Origin: Pseudomonas sp. LS.1a
GTDB taxonomy: Bacteria > Pseudomonadota > Gammaproteobacteria > Pseudomonadales > Pseudomonadaceae
Reading direction: 5' to 3'
Assembly (NCBI RefSeq): GCF_022533585.1
Contig: NZ_CP092827.1
Location: 2,272,001-2,336,000 of the forward strand
DNA: 64,000 nt
Positions 1 to 64,000 of the stretch are shown here, one piece after another. The number at the start of each line of letters is the position of its first letter. The first letter of the stretch is position 1. The notes beneath the pieces are model-generated. The model saw only the letters and a program-made list of their open reading frames with translations. It was not told the DNA's origin and ran no database searches. Made by a program: the position numbers and the translations under genes.

Positions 1-268
1 CTACAAATTCGTGTGTAATAATAAACATGTGCCCTTGCTTAAGTCTGTTGGTGCATAAAAACCATGCGCTTTGAGTGTGGCGGGAGTCGAGTGAAAAGAT
101 GTAAGAAAATATTTGTTTGTGTTATCTCTTGGTGATGTACTAGGCTCCGGTCGATATCGTTCGGTTTGGTGTTTTGCACTTTGTTCGGTGTGGTTGGCTG
201 ATTTTGTAGGAAAGTGCGACTTATCATGTGGGATGTGTTTACTATTTCAAAAAGAGAGTGGACTCAAG
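1..268. other. AT-rich leader upstream of vasI; no gene supported
   Basis: This stretch is clearly richer in A+T than the rest of the window and contains no convincing coding frame. An in-frame upstream extension of vasI exists (from 113) but its residues look like translated non-coding DNA and precede a good signal peptide. It may be the intergenic space or decayed end of the preceding type VI secretion gene, which lies outside the window. I see no confident promoter. Confidence 0.4.
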
Positions 269-916
269 ATGATTGCCCGCTATTCCTGTGGCATTGTTCT
301 CTCGTTGATGTTTGGTCTGCCGCCGGTGTTGGCGAGCCCAGTGCGGGACTGCCCTAGAATTGTGTCTAACGTGGAGCGTCTGGCTTGCTTTGATGAAGCA
401 GCGAATACGCCTGCATATGTAACAAAGCGGCAGTGGTCAGCACCCGAGCAAGAGGCACCCAGTGTGCTACGAGTAATGGCAAACGAAACCGCGCGAGGGC
501 CAGATGACCTGACCTTCCTCGCAAGTACGGATGAGGGGGATTGGCGGTTGCACGGGCTGGTGATATCAGCACCGGCAATTGCATCGGCTGACCTACGCCC
601 GTACCTGGCTATCAGCTGCGTGGAGGGCATCTCCAGGCTGCAGTTGATCAGCGCCCAGCCCCTGGACGCGAGATGGGTGAAGGTGCAGTTGCAGGGGATG
701 CGTGGATCCACGGTTGCAAGGCCCTGGCAGGTGATGGAGAACGGCCAGGTGCTAGATGCGGGGCGAGGCCTGCCAGCCATCGAGCAGATCAAGAAGTTGA
801 TCGGGGCTGAACGCATACGGCTGCTCAGTGATAACCCCGAGGTTGATGGCCTTGTGTTCGATGCCCAGGGGCTGGACCCATTGATCAGCAAGGCGCGTAG
901 CACATGTCGCTGGTAA
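269..916 (+). CDS. vasI: Type VI secretion-associated protein VasI (TagO family)
   Basis: Protein of 215 aa with an N-terminal signal peptide (hydrophobic stretch around residues 6-22 ending in VLAS), so probably periplasmic or envelope-attached. The early motif DCPRIVSNVERLACFDEA is the hallmark Cys-pair start of the VasI/TagO family found next to tssA/tssM in Vibrio-like and pseudomonad type VI clusters. The start at 269 is chosen because the signal peptide begins there and a purine-rich AGAGAG stretch lies upstream; longer in-frame starts add an implausible cytoplasmic tail. It overlaps tssA by 13 bp, indicating one transcript. VasI proteins are accessory and their exact biochemical role is not settled. 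Confidence 0.85.
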   Translation: MIARYSCGIVLSLMFGLPPVLASPVRDCPRIVSNVERLACFDEAANTPAYVTKRQWSAPEQEAPSVLRVMANETARGPDDLTFLASTDEGDWRLHGLVISAPAIASADLRPYLAISCVEGISRLQLISAQPLDARWVKVQLQGMRGSTVARPWQVMENGQVLDAGRGLPAIEQIKKLIGAERIRLLSDNPEVDGLVFDAQGLDPLISKARSTCRW

Positions 917-2370
917 CTGGGTGGGGGGAAGAGCAACTTACCCGGTTGCTTATGCCGATCGATCCGGCAGTACCGGCTGGCCTGTTCGATATGGAGGACG
1001 AAACCTACCAGGCCATTGACCAGGAGATGGTCAAGCTGGGCGGGCTACAGGAGGCTTCAATCGACTGGAGCTACATCGAAGAGGCGTCCTGTCAGTATCT
1101 GGGCCAGCAGTGCAAGCACTTGCGGATCGTCGCACACCTGAGTGTCGTGTGGCTGCGCAGCGGTTGTTGGGAGCGCTGGAACGTCACCTTGGCGTTACTT
1201 GCCGGGATGGTGGAGCGCTATTGGGAAGCCGCTCATCCAAAACCGGGGCCCAAAGGCTTCCTGGGCAAACGCAAGCTGGTTGGCCTTGTGCTTAATCGCT
1301 TGATCGAAGCGCTGCCGCGCCTTGACCGTTTCACGTACAGCCCTGCTCATGGAATGGCCGCACAGGATGCGTTGACGCGTTTGATGCAGCAACAAGACGG
1401 CGCACAACTGGATGCGGCTGTTCTGAGCAGGCTGGAGCGGCTGTTACTTGAACACACGGACCTTGCCAATGGTGTTGGCGAGGCTGCTGCGCCCATCTCC
1501 CCGATTGCAAGCAGCCAGCCAGCGTCGCTGGCCGATGTCATTGCAAGGCCAGTGCCCCGGGCTTCAATTGGCAACGAGCGCGAAATGCGGCGTGCCGTGT
1601 TGAATATGGCCGAGCTCATCAATCAACAGGATCCCTACGACCCGGTTGGCTACCAACTGCGTCGCTTCGGCTTATGGGCCCATATCCAGACCGCGCCTGC
1701 AGTCAAACAGCGGCACTGCACGGGACTGATAGCGGTACCGCCGGAAGTTGTCGCTGGTTACGAAAATGCTGCAGCTGGCACTTCGATTGATGTTGCGTTA
1801 CTGCATCGGATCGAGAAAAGCATCACGGCGGCCCCTTACTGGATCCGCGGGAGCTTCCTGGCTGCGACTGTAGCGTCACAGTTGGCGATGACCGAGGTCA
1901 GCGAGGCCATTCGTAGCACGACCGCGCGGTTTGTACAGCGCCTTCCTTCGTTACAGCAACTGTGCTTCAGCGATGGCACGGTGTTCGTCGATGGCCAATG
2001 TCTGGCTTGGCTCAAAGGCAGAGAAAGAGTGGCTGACCAAGGCGCTGCCTTTCAAGAGTTCCGCAGTCTGCGGGAGGAACTCATCTCTCAGCTGGAGGGT
2101 ATCGGTGTAGAGCAGGTTCTCTTGAGGCTGCAAGGGATGCAAGCAGATCTCCATTCCCCTCGTGAACGCTCCCACACCACGCTCATCGCCGCCGATTTGC
2201 TGACGACGCGAGGCGTTTCCTGGTTGGCCCGGGAATTGTGCGTCGGAGTAGCCCGGACGATGCAGCAAACCACTGCTGCTGCCTGGGAACCCGAGGTTTT
2301 CCAAGGGCTCCAGCACTATGCGACATCTTCAGCATTGGCAGATCAGAACAAGGATCCGGAGCCCTCATGA
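904..2370 (+). CDS. tssA: Type VI secretion protein TssA (ImpA_N / VasJ type)
   Basis: 488 aa. Residues about 14-120 carry the ImpA_N domain: the opening MPIDPAVPAG, then the W-x-Y-x-x-I-E-E-A segment, the core RIVAHLSVVWLRSGCW and the AAHPKPGPKG.LGKR loop. The rest fits the long C-terminal extension of the VasJ (VCA0119-like) TssA proteins. TssA caps and primes the sheath and connects it to the baseplate or membrane complex. The gene overlaps vasI at its start and tssM by the ATGA at its end, so the three are translationally coupled. Whether this is a short (VasJ-type) or VasL-like member cannot be decided by eye. Confidence 0.88.
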   Translation: MSLVTGWGEEQLTRLLMPIDPAVPAGLFDMEDETYQAIDQEMVKLGGLQEASIDWSYIEEASCQYLGQQCKHLRIVAHLSVVWLRSGCWERWNVTLALLAGMVERYWEAAHPKPGPKGFLGKRKLVGLVLNRLIEALPRLDRFTYSPAHGMAAQDALTRLMQQQDGAQLDAAVLSRLERLLLEHTDLANGVGEAAAPISPIASSQPASLADVIARPVPRASIGNEREMRRAVLNMAELINQQDPYDPVGYQLRRFGLWAHIQTAPAVKQRHCTGLIAVPPEVVAGYENAAAGTSIDVALLHRIEKSITAAPYWIRGSFLAATVASQLAMTEVSEAIRSTTARFVQRLPSLQQLCFSDGTVFVDGQCLAWLKGRERVADQGAAFQEFRSLREELISQLEGIGVEQVLLRLQGMQADLHSPRERSHTTLIAADLLTTRGVSWLARELCVGVARTMQQTTAAAWEPEVFQGLQHYATSSALADQNKDPEPS

Positions 2371-5300
2371 ATACACTATGGAAACAACTCAAACGCTGGG
2401 GCTTGCCCCTGGTTACCCGCATTGGCCTGGCGATGCCGTTGCTACTCGGGCTTGGCGCCGTGCTGATGCTGATCGCCATCTGGTGGCTCGGGCCGCAATG
2501 GACGTGGGGTGAGCAACAGCCGCTAGCCGATGTGGCTCATCGCATCGTGGCGAGCCTGGTGCTTGTGGTGGTACCGCTACTTTGCGGGCTTATTGTATTA
2601 AGCATGCGCTTTCGTCAGCTGCAAGCGGAACGCAAGGAGGCGGTGGCCGTCGAACTGGATCGCGCGTTACCGCTTGTCCACGCCCAAGAGAAGGCATTGA
2701 ACCAGGGGCTTGCGCGATATCTCGACAGTGCCGGCGGGCGCAGAGCCTTGTACCGGTTGCCGTGGTACCTGGTGTTGGGTGATGAACACTCCGGCAAGAG
2801 CAGCTTCGTTGAGCGTACCGACCAGAATTTTTCCCTGTCCCGCATCGACCGCGCCCAGGCGCGCGGCCACCAAGTTGAAGTGCTTGCCTACCCGGTAGGC
2901 TGGTGGGTCAGCAATGACGCGGTGATTATCGACCCACCTGGTGTTTTCATCCGCCAGGAAGCATCGGCAGGCTCGTTATCCGAGCACTTGAAAACCCCTG
3001 AATCTTCCCTGCCGCCCGGAACTCCAGCCAAACTGTGGAACCACCTGCTGGAATGGCTATTGCAAAATCGAAGTCAGAGAGCCCTCAATGGATTAGTGCT
3101 GGTCATCGACCTGCCGGCACTGGTTCATGGCACGTCCGAGCAACGTATCGCTTTGGCCCACCTCCTGCGCGCACGTCTGTACGAGGTGAGTAGTCAGCTA
3201 GGTTCGCGCCTGCCATTGTATGTGGTGCTATCCAAATTCGATCTGCTGGATGGCTTCGACCAGCTCTATAGCAAGCTCTCGGTCTCCCGGCGGGAGAAAC
3301 TGCTGGGGTTCACGTTCAAACTGGATGCGGTCGATTCGTTCGACGCCTGGTTGGACGAATACGATGAATACTACGGTCGCTTGGTCAGGGGGCTGTTCGA
3401 GCAGGTATTTGACCAACTTGACGGTCTGGGCAGTGCACCGCTCCGGGCGCGGCTGTTCTCCTTGCATGCGCAACTGGTTGGCCTGCGCCCGATATTGCTG
3501 GGTTTCCTGCGTGAAACGTTGGCGAGCGATCGGTTCACCACGCCTGCATTGGTACGTGGCGTCTATTTTTCGTCGGTCGTGCAGCAAGGCGACATGCTCA
3601 ATGCATTCGTTCGTGAGGCGGCACAACCCTACGAGACAAAGCTCCCCCTACGTGAAGGCAAGGCGCAAGGCAAGTCATTGGTCTACTTCATTCAGCAGGC
3701 CTTCCGAAGAGTCATCTACCAGGAGGCCGGCCTCGCTGGCGACAATGTCAGGGTGGCACGTAACAAGCGCCAGTTGTTATGGATGGGTTCCGGTGTAGGG
3801 GTCCTGGCGTTCTGTGTCGTCATTGCCACCTGGCAGCGCTATTTCGATATCAACGGCACCAAGGCAGCCAGCGTGCTTGCCAAGAGTCGGGAGTACAGCC
3901 GTCACCAGGTGGACCAGCGCCTGGACCCGACCGGGCGCAACTTGCTGGAGCCACTGGACCAGATCCGTGATGCAGTAGTGGTATTTGGCGATTATCGAGC
4001 GGCCTGGCCGGGTGTTGCTGAATTTGGCCTGTACCAGGGGCGCACCATTGGCCCCTCGATCGATGAGGCCTACCTGAGCTTGCTCTCCAAGCGCTTCTTG
4101 CCGGCCTTGGCCAGTGGCGTGATCGACGCCATGAACGCGGCTTCCCCAGGCAGTGAGCAGCAGATGGCCACGCTCAGGGTGTACCGGATGCTCGAAGATC
4201 GCCAGAACCGCCGGCCAGGATGGGTTGAGGACTGGATGGCCCGCCAGTGGCAACAGGCTTTCCCGGGCCAGGGGCAACTGCAGCGCAACCTCATGCAGCA
4301 TCTGAAATACGCCTTGGCCTATGCCGATACCGATCTGCCACAGTACCGCCAGCGTGTCGCCGACGTGCAGCAGACCTTGCGCAAGGTGCCGCTGGCGGAG
4401 CGGGTCTATGCAAGCCTCAAACAACAGGCCCAGGAGCAGCTGCATACAGGCTTGGACCTGCGTCATCAGGTGGGGCCAGCATTCGATGTGGTCTATCAGC
4501 AGGCTTCTGGCTCCAGGCTGGGTGATGATGGTGTCTTGCTTGCGCCCATGCTCACTGCCAGAGGCTTCAAGGAATACTTTGAACCGCGTAGCCAGCGGTT
4601 CGCCGAGATGGCGATGATCGACCAGTGGGCGTTGGGCGAGCGAGGTCAGCTCGATTACTCGGACACCGACCGTGATGTGCTGACAGAACGCCTGCGCAGC
4701 CTGTACAGCACCGATTACATTGACAGCTGGCGGCGTGCCTTGAATGCCATTTCGGTGGCTGATTTCCGTGATCTGGACCATGGTGTCGCCATCCTGGAGC
4801 AGTTGACCGGGCCCGCTGCTCCGCTGCATCGGCTACTGGATACGGTGAGGGACAACACTGCGCTTTCATTGCCAGTGGGCCTTGATATACCGAGCGAGGC
4901 AGAAGCGCTTCGACCAGCAAGCAGCAAGCCCGAGATGCAGCAAGCGTTGGCCATCCACCGGGCATTTTCGGGCCTGAGTGCCATGTTGCAGGCAGCAGGT
5001 GAAAAACCGAGCTACTACGATGAGACTCTAGCCGCCATCGTGGCCGTACATGACTACGCCAAGGCAGTGCAGGACAGCCCGGACCGAGGCAAGGCCGCTC
5101 TGCAAGCCGTGCATCAGCGCTTCTCGATGACAGGGCACGACCCGATCAGTACCTTGCAACGAGTGGCGACGGGCTTGCCGGAACCCGTCAACCACCAAGT
5201 CCGAAAGGTGGCGGATCAGACTGCGCAAGTGCTGAACGTTGAAGCGCTGCGCGAGTTGGAGCGCCGCTGGGATGCTGAGGTTTACAGTTTCTTCCAGCAG

Positions 5301-5993
5301 CGCCTGGCAGGCCGCTACCCCTTTGTGGTGAGGGCGCCCGATGCCTCCCTGGATGACTTTGAGGCATTCTTCGGGCCAAAGGGGCGTCTGCAACAGTTCA
5401 ATGATCAGTACCTGAAGATCTTCCTGAAGGAAAACCTCGAAGCCCTGCAGTCCGGTCAGCACGATCAGTCGCTGATTCGCGATGATGTGATCGAGCAGTT
5501 GGAGCTGGCTGAACGCATCCGCGAAACCTTCTTCGACCAGCGCGGCAACCTGAGCGTGCAGTTCAGTATTGAGCCGTTGGGGCTGAGTGCGAATCAACGC
5601 ACCAGCTTGCTGGATCTGGATGGCCAGTTGATTTCCTACACTCATGGCCCAAGCCAGATCGCCGGTATCGTCTGGCCCAATACCCAAGGGCAGCAAGTGC
5701 GCAGCAACCTTACCTTGCTCAGGCAGAACGGCAATAGCAGCAGCCTGGAGTACCGCGGCCCTTGGTCGATGTTCCGCCTGCTCAGCCGTGGCTCGCTCAA
5801 TGGGAGGACGGCAACCAGTGTGGATTTGAGCTTCAGAGCGGGTGACGGGGTGATGCGCTACCGGTTGAATGCCGAGAAAGCCTTTAACCCGATTACCCAG
5901 GAGCCTTTCAAGGGCTTCCGATTGCCACGAGGTTTGTTGCAACAGCCACCCAAGGTGGCGCAGGGGAGGCAGTCGGATGAGGCGCTGTTATGA
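2367..5993 (+). CDS. tssM: Type VI secretion membrane complex protein TssM (IcmF/VasK)
   Basis: 1208 aa, the normal length for TssM. Two N-terminal membrane segments (about residues 18-38 and 52-73) and a third near 470 place a cytoplasmic domain between them and a large periplasmic part after the third. The cytoplasmic domain has a complete Walker A motif GDEHSGKS at 138-145, so this is a nucleotide-binding version; many TssM proteins have lost it. TssM forms the trans-envelope channel with TssL and TssJ. The start is the ATG in the ATGA overlap with tssA; a GTG further upstream in the same frame would run through tssA. The stop codon is only 3 bp from the stop of the convergent flavoprotein gene, so there is no room for a terminator. 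Confidence 0.95.
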   Translation: MNTLWKQLKRWGLPLVTRIGLAMPLLLGLGAVLMLIAIWWLGPQWTWGEQQPLADVAHRIVASLVLVVVPLLCGLIVLSMRFRQLQAERKEAVAVELDRALPLVHAQEKALNQGLARYLDSAGGRRALYRLPWYLVLGDEHSGKSSFVERTDQNFSLSRIDRAQARGHQVEVLAYPVGWWVSNDAVIIDPPGVFIRQEASAGSLSEHLKTPESSLPPGTPAKLWNHLLEWLLQNRSQRALNGLVLVIDLPALVHGTSEQRIALAHLLRARLYEVSSQLGSRLPLYVVLSKFDLLDGFDQLYSKLSVSRREKLLGFTFKLDAVDSFDAWLDEYDEYYGRLVRGLFEQVFDQLDGLGSAPLRARLFSLHAQLVGLRPILLGFLRETLASDRFTTPALVRGVYFSSVVQQGDMLNAFVREAAQPYETKLPLREGKAQGKSLVYFIQQAFRRVIYQEAGLAGDNVRVARNKRQLLWMGSGVGVLAFCVVIATWQRYFDINGTKAASVLAKSREYSRHQVDQRLDPTGRNLLEPLDQIRDAVVVFGDYRAAWPGVAEFGLYQGRTIGPSIDEAYLSLLSKRFLPALASGVIDAMNAASPGSEQQMATLRVYRMLEDRQNRRPGWVEDWMARQWQQAFPGQGQLQRNLMQHLKYALAYADTDLPQYRQRVADVQQTLRKVPLAERVYASLKQQAQEQLHTGLDLRHQVGPAFDVVYQQASGSRLGDDGVLLAPMLTARGFKEYFEPRSQRFAEMAMIDQWALGERGQLDYSDTDRDVLTERLRSLYSTDYIDSWRRALNAISVADFRDLDHGVAILEQLTGPAAPLHRLLDTVRDNTALSLPVGLDIPSEAEALRPASSKPEMQQALAIHRAFSGLSAMLQAAGEKPSYYDETLAAIVAVHDYAKAVQDSPDRGKAALQAVHQRFSMTGHDPISTLQRVATGLPEPVNHQVRKVADQTAQVLNVEALRELERRWDAEVYSFFQQRLAGRYPFVVRAPDASLDDFEAFFGPKGRLQQFNDQYLKIFLKENLEALQSGQHDQSLIRDDVIEQLELAERIRETFFDQRGNLSVQFSIEPLGLSANQRTSLLDLDGQLISYTHGPSQIAGIVWPNTQGQQVRSNLTLLRQNGNSSSLEYRGPWSMFRLLSRGSLNGRTATSVDLSFRAGDGVMRYRLNAEKAFNPITQEPFKGFRLPRGLLQQPPKVAQGRQSDEALL

Positions 5994-5996
5994 AGA

Positions 5997-7676
5997 TCAG
6001 GGCCGGTACAAACTCAACGCTCTACCAGCCAGGTAACCGAACGTCATCCCCGGCCCCAAGGTAATACCGCCACTCGGGTAATACCCGCCCATCACGCTGT
6101 GCATGTCGTTGCCCACCGCATACAGCCCAGGAATCGGCTGCATTGCATGGTCCAGCACGCGGGCGGTACTGTCTGTTGCCAGGCCGGCAAAGGTACCCAG
6201 GCTGCCCGGCAACAGTTTCACGGCGTGATACGGCCCGTCCAGCAATGGTCGCAGCGATGGATTGGGTACCTGCAACGGCTCGCCCTGGGCCCGGTTGTAA
6301 GCCGATACGCCACGCTGGAAAAGCGGATCTTTACCCCGGGCTGCATGGCGGTTGAAACCGTCCACCGTGCGCTGCAACTGCTCGGCATCGATCCCGCAGC
6401 GCTGCGCCAGTTGCGCCAGTGTGCGACCGCTGTGCAGGTAACCGCAGCGCTGATAGTGGCGGGTGGAGAAAGGGAAGGGCTTGGCCCAGCCGATACCATA
6501 GCGACGTTGCGCGGCGTGGTCGCAGATCAGCCAGGCTTCCGGCGCTTCCCCCTGCGGCGTGGCGGCGAACAGCGCGTTCATGAAGTCGTGGTAGCAATCG
6601 GCCTCGTTGACGAAGCGCCGGCCATCGCGGCGCACGGCGATGAAGCCGGGCTTGGCGCGGTCGATCAAGTGCGGGAAATGGCCGAAACTGCCATCGCTGC
6701 GCGGTACCCGTGACACAGGCGCCCAAGCACCCGCATGGGCCGTAGTCGACTGGACCAGGCCACCAACCTGTTCGCCCAGGCGCAAGCCGTCACCGCTGTT
6801 TTCCCTGGGTGCTGCGGAGTAATGCTGGGTACCGTCCGGCGCATGGGGCATCACTTGCGCGATGCGCTGGCGATCATGCGCAAAGCCACCGCAGGCCAGC
6901 ACCACACCGCGGCGGGCATGGATCACCTGGCCGTCGGCAAACTGCGCGCCCCTGACCCGGCCTTCGCCCAGCAGGCGGCTGGCCGGCTTGTCGGTCAGTA
7001 GCGTCACGCCAAGGTCCAGGGCGCTGCGCAGCAGGCGTGCCACCAGCGCGTTGCCATTGACCAGTTGCAGCCCGCGCCGGTGCAGCAGCAGGTCGCGGGC
7101 ATGGCGCAGCAGGCGCTTGCCCACATGCAGCGCCGCCTTGGGCGAGCGCGTGGCGTTGAAGAAGGCGGCCATGTCGGCGCCGCCGGCAATGCCCATGCCG
7201 GCCAGGCTGACGATGTCCAGCGGTGGGCGCAGCTTGTGCAGCCAGGGCCCGAGCAGGCGCCCGTCATATGGCAGTGCACACAGCGAACGGCCACCGCGTG
7301 CGCTGCCGTCGCCTTCGCGCATGTCGGGCATGCGGCTGCCGGACTGGAACTGGACGGCAGTGTGCTGCTGAAAGAACGCTACCATCTCCGGGCCGTGACG
7401 CAGGAAGGCGAGCTGGCGCGGGTCCAGGTCGCTGACGTGGGTTTGCGCGCGCAGGTAGCGCTCCGGGGCATCGTCGCGCTCGACGATGCCTTCGGCGATG
7501 GCCAACGGGTTGCGCGGTATCCACAGCCATCCCCCCGACCAGGCGCTGGTGCCGCCCAGCTGGCTGGCTTTTTCCGCGACGATCACCTGCAGGCCGTGAT
7601 GTGCGGCAGTAACGGCGGCAGCCAGGCCAGAGGCGCCGGCGCCGATGACGAGTACGTCACATTCGAGGGGGTGCAT
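5997..7676 (-). CDS. FAD-dependent oxidoreductase, KstD/fumarate reductase-like (FAD_binding_2)
   Basis: 559 aa flavoprotein. The N-terminus has the Rossmann motif VLVIGAGASGLAAA (residues 9-22), followed by EKASQLGGTSAWSGG typical of 3-ketosteroid delta1-dehydrogenase, urocanate/fumarate reductase and related enzymes. The C-terminal GLYAVGND.....GGYYPSGGITLGP segment closes the FAD site. Such enzymes introduce or remove a C=C bond next to a carbonyl or carboxylate. It is clearly a paralogue of the product of 8015-9748 (shared motifs such as FPHLIDRAKPGFIAVRRDG). It is the last gene of a four-gene minus-strand operon with a NIPSNAP protein and an AroE-like enzyme, which suggests oxidation or aromatization of an alicyclic acid; this is inference. 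Confidence 0.85.
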   Translation of the reverse strand: MHPLECDVLVIGAGASGLAAAVTAAHHGLQVIVAEKASQLGGTSAWSGGWLWIPRNPLAIAEGIVERDDAPERYLRAQTHVSDLDPRQLAFLRHGPEMVAFFQQHTAVQFQSGSRMPDMREGDGSARGGRSLCALPYDGRLLGPWLHKLRPPLDIVSLAGMGIAGGADMAAFFNATRSPKAALHVGKRLLRHARDLLLHRRGLQLVNGNALVARLLRSALDLGVTLLTDKPASRLLGEGRVRGAQFADGQVIHARRGVVLACGGFAHDRQRIAQVMPHAPDGTQHYSAAPRENSGDGLRLGEQVGGLVQSTTAHAGAWAPVSRVPRSDGSFGHFPHLIDRAKPGFIAVRRDGRRFVNEADCYHDFMNALFAATPQGEAPEAWLICDHAAQRRYGIGWAKPFPFSTRHYQRCGYLHSGRTLAQLAQRCGIDAEQLQRTVDGFNRHAARGKDPLFQRGVSAYNRAQGEPLQVPNPSLRPLLDGPYHAVKLLPGSLGTFAGLATDSTARVLDHAMQPIPGLYAVGNDMHSVMGGYYPSGGITLGPGMTFGYLAGRALSLYRP

Positions 7677-7709
7677 GGTGGGGTTCCGCTCAGGTGTTGG
7701 AGGAAGGTT

Positions 7710-8030
7710 TTACTGCAGCGGTGAAAAACCGGTGGGCCGCAGCAGTCGCGACTGCAAGCGCAGCACCGCGCCCAGCTCGCGGTTACGCCGTGAGAACTCT
7801 GCCCAACGCGGGTCCGCTGCCATGGCTGTACGGCGTGCCATGCGCTCGTCGAGGCTGGCATAGCCCCAGATATGCACCACTTGGTTGACCTCGCCGAACT
7901 CGCTGGTGAAAAAGCCGACCAGGTTACCCAGGTGCTCGCTTTGCACCTCCAGCGCGTGGCTTTGATACAGGCTCAGCCAGTCGGCCATTTTCAGTGGGTC
8001 GAGGGTGTAGGTTCTCAGTTCGTAGTACAT
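7710..8030 (-). CDS. NIPSNAP family protein
   Basis: 106 aa. The N-terminus MYYELRTYTL and the pattern ending in VHIWGYASLDERMARR.......WAEF are diagnostic of the NIPSNAP family (dimeric alpha/beta barrel fold). Bacterial members often sit in catabolic operons but their biochemical role is mostly unknown. The ATG at 8030 is chosen because homologous proteins begin exactly at this MYYELR motif; an in-frame extension upstream would cross the neighbouring gene. The first 16 bp overlap the end of the upstream flavoprotein gene, so translation is probably coupled. Confidence 0.85.
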   Translation of the reverse strand: MYYELRTYTLDPLKMADWLSLYQSHALEVQSEHLGNLVGFFTSEFGEVNQVVHIWGYASLDERMARRTAMAADPRWAEFSRRNRELGAVLRLQSRLLRPTGFSPLQ

Positions 8031-9748
8031 GCTGGGGTCTCCATGTGGGTGGTCGGCGCCTGCAGGCGCGCGGCGATGTGGTTGGCAGCGAGCCAGCCGA
8101 AGGTGAGGGCAGGGCCCAGGGTGATACCGGGTCCGGGGTAGGTGCCTTTCATCAATGAGTTCATGTCGTTGCCGACTGCATACAGCCCGGTAATGGGGTG
8201 ACCGTTGCGGTTCAGCACATTGGCATCGGCATTGGTTACCAGCCCGCAAGCCGAGCCGAGGTCGCCGGTGTGGAGGCGGATGGCGTAGAACGGTCCGCGG
8301 GTCAGCGGCGCCAGGCAGGGGTTGGGCATGTGTTGTGGGTCGCCCATGTAGCGGTTGTAGCTGTTGCCGCCTTTGCCGAACGCGCGGTCGATGCCGTTAC
8401 GGGCGTCGGTGTTGAACTGTTCCAGGGTCTGCATGAACACCTGTGGGTCCACGCCGATGGCCTGGGCCAGGGCCTGCGCGGTTGCGGCGCGGTGCAGGTA
8501 GCCAGCGTCGATCAATGCCTGGTTGTCCACCGGCTTTGGCCGCGCCAGGCCCAGGCCGTAGCGGTTCATTGCCTCGGCATCGCAGACCAGCCAGCAGCTG
8601 GCAATGCCGTTGGCGAACATGGTCTGCACGAAGTGGTGGTAGGAGTCGGACTCGTTGACGAAGCGTCGCCCGTCCGGGTTCACCGCGATCACGCCCGGTT
8701 TGGCGCGGTCGGTGACCAGGTGCGGGAAGCGCTCACGCTCGCCACTGGCATGGCGCAGTTCGGAAACCGGCGCCCAGAAGAAGTTGGCCGCCAGGCCCTC
8801 ACCCTGGGCTGCGGCCACGGCTTGGCCAAGGCGCAGGGCAGCACCGTCATTGGTGGGCGGTGACATGCTCAGGTGCGGCGTCGGCTGGGCGGGCCGGTAG
8901 CTGTCGGCGAGTGCGCCTGCAGCGAACCCGCCCATGGCGCACACCACACCGCCACGGGCCAGCACCCGTTCACGGCGCCCTTCGCGTTGCACCACCACGC
9001 CGGCGACCACGCCGCGTTCGACGATCAGCTCCACGGCTTCGCTGCGCAGCCACAGCTGCGTGCCATGGGCGAAGGCGCTGCTGGCCAGGCGGGCGATCAA
9101 GGCGTTGCCGGTGGTAAGCCGCGTGCCGCGTGGGTGGTGCAAGCGGTCCCGTGCGTAACGCGCCATCAGCTTGAGGCAATGCCACAGCGACCTGGGCGAG
9201 CGGCGAATACTGAGAAAATGCTGGATATCCACGCGGTTGACCATCATGCCGCCGAACAGCAACATGCCGGGCGGCGGCATCTTCAGGTTCTTGAAGTGCG
9301 GGCCGAGCTGCTTGCCGTCGTACTCGACCATCTCCAGCGCCCGGCCAAACTGAGTGGCGCCAGGTGCGTCCGGGTAGTAGTCCGGCGAGTGCGGGCGCAG
9401 GGCGTAGCGCAGTTCGGTGTTCTGCTCCAGCCAGCGCAGCGCCTGGTGGCCATGCTCGATGAAGGCGTCGACCAGGGCGGGGTCGTAGCCGTCGCCAATG
9501 ACCTGCTTGAGGTAGGTGCGGATGGCCTCGGGGGAGTCCACCGCACCTGCAGCGCGGGCTTGATCGGTACCATAGAGCCACACCGCCCCGCCGGAAATCG
9601 CCGAGGTGCCGCCAAAGTGCTCGGCCTTTTCCACCACCAGCACTTTCAACCCACGGCGGGCGGCCGTGGCGGCAGCGGCAAAGCCTCCGGCGCCGCTACC
9701 CAGCACGACCAGGTCAAAACTGTGTTGCGCGTGTTCAAGCGTCGGCAT
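8015..9748 (-). CDS. FAD-dependent oxidoreductase, KstD/fumarate reductase-like (second paralogue)
   Basis: 577 aa. It has LVVLGSGAGGFAAAATAARRG near residue 15, EKAEHFGGTSAISGG after it, and a C-terminal GLYAVGNDMNSLMKGTYPGPGITLGP, the same architecture as the paralogue at 5997-7676. Shared middle motifs (FPHLVTDRAKPGVIAVNPDG and FVNESDSYHHF) mark the substrate/FAD domain. The start at 9748 places the Rossmann fold near the N-terminus; the in-frame upstream ATG would overlap the AroE-like gene. Two similar desaturase-type flavoproteins in one operon suggest two successive dehydrogenations of a ring, or two substrate forms. The electron acceptor and substrate cannot be read from sequence. Confidence 0.85.
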   Translation of the reverse strand: MPTLEHAQHSFDLVVLGSGAGGFAAAATAARRGLKVLVVEKAEHFGGTSAISGGAVWLYGTDQARAAGAVDSPEAIRTYLKQVIGDGYDPALVDAFIEHGHQALRWLEQNTELRYALRPHSPDYYPDAPGATQFGRALEMVEYDGKQLGPHFKNLKMPPPGMLLFGGMMVNRVDIQHFLSIRRSPRSLWHCLKLMARYARDRLHHPRGTRLTTGNALIARLASSAFAHGTQLWLRSEAVELIVERGVVAGVVVQREGRRERVLARGGVVCAMGGFAAGALADSYRPAQPTPHLSMSPPTNDGAALRLGQAVAAAQGEGLAANFFWAPVSELRHASGERERFPHLVTDRAKPGVIAVNPDGRRFVNESDSYHHFVQTMFANGIASCWLVCDAEAMNRYGLGLARPKPVDNQALIDAGYLHRAATAQALAQAIGVDPQVFMQTLEQFNTDARNGIDRAFGKGGNSYNRYMGDPQHMPNPCLAPLTRGPFYAIRLHTGDLGSACGLVTNADANVLNRNGHPITGLYAVGNDMNSLMKGTYPGPGITLGPALTFGWLAANHIAARLQAPTTHMETPACTTN

Positions 9749-9752
9749 GGCT

Positions 9753-10562
9753 TCAGATCTCCAGCGGCGTGACGCCCATGAAGGCGCCCAGGTGGCCGAG
9801 TTGGGCGAAGGCCATTTCCGGGCCGGTCTGCACCGCGCAGCCAACCTGGCGTGCCCGGTTCAGCAGCGGGGTAATCTCGGGCGAGGTGACCACGTCGGCG
9901 ACCAGGGTTTCGGCTTGCAAGGTGGCGAGCAGTGCGGCAGGCAGCGGCAGCTCCGCGCTGCCGCCCATGCCGACCGGGGAGGCGTTGACCAGCAGATCGA
10001 AGCCTTCCAGCCCGTCGACCCGGGTGGCGATTTCGACCGTGGGGAAGGCATTGCCGAGCAGTTCGCACACAGCGCCCATGCGCGCTGTGCTGGGGTCGCT
10101 GAGGGTGATGCTGGCGATGCCGGCCTCGCCCAGCGCATAGGCGATGGCACTGCCGACCCCGCCGCAACCGATCACCAATGCATGCTTGCCTGCCGGCTCG
10201 AAGCCATGTTTGCGCGCAGCACCGAGGAAGCCGGCGCCGTCCACGTTGTCGCCCATCAGGCGGCCGTCATGCTCACGGCGAATGACATTGACCGAGCCGA
10301 GGGCGGCTGCGCGCTCGCTCAGGCCGTCCAGGCGGCTGGCCAGGGCCTGCTTGTACGGCACGGTGACCACGCAACCGCGCAGGTTCTGCCAGCCGCGCAG
10401 GGTGCCGGCAAAGGTCTCCAGCGCGGCCTCCTGCAGGTCGATGGGCAGCATGGCGAGGTTGCAGTTGTTGTTGGCGAACCAGGTGTTGAAGTTTTCGGGG
10501 GACTTCACCTGGGCAATGGGCGAACCGACGATGGCGACCAGTTCAGTAGAACCACGAATCAT
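9753..10562 (-). CDS. Shikimate/quinate dehydrogenase-like protein (AroE family)
   Basis: 269 aa, the usual AroE length. The catalytic lysine region reads VTVPYKQAL and the catalytic aspartate region GDNVDGAGF, both conserved. The nucleotide fold has GCGGVGSA. Two features differ from biosynthetic AroE: the substrate loop reads GSPIAQVKSP, where the first serine of the S-x-S pair is valine, and the second Rossmann strand ends in SDPS instead of NR, which suggests NAD rather than NADP. It starts with a strong AAAAAGGAGG ribosome binding site and is first in the operon with two flavoproteins and NIPSNAP. A catabolic role on a shikimate- or quinate-like compound is more likely than aromatic biosynthesis. 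Confidence 0.8.
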   Translation of the reverse strand: MIRGSTELVAIVGSPIAQVKSPENFNTWFANNNCNLAMLPIDLQEAALETFAGTLRGWQNLRGCVVTVPYKQALASRLDGLSERAAALGSVNVIRREHDGRLMGDNVDGAGFLGAARKHGFEPAGKHALVIGCGGVGSAIAYALGEAGIASITLSDPSTARMGAVCELLGNAFPTVEIATRVDGLEGFDLLVNASPVGMGGSAELPLPAALLATLQAETLVADVVTSPEITPLLNRARQVGCAVQTGPEMAFAQLGHLGAFMGVTPLEI

Positions 10563-10620
10563 GCTGACCTCCTTTTTGGCGTTGTTATGGAGGGCAAGGG
10601 TGAGGCAAGGGGGCATGGGC

Positions 10621-10663
10621 AACAATGCGCTGATCGGGTATTTAGTGCGATAATCGCATTGTT
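10621..10663. promoter_or_regulatory. Candidate IclR operator in the divergent aroE-like/IclR intergenic region
   Basis: Two nested symmetric elements are visible. A 13-bp palindrome TGCGATAATCGCA lies at 10646-10658. A 9-bp inverted pair AACAATGCG (10621-10629) and CGCATTGTT (10655-10663) spans it. A related ATCGCG core follows at 10672-10677. The position between divergent start codons (10562 and 10717) fits control of both the catabolic operon and the regulator. Binding by the adjacent IclR protein is inferred. Confidence 0.6.
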
Positions 10664-10716
10664 GATCCGGTTATCGCGTTAATCGGCTGAAATACCCCTG
10701 CTTGCGAGTCGAATAA

Positions 10717-11487
10717 ATGAACACGCCCACTATCCACCCCCGTGACCTGATCGCCGGCTTGCAGAAAGGCCTGGCGCTGATGCAGCTGTTCAGCGCCGAG
10801 CAGCCGCGCCTGAGCGTGCCGCAGGCGGCCAGGTTGTCCGGCCTTACCCCCAGTGCCGCGCGGCGGTTTCTATTGACCTTGGTGCATGAGGGCTTTGCCG
10901 AAACCGATAGCCGTGAGTACTGGCTGACGCCCAAGGCGCTGCGCCTCGGCCAGGCGTATGTAGACTCGGCGCAGCTGCCGCGCATGCTGCGGCCGATCGT
11001 CGAGCAGGTGGCGCGGCAGACCCAGGAGCATGTGTCGGTGGGCACCCGTGATGGTGACGAGATCATCCACCTGGTGCGCAGCCGCTACAGCCATGTGGCC
11101 TCGTTGTCGATCAGGCCGGGATCGCGGGTGCCGATGTATTGCACCGCCGGCGGGCGTGTCTGGCTGGCCTGGCTGGATGAGGGGGAGCGGGATGGGTACT
11201 TTGCGCGTAACCCGCTGAGGGGGCTGACGCCTTATACGCAGACGGACCGGGTGCAGCTGGAGGCGGAGTTGCTGCGGGTGAAGGGACAGGGGTTCTGTAT
11301 CGTGGACCAGGAGTATGAAATCGGCATGCGCGTGCTGGGTGTGCCACTGCTGGACCGGGCTGGCCGGCTGAAAGCGACGTTGACCATCACCACCCATGCT
11401 TCGCGGTTGAGTGTGGATGAAATACGTTTGCGGTATCTGCCGACCCTGTACGAGGCGCAGGCGCTGTTGCGGCCGGTGCTGGATTGA
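10717..11487 (+). CDS. IclR family transcriptional regulator (PcaR/PobR-like)
   Basis: 256 aa. The N-terminal winged helix (about residues 10-75) includes LSVPQAARLSGLTPSAARR, and the C-terminal effector domain contains QTQEHVSVGTRDGDEIIHLVRS and the late GMRVLGVPLLDRAGR. Overall it resembles the PcaR/PobR/CatR branch of IclR regulators that respond to aromatic acids or their ring-fission products. It is divergent from the AroE/flavoprotein operon and separated from it by palindromic sites, so it is probably the operon's ligand-responsive regulator. The effector is unknown. Confidence 0.88.
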   Translation: MNTPTIHPRDLIAGLQKGLALMQLFSAEQPRLSVPQAARLSGLTPSAARRFLLTLVHEGFAETDSREYWLTPKALRLGQAYVDSAQLPRMLRPIVEQVARQTQEHVSVGTRDGDEIIHLVRSRYSHVASLSIRPGSRVPMYCTAGGRVWLAWLDEGERDGYFARNPLRGLTPYTQTDRVQLEAELLRVKGQGFCIVDQEYEIGMRVLGVPLLDRAGRLKATLTITTHASRLSVDEIRLRYLPTLYEAQALLRPVLD

Positions 11488-11514
11488 GGCGTCAGGGTTT
11501 GGGTGCGTGTTGCC

Positions 11515-11671
11515 TTCTTCGCGGCTAAAGCCGCTCCCACAGGGTACGCGGACCGCTTGTGAATTCAGTTCTCTACCTGAAAGCGCAGCCCAAAGGGCTG
11601 GGTATCTCCCACAGGGAGCGCGCTTTGGTGCGGATATGCGCGGTACCTGTGGGAGCGGGCCAAGGGCCTCG
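11515..11671. repeat. REP palindrome plus associated ~75-bp conserved element
   Basis: The first part (11515-11542) is a P. putida REP: TTCGCGGCTAAAGCCGCTCC followed by CACAGGG. It continues into a conserved tail containing GAATTCAGTTCTCTAC and GCAGCCCAAAGGGCTGGG, and a second half-REP CTGTGGGAGCGGG occurs at 11657-11669. The same tail recurs at about 36371, 42047 (inverted) and four times at 57900-58700. The REP lies between two convergent genes and may also act as a bidirectional terminator-like structure. Confidence 0.8.
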
Positions 11672-11673
11672 GC

Positions 11674-12717
11674 TTATCTCTCGATCTGGCGATTCCAGCG
11701 GGCGTTCCATTCCGGGCGCTGGGTGTTGACCTGATCCCAGTCAATGGTCACGGCAGTCTGCAGGTAGGTCTGCATGGCCTCGACCTGGCCACGGGTCTTG
11801 TCGCTGGTTGGGGTGTTGGGGTTGGACGGGATCTGGTCACCCAGCTCCAGGGCCGGCGACTGCGCCTCGGGGCTGAGCAGGAACTCGGCGAGCTTCTGCG
11901 CAAGCTCCGGCTGGTCGTTGTTGGCCGTGACGCATTCTGCCTGGTTGAGCACCACGGCACCTTCCTTGGGCGCGGCGTACTCCACCGGGATGCCTTTGAG
12001 TTTCAGCGCCGTCACCTGGGTGGGGGTAAGCGGGAACAGCGCGGCTTCGTCGGTTTGCACCATTTCCGAGAGCTTGGCCGAGTTGGGGATGTACTCCAGC
12101 ACGTTCGGGCCCACGTTCTTCTGCCAGGCCGTGAAGCCCGGGTTGACGTCGGTATCGCTGCCGCCGTGCAGGCGGTTGTACATCAGGAAACCATGCAGGC
12201 CGAAGGTGGACGATGCCATCGACTGGAACACCACCTTGTCCTTGAAGCGCGGGTCGGCCAGGTCGTTCCACGAGGTGGGCGCAGCCCAGCCTTTGGCCTT
12301 GAACAGGCGGCTGTTGTAGGCAAGCCCGGTCACGCCCAGGCTGACGGCCGCGGCCTTGTCCTTGATCAGGGCCTTTTCCGGCAACTGGGCCAAGGTCGGG
12401 TTGGGTTTGAGCGTGCTGCACAGGCCCATGCCGATGGCGCGGTACATGATGCCGTCATCCAGCACCATCACATGGATCGACGGCTTGTTCGGGGTGGCCT
12501 GGACCTTGGCCAGAATGTCGGCCGAGGTGCCGGGGACGATCACCACCTTTACCCCGTTGGCCTGCTCGAACCTTGGCAGGATGTCGTCGCTGAACAGCCG
12601 CTCCATGGTGCCGCCGTTCATGCCCAGGTACAGCGTGGGTTGGGCCATGGCGGGCAGGCAGGCGAACAGGCCGGGCACGGTGCAGAACAGGGCGAGCAAA
12701 CGTTGCTTGTGCGTCAT
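11674..12717 (-). CDS. ABC transporter substrate-binding protein, polyamine/opine type
   Basis: 347 aa with a signal peptide (MTHKQRLLALFCTVPGLFAC...AMAQ, cleavage near residue 25). The mature protein has the family-type start LYLGMNGGTMERLFSDDILPRFEQANGVKV and the later TSWNDLADPRFKDKV, typical of periplasmic binding proteins of the PotD/spermidine-putrescine and opine class. It is the last gene of the seven-gene minus-strand operon and overlaps the upstream oxidase gene by ATGA. It should deliver substrate to the two permeases at 15504-17172. The substrate is probably an amine or amino-acid derivative, given the dehydrogenase genes in the same operon. Confidence 0.88.
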   Translation of the reverse strand: MTHKQRLLALFCTVPGLFACLPAMAQPTLYLGMNGGTMERLFSDDILPRFEQANGVKVVIVPGTSADILAKVQATPNKPSIHVMVLDDGIMYRAIGMGLCSTLKPNPTLAQLPEKALIKDKAAAVSLGVTGLAYNSRLFKAKGWAAPTSWNDLADPRFKDKVVFQSMASSTFGLHGFLMYNRLHGGSDTDVNPGFTAWQKNVGPNVLEYIPNSAKLSEMVQTDEAALFPLTPTQVTALKLKGIPVEYAAPKEGAVVLNQAECVTANNDQPELAQKLAEFLLSPEAQSPALELGDQIPSNPNTPTSDKTRGQVEAMQTYLQTAVTIDWDQVNTQRPEWNARWNRQIER

Positions 12718-13847
12718 GACAGGTTTTCCTTGTGGTGGTGGGGCTGGAAACGCTTGATGGAAAAGGCCGCCAGGCTGAGTGCCGGCGCGCCGTGCAGGAT
12801 GCATTGCGCCAATGCTTCACCAGCGGCCGGGCCAATCTGGAAGCCGGCACCGGCAAAGCCGAAGCCATGCAGCAGCCCGGGTTGGGACAGGCTGGGGCCG
12901 AGCACCGGTTCGTCATCGGGCAGGTAGCCCTCGGTGCCGCTCCAGGTGCGAATGGCCTGGGCGCCGGCCAATGCCGGGTACAGCTCGGTGGCATTGCGCA
13001 GGATGTCGAGTACTGCGGCCTGGCCTGGGCGTGCGGTGGTCGGGGTCAGGGCAAAACCGCGCCCGCCGCCCAGCACGCAGTTACCACGCGTCACCTGGCG
13101 GGCGTAGATGCCGCCGCCTTCGACCCCGGTGCTGGCGGTCATGAACAGCGGCAGCGGCTCGGTGACCAGCATGGCCGGGTGGGCGGCGGTCAGCGGCACT
13201 GGCTCGCCGAACTGCTCGGCCAGTTGCGCCGACCAGGCACCGGCGCAATTCAACAGCCAGGGTGCCTTGAAACACTCGCCGCTGCTGGTGTGTACGCTGA
13301 AGCGGTGGCCGTCGTGGCCCACCTGCAGTACCTTGCACTGCTCATGCACCTGGGCGCCGTTGCGCCTGGCCGCCTGGGCGAAGGCCGGTGACACCAGCCG
13401 TGGGTTGGCATGGCCATCTTCGGGGCAGTACGAGGCGCCGACGGCGATATCGCCTACCCAGGGGAAGCGCTGGCGCAGTTCGTGTCGTTCAAGCAGTTGC
13501 AAGCGCAGGTCAAAAGCCTGGGTACGCCGCGCATAGGCCTTCAAGGCATCGAAGTCGGTTTCGCTGCGTGCCAGCTTCAGGTGGCCACTGCGGGCGTATT
13601 CGCCGTCGATGCCGATCCACGCGCGCAACTGCCCCCAGATGGCATGGGCACGCATCGACAACGGCAGCTGGGCCAACGAGCGGCCCTGGCGGCGCACGCC
13701 GCCGTAGTTCACCCCGCTGGAATGCGAGCCGCAGAAGTCGCGCTCCAGCAATGCCACTTGCTGGTCAGCGCGGGCCAGGGTCAAGGCCGCGCTGCTGCCG
13801 ATGATGCCGCCGCCGATGATGATGGCGTCCACTTCGATCAGCTTCAT
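12714..13847 (-). CDS. FAD-dependent amino acid/amine dehydrogenase subunit (DAO family; HcnC/OoxB-like)
   Basis: 377 aa. The N-terminal DAIIIGGGIIGSSAALTLARA (residues 7-27) is the FAD Rossmann motif of the D-amino-acid oxidase (DAO) family, and the C-terminus has the TEGYLPDDEPVLGPS and HGFGFAGAGFQIGPAAGEALA motifs of that family. Proteins of this size adjacent to an FAD/[2Fe-2S]-binding subunit and a small ferredoxin-like subunit form heteromeric dehydrogenases such as HcnABC, opine oxidase and hydroxyproline dehydrogenases. It would be the catalytic subunit oxidizing a C-N bond. Both ends overlap neighbours by 4 bp. Confidence 0.85.
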   Translation of the reverse strand: MKLIEVDAIIIGGGIIGSSAALTLARADQQVALLERDFCGSHSSGVNYGGVRRQGRSLAQLPLSMRAHAIWGQLRAWIGIDGEYARSGHLKLARSETDFDALKAYARRTQAFDLRLQLLERHELRQRFPWVGDIAVGASYCPEDGHANPRLVSPAFAQAARRNGAQVHEQCKVLQVGHDGHRFSVHTSSGECFKAPWLLNCAGAWSAQLAEQFGEPVPLTAAHPAMLVTEPLPLFMTASTGVEGGGIYARQVTRGNCVLGGGRGFALTPTTARPGQAAVLDILRNATELYPALAGAQAIRTWSGTEGYLPDDEPVLGPSLSQPGLLHGFGFAGAGFQIGPAAGEALAQCILHGAPALSLAAFSIKRFQPHHHKENLS

Positions 13848-15202
13848 GGTTTTATCTCCAGGCCGAAGGGCAGGGGTTTGACCGGTGCCTGGCCGCGCAG
13901 GCGCCCGACCTGGTCAATGGCCCGACCGCTTTCGCAAGCGATCAGCTCAGCGGCAGCGGCACCGCACACCCGCCCCTGGCAGCGGCCCATGCCGACCCGG
14001 CACATGGCCTTGACCCGGTTGATTTCCCAGTGCCCGGCACGCACGGTGGCGCGGATTTCCCCGGCGCTGATCTGCTCGCAGCGGCACACGGTGAGCTGGT
14101 CCGGGGCCTGCCGGGCCCATTGCTCGGGAAATGGAAAGGCCTGCTCCAGCCCCTGGCGGAAGCGCAGCAGGGTGGCCAGGCGCTTTTCCAGGTGCTGCTG
14201 GCGTTGCGGATTGCCGGGCTTGCCGAGGTCGGCCAGCAGTGTCAGGGCGGCCAGTTCACCGGTCATCTCGGCACCGTCGGCACCGAGGATGCCAGCACCG
14301 TCGCCCGCCAGGTACACCCCGGGGCTGCTGGCCCGGCCCTGGGCATCACGTACTGGCAGCCAGGCGCGGTTGAGCGCGCTCCAGGCGAACTGGCAACCCA
14401 ACAGGTCGGCCAGTTGGGTTTCACTGCGCAGGGCGTGGGCGAATGCCACGGCGTCGCACGCCAGTTCATGTTGCTGGCCATTGTGCGACCAGCGTATACC
14501 GCTGGCCCGTTGTTCGCCGTCGATACCCAGCAGGGCCACGCCCTGGTGCACCGGTACACCCTGGCGGGCCAGCCAGGCGCGGTAGTAAAGGCCCTTGGCA
14601 AAGGTGCCCGGTTGCAGAAGCAGGCGTGGCAGGGCACGTACCTGGGCGCTGAACGGCGAGGTGTCGAGCACCGCGCTGACCGTAGCGCCGGCCTTGGCGT
14701 ACTGGTACGCCACCAGGTACAGCAGCGGGCCGCTGCCGGCCAGCACCACCCGTTCACCGATCGCGCAGCCCTGGAACTTCAGGGCGATTTGCGCAGCGCC
14801 CAAGGTATAGACCCCGGGCAGGGTCCAGCCGGGTATCGGCAACACCCGGTCGGTAGCACCAGTGGCGACGATCACCCGGTCGAACGCCAGGCGGTCGGCC
14901 AACTGCCCCTGCTGCAGGGTATCCAGCACCTGCTCCTCGGCGTTCCACACCAGGGTTTCGGGGCGGTAGTCGATCTGCTCGCGCAATTGTTCGAGGGTGC
15001 TGTGCAGGGCCTGGGCCTTGTCAGCCTCGAAGCCATACAAGGCTTTGGCCGGACGGCGAAAGTTGGCTGGCTGCTGGCGGTAGATCTGCCCGCCGCCACG
15101 GCTGGCCTCGTCCAGCAGTATCGGGCGTATGCCTTGGGCCACCAGGGTTTGCGCGGCGCGGATGCCGGCCGGGCCGGCGCCGATGATCACGATCGCACTC
15201 AT
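13844..15202 (-). CDS. FAD/NAD(P)-binding oxidoreductase with C-terminal iron-sulfur motif (HcnB/OoxA-like)
   Basis: 452 aa. It has two dinucleotide folds: MSAIVIIGAGPAGIRAA at the N-terminus and VVLAGSGPLLYLVA around residue 150. YLAGDGAGILGADGA marks the FAD site. The C-terminus has a BFD-like cysteine set, C-x-C in TVCRCEQ and CRVGMGRCQGRVC, which should bind an iron-sulfur cluster, as in HcnB, OoxA and SoxA-type subunits. It would pass electrons from the DAO-family subunit to the chain. The start is the ATG at 15202 directly before the Rossmann motif; a longer in-frame upstream version crosses the next gene. Neighbouring genes overlap by 4 bp on both sides. Confidence 0.87.
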   Translation of the reverse strand: MSAIVIIGAGPAGIRAAQTLVAQGIRPILLDEASRGGGQIYRQQPANFRRPAKALYGFEADKAQALHSTLEQLREQIDYRPETLVWNAEEQVLDTLQQGQLADRLAFDRVIVATGATDRVLPIPGWTLPGVYTLGAAQIALKFQGCAIGERVVLAGSGPLLYLVAYQYAKAGATVSAVLDTSPFSAQVRALPRLLLQPGTFAKGLYYRAWLARQGVPVHQGVALLGIDGEQRASGIRWSHNGQQHELACDAVAFAHALRSETQLADLLGCQFAWSALNRAWLPVRDAQGRASSPGVYLAGDGAGILGADGAEMTGELAALTLLADLGKPGNPQRQQHLEKRLATLLRFRQGLEQAFPFPEQWARQAPDQLTVCRCEQISAGEIRATVRAGHWEINRVKAMCRVGMGRCQGRVCGAAAAELIACESGRAIDQVGRLRGQAPVKPLPFGLEIKP

Positions 15203-15507
15203 GGCTGGCGCCCCGGGTCGCGGGTCACGCAATGGCCCGGTTCCAGGAAGGTCGAGCAGGCACGTACCCGACGGCCATCCTGCAGGCGTACCCAGCAGTC
15301 CTGGCAGGCGCCCATCAGGCAGAAGCCGGCGCGTGGTTCGGCGCTGAAGTCGCTGCCGCGCAGGTGCCCGGCATTGGTCAGGATCGCCGTCAGCAGGGTA
15401 TCGCCGTTCATGCCGTTGGCCGGTTGGCCGTCGAGCAGGAAGGGCAGTGGCTCGCGGTCGTGTTCGGCCACGCGCTTGAACAGGGGCATAGGGGCATTCC
15501 TTGTCAT
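15199..15507 (-). CDS. Small [2Fe-2S]-binding subunit (HcnA/OoxC-like)
   Basis: 102 aa. It carries a ferredoxin-like cysteine set CLMGACQDC plus a later cysteine in VRACSTFLEPG, which matches the Fer2_4 type small subunits of heteromeric amine/amino-acid dehydrogenases. The RVAEHDREPLPFLLDGQP start is usual for these subunits. It is placed between the transporter permease and the flavoprotein gene with ATGA overlaps on both sides, so it belongs to the same enzyme. The ATG at 15507 is preferred; a second ATG seven codons later is possible. Confidence 0.87.
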   Translation of the reverse strand: MTRNAPMPLFKRVAEHDREPLPFLLDGQPANGMNGDTLLTAILTNAGHLRGSDFSAEPRAGFCLMGACQDCWVRLQDGRRVRACSTFLEPGHCVTRDPGRQP

Positions 15508-16298
15508 TGCTTGCCCACCAGCACGCGGTCCAGGCCATATACCCGGTCCAGGGCGACCATGGTCAGGGCGGTGACGGCGATCACCAGCGCAGAGACGGCG
15601 GCCATCATCGGGTCGATGGATTCGGTGGCATATACGTACATGCGCACTGGCAGTGTCTGGGTGGCGGGCGAGGTGACGAAGATCGACAGGGTCACTTCGT
15701 CGAAGCTGTTGATGAACGCCAGCAGCCAGCCGCCGGCCACGCCGGGCAGGATCATCGGCAGGGTGACCTTGCAGAACAGCGTCACCCGGCCAGCCCCCAG
15801 GCTTTGCGCGGCCTGTTCGGCGCTGCGGTCGATGCCGATGGCTGCGGCCAGTACCAGGCGCAGTACGTAAGGGGTGATCACCACCACATGGGCGAACACC
15901 AGCCAGGCGAAGCTGCCATTGACCCCCAGCAGGGCGAACAGCCGCAGCAGGGCCACACCCAGCACCAGGTGCGGGATGATGATCGGCGACAGCAGCAGGC
16001 CGTTGAGGAAACCTTGGCCGGGGAAGCTGTAGCGGGTGATCGCCAGGCCCGCCGGTACGGCGATCAGGGTGGCCAGCGAGGCAGCCAGGGCCGCGAGCTT
16101 CAGGCTGTTGTAGAACGCATCGAGGAAATCGGCACGCTCGAACACGGCGCTGAACCAGCGCAGCGAGAAGCCGGCGGTGGGCAGGCTCAGGGTGTTTTCC
16201 GGGGTGAATGCCACCAGGCACACCACCACCAGCGGGGCGAGCATGAACAGCATCACCAGGGCGTGAAAAGACAGGGCCAGCGGGCCGTTACGGGTCAT
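15504..16298 (-). CDS. ABC transporter permease (PotC-like)
   Basis: 264 aa with six predicted membrane segments. The EAA-type loop reads EQAAQSLGAGRVTLFCKVTL, the docking site for the ATPase, and the overall pattern fits the PotC/YdcV family of polyamine-type importers. I chose the ATG at 16298 because a GGAG site lies at the right distance; the in-frame TTG at 16313 would add five residues. This gene follows the other permease with a short gap. Confidence 0.88.
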   Translation of the reverse strand: MTRNGPLALSFHALVMLFMLAPLVVVCLVAFTPENTLSLPTAGFSLRWFSAVFERADFLDAFYNSLKLAALAASLATLIAVPAGLAITRYSFPGQGFLNGLLLSPIIIPHLVLGVALLRLFALLGVNGSFAWLVFAHVVVITPYVLRLVLAAAIGIDRSAEQAAQSLGAGRVTLFCKVTLPMILPGVAGGWLLAFINSFDEVTLSIFVTSPATQTLPVRMYVYATESIDPMMAAVSALVIAVTALTMVALDRVYGLDRVLVGKQ

Positions 16299-16302
16299 GG
16301 GT

Positions 16303-17172
16303 TCAGACTCCAAGTGCGCGTTTGTAGCGGCGTTCGACCAGCCGGTTCCAGCTGAGCATCACCAGCAGGTTGATCAGCAGCAGGGCCACGGCGATGGTGG
16401 CACCCATCGGCCAGTTCAGTTCGGCCAGGTACTGGTCGTAGATCAGGGTGGCGACCATTTTCAGCCGGCGCCCGCCCAGCAGGCCGGGGATGGCGAACGA
16501 GCTGGCGGCCAGGCCGAACACGATCAGCGTGCCTGACAGCACGCCGGGCATGATCTGTGGCAGCACGATGCGGCGGAACACCGTCCACTGGCTGGCGCCC
16601 AGCGACAGCGCGGCCTGCTCGGCGGCCGGGTCGAGCTTCTGCAGCGAGGTCCACACCGGGATGATCATGAACGGGAGCATCACGTGGACCAGGCCGATGA
16701 TCACCGCAAAGGGCGTATACAGCAGCTTCACTGGCTGCCCGCCGAGGGCGGTGATGCCCTGGTTGACCAGACCATCGGCGCCCAGCAGCAGGCTCCAGCC
16801 AAAGGCTCGCACCACCACCGAAATCAGCAGCGGCGTCAGTACCAGGATCAGGAAGATCGAGCGCCACGGCGCGCCCATGCGGCTGAGCACCAAGGCTTCG
16901 GGAATGCCGATCAGCACGCACAGCAGGGTGACCAGGGCGCTGACCCAGAAGGTGCGCAGAAAGATCTCGTAGTAGTAGGTGTCGGTCACCAGGCTCAGGT
17001 AATGGCCGAGGGTGTACTGGCCAGCCTGGATGCCGCTGCTGTAGTCGAACACGTTGAACGAAAGCAGCAGGGTCAGCCCCAGTGGCACCACCAGCAAGGC
17101 CAGGAACAACAGCAGGGCCGGGCTGCTCAGGCCGTAGCCCCAGGCGCTGCTGTGCAGCTTTGCCGCGCTCAT
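16303..17172 (-). CDS. ABC transporter permease (PotB-like)
   Basis: 289 aa. The N-terminal segment SSPALLLFLALLVVPLGLTL and five further hydrophobic helices make it an integral membrane protein; the EQAALSLGASQWTVFRRIVL loop is the EAA motif. It pairs with the PotC-like permease downstream to form the translocation channel. The start overlaps the end of the ATPase gene by 4 bp. Confidence 0.88.
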   Translation of the reverse strand: MSAAKLHSSAWGYGLSSPALLLFLALLVVPLGLTLLLSFNVFDYSSGIQAGQYTLGHYLSLVTDTYYYEIFLRTFWVSALVTLLCVLIGIPEALVLSRMGAPWRSIFLILVLTPLLISVVVRAFGWSLLLGADGLVNQGITALGGQPVKLLYTPFAVIIGLVHVMLPFMIIPVWTSLQKLDPAAEQAALSLGASQWTVFRRIVLPQIMPGVLSGTLIVFGLAASSFAIPGLLGGRRLKMVATLIYDQYLAELNWPMGATIAVALLLINLLVMLSWNRLVERRYKRALGV

Positions 17173-18188
17173 GCCGCCACCTCGCCAGCGTTCAGCACCC
17201 GCAGCAGGGCATCGTTCCAGTCCAGGCCGACCTGTGTGCCTTCATCCAGCGGTGTGCTGCCGTCGTTGGCACGAACCACGGCCAGGTTGCCCAGGGCGGT
17301 GTCGACCCTGTACAGCCATTGGCTGCCGAGGAAGTAGCGGCAGCTGATGCGGCCTGCGAGCTTGCCGCTGCCGGCCGGGCCGAGGCTGATCTTCTCCGGG
17401 CGCAGGCTGAGGGTCAGTGGGCCCTGGGCATTCGCCTGTGGTTGCCCGCCGGGTCCGGTTACGCCGCGCAGGCGGTTGGCCTTGCCGACAAAGTCGGAAA
17501 TGAAGGGTGTGCCTGGGTGTTCGTAGAGGCGGTAGGGGTCATCGACCTGGGTGATGCGCCCGGCCTCCATCACCACCACCCGGTCGCTGATCGACAAGGC
17601 CTCGGCCTGGTCGTGGGTGACCATCAAGGTCGTAATGCCGACCTCGTTCTGGATGCGGCAGATCTCGAACTGCATTTCTTCACGCAGGTGCGCGTCCAGG
17701 TTGGACAGCGGCTCGTCCAGTAGCAGCACCGGTGGTTCGATCACCAGTGCGCGGGCCAGGGCCACACGCTGGCGCTGGCCGCCGGAGAGCTCGCGTGGGT
17801 AGCGCTCGGCATGCTTGTCCAGGCGCACCAGCGCCAGGGCCTGGTCGACCCGGCGGGCGATGTCGGCGCTGGCCACCTTGCGCATGCGCAGGCCGAAGGC
17901 GACGTTGTCGCGCACGGTCATGTGCGGGAACAGTGCGTAGCTCTGGAACACCACGCCCAGGCCTCGGCTGGCCGGCTTGGCGTGGGTAATGTCGCGGCCG
18001 TCGAGGACGATGCGGCCGCTGGTGACCTCGACGAAGCCGGCAATCATTTGCAGGGTGGTGGTCTTGCCGCAGCCGGAAGGGCCTAGCAGGGAGACGAACT
18101 CGCCTTTTTCGATGGCGAGTGACGAGCTGGCCACTGCCTCCGTGGCGCCATAGCGCTTGCAAAGCTTGTCGATCAACAGAAAGGTCAT
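17169..18188 (-). CDS. ABC transporter ATP-binding protein (PotA-like)
   Basis: 339 aa. Walker A GPSGCGKT, signature LSGGQRQR, Walker B VLLLDEPLSNLD and the switch His in MVTHDQAEA are all intact. The C-terminal ~100 residues form the TOBE-like regulatory domain of importer ATPases (LSLRPEKISLG). It is the first gene of the operon, directly downstream of the inverted repeat shared with the divergent IclR gene. It energizes the importer made of the two permeases and the binding protein at 11674-12717. Confidence 0.92.
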   Translation of the reverse strand: MTFLLIDKLCKRYGATEAVASSSLAIEKGEFVSLLGPSGCGKTTTLQMIAGFVEVTSGRIVLDGRDITHAKPASRGLGVVFQSYALFPHMTVRDNVAFGLRMRKVASADIARRVDQALALVRLDKHAERYPRELSGGQRQRVALARALVIEPPVLLLDEPLSNLDAHLREEMQFEICRIQNEVGITTLMVTHDQAEALSISDRVVVMEAGRITQVDDPYRLYEHPGTPFISDFVGKANRLRGVTGPGGQPQANAQGPLTLSLRPEKISLGPAGSGKLAGRISCRYFLGSQWLYRVDTALGNLAVVRANDGSTPLDEGTQVGLDWNDALLRVLNAGEVAA

Positions 18189-18368
18189 GGCTGTGCTCCA
18201 TCGCAAACGGAACCGGGGTCAACCGGCAGTTTCAGGGTGGGCAGAGCGCCAGCGGCGAAAAGCAAAGCTTTACGGACGTTGGCGCTCGCTGCTGTGGCGG
18301 CGGCCGATGTTGTGATATCGCCCTATGGACCGGAGAGTAGGGCAATGATTAGGATGTCGACAAAGGGT

Positions 18369-18417
18369 AATTTCACTCAGTGACAGCTATTTTGAAATTA
18401 TTCCACTGACTGAAATT
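18369..18417. promoter_or_regulatory. Candidate IclR operator: 14-bp inverted repeat with 21-bp spacer
   Basis: Arm one is AATTTCACTCAGTG at 18369-18382 and arm two is CACTGACTGAAATT at 18404-18417; the arms are reverse complements with one mismatch. The site sits between the divergent ABC operon (start 18188) and the IclR gene (start 18437), its right arm ending 19 bp before the regulator's ATG, which fits autorepression and operon control. Binding by the neighbouring IclR protein is inferred. Confidence 0.65.
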
Positions 18418-18436
18418 TGCAGGGGTTTAGCGAAAA

Positions 18437-19264
18437 ATGGATTCCGATAAACGAAACGAACAGGCCAGGGAAGTGGGTGTCAGTGCGGTGTCCCGTTTGT
18501 TCGCCGTGTTGCGAGCGCTGGGCGATTGCGGCGGCGAGGGTGAGAAGGTCAGCCAGCTGGCACAGCGGGTGGGCCTGGCGCAACCCACCACCCACCGTCT
18601 GTTGCGCAGCCTGATTGAAGAAGGCATGGTCGACCAGTGCGCGACCAGCAAGCGCTACCGCCTGAGCCTGGACTTCTTTGCCCTGGCGGCCAAGGCCGGG
18701 CAAGCGGGCAACCTGCGCGATGTGGTGCGCCCGAGCCTGCTGCGGCTGTCGGCCTCGCTGGGTGATTCGCTGTTTCTGCTGGCGCGTTCGGGGTTTGATG
18801 CGGTGTGCCTGGACCGTAGCGAAGGGCCATACCCGATCCGTACCTTCACTGGCGATATTGGCGGCCGGGTGGCCTTGGGCGTGGGGCAGGGCAGCCTGGC
18901 TATCCTGGCTTTCCTGCCAGAGGAGGAGCGTGACGAGGTGATCCGTTACAACCTGCCGCGGCTGAAGGATTTCCACCATTACGACGAAGTCATGTTGCGC
19001 GCCGAAATCGACAATGTGCGCAGCCTCGGCTATGCGGGGCGCAACACCGGTGTGCTCGATGGCATGGCCGGCCTGGCGGTGCCGATCCTCGATCGCAACG
19101 GCCATGCGGTGGCGGCCCTGAGCGTGGCGACCATCAGCGACCGCCTGGGGCCCAACCGCATGCCGACCGTGGTGGCGCTGCTCAAGCGTGAGGCGGCGGC
19201 GATTGGCGAGCGGATCAACCCGTTCGACCCGGTGCTGCGCCGGCCTTCGCATGTGTTTGGTTGA
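18437..19264 (+). CDS. IclR family transcriptional regulator of the adjacent transport/dehydrogenase operon
   Basis: 275 aa. The winged helix lies at about 15-80 (SAVSRLFAVLRALGD, LAQRVGLAQPTTHRLLRSL), followed by the IclR effector domain with SLFLLARSGFDAVCLDR and GMAGLAVPILDRNGHAVAALSVA. It is divergent from the ABC/dehydrogenase operon, so it is probably its regulator, responding to the imported compound. No second gene follows; a long REP array starts 12 bp after the stop. Confidence 0.9.
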   Translation: MDSDKRNEQAREVGVSAVSRLFAVLRALGDCGGEGEKVSQLAQRVGLAQPTTHRLLRSLIEEGMVDQCATSKRYRLSLDFFALAAKAGQAGNLRDVVRPSLLRLSASLGDSLFLLARSGFDAVCLDRSEGPYPIRTFTGDIGGRVALGVGQGSLAILAFLPEEERDEVIRYNLPRLKDFHHYDEVMLRAEIDNVRSLGYAGRNTGVLDGMAGLAVPILDRNGHAVAALSVATISDRLGPNRMPTVVALLKREAAAIGERINPFDPVLRRPSHVFG

Positions 19265-19276
19265 GGGCCATTTTGC

Positions 19277-20388
19277 TCAGGGCAGTTGTTTCTGCCGGTA
19301 CGGGGCAAGCCCAGGGCCGGATGCTGTCCCTGTGGGAGCGGGTTCACCCGCGAAGCAGGCAACGCGGTGGATGGCACCGGCTTCGCCGGTGTTCGCGGGT
19401 GAACCCGCTCCCACACTGAACCGAGCAAACGTTCGAGGTGCTGGTCAGGGCAGTTGTTTCTGCCGGTAGGGAGCAGGCCTGGGCCGGATGCTGTCCCTGT
19501 GGGAGCGGGTTCACCCGCGAAGCAGGCAACGCGGTGGATGGCACCGGCTTCGCCGGTGTTCGCGGGTGAACCCGCTCCCACACTGAACCGAGCAAACGTT
19601 CGAGGTGCTGGTCAGGGCAGTTGTTTCTGCCGGTAGGGAGCAGGCCTGGGCCGGATGCTGTCCCTGTGGGAGCGGGTTCACCCGCGAAGCAGGCAACGCG
19701 GTGGATGGCACCGGCTTCGCCGGTGTTCGCGGGTGAACCCGCTCCCACACTGAACCGAGCAAACGTTCGAGGTGCTGGTCAGGGCAGTTGTTTCTGCCGG
19801 TAGGGAGCAGGCCTGGGCCGGATGCTGTCCCTGTGGGAGCGGGTTCACCCGCGAAGCAGGCAACGCGGTGGATGGCACCGGCTTCGCCGGTGTTCGCGGG
19901 TGAACCCGCTCCCACACTGAACCGAGCAAACGTTCGAGGTGCTGGTCAGGGCAGTTGTTTCTGCCGGTAGGGAGCAGGCCTGGGCCGGATGCTGTCCCTG
20001 TGGGAGCGGGTTCACCCGCGAAGCAGGCAACGCGGTGGATGGCACCGGCTTCGCCGGTGTTCGCGGGTGAACCCGCTCCCACACTGAACCGAGCAAACGT
20101 TCGAGGTGCTGGTCAGGGCAGTTGTTTCTGCCGGTAGGGAGCAGGCCTGGGCCGGATGCTGTCCCTGTGGGAGCGGGTTCACCCGCGAAGCAGGCAACGC
20201 GGTGGATGGCACCGGCTTCGCCGGTGTTCGCGGGTGAACCCGCTCCCACACTGAACCGAGCAAACGTTCGAGGTGCTGGTCAGGGCAGTTGTTTCTGCCG
20301 GTACGGAGCAGGCCTGGGCCGGATGCTGTCCCTGTGGGAGCGGGTTCACCCGCGAAGCAGGCAACGCGGTGGATGGCACCGGCTTCGC
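19277..20388. repeat. Tandem array of 167-bp units, six full and one truncated, each with paired REP palindromes
   Basis: Units begin TCAGGGCAGTTGTTTCTGCC at 19277, 19445, 19612, 19779, 19946, 20113 and 20280. The period is 167 bp, 168 for the first unit, which also has small differences. The last unit stops at TGGCACCGGCTTCGC. Each unit contains GTGGGAGCGGGTTCACCCGC and its reverse complement about 65 bp apart, forming a BIME-like hairpin of two inverted REPs. Units 2-6 look identical by eye. Apparent reading frames in both directions across the array are artefacts of the repeat. Confidence 0.95.
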
Positions 20389-20396
20389 ATACCTGC

Positions 20397-22250
20397 CTAC
20401 TCCGTCGCCTCGGCCACGCCCTGGTCTTCACCCAGGAACCCGCCGCTCTGGTGCTGCCACAACCGCGCATAAGTGCCATTCTTCGCCAGCAGTTGCGCAT
20501 GGGTGCCTTGCTCGATGATGCGCCCTTCATCCATCACGATCAGCCGGTCCATGGCAGCAATCGTCGACAACCGGTGGGCGATGGCGATGACGGTCTTGCC
20601 TTGCATCATTTCATCCAGGCTCTCCTGGATGGCCACTTCCACTTCCGAGTCCAGCGCACTGGTGGCTTCGTCCAGCAGCAGGATCGGCGCGTTCTTCAGC
20701 ATCACCCGGGCAATCGCGATGCGCTGGCGCTGACCACCTGACAACTTGATGCCGCGCTCACCCACCAGGGTGTCGTAACCGATGTTGCCCTGGCGGTCGC
20801 TGAGCTGGCTGATGAAGCCATCGGCCTGGGCGTTGGCCGCAGCGGCGCGGATCTGCGCCTCGGTCGCATCGGGGCGGCCATAGGCGATGTTGTCGCGAAT
20901 CGAACGGTGCAGCAGCGAGGTGTCCTGGGTGACCATGCCGATGGCGCCGCGCAGACTGTCCTGAGTGACCTTGGCCACGTTCTGCCCGTCGATGCGGATT
21001 TCACCACGATCCACGTCGTAGAAGCGCAGTAGCAGGTTGATCAAGGTGGACTTGCCGGCGCCGGAGCGGCCGACCAGGCCGACTTTTTCGCCCGGGCGGA
21101 TGTGCAGGCTCAGGTCGTTGAGCACCTGACGCTCGCCGTTGTAGTTGAAGCTGACCTTGTCAAAACTCACCGCGCCCCCCGTGGTTACCAGCTCCACAGC
21201 ATCCGGCGCATCCTTTACCTTGGGGCCGCGGGTGAGGGTGGCCATGCCGTCCTGCACGGTGCCGATGTTTTCGAACAGCGAGGTGATCTCCCACATGATC
21301 CAGTGCGACATGCCGTTGATACGCAAGGCCATGGCGGTGATCGCCGCCACCGCCCCGGTGCCGACCTGGCCTTGGTGCCACAACCACAACGCATAGCCGC
21401 CAGCCGCAATGATCAAGCCCACCACCAGCGCCTGGTTGACGATTTCGAACTGGCTGACCAGACGCATCTGGCGAAAGCCGGTCTGCTTGAAGTCCTCCAT
21501 GGCGGCGCGCGCGAAGTGCGCTTCGCGATTGGCGTGCGAGAACAATTTCACCGTGGTGATATTGGTGTAGGCATCAGAAACCCGCCCGGTCATCGACGAT
21601 CGGGCATTGGCCTGCTCCTGGCCGACCTTGCCCAGGCGTGGTACGAAATACAGCATGGCCAGGCCGAACAGCACGACCCAGGCAATGAATGGCAGCATCA
21701 GCTTCAGGGCAAAGCCACCGGCCAGGGCAATGATCGCGATGAAGTACACGCCGATCCCGGGCAGGATTTCGATGAGGGTGAACAACACATCGCGTACTGC
21801 CAGTGCCGTCTGCATCACCTTGGTGGTGACCCGGCCGGAAAACTCGTCAGAGAAGAACGACAAGCTCTGGCGCAGCATCAGCCGGTGAAAGTCCCAGCGC
21901 AGTCGCAGCGGCAAGTTGATCGCCAGTACCTGATGTTGAACCATGGTACGCAGCGCCACCAGTCCGATGCTGACCAGCAGGACGATGCCGATGCCCCACA
22001 GCACTCGCTTTTCTTCAGGGCCAACGGCGCCGCCGGCTTGCCATGCCGCGAGCAGGTCGACCACCTGGCCGAGGAAGGCAAACAGCCAGGCTTCGTAGAT
22101 CGAGACCCCGGCACTGAGCAATGCCAGTGCCAGGATGTAGCCACGGGCGCCGCGGGTACAGGCCCACATGAAGCGCAACAGGCCCATCGGCGGCGGTGGC
22201 ACCTCGTCGGGTGGGAAGGGGTCGAGCCAGCGCTCAAAGATACGAAGCAT
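20397..22250 (-). CDS. ABC exporter, fused membrane and ATPase domains (MsbA/MDR type)
   Basis: 617 aa half-transporter. Membrane domain about residues 35-325 with six segments; ATPase domain about 365-600 with Walker A GRSGAGKS, signature KLSGGQRQR, Walker B ILLLDEATSALDSE and the H-loop IAHRLST. It should work as a homodimer exporting a lipid or hydrophobic compound; the substrate cannot be predicted. It is transcribed away from the cellulose operon, sharing the 22251-22597 intergenic region with it, and its 3' end abuts the 167-bp array. Confidence 0.9.
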   Translation of the reverse strand: MLRIFERWLDPFPPDEVPPPPMGLLRFMWACTRGARGYILALALLSAGVSIYEAWLFAFLGQVVDLLAAWQAGGAVGPEEKRVLWGIGIVLLVSIGLVALRTMVQHQVLAINLPLRLRWDFHRLMLRQSLSFFSDEFSGRVTTKVMQTALAVRDVLFTLIEILPGIGVYFIAIIALAGGFALKLMLPFIAWVVLFGLAMLYFVPRLGKVGQEQANARSSMTGRVSDAYTNITTVKLFSHANREAHFARAAMEDFKQTGFRQMRLVSQFEIVNQALVVGLIIAAGGYALWLWHQGQVGTGAVAAITAMALRINGMSHWIMWEITSLFENIGTVQDGMATLTRGPKVKDAPDAVELVTTGGAVSFDKVSFNYNGERQVLNDLSLHIRPGEKVGLVGRSGAGKSTLINLLLRFYDVDRGEIRIDGQNVAKVTQDSLRGAIGMVTQDTSLLHRSIRDNIAYGRPDATEAQIRAAAANAQADGFISQLSDRQGNIGYDTLVGERGIKLSGGQRQRIAIARVMLKNAPILLLDEATSALDSEVEVAIQESLDEMMQGKTVIAIAHRLSTIAAMDRLIVMDEGRIIEQGTHAQLLAKNGTYARLWQHQSGGFLGEDQGVAEATE

Positions 22251-22597
22251 GCTTGTCTCCGGAAAGTCCGTTTTCGCTTAGCCGGTAACCATAACGCACA
22301 GCGAGGCATTCGCCTGTCGACAAGCCGGGCGTGGGCTGCAAAGCAGCCCTGGTCAAACCGGCAAACCTTAACTGACTGACACTGGCCCTACGGCGGTTGT
22401 TAACAAAACTTTGCAATTTATTACATTTCTGCTTTATCTCGTTTTTCCTATGTGCTGTAGAATTGACGTTTTAGGCTGTCTCTCATCTACTTGTCGTTTT
22501 TTTGACGTATGTCATGATGCCCCAGTTGCAGATGAGCTACCGTTGCCTTCCAAACCGTTCAATCTAATTTTGCAGAGCCAGTGTTTTGACGAATGGA
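22251..22597. promoter_or_regulatory. Divergent promoter region of the ABC exporter and the cellulose operon
   Basis: About 350 bp without a convincing gene, and more A+T-rich than its surroundings. It has a perfect 10-bp palindrome TTGTTAACAA at 22397-22406, T-rich tracts (around 22440 and 22497-22503), and a small inverted repeat TGAC-GTAT-GTCA at 22503-22514. A -10-like TAGAAT occurs near 22459 but I find no good -35. The cellulose operon must be expressed from here, since all later junctions overlap. A FleQ or c-di-GMP-dependent site is plausible from other pseudomonads but I do not see a clear consensus. Confidence 0.45.
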
Positions 22598-24088
22598 ATG
22601 CCGTTGTTGGCTATTTCCGGCTTAGGCGCCGAAAGCAGTCAGCTTCATGTACAAGGACTGTATTGGTTGGCCTGTGACAGCACAGAAGACGCCACCTTGC
22701 TATGCCGCCAGGTGCTCGGGGGGCTGCTCAAGCCCGTTCGGGCAGCCTTGGTCGCCGATGCGCAAGCCATGGGTGACGTGCTGGGTGCGCTCGATGCCGC
22801 GCAGGGCCCTGCCGAACTGGCGCTGTACGAAGCTGACCCGCAAGCCGTCCAGCACCTGGTCGATGACCTGCCGCGTATCGACGCTGCCGGGCGTGTGCTG
22901 GTGCTGCTGGGGTCCGCCGACGCCTGGGGTACCGGCAACGTTGAACGCTGGTGCAATACGCTGCGCCCGGTGTTGTTGGCCGAGGCCGCGCTATTGCTGG
23001 TCATCAGTAGCGGCCAGAGCGCCGGGTTGGTAGAGCGCCTGCGCGTGTTCAACCAGAGTGTCGATGGGCTGGCCCAGGTGTACCGCGGCAAAGGCGGGGT
23101 ACGCTACCTGCAGCATTTCTGGAGCAACCCGCTCGGCAAAACCGGTACGCGTGATGTGGAACTTACGCGGCTTGACGCGGGCTTTGCCGCTGCCGGGGCG
23201 CCGCAGGCACCCAGCGACACCGGTGGCGACGAGCTGTTGTGCCTGGCCCAGCGCCCGGTGCTGGAAGGTGCGCCAGCCTTCTCCGAGCACTGGCAGGTCT
23301 GCGAGAGCCTTGAGGAACTGGGCGCCAAAGCCAGCCGGGCGGTTTCCGCCACGGTCATCTTTGCCATGGATGGCGGGCAGCGGCTGGATAGCCTGGCGCG
23401 CCAGCTGCACCGCTTGCGCCAGTTGCGTGGCAGTGCTCTGAAGCTGGTGGTGCGCGAGATGGCGCCGACCCTGCGCTACCAGGACGAACAGCTGTTGCTG
23501 GCCTGCGGGGCCAGCCAGATCGTGCCGTTCGGTGCCAGCCTGTCTCGCTTCCTGACCATGGTCGAGAGCATCCAGGGATACCTCTGGCGCCGGCACCTGC
23601 CAAGCGATTTCGATGCCTTGCTCGCACGCCTGCGGCCGCTGGCCATTTGCGGGCTGGTGGCGCCGAGCGCGTTCGCCGAAGCCGTGCAGACCATGTGGCA
23701 CGGGGTGCGCAACGGCGAAATCGTCCACCAGTTGCTGGTGTTGCGCCCGGCCCCTGGCCTGACCCCGCTGCAAGCTTGCTCGCGTACGGTGTTTCGCCGC
23801 GACGGTGACATCGCCTGCGTGGTGGGCGAAGTGCTGTTCCTGTTCCTGTTCGCCTGCCGCTCCGAAGGCGTCGAACAAGCGCTTGACCACATCTTCCAGT
23901 TGTCGTGGAAAGAGCTGTTCATCAGCCAGGAGGTGCTTGCCGGTGTCGATAGCCTGGCCAGCCCTGCCTTCCTCGACGACAGTGTGCCACGGCCACCCCG
24001 GCTCGACGCGGCAGCGCACCTGTCTGCCCAGGCACGGCCGGCCCTGGCGCCGCGCCGGGTTGCCTTGGGCAAGCGGGGTACCGCATGA
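22598..24088 (+). CDS. bcsE: Cellulose biosynthesis c-di-GMP-binding protein BcsE
   Basis: About 496 aa. The C-terminal half matches the BcsE GIL domain: VLEGAPAFSEHWQV, then RGSALKLVVREMAPTLRYQDEQLLLACGA in sections; the R-Y-Q-D (about residues 293-296) is the RxxD c-di-GMP-binding I-site, conserved as in the enterobacterial protein (RATD). BcsE binds c-di-GMP and boosts cellulose secretion through BcsF and BcsR/Q. The start is uncertain: an in-frame TTG at 22586 lies just upstream and no strong ribosome site distinguishes them. It overlaps bcsF by ATGA. The N-terminal part is more divergent than the GIL domain. Confidence 0.88.
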   Translation: MPLLAISGLGAESSQLHVQGLYWLACDSTEDATLLCRQVLGGLLKPVRAALVADAQAMGDVLGALDAAQGPAELALYEADPQAVQHLVDDLPRIDAAGRVLVLLGSADAWGTGNVERWCNTLRPVLLAEAALLLVISSGQSAGLVERLRVFNQSVDGLAQVYRGKGGVRYLQHFWSNPLGKTGTRDVELTRLDAGFAAAGAPQAPSDTGGDELLCLAQRPVLEGAPAFSEHWQVCESLEELGAKASRAVSATVIFAMDGGQRLDSLARQLHRLRQLRGSALKLVVREMAPTLRYQDEQLLLACGASQIVPFGASLSRFLTMVESIQGYLWRRHLPSDFDALLARLRPLAICGLVAPSAFAEAVQTMWHGVRNGEIVHQLLVLRPAPGLTPLQACSRTVFRRDGDIACVVGEVLFLFLFACRSEGVEQALDHIFQLSWKELFISQEVLAGVDSLASPAFLDDSVPRPPRLDAAAHLSAQARPALAPRRVALGKRGTA

Positions 24089-24270
24089 ACTTCGTGCAAC
24101 TGCTGCAAGTGATCGGCATTACGGCGCTGGTCACCTTGGCGCTGGCCCTGCTGCTGTTGCGCCTGCGTGCCACGCTGCGCGACTGGCTGCGCCGCCGCCT
24201 TCCACCCCGTTACCTGAAACCGCGGGGTGTACGCCACCGCGCTGCACGCCAGGAACCCCGTAATGACTAA
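24085..24270 (+). CDS. bcsF: Cellulose biosynthesis membrane protein BcsF
   Basis: 61 aa. A single membrane helix (about residues 5-27: LLQVIGITALVTLALALLLL) is followed by a strongly basic tail (LRDWLRRRLPPRYLKPRG). Size, topology and location between bcsE and bcsG identify BcsF, which recruits BcsE to the inner-membrane synthase complex. It overlaps bcsE by 4 bp and bcsG by 8 bp. Confidence 0.85.
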   Translation: MNFVQLLQVIGITALVTLALALLLLRLRATLRDWLRRRLPPRYLKPRGVRHRAARQEPRND

Positions 24271-25882
24271 TACATCCGCCACGTTCCCGGTACTGGCCCG
24301 CTGGCCTGGGCTGGGAGGGTGGAACCTCTATTTCCTGGCCAAGTTCCTGCTGGTCGCCCTTGGCATGCTCGACTTCCAGGCGCTGCCGAACCTGCTGTTC
24401 GCCGCGTTTCTACTGGTGCCGTTGCCGGGCAAGTGGCTGCGTATTGCGCGGCAGCTGGCCGCAGTACCGATTGGCATCGCGTTGTTCTACCAGGACACCT
24501 GGCTGCCGCCCTTCAGCCGCCTGCTGGCGCAGCCGGGGGTGTTCGATTTTTCGTGGGACTACCTGCTCGAACTGCTCGGCCGGTTCATCAACTGGAACCT
24601 GCTGGGTGCGCTGGCGTTGTTGCTGGTGGGCTACCTGTACCTGCGCCATTGGCTGCGGCTGAGTACCCTGAGCCTGCTGGGTCTGGCGTGGTTGGCCGTT
24701 GGCGGCCTGCCATCGCTGGGGTTCAACGCGGGCCAGGCACCTGGCGCCGCGGCTGCCAGCCCCGCCGAGCAGGCGCAGGCCACCGCGGTTGCCGACAACG
24801 CCACGCTCGACAGCTGGCTCGAGCGGTTCTTCGCCAGTGAGCGTGAACGGGTGACAGCATTCCCGGCCATGAAGGCCGATGAGCAGCCGTTTGACCTGCT
24901 GGTAATCAACATCTGTTCGCTGGCCTGGGATGACCTGTCCGCCGTCGGGTTGCGAGACAACCCGCTGTTCTCGCGCCTGGACGTGATCTTTGACCAGTTC
25001 AACTCGGCCACGTCCTACAGCGGGCCGGCTGCCATCCGCGTGCTGCGAGCCAGCTGCGGGCAGTCGTCCCACGCCGGCCTTTACCAGGCCGCCCCGGAGC
25101 AATGCCTGTTGTTCCAGAACCTGGCCAGGCTCGGCTTCCAGAGCAACACCTTGCTCAACCACAGCGGCCGCTTCGACAACTTCATCGGCGACATCACCCA
25201 GCAGCACATGCCACAACCTGGCCTGCGCAACACCGACTTCCCGCGGGCACTGGTCGGCTTCGACGGCTCGCCGATCGCCAGCGACCTCGAGGTGTTGCGC
25301 CGCTGGTGGGGGCAGCGCCAAGGCGCGTCGGCCGAGCATGTGTCGCTGTTCTACAACAGCATCAGCCTGCATGACGGCAACCGTATCGTCACCGCCGACG
25401 GCGGTACCCGTGTGGCCGATTACACCACCCGCGCCACCCGCCTGTTCGGCGAGCTGGGCAGCTTCCTCGATGAACTGGAGCGCAGCGGCCGTCGCGTGGT
25501 CGTGGCCTTTGTCCCGGAACATGGCGCCGCGCTGCATGGCGACCGCATGCAGCTGTCGGGCATGCGTGAAATCCCCACACCGTCGATTACCCATGTGCCG
25601 GTGGGCCTGAAGTTCATCGGCATGGGCCAGCCTGCCCGCAGCGAGCCGCTGCATGTTTCGGCACCCACCAGCTACCTGGCGCTGTCCGAGCTGATCTCGC
25701 GCGTGTATGCGGGCCTGGGCGAGCAGCAGGTGCTGGATGTGCCCAGCCTGTTGAGCGACCTGCCGACCACCGAACCGGTCGCGGAAACCGCAGGTGCGCA
25801 GATACTGAACTACCAGGGGCGCGCCTACATGCGCCTGCAAGGCCAGCCCGACTGGCAGCCTATCCCGAAGGAGCGCCCATGA
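24263..25882 (+). CDS. bcsG: Cellulose phosphoethanolamine transferase BcsG
   Basis: 539 aa. Four to five membrane segments occupy the first ~150 residues; the periplasmic domain after ~170 is of the alkaline-phosphatase-like transferase type. The segment NSATSYSGPAAIRVLRASCG (residues 247-266) contains the nucleophile region and the conserved disulfide-type Cys; FVPEHGAALHGDRMQLSGMR supplies metal-ligand residues. BcsG moves phosphoethanolamine from a phospholipid to glucose residues of nascent cellulose. The ATG at 24263 is chosen over an upstream in-frame start at 24227 because it gives the family N-terminus ending in WPGLGGWNLYFL. It overlaps bcsR by 4 bp. Confidence 0.92.
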   Translation: MTNTSATFPVLARWPGLGGWNLYFLAKFLLVALGMLDFQALPNLLFAAFLLVPLPGKWLRIARQLAAVPIGIALFYQDTWLPPFSRLLAQPGVFDFSWDYLLELLGRFINWNLLGALALLLVGYLYLRHWLRLSTLSLLGLAWLAVGGLPSLGFNAGQAPGAAAASPAEQAQATAVADNATLDSWLERFFASERERVTAFPAMKADEQPFDLLVINICSLAWDDLSAVGLRDNPLFSRLDVIFDQFNSATSYSGPAAIRVLRASCGQSSHAGLYQAAPEQCLLFQNLARLGFQSNTLLNHSGRFDNFIGDITQQHMPQPGLRNTDFPRALVGFDGSPIASDLEVLRRWWGQRQGASAEHVSLFYNSISLHDGNRIVTADGGTRVADYTTRATRLFGELGSFLDELERSGRRVVVAFVPEHGAALHGDRMQLSGMREIPTPSITHVPVGLKFIGMGQPARSEPLHVSAPTSYLALSELISRVYAGLGEQQVLDVPSLLSDLPTTEPVAETAGAQILNYQGRAYMRLQGQPDWQPIPKERP

Positions 25883-26097
25883 TCACTGGCAAGGCAGACC
25901 CTGCCGACCGCAGCGACGATATCGCCCAGTTGCGCCAGCACCTGGACATGCCGGACCTGAACTATCAGGACATCTCTTTGCTGGTGGGTGTCCAGCAGGC
26001 CCTGCAGCGCTGGCCGCTGCTGGGCGAAAGCTGCCGGGCCAGCGCCCAGGGCACGTTGTACACGACGGCGCCGCGGCGTGAGGTGCTGTCGCCATGA
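25879..26097 (+). CDS. bcsR: Cellulose biosynthesis protein BcsR
   Basis: 72 aa. The signature DIAQLRQHLDMPDLNYQDIS followed by LQRWPLLGE matches BcsR/YhjR, whose E. coli form has DYADIS and LKRWPLLAE. BcsR forms a complex with BcsQ that is needed for synthase assembly and BcsE recruitment. It overlaps bcsG and bcsQ by 4 bp each. It is easily missed because of its size. Confidence 0.88.
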   Translation: MITGKADPADRSDDIAQLRQHLDMPDLNYQDISLLVGVQQALQRWPLLGESCRASAQGTLYTTAPRREVLSP

Positions 26098-26801
26098 CCA
26101 GCCTGGCGTTGCACGGGGTGCGCGGTGGCCTGGGGCGCAGTGCCTTGCTGGCCGCGCTGGGCTATGCGTTGCAGGGGGCAGGGGAGCGGGTCCTGCTGGT
26201 CGACCTGTGCCCAAGCAATCTGCTTGGGCTGCACTTCAACCTGCCCCTCGACATGCGCGAGGGATGGGCGCTTGCCGAGTGGGAAGGGCGGCCGTTCAGC
26301 GATGCCCTGTACGAGGTGCTCGATGGCCTGAGCCTGATGCCGTTCGGCAATCTGCCTGCCGGCACGCGGCAGCCGTTGCCCGACGCTGAAGCCTGGCGCG
26401 CTCGCCAGGTCGAGTTGGCCGAACACTTCGACTGGTTGCTGTTCGACCTGCCGCAACTGCCGGCTGATGTTGCTGGCCAGAGCATCGAGACCGACGTGCG
26501 GGTATTGGTGGCTGAGGCCGAGATGGCCAGCCATCTGCTGCTCGGGCGCCGGCCGGTCGAGCAGTACGACCTGCTGCTCGTCAACCGCTACGACCCGGCC
26601 AGCCGCTTGCAGAGCGACCTGCTGATGGTGTGGCGCGACCTGTTCCGTGATCGTTTGCCAATCCAGGTGGTGCACCGTGACGAGGCCTTTCTCGAGGCCC
26701 TGGCGTGCAAGGCACCGCTTGGCCACTACGCGCCGCAGAGCCTGGCTTGCCGGGACGTGCAGAGCCTGGCGGTGCGCTGCCTGACGAGGCGCCGGTCGTG
26801 A
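26094..26801 (+). CDS. bcsQ: Cellulose synthase-associated ATPase-like protein BcsQ (MinD/ParA fold)
   Basis: 235 aa. It starts with the SIMIBI-type fold: MTSLALHGVRGGLGRSALL, then VLLVDLCPSNLLGLHFNLP and the later LLFDLPQLPADV. Overall similarity to BcsQ includes the late HRDEA motif. The P-loop reads RGGLGRS (residues 10-16), where ParA/MinD proteins have KGGxGK(T/S): both lysines are arginine, so hydrolysis may be altered. BcsQ organizes the synthase at the pole or membrane with BcsR. It ends in a GTGA overlap with bcsA. Confidence 0.9.
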   Translation: MTSLALHGVRGGLGRSALLAALGYALQGAGERVLLVDLCPSNLLGLHFNLPLDMREGWALAEWEGRPFSDALYEVLDGLSLMPFGNLPAGTRQPLPDAEAWRARQVELAEHFDWLLFDLPQLPADVAGQSIETDVRVLVAEAEMASHLLLGRRPVEQYDLLLVNRYDPASRLQSDLLMVWRDLFRDRLPIQVVHRDEAFLEALACKAPLGHYAPQSLACRDVQSLAVRCLTRRRS

Positions 26802-29407
26802 CCCTGAACCCCTTGTCTGCCTATAGCTGGTTCAGCACGCGTGGCGCGCGGCAGCCGGTCGCCTGGCTGTTTACCCTTGGCGTGTGGCTGGCCTTCCTGT
26901 TCCTGCGTCTGGAGTCGCCCGCCTGGCAGGCTCTGTTGGCCGAGCGGCAGCGCCTGTACCCGCAACTGGCGGGCAAGCGCCCAAGCCTGGGCGACCCGCT
27001 ACGCCTGCTGATCCAGAGCCTGTGGCTGCTGGTCCGGCGCCAACCGCTACCACGCGAACCGGGGGTTGCCCGCCGAGCCTGGGGCGCGGTGCGTACGCAG
27101 CTGCGCGGCGTGCTGCAGGTGCTGCGCCACTACCGTAGCCTGCTGATCGCCCGCCTGCAGCAGCTGCCTGCGCGCTACAACGCCAGTGCTTTCAAGCAGG
27201 AGGCTTCGGCACGCTTGCGCGGCTTGAGCGTGTTCGCCCGGTGGGCGTTCTACAGCGTACTGACCCTGGGCGCCATCGGCCTGGCCGTGCTGTGCGTGAC
27301 CGAACCGTTCGGCTACCTGGCGCAGCTGGTGTTCATCTTCCTGCTACTGGGCATCGCCATGCTGGTGCGGCACATTCCGGGCCGCTTCCCGACTCTGATG
27401 TTGATCGTGCTATCGACCCTCATCTCCTGCCGCTACCTGTGGTGGCGCTACACCTCGACCCTGAACTGGAACGACACCACCGGCCTGGTGTGCGGGGTGA
27501 TCCTGCTGGCGGCAGAAACCTATTCATGGTTCGTGCTGATCCTGGGCTACATCCAGACCAGCTGGCCGTTGCAGCGCAAGCCGGCGAACCTGCCGGCAAA
27601 TCCGGCGCACTGGCCGACCGTCGACCTGATGATCCCCACCTACAACGAAGACTTGTCGGTGGTGCGCACCACGGTGCTGGCGGCCCTTGGCCTGGACTGG
27701 CCGCGCGAGTGCCTGCGCATCTATATCCTCGACGACGGCCGGCGCGACGCGTTCCGTGCGTTCGCCGACGAAGTGGGGGTGGGCTACATCGTGCGGCCGG
27801 ACAGCAAGCACGCCAAGGCCGGCAACCTCAACCATGCGCTGGGCGTGGCTGACAGCGAGCTGATCGCCATTTTCGACTGCGACCACGTGCCGGTGCGTTC
27901 CTTCCTGCAAATGACCGTGGGCTGGTTCCTCAAGGACCCGAAGCTGGCGCTGGTGCAGACGCCGCACCATTTCTTCTCGCCCGACCCGTTCGAGCGCAAC
28001 CTGGGCTCGTTCCGCCGTCGCCCCAATGAAGGCGAGCTGTTCTACGGCCTGATCCAGGACGGCAACGACATGTGGAACGCGGCGTTCTTCTGCGGCTCGT
28101 GTGCCGTGCTGCGACGTACCGCGCTGGAGAGCATCGGCGGCTTTGCCGTCGAAACCGTGACCGAAGATGCCCATACTGCCTTGCGCATGCACCGCCAGGG
28201 TTGGTCATCGGCCTATCTGAGCATTCCGCAGGCGGCCGGCCTGGCCACCGAGAGCCTGTCGGCGCACATCGGCCAACGCATTCGCTGGGCCCGTGGCATG
28301 GTGCAGATCTTCCGCACCGACAACCCGCTGCTCGGCCGTGGACTGAGCCTGTTCCAGCGGGTGTGCTATGCCAACGCGATGCTGCACTTCCTGGCCGGCC
28401 TGCCAAGGCTGGTGTTCCTGACCGCGCCCCTGGCGTTCCTGTTGCTGCATGCCTACATCATCTATGCACCGGCGTTGATGATCCTGCTGTACGTGCTGCC
28501 GCACATGATCCACGCCAGCCTGACCAACTCGCGCATGCAGGGCAAGTACCGGCAGACCTTCTGGGGGGAGGTGTACGAGACCGTGCTGGCCTGGTATATC
28601 GCCCGCCCGACCACGGTCGCGCTGTTCGCGCCGAAGAAGGGCAAGTTCAACGTCACCGCCAAGGGCGGCCTGATGGAGCAGGAACAGTTCGACTGGCGTA
28701 TCGCCCAACCCTACCTGTGGCTGGCGGCGCTCAACGTCGCCGGCCTGGGCTTTGCCGTGTGGCGCCTGTTCACCGGCCCGGCGGCGGAAATCGGCACGGT
28801 GATCGTCAGCTCGCTGTGGGTGATCTACAACCTGCTGATCATCGGCGCCGCCGTTGCCGTTGCCGCCGAAGTGCGCCAGGTGCGCCGTGCCCACCGGGTG
28901 CAGATGCGCTTGCCGGCGGGGCTGGTGCTGGCCAGCGGTCACGCCTACCCCTGCACCCTGGTCGACTACTCCGACGGCGGTGTCGGCCTGCATTTGCACC
29001 AGGGCCTTGAGTTGAAAGCGGGGGAGCAGGTGCGCCTGCTGCTCAACCGTGGCCAGCGCGAGTTCGCCTTCCAGGCCTGTGTCACCCGTACTGTCGGGCA
29101 ACACGTGGGCCTGGTGTTCCAAGACCTCAGCCAGCAACAGCGTATCGACCTGGTCCATTGCACCTTTGCCCGCGCCGATGCCTGGCTTGGCTGGAACGAG
29201 CAGCACGAGGTCGATCGCCCGCTGCGCAGCCTGGTCGACGTGCTGAAGCTGGGCGGTGTCGGTTACCTGCGCCTGGTCGAGCACCTGCCGCCATGGCTGC
29301 GGGCGTGGCTGCGCCCACTGCGCACGCTGGCGCACTGGCTGGCCAGCTACAGGCCCCGCACACCACGGCCTGTCCTTTCCATGAACCCTGTTGATCGAGA
29401 CGCATGA
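26798..29407 (+). CDS. bcsA: Cellulose synthase catalytic subunit BcsA (UDP-forming)
   Basis: 869 aa, close to the E. coli length, with a GTG start inside the bcsQ stop. Family 2 glycosyltransferase motifs are complete: D312 in ILDDGRRD, D360-C-D362 in IFDCDH, T-E-D457 and Q493-R-I-R-W. The C-terminal PilZ domain has R696-x-x-x-R700 and D723-Y-S-D-G-G, so c-di-GMP activation is expected. Hydrophobic segments flank the catalytic domain. It polymerizes glucose from UDP-glucose and moves the chain across the inner membrane together with BcsB. Confidence 0.97.
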   Translation: MTLNPLSAYSWFSTRGARQPVAWLFTLGVWLAFLFLRLESPAWQALLAERQRLYPQLAGKRPSLGDPLRLLIQSLWLLVRRQPLPREPGVARRAWGAVRTQLRGVLQVLRHYRSLLIARLQQLPARYNASAFKQEASARLRGLSVFARWAFYSVLTLGAIGLAVLCVTEPFGYLAQLVFIFLLLGIAMLVRHIPGRFPTLMLIVLSTLISCRYLWWRYTSTLNWNDTTGLVCGVILLAAETYSWFVLILGYIQTSWPLQRKPANLPANPAHWPTVDLMIPTYNEDLSVVRTTVLAALGLDWPRECLRIYILDDGRRDAFRAFADEVGVGYIVRPDSKHAKAGNLNHALGVADSELIAIFDCDHVPVRSFLQMTVGWFLKDPKLALVQTPHHFFSPDPFERNLGSFRRRPNEGELFYGLIQDGNDMWNAAFFCGSCAVLRRTALESIGGFAVETVTEDAHTALRMHRQGWSSAYLSIPQAAGLATESLSAHIGQRIRWARGMVQIFRTDNPLLGRGLSLFQRVCYANAMLHFLAGLPRLVFLTAPLAFLLLHAYIIYAPALMILLYVLPHMIHASLTNSRMQGKYRQTFWGEVYETVLAWYIARPTTVALFAPKKGKFNVTAKGGLMEQEQFDWRIAQPYLWLAALNVAGLGFAVWRLFTGPAAEIGTVIVSSLWVIYNLLIIGAAVAVAAEVRQVRRAHRVQMRLPAGLVLASGHAYPCTLVDYSDGGVGLHLHQGLELKAGEQVRLLLNRGQREFAFQACVTRTVGQHVGLVFQDLSQQQRIDLVHCTFARADAWLGWNEQHEVDRPLRSLVDVLKLGGVGYLRLVEHLPPWLRAWLRPLRTLAHWLASYRPRTPRPVLSMNPVDRDA

Positions 29408-31686
29408 TGACTGGTTATCCCGCGCGTACCTGGGGCCTGGCGATGGCGCTGCTTGCTGCCTTGTCGCAGAGCGCCGCTGCCGCCTCCGTAGCCCCGCTTG
29501 CCGAGCCGGCCGTACCCACGGTACCGAACTGGCCGGTTGCGAAAACCTTCGAGCAGCTCGGGCATGCGTCCGACAGCCTGCTGCTGGGGGTACGCAACAG
29601 CGAGCATATCGAATTCGGCCTGCGGCGCGATCGCCTGGCCACCGACGCCAGCCTGCAGCTGGACTACACACCTTCGCCCGCGCTGTTGCCGAACCTGTCG
29701 CACCTGCGCGTGTATCTCAATGACGAGTTGATGGGTGTGGTGCCAGTGGAGAAAGACCAGCTTGGCCAGCGTGTGCGCCGCCAGCTGCCACTGGACCCTA
29801 AGCTGCTCAGCGACTTCAACCGGGTTCGCCTGGAGTTCGTCGGGCATTACACCGACATCTGCGAAGACCCGGCGCACAGCGGCCTGTGGCTAAACCTGAA
29901 CCGCAAGAGCCAGGTGCAGCTGCACGAACAGGCCCTGGCCCTGGACAACGACCTGGCGTACTTCCCGCTGCCGTTCTTTGACGTGCGCGACACCGGCAAG
30001 GTAACGCTGCCGGTGGTGTTCAGCGGCGTGCCGAGCCTGGGAGAGCAGCGTGCGGCGGCGATCCTGGCGTCCTACTTCGGCAGCCAGGCCGGCTGGCGCA
30101 AGGCCAGTTTCCCGGTGCTGTACAACAGCCTGCCGGCCCGTGGCGATAAACCCACGCCGAGCATCGTGTTTGCCAGCAACGACCGTCGCCCGGCCTTCCT
30201 CGCCGACCTGCAGCAGTTCCCGCCGGTCGACGGCCCGGTACTGCAAATGATCGACCACCCGGACGACCGCTTCAGCAAAGTGCTGCTGGTGCTGGGCCGC
30301 AACGACGATGACCTGGTCAAGGCCGCCTCGGCGCTGGCGGTTGGCAACAACCTGTTCCGCGGTGCCCGGGTGAAAGTCGAGCAGATGACGGCACTGCAAC
30401 CGCGCCAGCCCTACGATGCGCCGAACTGGACACGCACCGATCGCCCGGTACGCTTCGCCGAGCTGCTCGATTACCCCGAGCAGCTGCAGGTCAGCGGCCT
30501 GCAACCGCGGCCGGTGACGCTGGAATTGAACCTGCCGCCCGACCTGTTCGTCTGGCGCAACCAGGGCATTCCGCTGCGTACGCTGTACCGCTACACGGCC
30601 CCGGCAGTGACCGACGAATCGCGGCTGAGCATCAGCGTCAACGACCAGTACATCACCAGCATGCCGCTGGTGGGCAATGACCGGCGCGGCGGCACACTGG
30701 AGGAAATGCGCCTGGCGGTGCTGTCCGGTGACAACACCGCATTGACCGAGAAGTCGCTGGTACCGGCGTTGAAGATCGGCGACCGCAACCGCCTGCGTTT
30801 CGATTTCAGCTTTGCCAGCACCCTGGGCAGCGCCCAGCGCGACCGCTGCCAGACCTCGTTGCCGGTGGATGTGCGTGCGGCGATCGACGACAACTCCACG
30901 ATCGACCTGTCCGGTTACCACCACTACATCGCCATGCCCGACCTGCGCGCATTCGCCCGCAGCGGCTTCCCGTTCAGCCGCATGGCCGACCTTTCCGAAA
31001 CGCTGGTCATCATGCCGGCCAAGCCCACGACGATGCAGGTGGGTACCTTGCTCGATGCGGTCGGTGGGCTGGCCGGGCAGATCGGCTACCCGTCGCTTGG
31101 CCTGCAGCTGGTCGATGACTGGAAGCAGGCTGCAGCGGCCGACGCCGACTTGCTGCTGCTTGGCAGCCTGCCCGAGGCGCTGGGCGATGCGCCCAACCTT
31201 GGCCTGCTGCTCAGCGCCCAGCGGGACTGGCTGCTGCAAGGCCGTAGCGCGGGTCTGCCGGGCAGCCAGCGCTTCGATACTGCGCCGGTGGCCGCGAGCA
31301 GCCGTGTGGCCGTCAGCGCGCAGGCGCCGATTGCGGCCATTACCGGGCTGAAGTCGCCGTTCCACGAGCAGCGCAGCGTTGTCGCCCTGTTGGCCAACAG
31401 CGATAGCGACTATGCGTTGCTGCGCGATGTGCTCGGCGATGTCGGCAAGCTTGATGCAGTGGCCGGTTCGGTGACGCTGGTGCGCAGCAGCGGCGTCACC
31501 AGCCAGTTCGTAGGCGAGCACTACTTTGTTGGCGCGCTGCCGTGGTGGCTGCTGCTGTGGTTCCACCTGTCCGAACACCCGGTGCTGCTGGCGGCGATCG
31601 CGGCCATTTGCGTGGTGTTGTTCGCCTTCCTGTTGTGGCGGGCACTGCGCTGGGCAGGCAAGCGTCGCCTGGGTGAGGCGGGGTGA
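29404..31686 (+). CDS. bcsB: Cellulose synthase periplasmic subunit BcsB
   Basis: 760 aa with a signal peptide (about residues 8-27) and one C-terminal membrane anchor near 720-745 (WWLLLWFHLSEHPVLLAAIA and following). The periplasmic region contains the repeated carbohydrate-binding/flavodoxin-like modules of BcsB, including HYTDICEDPAHSGLW and the RDRCQTSLPVDVRAAIDDNS segment. It guides the glucan chain from BcsA towards BcsC. It overlaps bcsA and bcsZ by ATGA-type junctions. Confidence 0.95.
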   Translation: MMTGYPARTWGLAMALLAALSQSAAAASVAPLAEPAVPTVPNWPVAKTFEQLGHASDSLLLGVRNSEHIEFGLRRDRLATDASLQLDYTPSPALLPNLSHLRVYLNDELMGVVPVEKDQLGQRVRRQLPLDPKLLSDFNRVRLEFVGHYTDICEDPAHSGLWLNLNRKSQVQLHEQALALDNDLAYFPLPFFDVRDTGKVTLPVVFSGVPSLGEQRAAAILASYFGSQAGWRKASFPVLYNSLPARGDKPTPSIVFASNDRRPAFLADLQQFPPVDGPVLQMIDHPDDRFSKVLLVLGRNDDDLVKAASALAVGNNLFRGARVKVEQMTALQPRQPYDAPNWTRTDRPVRFAELLDYPEQLQVSGLQPRPVTLELNLPPDLFVWRNQGIPLRTLYRYTAPAVTDESRLSISVNDQYITSMPLVGNDRRGGTLEEMRLAVLSGDNTALTEKSLVPALKIGDRNRLRFDFSFASTLGSAQRDRCQTSLPVDVRAAIDDNSTIDLSGYHHYIAMPDLRAFARSGFPFSRMADLSETLVIMPAKPTTMQVGTLLDAVGGLAGQIGYPSLGLQLVDDWKQAAAADADLLLLGSLPEALGDAPNLGLLLSAQRDWLLQGRSAGLPGSQRFDTAPVAASSRVAVSAQAPIAAITGLKSPFHEQRSVVALLANSDSDYALLRDVLGDVGKLDAVAGSVTLVRSSGVTSQFVGEHYFVGALPWWLLLWFHLSEHPVLLAAIAAICVVLFAFLLWRALRWAGKRRLGEAG

Positions 31687-32801
31687 TGATGCGTCGGTTG
31701 CTGGTAGGGCTGGTCACCTTGGGCCTGCCCGTTTTCGTCAACGCCGCGCCGGCCTGTCCATGGCCCGCCTGGGACCGCTTCAAGGCTGAGCTGGTGAGCG
31801 TCGACGGTCGGGTCATCGACCCGAGCGATGAGCGCCTGATCACCACCTCGGAAGGGCAGAGCTATGCGCTGTTCTTCGCCTTGGTGGGCAATGACCGGCA
31901 AACCTTCGCGCAGGTGTTGCGCTGGACCAGCAACAACCTGGCAGAGGGCGACCTGGCCCGGCATCTGCCCGCCTGGCTGTGGGGCCGTAATGGCCAGCAG
32001 CAGTGGCAGGTACTGGATGCCAACAACGCCAGCGATGCCGACCTGTGGATTGCCTACAGCCTGCTGGAAGCCGGGCGGCTGTGGGACGAGCCGGCCTACA
32101 CGCAGCTGGGCCAGCGTTTGCTGTGGCGTATCGCCGCGCAGACCGTGCGCAAGCTGCCGGGCCTCGGGCTGATGCTGCTGCCGGGGGACTACGGTTTCGA
32201 GGACGCCCGCGGCGCCCGCCTGAACCCCAGCTATTTGCCGCTGCAGTTGTTCGATCGCTTCAACCTGGTTGACCCGTTGTGGGGCGAACTGGCGGCCAAC
32301 ACACGGCGTTTGTGGCTGGCTTCGTCACCAAAGGGCTTTGCCCCGGACTGGCTGCTGTGGACGCCAGCCGGTGAATTGGCAGCGGACCCGCAACATGGCA
32401 GTGAAGGTGACTACGACGCCATTCGCGTCTACCTGTGGGTGGGCATGCTGGCCAAGGACGCGGCACAGCGTGCCGAGCTGGTGGCCCACTATGCCCCGAT
32501 GGCGGCATTGACCGCGCGCCAGGGGCTGCCGCCAGAGCATGTGGATGCGCACAGCGGTGTTGCCAGTGGCCATGGCCCGACAGGTTTCTCTGCGGCGTTG
32601 CTGCCGTTGCTGGCGGCATCGCCGGAGCACGTCGCAGGCCTGGCGGCCCAGCGTCAGCGCTTGCGCGAGCAGCCAGTCGAAGCCAAGGCCTATTACAGCC
32701 AGGTGCTGGCGCTGTTTGGCCAGGGTTGGGACCAAGGCCGTTACCGTTTTGACCCGCACGGCCGCCTGTTGCCGGTCTGGAGCACGCCATGCAGCGAATG
32801 A
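31683..32801 (+). CDS. bcsZ: Periplasmic endoglucanase BcsZ (glycoside hydrolase family 8)
   Basis: 372 aa with a signal peptide (MRRLLVGLVTLGLPVFVNAA). The GH8 acid catalyst is E57 in TTSEGQSYALFFAL, and the substrate-binding DLWIAYSLLEAGRLW and EGDYDAIRVYLWVGML blocks follow. BcsZ trims nascent cellulose and is needed for normal secretion. It lies between bcsB and bcsC, overlapping bcsC by 13 bp. Confidence 0.95.
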   Translation: MMMRRLLVGLVTLGLPVFVNAAPACPWPAWDRFKAELVSVDGRVIDPSDERLITTSEGQSYALFFALVGNDRQTFAQVLRWTSNNLAEGDLARHLPAWLWGRNGQQQWQVLDANNASDADLWIAYSLLEAGRLWDEPAYTQLGQRLLWRIAAQTVRKLPGLGLMLLPGDYGFEDARGARLNPSYLPLQLFDRFNLVDPLWGELAANTRRLWLASSPKGFAPDWLLWTPAGELAADPQHGSEGDYDAIRVYLWVGMLAKDAAQRAELVAHYAPMAALTARQGLPPEHVDAHSGVASGHGPTGFSAALLPLLAASPEHVAGLAAQRQRLREQPVEAKAYYSQVLALFGQGWDQGRYRFDPHGRLLPVWSTPCSE

Positions 32802-35800
32802 TTGGTGTGCTGATGCTAGCAGCGGTGACCTGCCAGGCCACCGCGCAACCCAAAGATGCCGGCGAACAGCGCCAATGGCTGTTGGACCAGGTGCGTCGCG
32901 GCGAGGCGCTGCATCGTGACGACTTGGTGCGCGACGCACTGGGGCGGCTGCAACTGCTCGAGCCGCGCAACCCGGACGTGTTGCTGGCAGCCTTGAGTCT
33001 GGCATTGCGCGAAAAGAACAGCATCGAGGCCGAGCAGTTGAGTGCCCGGATCAGTGCCATTGCGCCCGGCAGCTTGCAGGCACGCCAGGCCAGGCGTCTG
33101 CTTGAGCTGCAGCAACCGGAGCGCGCGCGGCAATTGCAGCAGGCCCGCCTGCTGGCTGTCACCGGGCGCAATGAAGAGGCGCTGGCGGCCTATGAACAGC
33201 TGTTCGCTGGCGAGCCACCAAGCCTTGAACTGGCCCTGGACTACTGGCGCGTGCGCGGCAACCTGCCAGGCCAGCGCCCTGAAGCGATCAGCCAGTTGCA
33301 GCAACTGGACCGGCAGTACCCGGGCAGTGCCGGGTTGCGCCAGACCCTGGCGGGTTGGCTGTTCGCCGAAAATCGCGACCGCGAAGCCTTGGCCTTGCTC
33401 GATCAGCTGGCACGCGACCCTGGCGCACGGGATGCCGCAGCCCAGCGTGAGTTCGACTACCTGTCCGGGCAAGCGGTGAGTGCCGCCAGCGCGGCGGCCT
33501 GGCAAGCGTTTCTCCAGCGCTACCCGGCCTCACCCTTGCAGGCGCAAGCCAGCGAGACCCTGCAGCAGCAACGCAAGCTGCTGGCCGACCCATCCTGGCA
33601 GGCTGGCCAGCGGGGCATGGCATTGCTCGACAAGGGCCGTAACGCTGAAGCCGAGGCGCAGTTGCGCCGGGCGCTGCGCCAGTACCCGGACGATGCCCGC
33701 TTGCACGGCTCCCTGGGGTATGCGCTGATGCGGCAAAGCCGCTATGAGGAGGCCAATGCGGCGTTCCGGGCGGCAAGTGCCAAGGAGCAGGACACCTACT
33801 GGATCAGCCAGTGGAAGGACCTGGAGTCGTCCAGCCAGTATTGGGCCCTGCTCAACAAAGGTGAGCGGGCCCTGCAGGCGAAAGACATGCGCGGTGCGCG
33901 CGCCTTCTACCAGCAGGCACGACAGCAGCGCCCGAAAGAGGAGTATGCCTTGCTGGGCCTGGCGGATGTCTCGCTGGCCGAGGGCGATACAGCGGCCGCC
34001 GAGCGGCAATTCCTGCAGGTTCGGCGCATGGCACCGGATAACGAAAGTGCCGTGCGCGGCCTGGTGCGCGTGTATCAGGCGCAATCGCCCGACAAGGCGC
34101 GGGCGTACCTGGAGAGCCTGCCGCCTCGGCAGCAAGCGCAGTTCGCCAGCCTGCGCCGCAGCCTGGAACTCGCCCGCCTGCGCCAGCAAGGTGACCAAGC
34201 TTTGCAGCGCCAAGACTGGGCGGCGGCCAGCCAGGCGCTGGGCCAGGCCACGGCCTTGGCGCCCGACGAGCCATGGCTGGTCTACCAGTTGGCCAACAGC
34301 CTGCGCCATCTGGGGCGTACCGCCGAGGCCGACGCGGCATTCGCCAGGATCGTGCAGCGCCAGCCGGGCGATGCCTCTACCCGCTATGCCCACGGCCTGT
34401 TCCTGGAGTCCAGCGACCGCGATGCGCTGGCCCTGGACAGCCTGGGCGCCGTACCGCAGACGGCCTGGAGTGCTGACATGCATGCACTGGAGCAGCGTAT
34501 ACGCCGTCGCATGACCCTGGCCTCGGCGCAGCAACTGCAAGCGCAAGGCCGCACGGCTGAAGCGACCAGCCTGCTCGAGGCCAGCCTGGCGCGTGGTGAA
34601 GGCAGCACCGACGACCTGATGCTGTTGGCTGACTGGGCGGCGGCGAACGGTGAGCCTGGTAAAGCGCGCGGCTATTACCAGCGCGTGCTTGCTGCGCAGC
34701 CTGGGCAACCGCAAGCGCGCCTTGGCCTGATCGAAAGCGCGGTGGCCGAAGGCAACCTGGCACAGGCCCGGCACATGCTGGCTGTGCAGGTGCCACAACT
34801 GGCTGCTGATGACAGCAACGCCCAGCGGCGCCTGGCAGCTGTCTGGGTCGCCTTGGGCGAACACGACCAGGCGGCCAGAATGCTCGACCAGATCGCAGCG
34901 CAGCAGCCTCGCCCCGACCCCTTGTTGCGGCGTGACGCTGCCCGCCTGGTGGCGCAGGATGACCCGCAACGGGCGCTGGACCTTTACGCCGCAGCAATGG
35001 CAGATGCGCAGTTGCTCGAGCGTGCCGCCGTGTCGCCACGGGATGACCGTGCACTGACGCTGGCCAGCCGTGAGCAGGATGACGACGACTGGCTGGCACG
35101 CAGCCTGCGCAGCGACGTCGATGCACTGTATCGCCAGCGCAATACCCATGTGACGTTGATGCACGACTACGGTTGGCGCGAGGACGATGGTACGCCGGGC
35201 ACATCTGAACTGAGTACCCAGTCGACCTTGCTGCATGTCGATACCCCTTGGCAGGACGGCACTGCCTTTGCGCGGGTGGAGCGCATCGGCATGGATGCGG
35301 GCTCATTCGAGCAGAACGACCAAAGGCGCTATACCCCGGACTTCGGTAGCTGCCAGTTTGTGGGCCGCACCGCTGACGGGAAGTCGCTCCCTGCGTGCGA
35401 GGGTGGTTCGCAAACGGCGGACGGTAGCGTGCTGGCGCTGGGTTGGCAGGGCAAGCGCTGGGCCTTCGACCTGGGGACCACCCAGGGCTACGCGATCAAC
35501 AACTGGTTGGGGGGCGCCACGGTCAACGGTGACCTTGGCCAGGTCGGCTGGTCGCTGACCGCTTCGCGACGGCCGATGAGCAACTCGCTGTTATCCTTTG
35601 CGGGAGTACGTGACCGCCCGACGGGCGTGCGCTGGGGTGGGGTCACGGCCAATGGCGCCACGCTCGGCCTGAGCTGGGACCAGGGCGGTGATAACGGGGT
35701 CTGGGCCAGCCTGGGGCACCACTGGCTGTATGGCGAGAACGTCGCCGACAACCAGCGCACCCGGGCCATGGCCGGCTATTACCACCGCGTGGTGGAAAAA

Positions 35801-36307
35801 GCCGATGAGCGTGTGCGCGTGGGCCTGACGCTGATGCACTGGCGTCACGACAAGGACCTGGGTGGCTACAGCCTGGGGCAGGGCGGCTACTACAGCCCGG
35901 AGCGCTACACATCGATTGGCGTGCCGGTCAGTTATGCCTGGCGCAACTACGACTGGTCGGTGCTGCTGGAAGGCTCCGTCAGCTGGTCCCAGGCCCACAG
36001 CGGCCGCAGCCGCCTGTACCCGGACGCGCACGTCAACCGCAAGGTACTGGCGCAGTATGACGTTGACTCCAACCTCGACGCCATGAACGACGCCAGCGAC
36101 AGCAGCGGGCTGGGCTACCGCCTGCGTGGGCTGTTCGAGCGGCGCCTGAGCGACCATTGGGTGTTGGGCGCCGGCTTCGACTGGCAGCACAGTGATGACT
36201 ATGCGCCTAGCCATGGCATGCTCTACCTGCGCTACCTGTTCGAGCCGTGGCGGGGCAACCTGGCGCTGCCGGTGACACCGCTGGAACCCTACAGCGAGTG
36301 GCGTTGA
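32789..36307 (+). CDS. bcsC: Cellulose export outer-membrane protein BcsC
   Basis: 1172 aa. It begins with a signal peptide (to about TAQ at residue 20), then a long array of tetratricopeptide-like repeats to about residue 770 (for example GYALMRQSRYEEANAAFRAA), and ends with a beta-barrel domain of about 350 residues (ending LPVTPLEPYSEWR). TPR repeats bind BcsB/peptidoglycan components and the barrel exports cellulose. A second ATG three codons later is also possible as start. It closes the cellulose operon; the first structure after it is a REP palindrome. Confidence 0.95.
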   Translation: MQRMIGVLMLAAVTCQATAQPKDAGEQRQWLLDQVRRGEALHRDDLVRDALGRLQLLEPRNPDVLLAALSLALREKNSIEAEQLSARISAIAPGSLQARQARRLLELQQPERARQLQQARLLAVTGRNEEALAAYEQLFAGEPPSLELALDYWRVRGNLPGQRPEAISQLQQLDRQYPGSAGLRQTLAGWLFAENRDREALALLDQLARDPGARDAAAQREFDYLSGQAVSAASAAAWQAFLQRYPASPLQAQASETLQQQRKLLADPSWQAGQRGMALLDKGRNAEAEAQLRRALRQYPDDARLHGSLGYALMRQSRYEEANAAFRAASAKEQDTYWISQWKDLESSSQYWALLNKGERALQAKDMRGARAFYQQARQQRPKEEYALLGLADVSLAEGDTAAAERQFLQVRRMAPDNESAVRGLVRVYQAQSPDKARAYLESLPPRQQAQFASLRRSLELARLRQQGDQALQRQDWAAASQALGQATALAPDEPWLVYQLANSLRHLGRTAEADAAFARIVQRQPGDASTRYAHGLFLESSDRDALALDSLGAVPQTAWSADMHALEQRIRRRMTLASAQQLQAQGRTAEATSLLEASLARGEGSTDDLMLLADWAAANGEPGKARGYYQRVLAAQPGQPQARLGLIESAVAEGNLAQARHMLAVQVPQLAADDSNAQRRLAAVWVALGEHDQAARMLDQIAAQQPRPDPLLRRDAARLVAQDDPQRALDLYAAAMADAQLLERAAVSPRDDRALTLASREQDDDDWLARSLRSDVDALYRQRNTHVTLMHDYGWREDDGTPGTSELSTQSTLLHVDTPWQDGTAFARVERIGMDAGSFEQNDQRRYTPDFGSCQFVGRTADGKSLPACEGGSQTADGSVLALGWQGKRWAFDLGTTQGYAINNWLGGATVNGDLGQVGWSLTASRRPMSNSLLSFAGVRDRPTGVRWGGVTANGATLGLSWDQGGDNGVWASLGHHWLYGENVADNQRTRAMAGYYHRVVEKADERVRVGLTLMHWRHDKDLGGYSLGQGGYYSPERYTSIGVPVSYAWRNYDWSVLLEGSVSWSQAHSGRSRLYPDAHVNRKVLAQYDVDSNLDAMNDASDSSGLGYRLRGLFERRLSDHWVLGAGFDWQHSDDYAPSHGMLYLRYLFEPWRGNLALPVTPLEPYSEWR

Positions 36308-36336
36308 CGAAGATGTGTCACCTTTAGGAGCGGGGG

Positions 36337-36434
36337 CCCTGTGGGAGCGGTTAAAGCCGCTCCCGCAGGGTACGCGTATCGCTTGCGAATTCAGTTCTCT
36401 ACGCGACAGCGCAGCCCCAACGGGTTTGCTATCC
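36337..36434. repeat. REP palindrome with associated conserved tail after bcsC
   Basis: GTGGGAGCGGTTAAAGCCGC followed by TCCCGC forms a strong hairpin (36341-36366), then the tail with GCTTGCGAATTCAGTTCTC and GCGCAGCCC. It is the same composite as at 11515 and 57900. Being directly behind the last bcs gene, the hairpin may also limit transcription read-through. Confidence 0.75.
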
Positions 36435-36500
36435 CGGTGTTGACACCGGGTACGCCGCCGCCCCATTATCCAGCCATATCCACGCAACGGGCTTCCCTGC

Positions 36501-36602
36501 ATGTCCATCTCCAACCACGCCATTTCCGCTTCGGGCTTCATCGCCCAGGCAGGCGCGTGCGTTGCCGTTGCCAAGAAATCCAAGAAACAGCCGCTCATCT
36601 GA
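36501..36602 (+). CDS. Candidate leader peptide (33 aa) upstream of the DapA-like gene
   Basis: A small ATG-started frame of 33 codons ending in TGA. Its late part is lysine-rich: residues 25, 26, 28 and 29 are Lys (codons AAG AAA TCC AAG AAA), followed by QPLI. No strong Shine-Dalgarno precedes it, so translation is uncertain. It ends 5 bp before a very stable hairpin and about 120 bp before a DapA-like gene, enzyme of the lysine branch. This looks like an attenuator leader but could be coincidental. Confidence 0.35.
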   Translation: MSISNHAISASGFIAQAGACVAVAKKSKKQPLI

Positions 36603-36606
36603 CCGA

Positions 36607-36649
36607 GGCGCGCTGTCTCGTCAGGTGGGCTGACGAGACAGAAGGCGCC
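36607..36649 (+). promoter_or_regulatory. Long hairpin between leader ORF and DapA-like gene (attenuator candidate)
   Basis: A perfect 12-bp stem CTGTCTCGTCAG / CTGACGAGACAG (36613-36624 and 36630-36641) with a 5-nt loop is extended by an outer GGCGC/GCGCC pair (36607-36611 and 36645-36649) across a small internal loop. No U-run follows, so it is not a classic intrinsic terminator. Its place directly after a lysine-rich small frame suggests control of the downstream gene. Confidence 0.6.
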
Positions 36650-36723
36650 AGGTATCCCTGCCAGACCACTTCCACTCTTCGCCCTGCTGACGCTGACTTT
36701 CGGTCAACATCAGGAGTTTTTGC

Positions 36724-37590
36724 ATGTCGAATTTCCGTGGTATCTGGGTCGCCCTCGTCACGCCATTGCGCGCCAATGAAATCGACTTTACTGGCCTGGA
36801 AAAACTGGTGAAGAAGCTGCTCGAAGAGGGTGTCGCCGGTTTTGTGGTATGTGGCACCACGGGCGAAGCGGCGGCGCTGTCCAAGGCCGAGCAACTGGCC
36901 GTGCTGGACGCTGTGCTGGCCTGGGTGGAACCGGGCAGGGTGGTGATGGGCCTGTCGGGTTACAACCTGTGCGAACTGTTGGCCTTCCAGGCTGAAATCC
37001 AGCAGCGTGAAATTGGCGGGCTTCTGGTCCCTGCACCGTGCTACATCCGGCCTTCGCAGGCCGGCATCGAGGCGTTCTTCAGCACCGTGGCGGATGCCGC
37101 CAGCGTGCCGGTGATCGTCTACGACATTCCCTACCGTACCGGGGTACGCATCGAGCGTGAAACCCTGCGCCGCATCGTGCGCCACCCGCGCATTGCAGCG
37201 GTGAAGGACTGCAGCGGTGATAGCGAGACCACCATGGCCCTGATCCAGGACGGCCACGCCCAGGTGCTGGCCGGTGAGGACGTTCAGATCTTCAACAACC
37301 TGTGCCTGGGCGGTGCGGGGGCCATTTCGGCTTCGGCGCATGTGCGGGCTGACCTGTACGTGCGCATGTTGCAGCAGGTCGACCATGGCGACTGGCTAGC
37401 CGCGCGAGGGACGTTTTACCAGTTGCTGCCGTGGATGAAAATGGCCTTTGCCGAGCCTAACCCGGCCGTGATCAAGGCAGCATTGCAGATGCAAGACCTG
37501 ATTGCTGACGAGCTGCGCGAGCCCATGCAGGCCTGCACGGAAACCACCCGGGGCAAGCTGCAAGGCGTGCTGGACTCACTCGGCGCCTGA
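36724..37590 (+). CDS. DapA-like dihydrodipicolinate synthase/aldolase family protein
   Basis: 288 aa class I aldolase of the DapA family. The substrate loop GTTGE is at residues 44-48, the tyrosine/arginine block reads YDIPYRTG, and the Schiff-base lysine is in AAVKDCSG near residue 162. The arginine of YDIPYRTG is the one that binds the dicarboxylate in true DHDPS, which favours 4-hydroxy-tetrahydrodipicolinate synthase activity, but N-acetylneuraminate lyase-like paralogues are hard to exclude by eye. It stands alone after the cellulose operon and converges with a GNAT gene, overlapping it by 15 bp. Confidence 0.85.
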   Translation: MSNFRGIWVALVTPLRANEIDFTGLEKLVKKLLEEGVAGFVVCGTTGEAAALSKAEQLAVLDAVLAWVEPGRVVMGLSGYNLCELLAFQAEIQQREIGGLLVPAPCYIRPSQAGIEAFFSTVADAASVPVIVYDIPYRTGVRIERETLRRIVRHPRIAAVKDCSGDSETTMALIQDGHAQVLAGEDVQIFNNLCLGGAGAISASAHVRADLYVRMLQQVDHGDWLAARGTFYQLLPWMKMAFAEPNPAVIKAALQMQDLIADELREPMQACTETTRGKLQGVLDSLGA

Positions 37591-38052
37591 GGCGGCTGCA
37601 GCACGTGGCCGCAAGGGCATTTCCATCGGCTGGTAGGTCAGTCCGGCGAACTCGCCCACTTCACCTGCCAGGTTGAAACCGTAGCGCTGGTAGGCCGGCA
37701 CCGAAGACAACGATGCCCTGACGGTGACGATTTCAGCCCTGGCATGCTCAAGCGCGGCGCTCATGAGGCGCGCGCCGATGCCTTGACGTTGGCACCTTGG
37801 TGCAATGAACAGCATCGCCACGTGGCGGCCTTCCTTGAGTTCGATCAACCCCGTGATGACACCGTCCACGATGCACACCAGTATCAGGTTGTCGCCCTGC
37901 ATGCGCTCGGCAAACGCCAGGGGCGCGGCCACCCTGGTGAAGGTTTCGATGCCTTGTGCCGACAGCGAGGGCGCGACCGCCTGCATGAAGGCATCCAGGC
38001 ACACGGCGCTGGCATGGGTGAGGTCGTCAGGGGTGAGTTTGCGTATTTGCAT
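37576..38052 (-). CDS. GNAT family N-acetyltransferase
   Basis: 158 aa. The acetyl-CoA-binding motif appears as LFIAPRCQRQGIGARLMSAALEHA (Q/RxxGxG/A type), with the usual VRASLSSVPAYQRYGF after it. The substrate is unknown. The ATG at 38052 is chosen because the fold starts at MQIRKLTPDD; an in-frame upstream start would add 12 residues. Its 3' end overlaps that of the DapA-like gene. Confidence 0.82.
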   Translation of the reverse strand: MQIRKLTPDDLTHASAVCLDAFMQAVAPSLSAQGIETFTRVAAPLAFAERMQGDNLILVCIVDGVITGLIELKEGRHVAMLFIAPRCQRQGIGARLMSAALEHARAEIVTVRASLSSVPAYQRYGFNLAGEVGEFAGLTYQPMEMPLRPRAAAASGAE

Positions 38053-38120
38053 GGCAGTCGTCCGTGTCTGGTATTGTCCTGTTGCCAACTTTAGCCTGTT
38101 ACTGGATCAAGGAGAGAGCC

Positions 38121-38732
38121 ATGACGACTTCACCGGAAAAGATCCTTTTCCTGCCCGGCGCCTCTGGCAACGTTGCCTTCTGGCACCCGGCCGCCGCGGC
38201 GATGAGTACGCCAGCAATCGTCCGGCACCTGGGCTGGCCCGGTTTCGGCAACGTACCAGCCAACCCGAATGTTTCCTGCCTGCAGCACCTCGCAGCCCTT
38301 GCCCTTGGCGAAGTCGACAGGCCCACGGCCTTGGTGGCGCAGTCCATGGGTGGGGTGGTTGCGGTGCTCCTTGCGCTGGAGCGCCCAGCGTTGATTACGC
38401 ACCTGGTCCTGAGCGTGACTTCAGGCGGCATGGACCTTTCTGCCTTTGGTGCTGCTGACTGGCGTGCAGAATTCGAAGCGGAGAACCCCAAGCTGCCGCG
38501 CTGGTTTCTCGATGACCGCACTGATCTGACGGCGCGCCTCTGCGAGCTGCGCATGCCTGTACTGCTGTTATGGGGAGGTTCAGACCCGATCAGCCCTGTC
38601 GCTGTTGGCGAGTGCTTGATGCAGTTGATACCAAACGCCAGCCTGCAGGTGTTTGCCGATGCCGGCCATGACCTTGGCCATAGCCATGCCGAAGCGGTCG
38701 CGCGCCTGATTGACGCGCACCTTGCTTCCTGA
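38121..38732 (+). CDS. Alpha/beta hydrolase
   Basis: 203 aa, short for the family. The oxyanion-side FLPGASGNVAFWHP, the nucleophile elbow AQSMGG (S about residue 74), the acid in LLWGGSDPIS and the His in DAGHDLGHSHAE form a plausible triad. The start has a good AAGGAGAG site eight bases before the ATG. It may be a thioesterase- or lactonase-like enzyme; the substrate is unknown. It converges with the fusion gene at 38741. Confidence 0.8.
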   Translation: MTTSPEKILFLPGASGNVAFWHPAAAAMSTPAIVRHLGWPGFGNVPANPNVSCLQHLAALALGEVDRPTALVAQSMGGVVAVLLALERPALITHLVLSVTSGGMDLSAFGAADWRAEFEAENPKLPRWFLDDRTDLTARLCELRMPVLLLWGGSDPISPVAVGECLMQLIPNASLQVFADAGHDLGHSHAEAVARLIDAHLAS

Positions 38733-38740
38733 CGGTCGTT

Positions 38741-40435
38741 TCAAGCTGCCGTAGCCACGACCGGCCTGGCCTCGCCGATCAGGATATCCTCGAAAAACGC
38801 TCCGACCGGCTCGGTAGGGTGGCACAACTGAATCTCCAGCACCCACACCACCTCGCTCGGGACGATTTCCACCTCGGCCAGTTTGTCCTGCCCATACAGT
38901 ACATGCGGGAAGTCGGCGATGCGATGCCCAGCCAGGTTGCGTTCCAGCTGCCAGCCTTTCGCCTGGGCACTGCGCTCGGCGAAGTCATACAGCTCGCGCC
39001 CGGTCAGGCCACGCCCCCAGGCCTGGCGGGTTTCGTCGAACACTTCATGCAGTGCCTTGACGCAGGCGTGGTGCAGGTCGTGCTGGCCAAACACGAAGGT
39101 GTCGCCATAGTCGCCTTCATAGCCATCCCATACCGGGCCGACATCGACCACGACGATATCCGTGGTACGTAATACGCGTTGCAGATCAATACCTTGGCGC
39201 GGCGTGCGCACGGTGTCGTCGCCAAAACGGATGTAGGTCGGGTGCCAGGTGTGCGATGCGCCCATCGCCTGCAAGGTCTGTGCGGCCATCTCCAGCGCCT
39301 GGGCAGTGGTCATCCCGACTTGTAGCTGGCTGGCGATCGCCGCCACGGCCCGTACCGATTGCTCGCGGGCCGCGAGCATGCCGTCCAGCGAGTAGCGCGA
39401 GCCGACTTTTTCCAGCACCGGGTGCAATGGGTTGGTCGTTGAAGCCTCGGGCACCAGTGCGCCGCTGGCAACGAAAGCCTCGGCGACAAAGCGATGGGGC
39501 TGCAGGCCTGCCGCGAGGCACTGCTCGCGAGCCTGGCTGATCATCGCGGCATTACCGCAGGCATAGACCTGGGTGTCGGCCCAGCGATGGGCCTGGGCCA
39601 GCGCCACCTGCTGCACCCGCGCCTGGTCCGACAGCACCGGGTGCCAGTGAAAGTGAGCGTGTGCACGGCAGGCCTGGTCGAGAAATTCACGGTCATAGAA
39701 GTCTGCGTTCGATCTGCCGCCCCAGTACAACGTGACCTCGGCATCACCTGCCAGGGCGGTCAGCAGCAATGGCTTGATGCCGGCGTAACCTGTACCGGTG
39801 GCGAACAGCACCAGGGGGCGTTGGTCCTCATGCTGCCAGGTGCAGGCACCCACCGGTCCTTCAAGCTTCAAGGTGTCACCTGCTTGCAGGGTTGGCAGCA
39901 GGTGTTCGGTAAACAGGCCGCCACTGACCTTGCGGATGTGAAACACCAGTTGCCCCTGGTCCTGGGCGGGCAGGTTGGCGATGGAAAAACAGCGGCTGTC
40001 GCCGTTGTCGAGCCGAAAGCGTACGTACTGGCCAGCCCGTACCACCAATGGCTGTGCAGGCTGCAGCACCAGTTCGACGATATCGGCGCTCAGTTCGCGT
40101 TTGCCGCGGACCTGTGCCTGGAGTTCCAGTGCCGGGGTTTCCAGGGACCAGCCGGGAATTTCCAGGCACATATCACTGCAGGCGTGGCTCTGGCACAGCA
40201 ACATTTCGTCGGCTGCCAGGGGGTAGCAGGGCGCGGGCGTGTCTGCTGCCCGCTGCTTGTCCCGATACTGCCCCGACACCACCTTGACCTTGCACGATCC
40301 ACAGGCGCCGCGGCGGCAGGAGAAGGGTACCGGCAGGCCGCTGGCGAGCATGGCATCGAGCAGCAACTCCTGGCTGGCGTCGAAGGTTTTGCCCGAGGGC
40401 GACAATTCAATGACATGGCGGTTTTGCATGAGCAC
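38741..40435 (-). CDS. Fusion of [2Fe-2S] ferredoxin-NAD(P)H reductase and M24-type metallopeptidase domains
   Basis: 564 aa uninterrupted frame. Residues 1-90 are a plant-type ferredoxin with C40, C45, C48 and C81. Residues about 100-320 are a flavin/NAD(P)H reductase with FAD motif RCFSIANLP, nicotinamide motif FATGTGYAGIKP and terminal YACGNAAM, as in phenol hydroxylase or CDP-6-deoxyglucoseen reductases. Residues about 348-564 have an M24 (methionine aminopeptidase/prolidase) fold with all five metal ligands in order: D431, D442 (the expected 11 apart), H504 plus H511 (the expected 7 apart), E534, E549. I know no standard enzyme with this arrangement. It may join redox chemistry to cleavage of a C-N or amide-type bond. 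It is divergent from a MocR regulator. Confidence 0.85.
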   Translation of the reverse strand: MLMQNRHVIELSPSGKTFDASQELLLDAMLASGLPVPFSCRRGACGSCKVKVVSGQYRDKQRAADTPAPCYPLAADEMLLCQSHACSDMCLEIPGWSLETPALELQAQVRGKRELSADIVELVLQPAQPLVVRAGQYVRFRLDNGDSRCFSIANLPAQDQGQLVFHIRKVSGGLFTEHLLPTLQAGDTLKLEGPVGACTWQHEDQRPLVLFATGTGYAGIKPLLLTALAGDAEVTLYWGGRSNADFYDREFLDQACRAHAHFHWHPVLSDQARVQQVALAQAHRWADTQVYACGNAAMISQAREQCLAAGLQPHRFVAEAFVASGALVPEASTTNPLHPVLEKVGSRYSLDGMLAAREQSVRAVAAIASQLQVGMTTAQALEMAAQTLQAMGASHTWHPTYIRFGDDTVRTPRQGIDLQRVLRTTDIVVVDVGPVWDGYEGDYGDTFVFGQHDLHHACVKALHEVFDETRQAWGRGLTGRELYDFAERSAQAKGWQLERNLAGHRIADFPHVLYGQDKLAEVEIVPSEVVWVLEIQLCHPTEPVGAFFEDILIGEARPVVATAA

Positions 40436-40446
40436 CTCGGGGCAAA

Positions 40447-40491
40447 TGGAGGTTCGATTGTTGCTATAGTCCAGGACCAGTAGAACCTCCA
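40447..40491. promoter_or_regulatory. Inverted repeat between the reductase/peptidase gene and its MocR regulator
   Basis: TGGAGGTTC at 40447-40455 and GAACCTCCA at 40483-40491 are perfect reverse complements with a 27-bp spacer that contains TATAGT (40465-40470), a -10-like sequence. The whole intergenic region is only 72 bp, so both divergent promoters must overlap this site. Binding by the adjacent MocR protein is likely but inferred. Confidence 0.6.
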
Positions 40492-40507
40492 GTTTTGGTT
40501 AATTCAC

Positions 40508-42007
40508 ATGGTCCAGCTTCGCAAATGGCAGCCGCTGCTCAAGCTCGACGGGGCGCAGCCGCAGGCTTCGTACAGGCAGATTGTCGAGGGCCTGGTCGCC
40601 GCGATCACCGAGGGCCGCCTGCGCCCCGGCACGCCGTTACCCGGCACGCGGGAAATGGCGCAACTGCTGAACGTCAATCGCAAGACGGTGATCCTCGCCT
40701 ACGAGGAAGCCGAGACCAAAGGCTGGCTGGAAAGCGTGCAACGCCGCGGCACCTTCGTCAGTCGGCAACTGGCAGTTGGCACCCTGCCCGAGCCCGATGC
40801 AGCGCGGCCCTTTGCCCTGGTGCTGCCAGAGGAGCCTGCCGTTGCCTACTTCACGGCCAACGAACAGGCTGCCGCGCAGCAGCATCGGCCGGGTGCGCTG
40901 TTTTTCGACAACGGCGCCTGTGACCACCGCCTGCTGCCGCAGACCGTTCTGCACCGCTATTACCGTAATGCCTTGCGCAACAGCTTCACCGCCAACACCG
41001 TGCGCCATGGCAGCGCGTGCAGCAGCCATTACCTGCGCAGCGCCTTGGCCGACATGCTGCGGCACAATCGCAGCCTGAACGTTGGCGCCGAGCATATCTG
41101 CCTGACCCAGGGCGTGCAGATGTCGCTGTACCTGGTGGCCAGCGTGCTGCTCAAGCCCGGTGACGTTGTGCTGGTCGAGCGCTTGAGCTATCCGCCCGCG
41201 TGGGAGATCTTCCGCCAGCTGGGTGCCCGGCTGGTCACCGTGGACCTAGATGACGAGGGCTGCCGGGTCGACCAGATCGATGCACTGTGCCGGCTGCACA
41301 AGGTGCGCATGCTGTACATCACACCCCATCACCAGTTCCCGACCACGGTCAGCCTGCCTGCCGGGCGCCGGCAGCAGTTGCTGGAGCTGGCGCGGCAGCA
41401 CGACTTTTGCGTGGTCGAGGAAGACTACGACCATGAGTACCACTTTGCCGGGCGGCCTTACCTGCCGCTGGCCAGCGACCGTCAGCAGCGGCATGTGATC
41501 TACATTGGTTCATTGTCCAAGTCCTTGGGCAGTACCTTCCGTTGCAGTTTCATCGTGGCGCCGGCGGAGGTGGCCGTGGTGCTCGAGCGCAGGGCGACGC
41601 TGACCCTGGGGCAGGGCGATGCGGTGATGCAGCAGATGCTGGCGGACCTGATCAATGATGGCGAGCTGAAGAAGCACTTGCGTCGGGTTGCGCGGGAGTA
41701 TCGTCAGCGTCGGGAGACCCTGTTGGCTTGCTTGCGCGATGCCTTTGGCGAGCAGGTAGCTGTAAAGGCACCGGAAGGCGGGCTGGCGCTGTGGGTGAGG
41801 TTTGCCGACTCGATCGATGTGGACCAACTGGTTGGCAAAGCGCTGGCGTTGGACCTGGTGGTACGCAGTGGCCGGCAGTTTTCGCCGTTCGGTCATGCGG
41901 AAAATGCCTTGCGCCTGGGGTTTGCCTCGCTGGACATGGATGAAATCCGGCTGGCTACGCAACGTTTGGCGCAAGCGGCGAAGGCGATTGCAACATCGGC
42001 CCTGTAG
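40508..42007 (+). CDS. MocR-type regulator: GntR HTH plus aminotransferase-like domain
   Basis: 499 aa. The N-terminal GntR winged helix (about 20-85) includes GTPLPGTREMAQLLNVNRKTV, then the PLP-dependent aminotransferase fold class I with the internal-aldimine lysine in GSLSKSLGSTFR and ITPHHQFPTTV. MocR proteins (GabR, PdxR, TauR) sense an amino-type ligand through PLP and control a divergent gene. Here the divergent target is the reductase/M24 fusion at 38741-40435, hinting that its substrate is amino-acid-like. Confidence 0.92.
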   Translation: MVQLRKWQPLLKLDGAQPQASYRQIVEGLVAAITEGRLRPGTPLPGTREMAQLLNVNRKTVILAYEEAETKGWLESVQRRGTFVSRQLAVGTLPEPDAARPFALVLPEEPAVAYFTANEQAAAQQHRPGALFFDNGACDHRLLPQTVLHRYYRNALRNSFTANTVRHGSACSSHYLRSALADMLRHNRSLNVGAEHICLTQGVQMSLYLVASVLLKPGDVVLVERLSYPPAWEIFRQLGARLVTVDLDDEGCRVDQIDALCRLHKVRMLYITPHHQFPTTVSLPAGRRQQLLELARQHDFCVVEEDYDHEYHFAGRPYLPLASDRQQRHVIYIGSLSKSLGSTFRCSFIVAPAEVAVVLERRATLTLGQGDAVMQQMLADLINDGELKKHLRRVAREYRQRRETLLACLRDAFGEQVAVKAPEGGLALWVRFADSIDVDQLVGKALALDLVVRSGRQFSPFGHAENALRLGFASLDMDEIRLATQRLAQAAKAIATSAL

Positions 42008-42046
42008 GCGCAACGGTCTTGCTCAAGCTCTAAAAGCTAGCGCAGT

Positions 42047-42296
42047 CCCTGTGGGAGATGGCCCAGCCCTTTGGGCTGCGCTGTCGCGTAGATAACTGAA
42101 ATCGCAAGCAGTCCGCGTACCCTGTGGGAGCGGCTTTAGCCGCGAAGAATCCAACGCGGTGCATGGCACCGGCTGCGCCGGTGTTCGCGGCTAAAGCCGC
42201 TCCCACAGGTATGGTGCAGGTTTCGGGTACCCTCGGTTCCTGTGGGAGCGGGCATGCCCGCGAACACCGGCAACGCCGGTGCCATCCACCGCGTTA
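42047..42296. repeat. Cluster of REP palindromes with one inverted copy of the conserved tail
   Basis: It contains a reversed tail (CCCTTTGGGCTGCGCTGTCG at about 42069-42088), a complete REP pair around 42123-42209 (GTGGGAGCGGCTTTAGCCGC and its inverted copy) and a third REP-like segment from 42240. The gene-like frames that cross it are artefacts. It separates the MocR gene from the LysR region. Confidence 0.85.
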
Positions 42297-42531
42297 CCTG
42301 ATCAGGCTTGAGCGGGCTATTTGCGCTGCCACACCTAGCCTTGTTCGCTGACCACCCAGGGCCTGTCCGCGGCATCGATAAGCACTTCACCCAGCGCTGC
42401 GCAGGGTTGTGGTCAAGCCAGTGCGCCTGCCCAGCGAGCACCTGCTCGGCAAGCGCGGTCAGCCGCAACGGCCGTTGTGTCCAAGACAGGTCGAGCAGGC
42501 CGTAGTGGCGGAATGCATTGATGGCGGGCAT
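42136..42531 (-). pseudogene. Possible truncated gene divergent from LysR, running into a REP cluster
   Basis: The frame has a strong ribosome site AAAGGAGTTGGC just before ATG at 42531 and about 78 plausible residues (MPAINAFRHYGLLDLSW..., RPLRLTALAEQVLAGQ, which resembles a winged-helix-like segment), then reads directly into REP sequence (from about 42296) until a stop at 42138. A real product would be about 78-131 aa. The good start next to a divergent LysR gene suggests a former target gene truncated by the repeat. Function unknown. Confidence 0.4.
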
Positions 42532-42636
42532 GCCAACTCCTTTGGGCTCTGTCCGCCGACAAAGCATCGACTTCCTCGGCCGATGAGGATAGCCTCGGCG
42601 CAATGCTGCCGAGCAGCCAATAGAAAAATCATCGCC

Positions 42637-43542
42637 ATGCCTGCAGGTTTTCCCGGGTTGCCCTCACTCAATGCGTTACGGGTGTTCGAAGTGGTGGCGC
42701 GTCACTTGAACTTCCGCCTGGCCGCCGAGGAGCTCGGCGTCACCCAAGCCGCCGTTGCCCAGCAGATTCGTGGGCTGGAGGCCGGTCTGGAGGTTCGCCT
42801 GTTCGAGCGTTTGCCGCGCGGCCTAGGCCTGACCGATGCCGGGCATGCCTACAGCACCAGCGTGCGCAGTGCCTTGGCGATGATCGACGAGGCCACGCGG
42901 CTGTTGCGTCCGGCGCCCTCCCATCTCACGGTCAGCGTAACGCCAACCTTTGCTTCGAAATGGCTGATCCCCAAGCTGGGGCACTTTGCCGAGCACAACC
43001 CCGAGATTGACTTGCGGGTGCTGGCCACCGACCGGCTTTCGCATTTTCATACCGATGGTGTGGACCTGGCCGTGCGTTATGGCCAGCCGCCGTTCGGTGC
43101 CGGGCTGAACGCCGAGTTGCTGATGGAGCCGCCGGTGGTCGCGGTGGCGAGCCCGGCGTTGTTGGCAGACGTGGGCTGGCCTGAGGGTTTTGCCGCCTTG
43201 CAGCGTTATGTGGCATTGCACGATGCGCACAACTTCTGGCCGCAGTTCTGCGCTGCGGTGTTCCCTGGCCACCCGACGCCCACGGCGAAGACCGTGCGCT
43301 TCAACCAGACCTCGCTGGCCATCGAAGCTGCCATAGGCGGGCAGGGCATTACATTGGCCAGCCATGCCTTCGTCAGCAACGATATCGCCGCCGGCCGGCT
43401 GGTGCAGGTGTTCCCCCAGCAACTGCGGCTGGACAAGGCGTTCTACCTGGTATGGCCGCGCAAGGGGCAGCCGCCAGCGGCCCTGCAAATCGTCAGGGCG
43501 TGGCTCAAGGCTCAGGCTGACGAAAGAAAAACTACTGGCTAG
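42637..43542 (+). CDS. LysR family transcriptional regulator (GcvA-like)
   Basis: 301 aa. The start PSLNALRVFEVVARHLNFRL with AAEELGVTQAAVAQQIRGLE is the GcvA/AmpR-type winged helix (first 65 residues). The effector domain has LTVSVTPTFASKWLIPKL. The start at 42637 is where homologous proteins begin; an in-frame upstream frame is artefactual. It may regulate the following SDR gene or the disrupted divergent frame. Confidence 0.88.
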   Translation: MPAGFPGLPSLNALRVFEVVARHLNFRLAAEELGVTQAAVAQQIRGLEAGLEVRLFERLPRGLGLTDAGHAYSTSVRSALAMIDEATRLLRPAPSHLTVSVTPTFASKWLIPKLGHFAEHNPEIDLRVLATDRLSHFHTDGVDLAVRYGQPPFGAGLNAELLMEPPVVAVASPALLADVGWPEGFAALQRYVALHDAHNFWPQFCAAVFPGHPTPTAKTVRFNQTSLAIEAAIGGQGITLASHAFVSNDIAAGRLVQVFPQQLRLDKAFYLVWPRKGQPPAALQIVRAWLKAQADERKTTG

Positions 43543-43631
43543 ACGAAGTCCGGCTGCCTCCCTGCGCACCTGTGTGGCTGCTAGTGTGAATGCACTTGCA
43601 AACACAGGGTTCCATCGCCGAAGGAGGCAAT

Positions 43632-44336
43632 ATGTCTGTGCAAAAGGTAGCAATCATCACCGCCGGTGGCAGCGGCATGGGCGCAGCAGCGGCACGTCGC
43701 CTGGCTGCCGACGGCTTCAAGGTCGGCATCCTGTCGTCCTCGGGCAAGGGCGAAGCACTGGCCAAGGAGCTGGGTGGTATCGGTGTTACCGGCAGCAACC
43801 AGTCGGTCGAGGACTTGCAGCGCCTGGTGGATGCCGTGGTCGGGAAGTGGGGGCGCGTCGATGTGCTGGTCAACAGCGCCGGCCACGGCCCGCGCGCGCC
43901 GATCCTGGAGATCAGCGACGAAGACTGGCACAAGGGCATGGACACGTACCTGCTCAATGTTATCCGCCCGGCACGCCTGGTGACGCCAGTCATGCAACGG
44001 CAGAAGGGGGGAGTGATCATCAACATCTCTACCGCCTGGGCATTCGAACCCAACGAAATGTTCCCCACATCGGCGGTGTTCCGCTCGGGCCTGGCGGCGT
44101 TCAGCAAGATCTTCGCCGACACCTATGCCGTGGACAACGTGCGCATCAACAACGTATTGCCTGGCTGGATCGACAGCCTGCCGGCCACTGAGCAGCGGCG
44201 CGACAGCGTACCGCTCAGGCGCTATGGCACCAGCGAGGAAATTGCCGCCACCATTGCATTCCTGGCCAGCGACGGGGCTGCCTATATCACCGGGCAGAAC
44301 ATCAAGGTCGATGGTGGCCTGACGCGCAGCGTCTGA
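43632..44336 (+). CDS. Short-chain dehydrogenase/reductase family protein with atypical active site
   Basis: 234 aa with a strong AAGGAGG ribosome site. Rossmann motif TAGGSGMG at residues 10-17 and VNSAG at 80-84 identify the SDR family, and the ending ITGQNIKVDGGLTRSV is standard. At the Y-x-x-x-K position, however, the sequence reads S147-A-V-F-R151; the catalytic tyrosine and lysine are both missing, while S133 is present. The glycine after the first threonine is also alanine. It may have a different chemistry or no dehydrogenase activity. It lies downstream of the LysR gene, same strand. Confidence 0.82.
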   Translation: MSVQKVAIITAGGSGMGAAAARRLAADGFKVGILSSSGKGEALAKELGGIGVTGSNQSVEDLQRLVDAVVGKWGRVDVLVNSAGHGPRAPILEISDEDWHKGMDTYLLNVIRPARLVTPVMQRQKGGVIINISTAWAFEPNEMFPTSAVFRSGLAAFSKIFADTYAVDNVRINNVLPGWIDSLPATEQRRDSVPLRRYGTSEEIAATIAFLASDGAAYITGQNIKVDGGLTRSV

Positions 44337-44342
44337 CCGCCC

Positions 44343-44741
44343 TCAGTACGCAGCCGTCGGCAGCACGCCGTCGCCCTGGGCCTTGTGCGCGGCTTCTATC
44401 AGCTGCAGGTTGCGGCTGCGTAGTGCGTGATTGTTGCCAACACGCAGGTTGGAGCGCTGCGCCAGGGTTTCGGCCTGTTCGTACAACCCTTGCTGAAGGC
44501 GCAGGACGCCAAGGTAGTGCAGGGTTGCCGGGTTGTTCGGCTGAATGTGCAGCGCGCGCTCCAGGGTGGCTGCCGCCTGGTCCAGTTGGCCGTCGGCATA
44601 CTGTTGCGAGGCGGTTTCGATCAGCACGGTCGAGGCATGGTTGCTGCGTGCCGGCGCGGAGCGCTCGCCGGCCAGTGCGCCTGGTGCCGTGATTGCGCTG
44701 AACAACAGGAGCAAGGCGGACAGAACAGGTGTGCTGGGCAT
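44343..44741 (-). CDS. Exported tetratricopeptide-repeat protein
   Basis: 132 aa. MPSTPVLSALLLLFSAITAPGALAG is a signal peptide; the mature part carries a TPR pair (YADGQLDQAAATLERALHIQPNNPATLHYLGVLRLQQG in parts). The ATG at 44741 is preferred because the signal peptide starts there, although a longer in-frame frame from 44837 exists. The role is unknown. It converges with the SDR gene (6 bp between stops). Confidence 0.7.
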   Translation of the reverse strand: MPSTPVLSALLLLFSAITAPGALAGERSAPARSNHASTVLIETASQQYADGQLDQAAATLERALHIQPNNPATLHYLGVLRLQQGLYEQAETLAQRSNLRVGNNHALRSRNLQLIEAAHKAQGDGVLPTAAY

Positions 44742-44996
44742 CGGCGGTAGACTCGGCAGGGCTTGGGCAAACCCCTGGCTGGAGGGCAAGGGGATGCTAT
44801 CGACCGAAGTGGAGCGTTGAAGTTCCCGCTTGGGCAATTTGTTGCCTGTTCCCCGCCCTTTGCCCTGGCAACATCTGTTCGGTTACCGCCCAAAACCGCA
44901 TTCCGGCGCCTCAAGCCTGCGTCAGTACCTCCGATAGCAGCACACCCACCATCGAATCATCGACCAGAAGTGGTGCCAACAAGGAGTACTGCCCGC

Positions 44997-46622
44997 ATGC
45001 TTGCCAACCTGAAGATCCGCACCGGAATGTTCTGGGTGTTGTCGCTGTTCAGTCTGACCCTGCTGTTTTCCACCGTCAGTGCCTGGCGTGCAGCGGTGGG
45101 TAGCGACCAGCAGATCACCGAACTGGACCAGACCGCGCACCAGTCGGACCGGTTGAACAATGCGTTGCTGATGGCGATTCGCGCCAGCGCCAATGTGTCC
45201 TCGGGCTTCATCGAGCAACTGGGTGGCCATGAGGAAAGTGCCAACAAGCGCATGGCGCTGTCGGTCGAGCTGAACGACAAGAGCCAGAAGCTGGTGGACG
45301 AGTTTGTCGAAAACGCCCGCGAGCCTGTACTGCACGCACTGGCAACCGCGCTGCAGGCCACCTATGGCGAGTACGCCAAGGCAGTCGCCGGGCAGCGTGA
45401 GGCAACCCGTCAACGTTCGCTTGAGCAGTATTTCAAGGTCAACACCGACGCCGGCAACGCCATGGGCCGGTTGCAGGCGCTGCGCCAGCAACTGGTCGGC
45501 GCGTTGAGTGAGCGCGGCCAGCAGATCATGCTGGAATCCGACCGGCGCCTGGCGCGCGCGCAGCTGCTGAGCCTGGCGCTGCTGGGCGTGACGCTGTTAC
45601 TGGCGGCGCTGTGCTGGGCCTTTATTGCCCAGCGCGTGCTGCACCCGCTGCGCGAAGCCGGTCGGCACTTCCAGCGCATTGCCGGCGGCGACCTGAGCGT
45701 GCCGGTGCAGGGGCAGGGCAGCAACGAGATCGGCCAGCTGTTCCATGAGCTTGAGCGCATGCAGCAGAGCCAGCGCGACACCCTGGTGCAGATCAGCAGC
45801 TGTGCCGGGCAACTGGATGCAGCCGCCACGGCGCTGAATGCGGTCACCGAGGAAAGCGCCAACAACCTGCGCCAGCAGGGCCAGGAACTGGAGCAGGCCG
45901 CCACCGCTGTCACCGAGATGACCACAGCCGTGGAGGAGGTTGCGCGCAACGCCATCACCACCTCGCAGACCACCAGCGAATCCAACCAGCTGGCAGCGCA
46001 AAGCCGCCGGCAAGTCAGCGACAACATCGACGGCACCGAGGCCATGACGCGTGAGATCCAGGCCAGCAGCGCGCATCTGGAGCAACTGGTCGGGCAGGTG
46101 CGGGATATCGGCAAGGTGCTGGAGGTGATTCGCTCGGTGTCCGAGCAAACCAACCTGCTGGCGCTCAATGCCGCCATCGAGGCAGCCCGCGCGGGCGAGG
46201 CCGGGCGCGGCTTTGCGGTGGTGGCGGATGAGGTGCGTACGCTGGCCTACCGCACGCAACAGTCGACCCAGGAAATCGAGCAGATGATCGGGCGTGTGCA
46301 GGCGGGCACCGAAGCGGCCGTGGCCTCGATGCAGACCAGTACCAGCCGCGCCCAGTCGACGCTGGACGTGACCCTGGCCTCGGGGCAGGTGCTGGAGGGG
46401 ATCTACAGTGCGATCGGCGAGATCAACGAGCGTAACCTGGTGATTGCCAGCGCAGCCGAAGAGCAGGCCCAGGTGGCGCGAGAGGTGGACCGCAACCTGC
46501 TGAACATTCGCGAGCTGTCGACATCCTCGGCAGCGGGGGCGCAGCAGACCAGTGAGGCGAGCAAGGCGTTGTCGCGGTTGGTGGGGGAGATGACGGCGTT
46601 GGTGGGGCGGTTCAGGGTTTGA
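44997..46622 (+). CDS. pcaY: Methyl-accepting chemotaxis protein, probable PcaY-type receptor for aromatic acids
   Basis: 541 aa. Membrane segments at about 11-30 and 190-211 enclose a ~160-residue periplasmic four-helix-bundle sensor; a HAMP domain follows and the signalling domain contains the invariant hairpin tip [26 protein letters not shown]. The ATG at 44997 has an AAGGAG site. From memory, its sequence and neighbourhood match the P. putida receptor PcaY, which recognizes protocatechuate, quinate, shikimate and benzoate-like compounds; this was not searched. The symbol is therefore tentative. Confidence 0.75.
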
Positions 46623-46742
46623 GGTCAGGTGGGCATCAGGCTGTTGGGGGAGCAGTTGTCTTTACAAGGGCTTCCCCAGCCGAAGGAATGCGCCATGCCC
46701 GTTCTCATAGAACTGCACATAACTCATTGAGTTAGCAGGGAC

Positions 46743-46831
46743 CCTGTGGGAGCGGCTTTAGCCGCGAACACCGGCGCAGCCGGTGCCATGCACCGCGTTG
46801 GATGCTTCGCGGCTGAAGCCGCTCCCACAGG
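46743..46831. repeat. Paired inverted REP palindromes (BIME)
   Basis: GTGGGAGCGGCTTTAGCCGC at 46746-46765 and a reverse-complement partner GCGGCTGAAGCCGCTCCCAC at 46809-46828 flank a short spacer with ACCGGCGCAGCCGGT, itself a hairpin. It lies between the chemoreceptor gene and the end of the glycine-rich gene, so it may act as a terminator-like structure for both. Confidence 0.85.
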
Positions 46832-46885
46832 TTCAGCGCCGCCCTTGAGGATTGTGCAGTGCCTGCAGGAGTGGCGTGCTTTCAG

Positions 46886-47218
46886 TTATCGATCATGCTT
46901 CGAAGAGGAGCGCCCGGCCTTGTTGTGCTCCTTGGAATGGGCAATGCCAGACTGGGTAGTACCACGGCCGTTGTCATCGTTGCGCAAGCTGCCATAGTGA
47001 TTACCGCTCTCGCCATGGTTGCGCGTGGCCTTGCCGGCATGGTCACTCTCATAACCGGCGCCATTGCCGTTGATGCCACCCTTGCCGCCACCCTGCCCAC
47101 CGCCGTTGCCACCACCTTTGGCATACGCGGAGCCGATCGGCGAGACATTGGCAGGCAACAATGCCGTTGCGCCGAGCGCCAGGGCACAAGTAAAGACGGC
47201 TACCAGGGTTTTTTTCAT
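46886..47218 (-). CDS. Small glycine-rich exported protein of unknown function
   Basis: 110 aa. MKKTLVAVFTCALALGATAL...AYA is a clear signal peptide (cleavage near residue 33); the mature part is very rich in Gly, Asn, His, Ser and Lys (KGGGNGGGQGGGKGG, later NKAGRSSSKHDR) with low complexity and no recognizable domain. The ATG at 47218 follows a GGAGG site that can be masked by a hairpin. Similar small secreted Gly/His-rich proteins occur widely in pseudomonads but have no known job. It is codirectional with and 3' of kup. Confidence 0.65.
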   Translation of the reverse strand: MKKTLVAVFTCALALGATALLPANVSPIGSAYAKGGGNGGGQGGGKGGINGNGAGYESDHAGKATRNHGESGNHYGSLRNDDNGRGTTQSGIAHSKEHNKAGRSSSKHDR

Positions 47219-47225
47219 GTTTGTT

Positions 47226-47240
47226 CGCCTCCAGAAGGCG
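47226..47240 (-). promoter_or_regulatory. Hairpin covering the ribosome binding site of the glycine-rich gene
   Basis: On the minus strand, CGCCT-TCTGG-AGGCG forms a 5-bp stem with a 5-nt loop, and the GGAGG site (47228-47232) sits in the loop and 3' arm, 9 nt before the ATG. It could modulate translation (temperature or a protein factor), but the stem is short. Confidence 0.3.
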
Positions 47241-47310
47241 CAGGGGGAGCTTGGGTGCGGATAGGACATGAGGTTACCCTTCAAGTTCCGCTGGGTACTG
47301 CCCCGACTGC

Positions 47311-49212
47311 TCAGATCTCGACCTGAGTGCCAAGCTCGATCACCCGGTTCAGCGGCAGCTGGAAGTATTTGAGGTTGCTGTTGGCATTCTTCAGCAGGAA
47401 GGCAAACAGGTGCTCCCGCCAGCGGGCCATGCCCATCTGCTTGCCTGCAATGACCGTCTCCCGGCTGAGAAAATAGGTTGTGCGCATGGGGCCGAACTCC
47501 AGGTCCGCACGCTGGCAGCGGCTTAACGCCAACGGCACGTCGGGTTCCTCCATGAAACCGAAATGCAGGTTCACGCGGAAGAAACCGTCACCAAACGCCT
47601 CGATCTCAAAGCGCTTGCCAGCGCTGACTCGTGGCTCATCCTCGAACACGACGGTCAACAGCACCACCTGCTCATGCAGTACCTGGTTATGCAGCAGGTT
47701 GTGCAGCAAGGCGTGAGGCACCGCCTCGGGCCTGGCGGACAGGAACACCGCAGTACCGCCCACGCGGTGAGGCGGCTGGGCCTTGAGGCTGTTGATGAAC
47801 AGGTCCAGCGGCAGCGAACTCTCGTCCAGTCGCTCGACGATGATCCTTCGTCCGCGCTTCCAGGTGGTCATCAGGACGAACAGCGCCAGGCCCGCAATCA
47901 CCGGAAATGCACCGCCCTGGAGGATCTTCGGCGCATTGGCGGCAAAATACAGGCTGTCGACCAGCAGGAACGCCAGCAGCATCGGCACTGCCAGCCAGCG
48001 TGGTGCCTTCCACAACAACAGCACCACTGCCGAGGCCAGCAGCGTGGTGATCAGCATGGTCCCGGTCACGGCTACACCATAGGCTGCCGCAAGCGCCCCG
48101 GACGACTCGAAGCCGACCACCAGCAGCACCACGCCGACCATCAGCGCCCAGTTCACCATGCCGATGTAGATCTGCCCCTGCTCCTCACTGGAGGTGTGCT
48201 GGATGAACATGCGCGGTATGTACCCCAGCTGGATGGCCTGGTGCGTCAGCGAGAACGCACCGGAGATCACGGCCTGGGACGCGATGATGGTGGCCAGGGT
48301 GGCCAGCCCGACCATGGGCAGCAGGGCCCATTCGGGCGCCAGCAGATAAAACGGGTTGCGCACTGCCTGCGGGTCGCCGAGGATCAAGGCGCCCTGGCCG
48401 AAGTAGTTCAGCACCAGGCCGGGCAGCACCAGCATGAACCAGGCCCGGGCAATGGGTTTGCGGCCGAAGTGCCCCATATCGGCGTAGAGTGCTTCGGCGC
48501 CGGTCAGGGCCAGCACCACCGCGCCCAGAATCGCCACCCCCATGCCCGGGTGCAGCAGGAAGAACTTCACCGCCCAGAGCGGATTGAGCGCCTGCAGCAC
48601 TTCCGGGCGCTGGACGATGCCGTGCAGGCCCAGTGCACCCAGCACGATGAACCACAGCACCATGATCGGCCCGAAGAGGATGCCGATGCGCGCGGTGCCG
48701 TGCTTCTGGATCAGGAACAGCGCCACCAGCACCACCACCGACAGCGGCACCACCCAGTGTTCGATACCGTCGAAGGCCAGTTGCAGCCCCTCGACGGCCG
48801 ATAGCACGGAAATCGCCGGCGTGATCATGCTGTCGCCGTAGAACAGCGCGGCGCCGAACAGGCCGAGCAGCACCAGTATCCTGCCCAGCCGCTGGTAGGG
48901 CGCCGCCGCCCGATGCGCCAAGGCGGTCAGGGCCATGATGCCACCCTCGCCCTGGTTGTCGGCACGCAGGATGAACAGTACGTACTTCAGCGACACCACC
49001 CACAGCAACGACCAGAACACCAGGGACAGCACGCCCAGTACACCGGCGGTATTGGCCTGCACGCCGTAGTGCCCGGCGAACACTTCCTTGAGGGTGTACA
49101 GCGGGCTGGTGCCGATGTCGCCATACACCACGCCGACAGCGGCGACGAGCATGCCGATGGGGTTGGACTTGCCGGGAAGGGATTGGTTTGCGATGACGGT
49201 GGACTGGCTCAC
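47311..49212 (-). CDS. kup: Potassium uptake protein Kup
   Basis: 633 aa, the usual Kup length. The opening [22 protein letters not shown] and [15 protein letters not shown] are invariant Kup motifs; about 12 membrane segments are followed by a hydrophilic C-terminal domain of about 170 residues ending in [14 protein letters not shown]. It is a low-affinity K+/H+ symporter. Its start is 122 bp from the end of the upstream MFS gene, on the same strand. Confidence 0.95.
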
Positions 49213-49334
49213 GAAAGGCTTCTCTGGACTGGCGGGTTGAAATGCATGCCATCCTTGAGCATCGCGCGCCCAGTATTCCTTCTGGCTGTCGGCTCAGCCG
49301 TAAAAAGAGCGTAAAAAATCAGCCTGCGCCCTGC

Positions 49335-50561
49335 TCAGGCAGATTGTGCCGCCAGGCTGTTGCTGACGTTGCGCCCCAGCACCAGCACCGTAGCGAAACC
49401 GCAGCCCACCAGGGCCGTGGCCAGACTCAACAGTACCGAGCTGCCCAACTGGTCGACGATCCGCCCGCCGAAGAACGAACCCAGCGCAATGATCACCTGG
49501 AACATGGCGACGAACAGCGGCATGCCACGTTCGACATCCTTGGGCGCGACGACGAACATCCAGATACTGGCGCAGGCCGGGAACGCACCGAAGGCGAAGC
49601 CCCACAACCCGATCAACATTGCGGCACCGGTCATGCCGGTGGCGAAGTGGGGGAACAGGGCGGTGCTGGTGCCGATCATCAGTGCGACCAGCAGCAGAGT
49701 GTGACGTACGCTGCGGTTGGCGGCGAAACCGGCGAAGATGTTGCCGAATACCCCGGCCACACCATAGAGCAGCAGCAACGAGCCAATGGTCGGCCCATCG
49801 AAGCCGGAGCTTTGTTTGAAGAACGGGGCGACATAGGTGTAAGCGGCAAAGTGCGCCAGGCCGATCAGCAACACGGCGATCAGGCCAACCCGCGCTTGTG
49901 GGTTGATGAACAGGGCCGGCAGGTCGCTGATGCGAATGGCCTTGTCCGGGTTGAGCCGCGGTAGCAACAGGATCTGCGCCAGCAGCACCGGTACGCCCAG
50001 TAGCGCGGTTACCAGGAAGGTCATGCGCCAGCCCATCAGGCCACTCAACCAGGTGCCTACCGGCACGCCCAGCACGGTGGCCAGGGTTACACCGACCATG
50101 ATGATCGAGGTAGCCTGGGCTACGCCCACGCCCTTGGGCGCCAGGCGGCCGCTGAGGGCAATGGCCGTGGCCCAGAAACCGCCGATACTCACGCCCAGCA
50201 GTACGCGGCCGAACAGCAGCAGGCTGAAGTCACTGGCGTAGGCCACCACCGCGTTGGCGATGATCATGATCAGCGTCAAGCCGATCAGCAGGTAGCGACG
50301 GTCCAGGGCGCCAATGCCCACCGACAGCAATGGGGCGGCGAGGGCGGCCATGATGCCGGGCAGGGTAACCATCAGGCCGGCGTGGCCTGCACTTATGCCG
50401 AGGTCGCTGGCGACATCGTTGAGTACGCCCACCGGCAGAAACTCGCTGGTCACCAGGGCGAAGGCACCGACGGCGACGGAGAGAATGGCCAGCCACTGTT
50501 GGCTGACACTCTGTTGATCATGTTCGGGGCGGCCGCGAGGGGCCTGACTGGCACTTGGCAT
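49335..50561 (-). CDS. MFS transporter of the DHA1/sugar efflux type
   Basis: 408 aa with twelve predicted membrane segments. LDRRYLLIGLTLIMII is the loop 2-3 A motif region, and GRVLLGVSIGGFWATAIALSGRLAP with PVGTWLSGLMGWR is typical of the AraJ/SetB/YdhP-like drug or sugar efflux subfamily. The ATG at 50561 lies near the conserved N-terminus; the in-frame upstream start adds 40 low-complexity residues. The substrate is unknown. Confidence 0.88.
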   Translation of the reverse strand: MPSASQAPRGRPEHDQQSVSQQWLAILSVAVGAFALVTSEFLPVGVLNDVASDLGISAGHAGLMVTLPGIMAALAAPLLSVGIGALDRRYLLIGLTLIMIIANAVVAYASDFSLLLFGRVLLGVSIGGFWATAIALSGRLAPKGVGVAQATSIIMVGVTLATVLGVPVGTWLSGLMGWRMTFLVTALLGVPVLLAQILLLPRLNPDKAIRISDLPALFINPQARVGLIAVLLIGLAHFAAYTYVAPFFKQSSGFDGPTIGSLLLLYGVAGVFGNIFAGFAANRSVRHTLLLVALMIGTSTALFPHFATGMTGAAMLIGLWGFAFGAFPACASIWMFVVAPKDVERGMPLFVAMFQVIIALGSFFGGRIVDQLGSSVLLSLATALVGCGFATVLVLGRNVSNSLAAQSA

Positions 50562-50760
50562 GGTATTGGATTCCAAGAGAGGGATGTCGCCTGAGGCAGG
50601 CGCAGGAGCGGGGGAAATGTGCTGGCGATTATAGGGGGTGGTTTTGCCGGGCCAACAGGCGGGGGGCTCGATAGTAATCATCAGCGCAATCGATGAAACG
50701 CCTTGCGCAGAGCACCCGCTGTTGGCCGGGGAGTTATGCTACAGGTTCCGCAAGCAGGTG

Positions 50761-50816
50761 TTGCGGAGGATGGCACGGGCTTCGCCCGTGTTCGCGGGTG
50801 ATCCCGCTCCCACAGG
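50761..50816. repeat. REP palindrome, single
   Basis: ACGGGCTTCGCCCGTGTTCG precedes GCGGGTGATCCCGCTCCCAC; together they form the P. putida REP hairpin. It lies in the 424-bp gap between the MFS start and the end of the universal stress protein gene, which otherwise contains no gene I can support. Confidence 0.8.
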
Positions 50817-50891
50817 TTTGTGTGCTGCTTGAGGCCAGAAAAGACCTGGGGACGCAACGGCCTTGCTCACAACCTGAACGCTGGCGCGATC

Positions 50892-50949
50892 CCTGTGGGA
50901 GCGGGTTTAACCGCGAAGCAGGCGCCGCGGTGGATAGCGCGGGCTTCGG
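50892..50949. repeat. REP palindrome, reverse orientation
   Basis: CTGTGGGAGCGGGTTTAACC followed by CGCGAAGCAGG and GGTGGATAGCGCGGGCTTCG is a second REP-like copy in opposite orientation to the one at 50761, making a spaced pair around the gap. Confidence 0.75.
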
Positions 50950-50985
50950 TGCAGGACACACAAGCGTCCTCCCCATCAATCGACC

Positions 50986-51861
50986 CTATGGCGACACCAG
51001 CACATCGCACTGGGACTCGTTCAGCACATGCTTGGTGACGCTGCCAATCAGCAGCTCTTCAAGCGCACTTTCCCCTTGCTTGCCGACCACGATCAGGTCG
51101 CATTCCAGCGCTTGTTCCTGCTCGGCAATCTGCCAGCCAGGGTCACCGTGCACCACGATTTGCCGAGCATCGGCCACTCCGGCGATTTCGCTCAAGACTG
51201 CGAGTTGTTTCACCGCATCTTTGCGGATGACATTGCGATAGTGCATCAGGGTGTCGTGATCGATGTTGGCGAAGCGCATGCTGCCTTCGAACGGCGCCTC
51301 GTACACATGCAGCAAAATGATCTCGGCCTGTGGGGCAATGGCTTTTGCCAGTTTGATGGCGCGCAGTGACGAAGACGAAAAATCAACTGCAACCAGCAAG
51401 GTGCGGTACGCATCGCGAGGTGCCTGCTTGACCACCAGCAAAGGGCAGGGCATGTGGTTCAGCATTTTCTGCACAGTGGAGCCCAGCAGCAGGCGCCTCG
51501 CCACGCTCTGGCCCTTTGCCCCACACACCAGCAGGTCGTTGCGTTTATCCTGCACCACGCGGGTGATCTCCGTGGTCACCGAGCCGTGCGCGACTTGCAC
51601 GCCAGCGGCGATGTCGTAGCGCTGGAACAGCATTGCAGCCAGTGCGCGAATTTTTTCACCAGCGGTATCCAGTACACGCTTCAGCAGATCGTCATCAGGT
51701 GCCACCAGTTGCTTCAGGCGCTCGAAGGGGGCCGGGTTGGCAACGTATAGCAGGTCCAGTGATGCTTGTTGCGCCTTGCACAAGTGCGCAGCGCGCTCTG
51801 CCGCGTTGCGGGCAGAGGTGGACAGGTCGGTGGCTACCAGTACGTGGTTCAGCGGGCTCAT
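50986..51861 (-). CDS. Tandem-domain universal stress protein
   Basis: 291 aa with two UspA domains. Domain 1 (3-149) ends with the ATP motif CGAKGQSVARRLLLGSTVQK; domain 2 (155-291) ends with VGKQGESALEELLIGSVTK, both the G-x2-G-x9-G-S/T type, so both probably bind ATP. Such tandem proteins are induced under starvation, low oxygen or other stress. The start at 51861 is supported by MSPLNHVLVATDLS; a second in-frame ATG upstream adds 6 residues. Confidence 0.9.
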   Translation of the reverse strand: MSPLNHVLVATDLSTSARNAAERAAHLCKAQQASLDLLYVANPAPFERLKQLVAPDDDLLKRVLDTAGEKIRALAAMLFQRYDIAAGVQVAHGSVTTEITRVVQDKRNDLLVCGAKGQSVARRLLLGSTVQKMLNHMPCPLLVVKQAPRDAYRTLLVAVDFSSSSLRAIKLAKAIAPQAEIILLHVYEAPFEGSMRFANIDHDTLMHYRNVIRKDAVKQLAVLSEIAGVADARQIVVHGDPGWQIAEQEQALECDLIVVGKQGESALEELLIGSVTKHVLNESQCDVLVSP

Positions 51862-52113
51862 GTGGGGTTCCTTATCCAAAGCCGCGCACGGTGATCGATG
51901 GCGATGCCTTGAGCACGATGCGCCTGGCGGTTGTCGATTCGTTCCTTGCTGGCAGCCATCGTCTCGCGAACCCGGCCCGGCGACTTGATGTGTGTCAAAG
52001 GAGTGAGTGACCTATCTTGAGCTGACCACTTCTGCGCACCAAATCAACGCCAGCGGGCATCGGCAACAAGTCCGCGGCTCATGGTGCTCTAGGTCTTCTG
52101 TCTGGCAACACGA
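51862..52113. other. Intergenic region between stress-protein promoter and LysR gene end; no gene seen
   Basis: About 250 bp holding the upstream region of the universal stress protein gene and the 3' end of the LysR gene. I see no conserved coding frame, REP or clear hairpin. A promoter for the stress protein must lie here but no good consensus stands out. Confidence 0.3.
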
Positions 52114-53055
52114 TCAGCTGTCGTTGTGGTGTGCGCCATGCGACAGCAGCAGTTCGGCGAGCTTGTCCATGGCCGGTGTCGCCTGGCTGCCCTTGCGGGT
52201 GACCAGCTCATACGGGTCGCTGACCGAACCCATGGTCAGGGGCAGAATGCGGACCTGTTGGTTCATCGCACATTGCCGAGCCACGTCGATCGACACCAGT
52301 GCCACGAAGTCGGGGCTGTTCTGCAGCAGCGACAAGGTCGCCAGGATCGAGGTGGTCTCCACCAGGTGCAGCGGGAAGCGCAGCCCGGCATCGTGGAATT
52401 CGCGCTCGAGCTGTACCCGCATCGGCATGTTGGCCCGGTACACGATCCAGCGGCTCTCCGCCAGGTCTGCAAGGTTCAGGTTTTGCGCGTGCTTGAGCGG
52501 GTGGTCGATATTGGCAATGACCGCCAGCGTCTCGTCCTGGACAAACCGGCTGGAAAACAGCTGAGGGGTATTGCTCACGCTGGTGCGGCACAAGGCGACG
52601 TCCAGGCGACCGCTTTCGATCTGTGCCAGCAGCGACTGGCTGGTGTCTTCAATGATTTCGAACGACATCTGCGGCTGGATGCTGGCCAGCTGCGACACCG
52701 CCCTCATCAGCAATGGCACGGCGCCCATGATTGCCCCCACCGCCAGCCGGCCGCCGACCCCGCGCAGGATGGCATCCAGGTCATGCCGCAGGTTTGAAAT
52801 GTCCGTTTGCACCACGCGTGCGTAGCGGATAGCGCAGTGCCCGGCAGCCGTGGGCTCCAGCCCGCGATTGGTGCGGTTGAACAGCACCGTGCCGAAGGTG
52901 GTTTCGATTTCCTGCAAGGCCTTGCTCGCCCCGGGCTGGGTAAGCCCGACACTGCTTGCCGCACCGAGCAGCGAGCGGTGCTCGTCCAGCTCGATGAGCA
53001 GGCGCAGGTGGCGAGCGTGGAGCCTGGACATGATCGAGTTGAGTGATGGGGTCAT
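52114..53055 (-). CDS. LysR family transcriptional regulator (GbpR/CbhR-like)
   Basis: 313 aa. The winged helix includes RHLRLLIELDEHRSLLGAAS and LTQPGASKALQEIE, and the effector domain begins LAVGAIMGAVPLLMRAVSQL. The early SRLHARHLRLLIELDEHRS start groups it with LysR regulators of sugar-acid or hydroxy-acid catabolism. It is divergent from the Fe-alcohol dehydrogenase/MFS operon, which it probably controls. Confidence 0.9.
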   Translation of the reverse strand: MTPSLNSIMSRLHARHLRLLIELDEHRSLLGAASSVGLTQPGASKALQEIETTFGTVLFNRTNRGLEPTAAGHCAIRYARVVQTDISNLRHDLDAILRGVGGRLAVGAIMGAVPLLMRAVSQLASIQPQMSFEIIEDTSQSLLAQIESGRLDVALCRTSVSNTPQLFSSRFVQDETLAVIANIDHPLKHAQNLNLADLAESRWIVYRANMPMRVQLEREFHDAGLRFPLHLVETTSILATLSLLQNSPDFVALVSIDVARQCAMNQQVRILPLTMGSVSDPYELVTRKGSQATPAMDKLAELLLSHGAHHNDS

Positions 53056-53057
53056 CT

Positions 53058-53078
53058 GGTATGCGTCCGGGTTATACC
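53058..53078. promoter_or_regulatory. LysR-type operator (GGTAT-N11-ATACC)
   Basis: GGTAT at 53058-53062 and ATACC at 53074-53078 are perfect inverted arms with exactly 11 bp between, giving the T-N11-A form of LysR boxes. It lies 2 bp upstream of the regulator's own start, so autoregulation is likely. A further copy ATACC (53096-53100) lies nearer the dehydrogenase gene. Confidence 0.6.
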
Positions 53079-53119
53079 GATATGGATTGTTCTCAATACC
53101 ATGGTCAGGCGCGCATTCC

Positions 53120-53125
53120 TATACT
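53120..53125 (+). promoter_or_regulatory. Possible -10 box of the Fe-alcohol dehydrogenase operon
   Basis: TATACT matches five of six bases of the sigma70 -10 sequence and lies 74 bp before the ATG at 53199. The -35 position (about 53097, TACCAT) is poor, as expected for a promoter activated by the divergent LysR protein. Confidence 0.4.
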
Positions 53126-53198
53126 GGCGCTGCACGGTGTCGCATCCAGTGCGGCTGAACCGCCTATAAAAATAACCCCAGGAGGCTGCTGAGGCCCT

Positions 53199-54341
53199 AT
53201 GTCCCTGATCAACTACATCACTCAGATCCAGTTCGATGTCGGCGCCATTGTGCATCTGCCTGCCGAGTGCGAGCGCGTTGGTATAACCAGGCCTTTGATC
53301 GTGACCGACCGTGGCGTGCGTGCCGCCGGTATCGTCGATGTGGCCTTGAGCACGTTCAGCGGCAGCAGCGCGCAATGGCCGATCTATGACGGCACGCCGC
53401 CCAACCCGAACGAGAACGCCGTGCGTGAAGCGGTGGCCATGTTCCAGGAGTGTGGCTGTGACGGGATCATCGCCATTGGTGGGGGCTCGGCGATCGACCT
53501 GGCCAAAGGTGTGGCCGTGTGTGCCAGGCACGACGGTCCATTGAAAAGCTTTGCGGTGATCGAGGGCGGCCTGGCCCGCATCACACCGGCAACCGCACCG
53601 GTGATCGCCGTACCGACCACGGCGGGCACCGGCAGCGAGGTAGGGCGGGGTGCCATCCTGATTCTCGACGACGGGCGCAAGGTGGGTGTCATCTCGCCCC
53701 ATGTGGTGCCCAAGGCCGCCATCTGCGACCCGGCGCTGACCCTTGGCCTGCCCGCGCAACTCACCGCCGCCACCGGCATGGACGCCATTGCCCATTGCCT
53801 GGAAACCTTCATGGCACCTGCGTTCAACCCGCCCGCCGATGGCATTGCCCTGGATGGCCTGTGGCGTGCCTGGCGCTTCATCGAAACCGCCACCCGCGAG
53901 CCCGGCAACCTGGATGGCCGCATCAACATGATGAGTGCTTCGCTGCAAGGCGCCCTGGCATTCCAGAAGGGCCTGGGCTGCGTGCACAGCCTCAGCCACG
54001 CGCTGGGCGGTATCAACCCACGGCTGCACCATGGCACCCTCAACGCGATCTTCCTGCCCGCCGTCATCACCTTCAACCGCAAGGCCGAGACGGTGTTGAA
54101 CGAGCACAAGATGCAGCGCATTGCCCTGGCGATGGGGCTGGCTGACGAAGGCCGGATCGAAGACGCCATCCGCCAGATGACTCGCGCGCTGGGCCTGCCG
54201 ACCGGCCTGCGCGAGCTGGGCGTCAGCGAAGAGCTGTTCCCGCGCATCATCCAGGGCGCGCTGGCCGATCACAGCCACCGCACCAACCCACGTGAGGCAT
54301 CTGCCGAAGACTACCAGTGGCTGCTTGAGGCATCCCTGTAA
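53199..54341 (+). CDS. Iron-containing alcohol dehydrogenase (hydroxybutyrate dehydrogenase-like)
   Basis: 380 aa. The NAD-binding GGGSAIDLAKG (about residues 95-105) and the metal ligands D and H in GMDAIAHCLETF, H in CVHSLSHALGG and H in LHHGTLNAIFLP are all present, so a functional group III alcohol dehydrogenase is expected. It is followed by an MFS importer and faces a LysR gene. This suggests uptake and oxidation of a hydroxy acid such as 4-hydroxybutyrate; the substrate remains inference. Confidence 0.88.
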   Translation: MSLINYITQIQFDVGAIVHLPAECERVGITRPLIVTDRGVRAAGIVDVALSTFSGSSAQWPIYDGTPPNPNENAVREAVAMFQECGCDGIIAIGGGSAIDLAKGVAVCARHDGPLKSFAVIEGGLARITPATAPVIAVPTTAGTGSEVGRGAILILDDGRKVGVISPHVVPKAAICDPALTLGLPAQLTAATGMDAIAHCLETFMAPAFNPPADGIALDGLWRAWRFIETATREPGNLDGRINMMSASLQGALAFQKGLGCVHSLSHALGGINPRLHHGTLNAIFLPAVITFNRKAETVLNEHKMQRIALAMGLADEGRIEDAIRQMTRALGLPTGLRELGVSEELFPRIIQGALADHSHRTNPREASAEDYQWLLEASL

Positions 54342-54386
54342 TTCGCTGATCCGCTGTTCAACCAATAACAACAAAAGTGAACGCCC

Positions 54387-55730
54387 ATGACTACCAAATA
54401 TGCGCAAGCCGAGCTTGGCCGCGAGCCTGAAGCGACCGCGAGCTCGAACCCGCTCAGGAAGTACCAGGTCATCACCGTCAGCCTGCTGCTGGTGATCGGC
54501 ATCATCAACTACGTCGACCGCAGCGCGCTGTCGATCGCCAACACTTCGATCCAGCGAGACATGGCGATCACGCCGTCGCAGATGGGCATTCTGTTGTCGG
54601 CGTTTTCCCTGGCCTATGCCTTTTCCCAGTTGCCGCTGGGCATGATCATCGACCGGCTGGGCAGCAAGATCTCGCTGGGGGCGGCGCTTCTGGGCTGGTC
54701 GGTGGCGCAGACAGCCACCGGCCTGATCAACAGTTTTTCCGCGTTCATCGGGCTGAGGGTGGTGCTGGGGATTGGCGAGGCACCGATGTTCCCGTCGGCG
54801 GCCAAAGCGCTGGCGGAGTGGTTCGCGGCCGAGAAACGCGGCACGCCGACCGGCATCGTGCTGTCATCGACCTGCATCGGGCCGTGCATTGCGCCGCCGC
54901 TGCTGACGCTGCTGATGGTCACCTGGGGCTGGCGAGGCATGTTCATCGTCACTGGGGTGTTCGGCATTCTGGTCGCCGCGTGCTGGTTTGCCTTCTATAA
55001 AAGCAAGGAACGTTACCTGGCCGAGTTGCCTGCCGAGGAGCGTGAGCGCCTGCTGGCGGCCCAGGCGCAAAAACAGGCGGTGGCAACGGCCAGGCCGAGC
55101 ATGAAGGCACAACTGGCGGCATGGGCCGAGCTGTTCCGGCACAAGAGCACCTGGGGCGCTGTACTGGGCTTCATGGGGGTGATCTACATGCTGTGGCTGC
55201 ACCTGACCTGGTTGCCGGGCTACTTCGAACGTGAGCACGGGTTGAGCTTGTACAAGACGGCCTGGGTGGTGTCCCTGGCCTACGTTTTTGGCGCCCTTGG
55301 CACCATTGTCGCGGGCCGTGTGTGCGACCGCCTGGTGAGGAACGGCGCCAGCGTGCTGGGTAGTCGCAAGCGGGTAGTGGTGAGTGCACTGTTCGCGGCG
55401 GCGGCTTTCACCGTGCCGCTATCGTTCGGCAGCGGCTTCATGCTCAGCGTGGCCCTGCTGTGCTGCGCGTTGTTCAGCGTGAACATGGCCAGTTCCACCG
55501 CCTGGATGATTGCCAACACCGTCGTGGATAGCCGGCGTGTAGCCTCGTTTGGCTCCATCCAGAACTTCGGCGGTTACCTTGCGGGTTCGGTGGCACCGAT
55601 CGTGACGGGGTTCAGCATTCAGCAGACCGGGTCGTTTGCTTCGGCGTTCCTGATCAGTGCGGCGGTCGCGGCGGTGGCGGCGATGGCCTATGTGTTGCTG
55701 CTGAAGCAGCCAGTGTCTGCTGACAGGTAA
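54387..55730 (+). CDS. MFS transporter, anion:cation symporter (ACS) type
   Basis: 447 aa with about twelve membrane segments and a central cytoplasmic loop after helix 6. INYVDRSALSIA and SQLPLGMIIDRLGSK are typical of the ACS family (glucarate, galactonate, hydroxy-acid importers). It sits 45 bp behind the Fe-alcohol dehydrogenase gene, so both are probably one transcript; it would import the carboxylate that the enzyme oxidizes. Confidence 0.9.
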   Translation: MTTKYAQAELGREPEATASSNPLRKYQVITVSLLLVIGIINYVDRSALSIANTSIQRDMAITPSQMGILLSAFSLAYAFSQLPLGMIIDRLGSKISLGAALLGWSVAQTATGLINSFSAFIGLRVVLGIGEAPMFPSAAKALAEWFAAEKRGTPTGIVLSSTCIGPCIAPPLLTLLMVTWGWRGMFIVTGVFGILVAACWFAFYKSKERYLAELPAEERERLLAAQAQKQAVATARPSMKAQLAAWAELFRHKSTWGAVLGFMGVIYMLWLHLTWLPGYFEREHGLSLYKTAWVVSLAYVFGALGTIVAGRVCDRLVRNGASVLGSRKRVVVSALFAAAAFTVPLSFGSGFMLSVALLCCALFSVNMASSTAWMIANTVVDSRRVASFGSIQNFGGYLAGSVAPIVTGFSIQQTGSFASAFLISAAVAAVAAMAYVLLLKQPVSADR

Positions 55731-55747
55731 CTCCCATAGAAGATCGA

Positions 55748-55786
55748 CCAGACCTTTGGGCTGCGCTTTCGCACAGGGAACAAGGC
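55748..55786. repeat. Fragment of the REP-associated conserved tail
   Basis: ACCTTTGGGCTGCGCTTTCG followed by CACAGGG is a degenerate piece of the conserved tail seen at 11545, 36371, 42047 and 57900, without its REP part. Confidence 0.5.
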
Positions 55787-55851
55787 TCGCGTGACCGCAT
55801 GTGCTTTTCAATTTTGAGCAAGACAGTTGCTCCCCAAAGGTGCCCGCTAAA

Positions 55852-56679
55852 TCAACGATGAGGCCGACTCGGCGAATGGCCCTGTTCGAACGCCGCCAGC
55901 ATCCTTTGCCGCGTCAGCGGGTCGGCAGGAATCAGGTGCTCGATGCGCAGCGATTCCACGGTGATGTCCAGTGGCATGCCGAAGGTGGTGAAGGTGGACA
56001 GAAACCTCAGCTCGCCGTCCGGGGTGTTCACACGGGTCAGCAACACCGGCGTGGCACTCGTCGCCTGGGTGGGGTTGCGTGGGGCTGGCAGGTCGCGCAG
56101 GCGCCTTGCCAGCGCCGGGTTGCCGGCGGCTTCCCTGGACGCACGTTGCCAGGCAACGGCGCGGATCTCCGCTGCATTGGCCAAATGGTCACCCAGGCCG
56201 CCGGGTTGAAGCAGTGTTTCCAACAGGTTGAGGCCTGACGCCGCCTGTGCGGCAATGCCCGCCATCGCCAACAGCAAGCCGGTGCTGGCATTTGCGGCGA
56301 TGACGTTCCAGTTGCTGTCGATGACGATTGCAGGCGCCGGGTTGTTTGCCTGCAGGATGTGCTCGATGGCGGCATGCACCAAGGCCAGTTCGGGGGCATC
56401 GAGCGGCGAGGCTGCGTAGCGGGGGGCGTACCCGGCCGCGACGAACACTTCGTTGCAGTGCTCCAGTGGGGCGCCAAGGGCCGAAAGCAGGGCATGCAGT
56501 GTGCCGGGGCTGGCGTTGGCGCGCCCTGTCTCCACGCAGCTCAGATGACGCTGTGATAGCCCGGCCAGCAGCGAAAGTTCAAGCTGGCTGAGCCCGGCCT
56601 GCTGGCGCAGGTGGCGCAGTTGCTGGCCCGCCGATGTGCTCGGTGCGGGGCTTTTGCGATGGAATGGATGATGACTCAT
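55852..56679 (-). CDS. XRE-family regulator with MmyB-like ligand domain
   Basis: 275 aa. Helix-turn-helix at about 15-70 (LRHLRQQAGLSQLELSLLAG, HLSCVETGRANASP), followed by a C-terminal MmyB-type domain (DSNWNVIAANASTGLLLAM, LTRVNTPDGELRFLSTFTTFG), which in other bacteria binds a fatty acid or similar ligand. It is divergent from the micro-ORF/MAPEG pair across a ~107-bp gap, and may regulate them. Confidence 0.85.
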   Translation of the reverse strand: MSHHPFHRKSPAPSTSAGQQLRHLRQQAGLSQLELSLLAGLSQRHLSCVETGRANASPGTLHALLSALGAPLEHCNEVFVAAGYAPRYAASPLDAPELALVHAAIEHILQANNPAPAIVIDSNWNVIAANASTGLLLAMAGIAAQAASGLNLLETLLQPGGLGDHLANAAEIRAVAWQRASREAAGNPALARRLRDLPAPRNPTQATSATPVLLTRVNTPDGELRFLSTFTTFGMPLDITVESLRIEHLIPADPLTRQRMLAAFEQGHSPSRPHR

Positions 56680-56786
56680 GCGTTGACCCTGACCGTCCTT
56701 GAGTACAGCGTCCATGACCTCACAGGTCATTGAGCGCAGCCAACCCTACCACTACCGTGCCGAAAAACCCTACTCAGGAGAGGACG

Positions 56787-56873
56787 ATGGGCATGCGTAT
56801 CTGTGCGCTGGCGTTGCTGGGGCGGCTGATTCACTTTGTGGTCAGGGGCGTTGCCGGGGAGCGCCAGCCATGA
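56787..56873 (+). CDS. Micro-ORF translationally coupled to MAPEG protein gene
   Basis: A 28-codon frame with a good CAGGAGAGG ribosome site, beginning MGMRICALALLGRLIH, hydrophobic and with basic residues. Its stop overlaps the MAPEG start as ATGA, so it is likely translated and coupled. Function unknown; it may just serve to deliver ribosomes, since the MAPEG start has no strong site of its own. Confidence 0.45.
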   Translation: MGMRICALALLGRLIHFVVRGVAGERQP

Positions 56874-57307
56874 GCAACGCCTTGGCTGTATACGCGCTGT
56901 GTGTGGTCGTGCTGTTCTTCAAGATGTTCATGGTCTCCTGTTACCAGGGTTTTTACCGCTTGCGCTTCGTGGCTTTCACCAATCCGGAGGATGCCGCTGT
57001 CTTCAAGCGACCTGCGCAGGTAGCGGAGCGGCCGGAGGTAGCTCGCGGCGCCAGGGTATGGGCCAACGATCTGGAAAATATCCCGGTATTCTTCGCCCTC
57101 TGCGGGCTGGCCATTGCCCTAGGTACAGCGGAGGGGCCCAACGCCGGGCTGAGCATCGTGTTCACCCTTGCCAGGGTCCTGCACACATGGGCCTATCTGG
57201 CAGAGCTGCAGCCCTGGCGTACCGTGTTTTATGGCATCGGGGTCGTTTGCCTGTTGGGTTTTTGCGTAATTATCACGGCGAGAGTAATGAACTCGTTCGC
57301 CTTCTGA
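56870..57307 (+). CDS. MAPEG family membrane protein
   Basis: 145 aa with four membrane segments. The motif PEVARGARVWANDLENIPVFFAL and the later RVLHTWAYLAELQPWR are characteristic of MAPEG (microsomal glutathione transferase-like) proteins, which conjugate glutathione or handle lipid peroxides. The ATG at 56870 overlaps the micro-ORF stop. A longer in-frame frame from 56699 is an artefact. Confidence 0.85.
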   Translation: MSNALAVYALCVVVLFFKMFMVSCYQGFYRLRFVAFTNPEDAAVFKRPAQVAERPEVARGARVWANDLENIPVFFALCGLAIALGTAEGPNAGLSIVFTLARVLHTWAYLAELQPWRTVFYGIGVVCLLGFCVIITARVMNSFAF

Positions 57308-57404
57308 TACTGCTCGGCCTTAGATATGTTGCGGTTGCTTTTTCATGAGCCAACTTGATGCTTTCTTGTAACGGTACTAATACTAAGAAACTGCCGGGAG
57401 GGGG

Positions 57405-57638
57405 ATGATCATGCAGACGCGCTTTGTTGTGGTTCCCGCTGTGCCGCTCAAGAAAGAGATTTACCCTCGCAGTCTTGGCTTTTCCGCGACGTTAGGGGAG
57501 GGGTATGACCTTTATGACACACAAGAGAAGCTGCGCCTGACCCTCAACTACCCGACACGCGCCGAGGCGGAATTCGTATGTGCGTCCCGCAACAGTTGCC
57601 TTGATGCTGGCGTGGCGGATATAGCCGGGAATGGTTGA
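57405..57638 (+). CDS. Small hypothetical protein
   Basis: 77 aa with a GGGAGGGGG ribosome site directly before the ATG (a second ATG follows two codons later). It has no recognizable domain; the composition is balanced with aromatic and charged residues (LGFSATLGEGYDLYDTQEKL, RAEAEFVCASRN), consistent with a soluble folded protein. It is followed by the 240-bp array. No function is proposed. Confidence 0.6.
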   Translation: MIMQTRFVVVPAVPLKKEIYPRSLGFSATLGEGYDLYDTQEKLRLTLNYPTRAEAEFVCASRNSCLDAGVADIAGNG

Positions 57639-57749
57639 TGCTGATGATGTTCCGTGGGCCTTGAATGCGACGCGGTCCGGGTAGGAACAACTGACCGGCG
57701 TAGCCGGTGTCATGCACCACGATGCCTGCTTCGCTGGCGCGCGTCCGGC

Positions 57750-58728
57750 CGAGGATTGGCGCCATTCCTGTTAAGGCCATAGCCTCGCTCAAAGATCCTG
57801 AAGCCTGCACGGTCGGTGTGGGAGCGGCTTTAGCCGCGAACACCGGCGCAGCCGGTGCCATGCACCGTTTTGGATTCTTCGCGGCTGAAGCCGCTCCCAC
57901 AGGGTACGCGGACTGCTTGCGAATTCAGTTCTCCAAGCGACAGCGCAGCCCGAAGGGCTGGGCCATCTCCCACGGGGATCGTGCCCGACCGAGGATTGGC
58001 GCCATTCCTGTTAAGGCCATAGCCTCGCTCAAAGATCCTGAAGCCTGCACGGTCGGTGTGGGAGCGGCTTTAGCCGCGAACACCGGCGCAGCCGGTGCCA
58101 TGCACCGTGTTGGATTCTTCGCGGCTGAAGCCGCTCCCACAGGGTACGCGGACTGCTTGCGAATTCAGTTCTCCAAGCGACAGCGCAGCCCGAAGGGCTG
58201 GGCCATCTCCCACGGGGATCGCGCCCGGCCGAGGATTGGCGCCATTCCTGTTAAGGCCATAGCCTCGCTCAAAGATCCTGAAGCCTGCACGGTCGGTGTG
58301 GGAGCGGCTTTAGCCGCGAACACCGGCGCAGCCGGTGCCATGCACCGTGTTGGATTCTTCGCGGCTGAAGCCGCTCCCACAGGGTACGCGGACTGCTTGC
58401 GAATTCAGTTCTTCAAGCGACAGCGCAGCCCGAAGGGCTGGGCCATCTCCCACGGGGATCGTGCCCGACCGAGGATTGGCGCCATTCCTGTTAAGGCCAT
58501 AGCCTCGCTCAAAGATCCTGAAGCCTGCACGGTCGGTGTGGGAGCGGCTTTAGCCGCGAACACCGGCGCAGCCGGTGCCATGCACCGTGTTGGATTCTTC
58601 GCGGCTGAAGCCGCTCCCACAGGGTACGCGGACTGCTTGCGAATTCAGTTCTCCAAGCGACAGCGCAGCCCGAAGGGATGGGCCATCTCCCACGGGGATC
58701 GCGCCCGGCCGAGGATTGACGCCATTCC
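57750..58728. repeat. Tandem array of 240-bp units, four full and a partial fifth, carrying REP pairs and the conserved tail
   Basis: Units begin CGAGGATTGGCGCCATTCC at 57750, 57990, 58230 and 58470, exactly 240 bp apart, with a partial unit at 58710 (CGAGGATTGACGCCATTCC). Each contains an inverted REP pair (GTGGGAGCGGCTTTAGCCGC and its complement) plus the tail with GAATTCAGTTCTCCAAGCGA and CAGCCCGAAGGG. Copies differ by only a few bases. The long open frame across them (57707-58885) is artefactual because it merely repeats the same translated unit. Confidence 0.95.
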
Positions 58729-58749
58729 GCGGGTGGCGGAGGGCTTGCG

Positions 58750-59127
58750 TCATGCCTGCGCGAGCGCTTCCACCAATTGCGCCTTGGTCATGGTGGAGCG
58801 CCCCTTGATGTCTTTACTACGCGCTTCTTTCATCAGGCTTTGCTTACTCTGGGTTTCCAGGGAACTGCCTGATTTGCGGGAATGACCCTGGCGTGACTTC
58901 GCTGCACGTTTGGCAGAGTCCGAACGGGCAGTCTTCTTTTCGCTGGAGGATGTCGTTTGCCCCGAGCCTCCTTTTTTCTCACCACCCCCGGACTGCTTGT
59001 TGACGGTGGCCCAGGCCCGCGCCTCGGCCTGGTCTTTCGGCACGCCTTTGTGCTCGTAGCTTTCCTCGATATGTTCGGCCTTGCGCTTTTGCTTGTCGGT
59101 GTATTTGTCCTTGTCGCCGCGTGGCAT
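58750..59127 (-). CDS. Small basic protein with Rho-N/SAP-like C-terminal motif (often called plasmid stabilization protein)
   Basis: 125 aa. The N-terminus (MPRGDKDKYTDKQKRKAEHI, then ARAWATVNKQSGGG) is a conserved stress-protein-like block; the middle is low-complexity Ser/Lys; the C-terminus SLMKEARSKDIKGRSTMTKAQLVEALA resembles the SAP/Rho N-terminal helix-extended-helix motif, which binds nucleic acid. It is often annotated as a plasmid stabilization protein without evidence. The start follows a GGGAG site. Confidence 0.7.
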   Translation of the reverse strand: MPRGDKDKYTDKQKRKAEHIEESYEHKGVPKDQAEARAWATVNKQSGGGEKKGGSGQTTSSSEKKTARSDSAKRAAKSRQGHSRKSGSSLETQSKQSLMKEARSKDIKGRSTMTKAQLVEALAQA

Positions 59128-59333
59128 GGCATTCACTCCCGTCTGGTTTGCATGAGCGGTTGAATGCCGGGGCAACGCCAGAGTGCCCGCTAATCGACGA
59201 GTGGTGCCAGGAAGCCTGTTGCCCACCGGAAACCGTCATTCAACCGACACTTTGAGGCCTTAGGGTTGAGGCAGCCCTTGATGCTGCCGTGATGGCGCAC
59301 CCGGACGGCTCTACCCTGCGGCCTGCCATTCAT

Positions 59334-59351
59334 TGGTCACAAAGCTGTAAC
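59334..59351 (+). promoter_or_regulatory. Pho box upstream of pstS
   Basis: TGGTCACAAAGCTGTAAC resembles the Pho box consensus (CTGTCATAAATCTGTCAC) with two spaced direct repeats of GTCAC/TGTAAC type. It lies 45 bp before the pstS ATG, consistent with activation by PhoB under phosphate limitation. Confidence 0.65.
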
Positions 59352-59396
59352 ATTGCTGCTGCAAAGTGTGCCGGCCATCACACGGAGCGCTTTTCG

Positions 59397-60428
59397 ATGA
59401 TACGCCTGATGAAGTCTGCTGCACTTGCCGTTGCCGTTTCTCTTTGCGCCACCTCGGCTTCCTTTGCCGCAGAGAACGTCCGCCTGACCGGTTCCGGCGC
59501 CAGTTTCCCGGCCCCGATCTACCTGACCTGGTTCAAGGCCTTCAGCAAGGAAACCGACGGTGTCACCGTTGACTACCAGTCCAAGGGGAGCGGGGCGGGT
59601 GTTCAGGACTTTCTGAATAAAACCGTCGACTTCGCCGCCAGCGACTCGGCCATGAAAGCCGAAGAAATCGCCAAGGTCGGCGAGGGCGTACAGTTGCTGC
59701 CGATGACCGCCGGTGAAATCGTCCTGGCCTACAACCTGCCGGGCAACCCAAAAGGGTTGAAGCTGCCGCGCGATGTGTACTCCAATATCTTCCTCGGCAA
59801 GATCACCCAGTGGAACGACCCGCAGATCGTCGCGGCCAACCCTGAGCTGAAACTGCCAGCTACCCCGATCACCGTGGTCGTGCGTGCCGACTCCAGCGGT
59901 ACCACTGCGGTATTCACCAAGCACCTGTCGGCCATCAACGCTGACTTCAAGCAAGCGCTGGGTGAAGGCAACACCGTCAACTGGCCGGCCAGTGACAAGT
60001 TCATCAAGTCGCCGAAGAACGATGGCGTAACCGCCACCGTCCGCCAGACCCCAGGCGCCATCGGCTACATCGAATACGGCTTCGCCAAGCTGGCCAAGGT
60101 CGACTTCGCCCAGCTGCAGAACAAGGCCGGCCAATACGTCGTGCCGAACGCCGAGAGCGGTGCCGAGGCACTGGCGGCGGTGAAAATGCCGGAGAACCTG
60201 GTGGCCTGGCTGCCTGACCCGGACGGTGCCAAGTCCTACCCGATCACCTCCTACACCTGGATGATCTTCCGCAAGGACAACGGTAACCCGGCCAAGGCCA
60301 AGGCCATGCGCGAAATGGTCGAGTACAGCCTGACCGAAGGCCAGAAGATCGCTGACTCGATGGGCTACATCCCGCTGCCACCGTCGGTTGTCGATCAGGT
60401 GCGCAAAGCGTCCGCCAACATCCAGTAA
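59397..60428 (+). CDS. pstS: Phosphate ABC transporter substrate-binding protein PstS
   Basis: 343 aa with signal peptide MKSAALAVAVSLCATSASFAA. The phosphate-binding segments LTGSGASFPAPIYLTWF, YQSKGSGAG, FAASDSAM and RADSSGTT are the classic PstS motifs. The start at 59397 gives the signal peptide at the N-terminus; upstream frames are artefacts. It is first in pstSCAB and sits behind a Pho box. Confidence 0.95.
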   Translation: MIRLMKSAALAVAVSLCATSASFAAENVRLTGSGASFPAPIYLTWFKAFSKETDGVTVDYQSKGSGAGVQDFLNKTVDFAASDSAMKAEEIAKVGEGVQLLPMTAGEIVLAYNLPGNPKGLKLPRDVYSNIFLGKITQWNDPQIVAANPELKLPATPITVVVRADSSGTTAVFTKHLSAINADFKQALGEGNTVNWPASDKFIKSPKNDGVTATVRQTPGAIGYIEYGFAKLAKVDFAQLQNKAGQYVVPNAESGAEALAAVKMPENLVAWLPDPDGAKSYPITSYTWMIFRKDNGNPAKAKAMREMVEYSLTEGQKIADSMGYIPLPPSVVDQVRKASANIQ

Positions 60429-60500
60429 CACGCCCAGGCGCTCCCGGTGTGGTCTTGCGGCCATGCCGGGTGTGTTTGCCCTCTGTCCCGGAACTTGCCA

Positions 60501-61466
60501 ATGAACACACCTTTTGCCATCCCGGCTAACCCCGACTCCGCGTGCCAGCCACCGTCTGCGAAGGACTTCCTGGTTGATCGCACCTTCCGTGCGCTTGCAC
60601 GCATCGGCGTGGTGCTGGTGCTGGCGTTGGTCTTCGCGCTGGTCTACGAAGTGGGCCGCAAGGCACTGCCAGGCATCGAGAAGCACGGCTTTGACGTGCT
60701 GTTCGGCAGCGTCTGGGACGTCAACCAAGGCAAGTACGGTATTCTGCCAGCGATCTGGGGCACGCTTTACAGCGCCCTGATCGCCCTGTTGATCGCCGGT
60801 TTCTTCGGCATCAGCATGGCCATTTTCCTGACCCAGGACTTCCTCCCGGCCAGGCTGGCGTCGGTGTTCCGCACCATCGTCGAGCTGCTCGCTGCCATCC
60901 CCAGCGTCGTTTACGGCCTGTGGGGGATCTATGTGGTCATCCCGGCCATTCGCCCGCTGACCACATGGCTGAACAGCGAGCTGGGCTGGATTCCCTTTTT
61001 CGGCACTTCCCTGAGCGGGCCCGGGCTGCTGCCGGCTGCGCTGGTGCTGGCGATCATGATTCTGCCGACCATCGCCGCCGTTTCGCAGGATGCGCTGACC
61101 AGCGTGCCGATGAAAACCAAGCAGGCCGCCTATGGCCTGGGCGCCACCCACTGGGAGGCCATCCTCAAGGTGATGGTGCCATCGGCGGCCACCGGCATCT
61201 TCGGTTCGCTGGTGCTCGGCCTGGGCCGTGCGCTGGGTGAAACCATGGCGCTGGCCATGCTGGTGGGCAATGCCAACACCATTTCCCTGTCCTTGTTCGC
61301 CCCGGCCAACACGCTGGCGGCCTTGCTGGCCCTGAACTTCCCGGAGGCTGGCCCGAACGAGGTCGAGGTGCTGATGTACGCCGCGCTGGTACTGATGTTC
61401 ATTACCCTGCTGGTGAACGTACTCGGTTCGATGATCATGCTCTACGCCCAGCGGGGTAACAAATAA
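60501..61466 (+). CDS. pstC: Phosphate ABC transporter permease PstC
   Basis: 321 aa with six membrane segments. The EAA loop reads KQAAYGLGATHWEAILKVMVP, and the PstC-type block GLGRALGETMALAMLVGNA follows. The ATG at 60501 starts 72 bp after pstS; it overlaps pstA by one base (TAATG). Confidence 0.95.
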   Translation: MNTPFAIPANPDSACQPPSAKDFLVDRTFRALARIGVVLVLALVFALVYEVGRKALPGIEKHGFDVLFGSVWDVNQGKYGILPAIWGTLYSALIALLIAGFFGISMAIFLTQDFLPARLASVFRTIVELLAAIPSVVYGLWGIYVVIPAIRPLTTWLNSELGWIPFFGTSLSGPGLLPAALVLAIMILPTIAAVSQDALTSVPMKTKQAAYGLGATHWEAILKVMVPSAATGIFGSLVLGLGRALGETMALAMLVGNANTISLSLFAPANTLAALLALNFPEAGPNEVEVLMYAALVLMFITLLVNVLGSMIMLYAQRGNK

Positions 61467-62359
61467 TGACGAACCTCACCACCCCTGCAAACGCGTTGCC
61501 CAGCCTGCAGCGCAAGCTGGAAGGCCGTTCCCTGCGCAGCCTGGTATTGACCACGCTGGCATGGTTCGCGGCTCTGGTGGCCAGCGTGCCGCTGATTTCC
61601 GTGCTGTACATGCTGATCACCCGTGGCGGTGCACGCCTCAACCTGGAGGTGTTCACCGAGCTGCCACCCACCGGCTTCGAAATGGGCGGGGGCTTCGGCA
61701 ACGCCATGGCCGGTACCTTCGTCATGGTCGGCATTGCTGCTGCCATCGCCGTGCCGGTCGGTATCCTGGCCGCGGTGTTCCTGGCCGAACTCGGCCCGGA
61801 CAGCAAGCTGGCCAACGCCGCACGCTTCGCCGCCAAGATGCTCACCGGCCTGCCGTCGATCCTGGCCGGCGTATTCGCCTACGCCCTGGTGGTGATGACC
61901 ACCGGCACCTACTCCGCGCCGGCTGGCGGCGTGGCCTTGGCGGTATTGATGCTGCCCATCGTCGTGCTGACCGCTGAAGAGTCGATGAAGATGGTGCCCA
62001 AGATCATGAAAGATGCCGCCTACGGCATGGGCTGCACCCGTGCCCAGGTGATCTGGAAAATCGTCCTGCCCACCGGCCTGCCGGCCATCCTGACCGGTGT
62101 CATGCTGGCCGTGGCCCGCGCCGCCGGCGAGACCGCGCCGCTGCTGTTCACCGCGCTGTTCAGCAACTACTGGATCCTGCATGACGGCGACCTGGCGGTC
62201 ATGAACCCGACGGCCTCGCTTGCCGTACTGATCTACAACTTCTCCGGCATGCCATTCGACAACCAGCTCGAGCTCGCCTGGGCGGCCTCGCTGGTACTGG
62301 TGATGATCGTGCTGGTAATCAACATTTTGAGCCGAGTATTCGGCAAGCCCAAGTATTGA
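61466..62359 (+). CDS. pstA: Phosphate ABC transporter permease PstA
   Basis: 297 aa with six membrane segments; the EAA loop is DAAYGMGCTRAQVIWKIVLP and the AVARAAGETAPLLFTALFSN block is diagnostic. It pairs with PstC to form the channel and ends 18 bp before pstB. Confidence 0.95.
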   Translation: MTNLTTPANALPSLQRKLEGRSLRSLVLTTLAWFAALVASVPLISVLYMLITRGGARLNLEVFTELPPTGFEMGGGFGNAMAGTFVMVGIAAAIAVPVGILAAVFLAELGPDSKLANAARFAAKMLTGLPSILAGVFAYALVVMTTGTYSAPAGGVALAVLMLPIVVLTAEESMKMVPKIMKDAAYGMGCTRAQVIWKIVLPTGLPAILTGVMLAVARAAGETAPLLFTALFSNYWILHDGDLAVMNPTASLAVLIYNFSGMPFDNQLELAWAASLVLVMIVLVINILSRVFGKPKY

Positions 62360-62377
62360 GAAAGGGAGCATCCGAAC

Positions 62378-63196
62378 TTGAACGTATCCACTGCGCCAAA
62401 AGCCGCTCCCGTGGTCAGCGAAGCCCCCATCGTCATGGACTGCAAGCTGGACAAGATCTTCTACGGCAATTTCATGGCCGTTCGCGACAGCCATGTGCCG
62501 ATCAGGAAAAACGAGATCACCGGTTTCATCGGGCCGTCCGGTTGCGGCAAGAGTACCGTGCTGCGTAGCCTCAACCGCATGAACGACCTGGTGAAGGGCT
62601 TCCGCTTCGAAGGCCATGTGCACTTCCTGGGCCAGGACGTCTACGGCAAGGGCGTCGATCCTGTGGTGGTACGCCGCTACATCGGCATGGTGTTCCAGCA
62701 GCCCAACCCGTTCTCGATGAGCATCTTCGACAACGTCGCCTTCGGCCTGCGCCTGAACCGCTACAAGGGCGACATCGGCGACCGCGTCAAGCACGCGCTG
62801 CAGGGCGCCGCGCTGTGGGACGAAGTGAAGGACAAGCTCAAGGTCAGTGGCCTGGCCCTGTCCGGCGGCCAACAGCAGCGTCTGTGCATCGCCCGCGCCA
62901 TCGCCACCGAGCCGGAAGTGCTGCTGCTGGACGAACCCTGCTCGGCACTCGACCCGATTGCCACCCGCCGGGTGGAAGAGCTGATGGTCGAGTTGAAGAA
63001 GGACTACACCATCGCCCTGGTGACCCACAACATGCAGCAGGCGATTCGTGTGGCCGACACCACCGCGTTCTTCTCGGTCGACATCTCCAGGGGCACGCGT
63101 ACCGGTTACCTGGTCGAGATGGGCCCGACCACGCAGATTTTCCAGAACCCGCGTGAACAACTGACCGCTGACTACATCAGCGGCAAGTTCAGCTGA
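62378..63196 (+). CDS. pstB: Phosphate ABC transporter ATP-binding protein PstB
   Basis: 272 aa. Walker [10 protein letters not shown], then [19 protein letters not shown], signature [18 protein letters not shown], Walker [24 protein letters not shown] and H-loop LVTHNMQQA are all intact PstB motifs. It starts with TTG behind an AAAGGGAG site; the next ATG would remove the normal N-terminus. No phoU follows; this looks like the second, separate pst system of P. putida, with the main phoU-linked one elsewhere. Confidence 0.92.
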
Positions 63197-63236
63197 GGCC
63201 GCATTACCTTCCGTCAAGTGTTACCAGGGATTCCCA

Positions 63237-63935
63237 ATGCGAGCGACGCGTCGTCTTGATCTGCCAGCGGTAGAGCGTGCACTGCGCGAGGTGCAGGCCC
63301 GCTTTGCCGAACTCAGCCGGCACTTCACCGAACCGCGGGATCCGTTTACCGACGAGGTGCTGCTGAATGTGGTTGAAGGCTACGCACTGATTGACGACTA
63401 TGTCGCCCGGGGTGTCGACCTTTTCGACCTTCAGCAGCTGAACCTGATGCTGGAGATCAATGCCACCGTACTGTGCGGCAGCGACCCGGCGCGCAGGTTG
63501 GAGTTTGCCCCGCACCTGGCGGCGACCGAGGCGCACTTTTTCAATAATGTGGAGGGCGGCATCAAGGACCTCTACAACTGGTATTGCTCGTATGGCAGCG
63601 ACTCGATCTGGAAGCGCGCGGCGGGTGTCTACGTTCGGATTCTCAGCAAGCCGCAGCTGTTCATCGAAGGCAACAATCGCACGGGGTCGCTCATTGTCAG
63701 CTACTTGCTGATGCGCGCGGGGCTACCGCCCTTCGTGCTGTCGCTGGACAACGCCGAGGGTTACTTCAACCCGTCCTCGGTCATACGCAACTCTGCCAAG
63801 CATGGTGTCAAGGCCTTGTACGAACTACCCAAGATCAAGAAAAAGTACGCAGCCTTCCTTGAAGCGAAGGCGCCTGAGCCCGGCAAGTTCTTCCTCTGCG
63901 GCACATCCGTGCCTGCGCGCGAGAGGTGCCGCTGA
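63237..63935 (+). CDS. Fic/DOC-fold protein with altered active-site motif
   Basis: 232 aa. The core LFIEGNNRTGSL (residues 141-152) aligns with the Fic motif HPFxxGNGRxxR, preserving F142, G145, N146 and R148, but the catalytic histidine position is Q140 and the last arginine is S151. The upstream helix LLNVVEGYALID resembles the inhibitory or substrate-binding helix of larger Fic proteins. Loss of the histidine implies no AMP transfer by the standard mechanism; it may be a binding protein or use another chemistry. It sits 41 bp behind pstB and its stop overlaps the next ATG. Confidence 0.7.
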   Translation: MRATRRLDLPAVERALREVQARFAELSRHFTEPRDPFTDEVLLNVVEGYALIDDYVARGVDLFDLQQLNLMLEINATVLCGSDPARRLEFAPHLAATEAHFFNNVEGGIKDLYNWYCSYGSDSIWKRAAGVYVRILSKPQLFIEGNNRTGSLIVSYLLMRAGLPPFVLSLDNAEGYFNPSSVIRNSAKHGVKALYELPKIKKKYAAFLEAKAPEPGKFFLCGTSVPARERCR

Positions 63936-64000
63936 TGCCAAGGCCTTCACTGCTCCAGCGCGGGCGGCAAGCCATCGAGCGCACGTTCAACCGCCCGCAG
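63935..64000 (+). CDS. 5' end of an unidentified gene, cut by the window edge
   Basis: The TGATG junction couples this frame to the Fic-like gene. Only 22 codons are visible (MPRPSLLQRGRQAIERTFNR...), basic and without a recognizable domain. Its partnership with the Fic-like gene may be informative, since Fic partners are often adjacent. Confidence 0.5.
   Translation, partial: MPRPSLLQRGRQAIERTFNRPQ

Follow-up and report, generated by a model that had tools for sequence, protein, structure and literature searches.

A ferredoxin reductase fused to an M24 pita-bread domain in Pseudomonas and Betaproteobacteria, and a tentative case for the M24 site as its electron acceptor

The window, a stretch of 64,000 nucleotides from Pseudomonas sp. 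LS.1a, encodes a true fusion of a [2Fe-2S] reductase with an M24 domain. A single uninterrupted open reading frame at 38741..40435 on the reverse strand begins with GTG and yields a protein of 564 residues, in which four Pfam domains (Fer2, FAD_binding_6, NAD_binding_1 and Peptidase_M24, in that order) were each matched above the curated cut-off, confirming the intact fused frame described in the original prediction. One M24 subfamily is accompanied by two [2Fe-2S] NAD(P)H reductases of different build, and the common denominator is a reductase together with an M24 domain. The reading preferred here, which is tentative and falls somewhat short of probable, is that the M24 domain may be the terminal electron acceptor of a dinuclear-metal redox enzyme, probably O2-activating, that would act on an amino compound.

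The fusion gene and its divergent regulator

The N-terminal plant-type [2Fe-2S] ferredoxin domain, Fer2, spans residues 11-85 (40181..40405, as all parts of the gene on the reverse strand) and scored 53.2 bits against a cut-off of 21. It is followed by the FAD-binding domain at residues 108-199 (39839..40114; 43.0 bits, cut-off 21.1) and the NAD(P)-binding domain at residues 211-303 (39527..39805; 37.1 bits, cut-off 22). A linker of low confidence, residues 325-348 (39392..39463; pLDDT below 50 in the full-length model), joins the reductase to the pita-bread domain Peptidase_M24 at residues 352-552 (38780..39382), where a score of 76.8 bits against a cut-off of 23 upholds by profile search an assignment that had been made from the residues. 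The full-length structure model had a pTM of 0.49 and left the orientation of the modules unfixed. The ferredoxin cysteines named in the original prediction, C40, C45, C48 and C81 (C-x4-C-x2-C...C), were invariant in all 44 rows of an alignment of chosen fusions sharing 45-94% identity with the window protein, as were R148 and S151 of the FAD domain and G214-T215-G216 and C293-G294 of the NAD domain. Both the Fer2-FAD-NAD order and the four cysteines are those of oxygenase reductases.

A divergent gene at 40508..42007 on the forward strand encodes a MocR-type regulator comprising a GntR helix-turn-helix and a PLP-binding Aminotran_1_2 domain, with Lys338 in an SLSK motif. A script scan of 78 fusion loci (L009-L085 and L087) placed a MocR gene divergent and adjacent in 74, with two loci near a contig end and two without. 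One of these two, L082, does possess the regulator, so that the regulator gene borders the fusion in 75 of the 76 loci that could be tested, and the description of the gene as the fusion's own regulator holds. The window regulator scored 333.7 against a cut-off of 320 for the NCBIfam PdxR equivalog; the PdxR name is possibly over-broad, given that the neighbour conserved beside the gene is the fusion. In the single testable exception, L081, the genes upstream of the fusion on its own strand encode a RidA-like protein and a 4-hydroxyphenylpyruvate dioxygenase, the dioxygenase gene being approximately 100 bp away. On the other strand of that locus (L081:8110-11728) lies a gene resembling class III extradiol dioxygenases, with a score below cut-off.

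The 72-bp divergent intergenic region contains a putative operator-like block, CCAAAACTGGAGGTTCTNNTGGTCC (40474..40498, reverse strand), which was largely kept in 56 aligned regions, nearly all of them from Pseudomonas. At up to three mismatches, the only match in the window genome was the block's own site and no remote target of the regulator was found; this is a weak test, because a reversed pattern used as control was likewise matched once.

Genes flanking the fusion in the window encode an alpha/beta hydrolase, a GNAT protein, a DapA-like protein, a LysR regulator and an SDR, and include no oxygenase, in agreement with the original prediction. On clustering the neighbours of the fusions, MocR was the only general gene; the next clusters occurred in no more than 24 fusion loci and reflected synteny of related strains. 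No oxygenase was general among the clusters listed, and a hidden oxygenase partner nearby was rejected on these grounds. With MocR as the sole general neighbour among these clusters, the fusions have no further electron acceptor generally encoded alongside. The DapA-family protein (36724-37590) scored 230 against a dapA equivalog cut-off of 206.15, and its cluster was present in only nine of the loci examined.

A second architecture and the M24 active site

A search with the M24 protein of locus L132, covering lengths of approximately 0.55-1.75 times 230 amino acids, returned 1084 proteins, 120 of which were listed. Members of the same M24 subfamily with a separate reductase gene directly upstream on the same strand were found at 20 loci in 19 genomes, two of them of the window's genus. 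These MocR, reductase and M24 gene sets are new in this analysis. The MocR gene lies divergent beyond the reductase in 19 of the 20 loci, within approximately 360 bp in 17; it is farther away at L207 and, in broken form, at L241, and there is none at L205. Pfam gave the order FAD-NAD-Fer2 for the reductases of L132 and L249, and the others align to this type of reductase by tblastn. Ferredoxin cysteines in 19 of the 20 split loci follow the spacing C-x5-C-x2-C...C, the twentieth (L229) being frame-broken, as against C-x4-C-x2-C in 44/44 fusions. When the MocR of L132 was compared with the window genome, the window MocR was the best of the matches (373 bits, 41%) and the next of 27 reached 217 bits; the regulators of the two architectures look orthologous on this sequence comparison. 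A clean separate origin of the fused and split M24 lineages was not sustained, as an AU test did not reject a single origin of the reductase association in the M24 tree (p 0.169). The independence of the two architectures hence rests on the reductases and not on the M24 tree. A sequence search of the split M24 against the PDB gave chance-level matches only; a profile search did better.

In Pseudomonas, the pair at L249 (L249:10272-19335 with L250:689-2143; also L205) lies in a cluster with a homologue of SznF, of an N-nitrosating enzyme family (369 bits to PDB 6m9r). The cluster also encodes a PRMT-like methyltransferase, an ATP-grasp protein, an MFS transporter and alpha/beta hydrolases. As a lead, this puts the reductase and M24 pair beside N-oxidation chemistry on amino-acid derivatives.

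The M24 site was compared in an alignment of 147 rows (56 + 22 fused, 16 split and 53 standalone) drawn up without short or broken rows and L205-L208. Four of the five metal ligands (D431, D442, H504 and E534) together with H398, H511 and E440 were present in 147/147 rows, and the fifth ligand, E549, in 146, with one gap; the complete metal site including H511 that had been read from the window protein is upheld. In a set of 125 rows that included short ones, H398, H504 and E534 were kept in 124 and E549 in 123, and L205-L208 keep E440 and the Asp that follows it.

The C-terminal part has the pita-bread fold and matches prolidase and methionine aminopeptidase (MetAP) in fold. Compared with prolidase (1wy2, 1pv9) and MetAP (1xnz), the GHG motif is rewritten as GHR (typically GHRx[AS]DFPH; GHRIADFPH in the window), E440 takes the place of H, C, N or Y, and there is no N-terminal creatinase domain; Pfam gave no match to the latter in the window protein, which has the reductase in its place. 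Of five alignments to PDB relatives, the three that reach the motif show GHGVG. R505 of the rewritten motif occurs in 143 of the 147 rows, namely all 94 that are reductase-linked, 47 nearer standalone rows and two of six distant ones. E440 lies two residues before the second Asp ligand, at a position occupied in the five PDB relatives by H, C, N, Y and Y. The window protein lacks both an equivalog-level score to the characterised M24 peptidases (MetAP I, prolidase and aminopeptidase P) and their GHG motif. Only MetAP models matched its M24 part, far below cut-off (NCBIfam met_pdase_I, 36.9 bits against 171.35; 40.0 with the M24 domain alone), and the suggestion of a creatinase-like C-N hydrolase found no support in the sequence.

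M24 genes without such a reductase alongside were examined at 57 places, and nearly all keep the metal ligands; the M24 site is therefore not specific to redox partners. Columns separating reductase-linked from standalone M24 domains were sought and set aside as a class, since fused and split rows share seven diagnostic columns and control groupings of the fused rows with each of five standalone clades share 6, 3, 0, 1 and 0, the six belonging to the standalone sister clade. For this reason only Tyr401, three residues after H398, is worth following: in a post hoc comparison it was present in 94 of 97 testable reductase-associated M24 domains (76/78 fused and 18/19 split; exceptions L078, L083 and L205) and in none of 55 standalone ones.

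The M24 genes nearest the split group but without a reductase (L135, L171, L191 and L192) have nearby a GlxA-type regulator (DJ-1_PfpI plus AraC by Pfam on L171), mostly on the other strand, instead of MocR. A distant M24 relative on a Pseudonocardia plasmid (L197) lies beside formate dehydrogenase and cyanase genes.

The M24 site as candidate electron acceptor and the alternatives

If the preferred reading is correct, the fusion protein would be a self-sufficient redox metalloenzyme. NAD(P)H would reduce the FAD of the middle module, and single electrons would then pass through the N-terminal [2Fe-2S] domain to the dinuclear metal site of the M24 domain, most likely Fe2 or Mn/Fe. Once reduced, this site may activate O2 or another oxidant, and a small amino compound, presumably the same one that the PLP-binding MocR senses as inducer, would be oxidised. 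A flavin module supplies hydride equivalents, and a [2Fe-2S] domain is kept where a metal centre takes single electrons, as in reductases of the BenC, MmoC and GcoB type. Because both architectures keep the [2Fe-2S] domain and no metalloprotein other than the M24 domain is a general partner, the M24 site is favoured as the acceptor; retention of the cluster in both is more easily squared with a metal centre that takes the electrons than with a reductase that accompanies a hydrolase. The departure of the active site from that of the peptidases (GHR and E440) is further support. Against it stand the 57 M24 places without a reductase, the similar column counts for the split rows and the standalone sister clade (seven and six), and the GGACT genes described below.

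A familiar M24 fold may thus do oxidation chemistry, since relatives of the fusion combine the domain, again under a MocR-type regulator, with an electron module of quite another build. It is conceivable, with more doubt than confidence, that the pita-bread fold here serves as an O2-activating dinuclear oxygenase, in which case dinuclear monooxygenases would gain a new fold class, one that acts on amino compounds and is controlled by MocR. Equally guarded is the proposal that such an enzyme would be fused in Pseudomonas and Betaproteobacteria and would, in other lineages, have its own gene next to that of a different reductase. To our knowledge, the M24 pita-bread fold is known only from hydrolases and lyases. 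In CYP116B P450s, which are self-sufficient, Fer2 and flavin reductase modules are fused to a metal-containing terminal partner; the terminal partner of the window fusion is an M24 pita-bread domain and not a haem domain. No paper on an M24 or pita-bread oxygenase, or on M24 with ferredoxin and MocR, was found in the text searched, which took in the abstract and passages of the MocR regulon survey PMC5320631, and the combination of pita-bread with monooxygenase led only to work on aminopeptidase P and prolidase. The M24 and reductase architecture was not found in the papers searched.

AibH2, PtmU3 and SfbO are amidohydrolase-fold dinuclear monooxygenases (PMC10811679, PMC7782822). SfbO was reportedly discovered by the logic of reductase neighbours that is used here (PMC10811679), the genes of AibH2 and SfbO travel with a [2Fe-2S] electron donor, and AibH1H2 acts on an amino acid (PMC10811679, PMC7782822). 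The likeness lies in a dinuclear metal site on a hydrolase fold, predicted for the window M24 domain. The differences are that these proteins belong to PF04909, that their donor is a Rieske ferredoxin and that oxygenase activity has been shown for them and is here proposed; Pfam gave PF00557 only for the M24 part of the window protein and no match to the amidohydrolase-related fold. If the M24 site accepts electrons, an unrecognised redox branch would exist in a hydrolase superfamily routinely labelled 'aminopeptidase', paralleling the amidohydrolase-fold proteins found to include dinuclear monooxygenases, and a reductase partner, Tyr401, GHRx[AS]DFPH and E440 would offer a simple diagnostic. 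The question lends itself to a direct test with one expressed gene, since a single polypeptide carries the whole fusion and has a regulator gene of its own.

An unlikely but substantial alternative is a bifunctional protein whose M24 domain is a true metallohydrolase, an amidase or C-N hydrolase, and whose reductase performs, or supplies electrons for, a redox step of its own on that amino compound. The preserved metal ligands and both histidines, the fold match to prolidase and MetAP and the existence of standalone relatives would all suit such an enzyme. A gene of the GGACT family (PF06094), which is gamma-glutamylamine cyclotransferase-like, follows the M24 gene on the same strand, 13-46 bp downstream between match ends, in nine of the 57 standalone loci (L119, L124, L139, L140, L141, L172, L174, L189 and L239) and five of the 20 split loci (L233-L237); Pfam was run on three of all these standalone and split loci. 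L132 has a class-I GATase gene downstream instead. These genes fit amide chemistry and a hydrolase, and suggest amide or gamma-glutamyl substrates. Both the GGACT and the class-I GATase families include enzymes that cleave gamma-glutamyl amides, and a gamma-glutamylated amine is therefore possible as the substrate. No gamma-glutamylamide synthetase was detected near the loci in a signature scan, and no GGACT gene lies beside any of the 78 fusion loci scanned for it (the window and L009-L085). The single GGACT homologue of the window genome (70%) is located away from the fusion, next to a gene that we take to be comM. Hydride reduction requires a flavin module alone, and the conserved [2Fe-2S] domain implies a one-electron metal acceptor; no other such acceptor is generally encoded beside the fusion, and the peptidase motif is lost. 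The coupling of redox and hydrolytic steps put forward in the original prediction accordingly stands as one of several possible readings and is not the favoured one, since the [2Fe-2S] domain is kept in both architectures.

It is decidedly less probable that the reductase works for an oxygenase from another place in the genome, with the M24 domain as an independent hydrolase of that oxygenase's product, the two sharing only their regulation. In sequence, the N-terminal half is closest among PDB entries to the three-domain reductases GcoB (5ogx, 112.9 bits) and BenC (1krh, 75.7 bits), which have in common with the window protein the Fer2-FAD-NAD order and the cysteines, and which serve a separate P450 or Rieske oxygenase. 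The window protein differs in its C-terminal M24 domain and scored 132 against a cut-off of 430 for NCBIfam BenC. The dioxygenase gene preceding the fusion at the exceptional locus L081 and the SznF homologue, itself a metal oxygenase, that is clustered with the L249 pair would suit a remote or separate partner. Among the neighbour clusters listed, however, no oxygenase travels generally with the unit, and the genome has a single copy of the operator-like block, although as a test for remote targets this is weak.

Very unlikely, too, is reductive maintenance, in which the M24 domain would be an Fe(II) hydrolase or lyase of the DddP kind that is inactivated by air, and the reductase would keep or restore its ferrous state. 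Four domains and a dedicated regulator would be an expensive provision for repair, and we know of no M24 enzyme that needs a dedicated reductase. The DMSP lyase DddP has an additional N-terminal domain. This M24-related enzyme has a binuclear, mainly iron centre and uses an M24-type ligand set for non-peptidase chemistry, as a lyase without a reductase, unlike the window fusion; both DddP and MetAP can hold iron (PMC4108388). Standalone forms would, under such a scheme, be less exposed to oxygen.

Distribution of the fusion

A protein search returned 319 homologues, and 116 of the 120 listed carry all four domains, the remaining four being without Fer2 or NAD_binding_1 in the precomputed domain list. 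All four domains were present in 44/44 chosen members from Pseudomonas and Betaproteobacteria in a separate Pfam scan. The best 80 matches of a genome scan gave at least 79 loci, comprising 78 fusions, of which L087 is frame-broken, and one remnant, L086. The hosts are Pseudomonas, Achromobacter, Variovorax, Herbaspirillum, Roseateles, Comamonas, Paraburkholderia and one record named Pantoea. Within the window's genus a full-length fusion was found in 10 of 89 genomes, its own included; the window genome has one full-length copy, and nine further matches span the reductase half only. An assembly or frameshift artefact, a single-genome fusion or a functionless chance fusion has a negligible likelihood, because the fusion reappears, its sites all intact, in several genera and in separate assemblies, and 44/44 chosen members have four domains, and the window itself gives no sign of one, broken frames being seen in single relatives (L087, L229). 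The domain order, for which a survey had been proposed, is conserved across genera.

None of 405 plasmid records with a match covers 80% of the fusion at a single site; M24 relatives are present on 13 plasmid records. Frames are broken in single genomes in the reductase of L229, the MocR of L241 and the fusion of L087. At L086 (L086:10001-10495) a truncated M24 fragment stands alone, sharing 84% identity with residues 388-546 of the window protein. It comes from Pseudomonas sp. K2I15, a strain that has a full fusion as well, at L017, and is apparently a remnant copy. Two records among the plasmids, NZ_CP119142.1 and NZ_CP119140.1, are labelled Neisseria gonorrhoeae and, at approximately 2.17 Mb, look like chromosomes.
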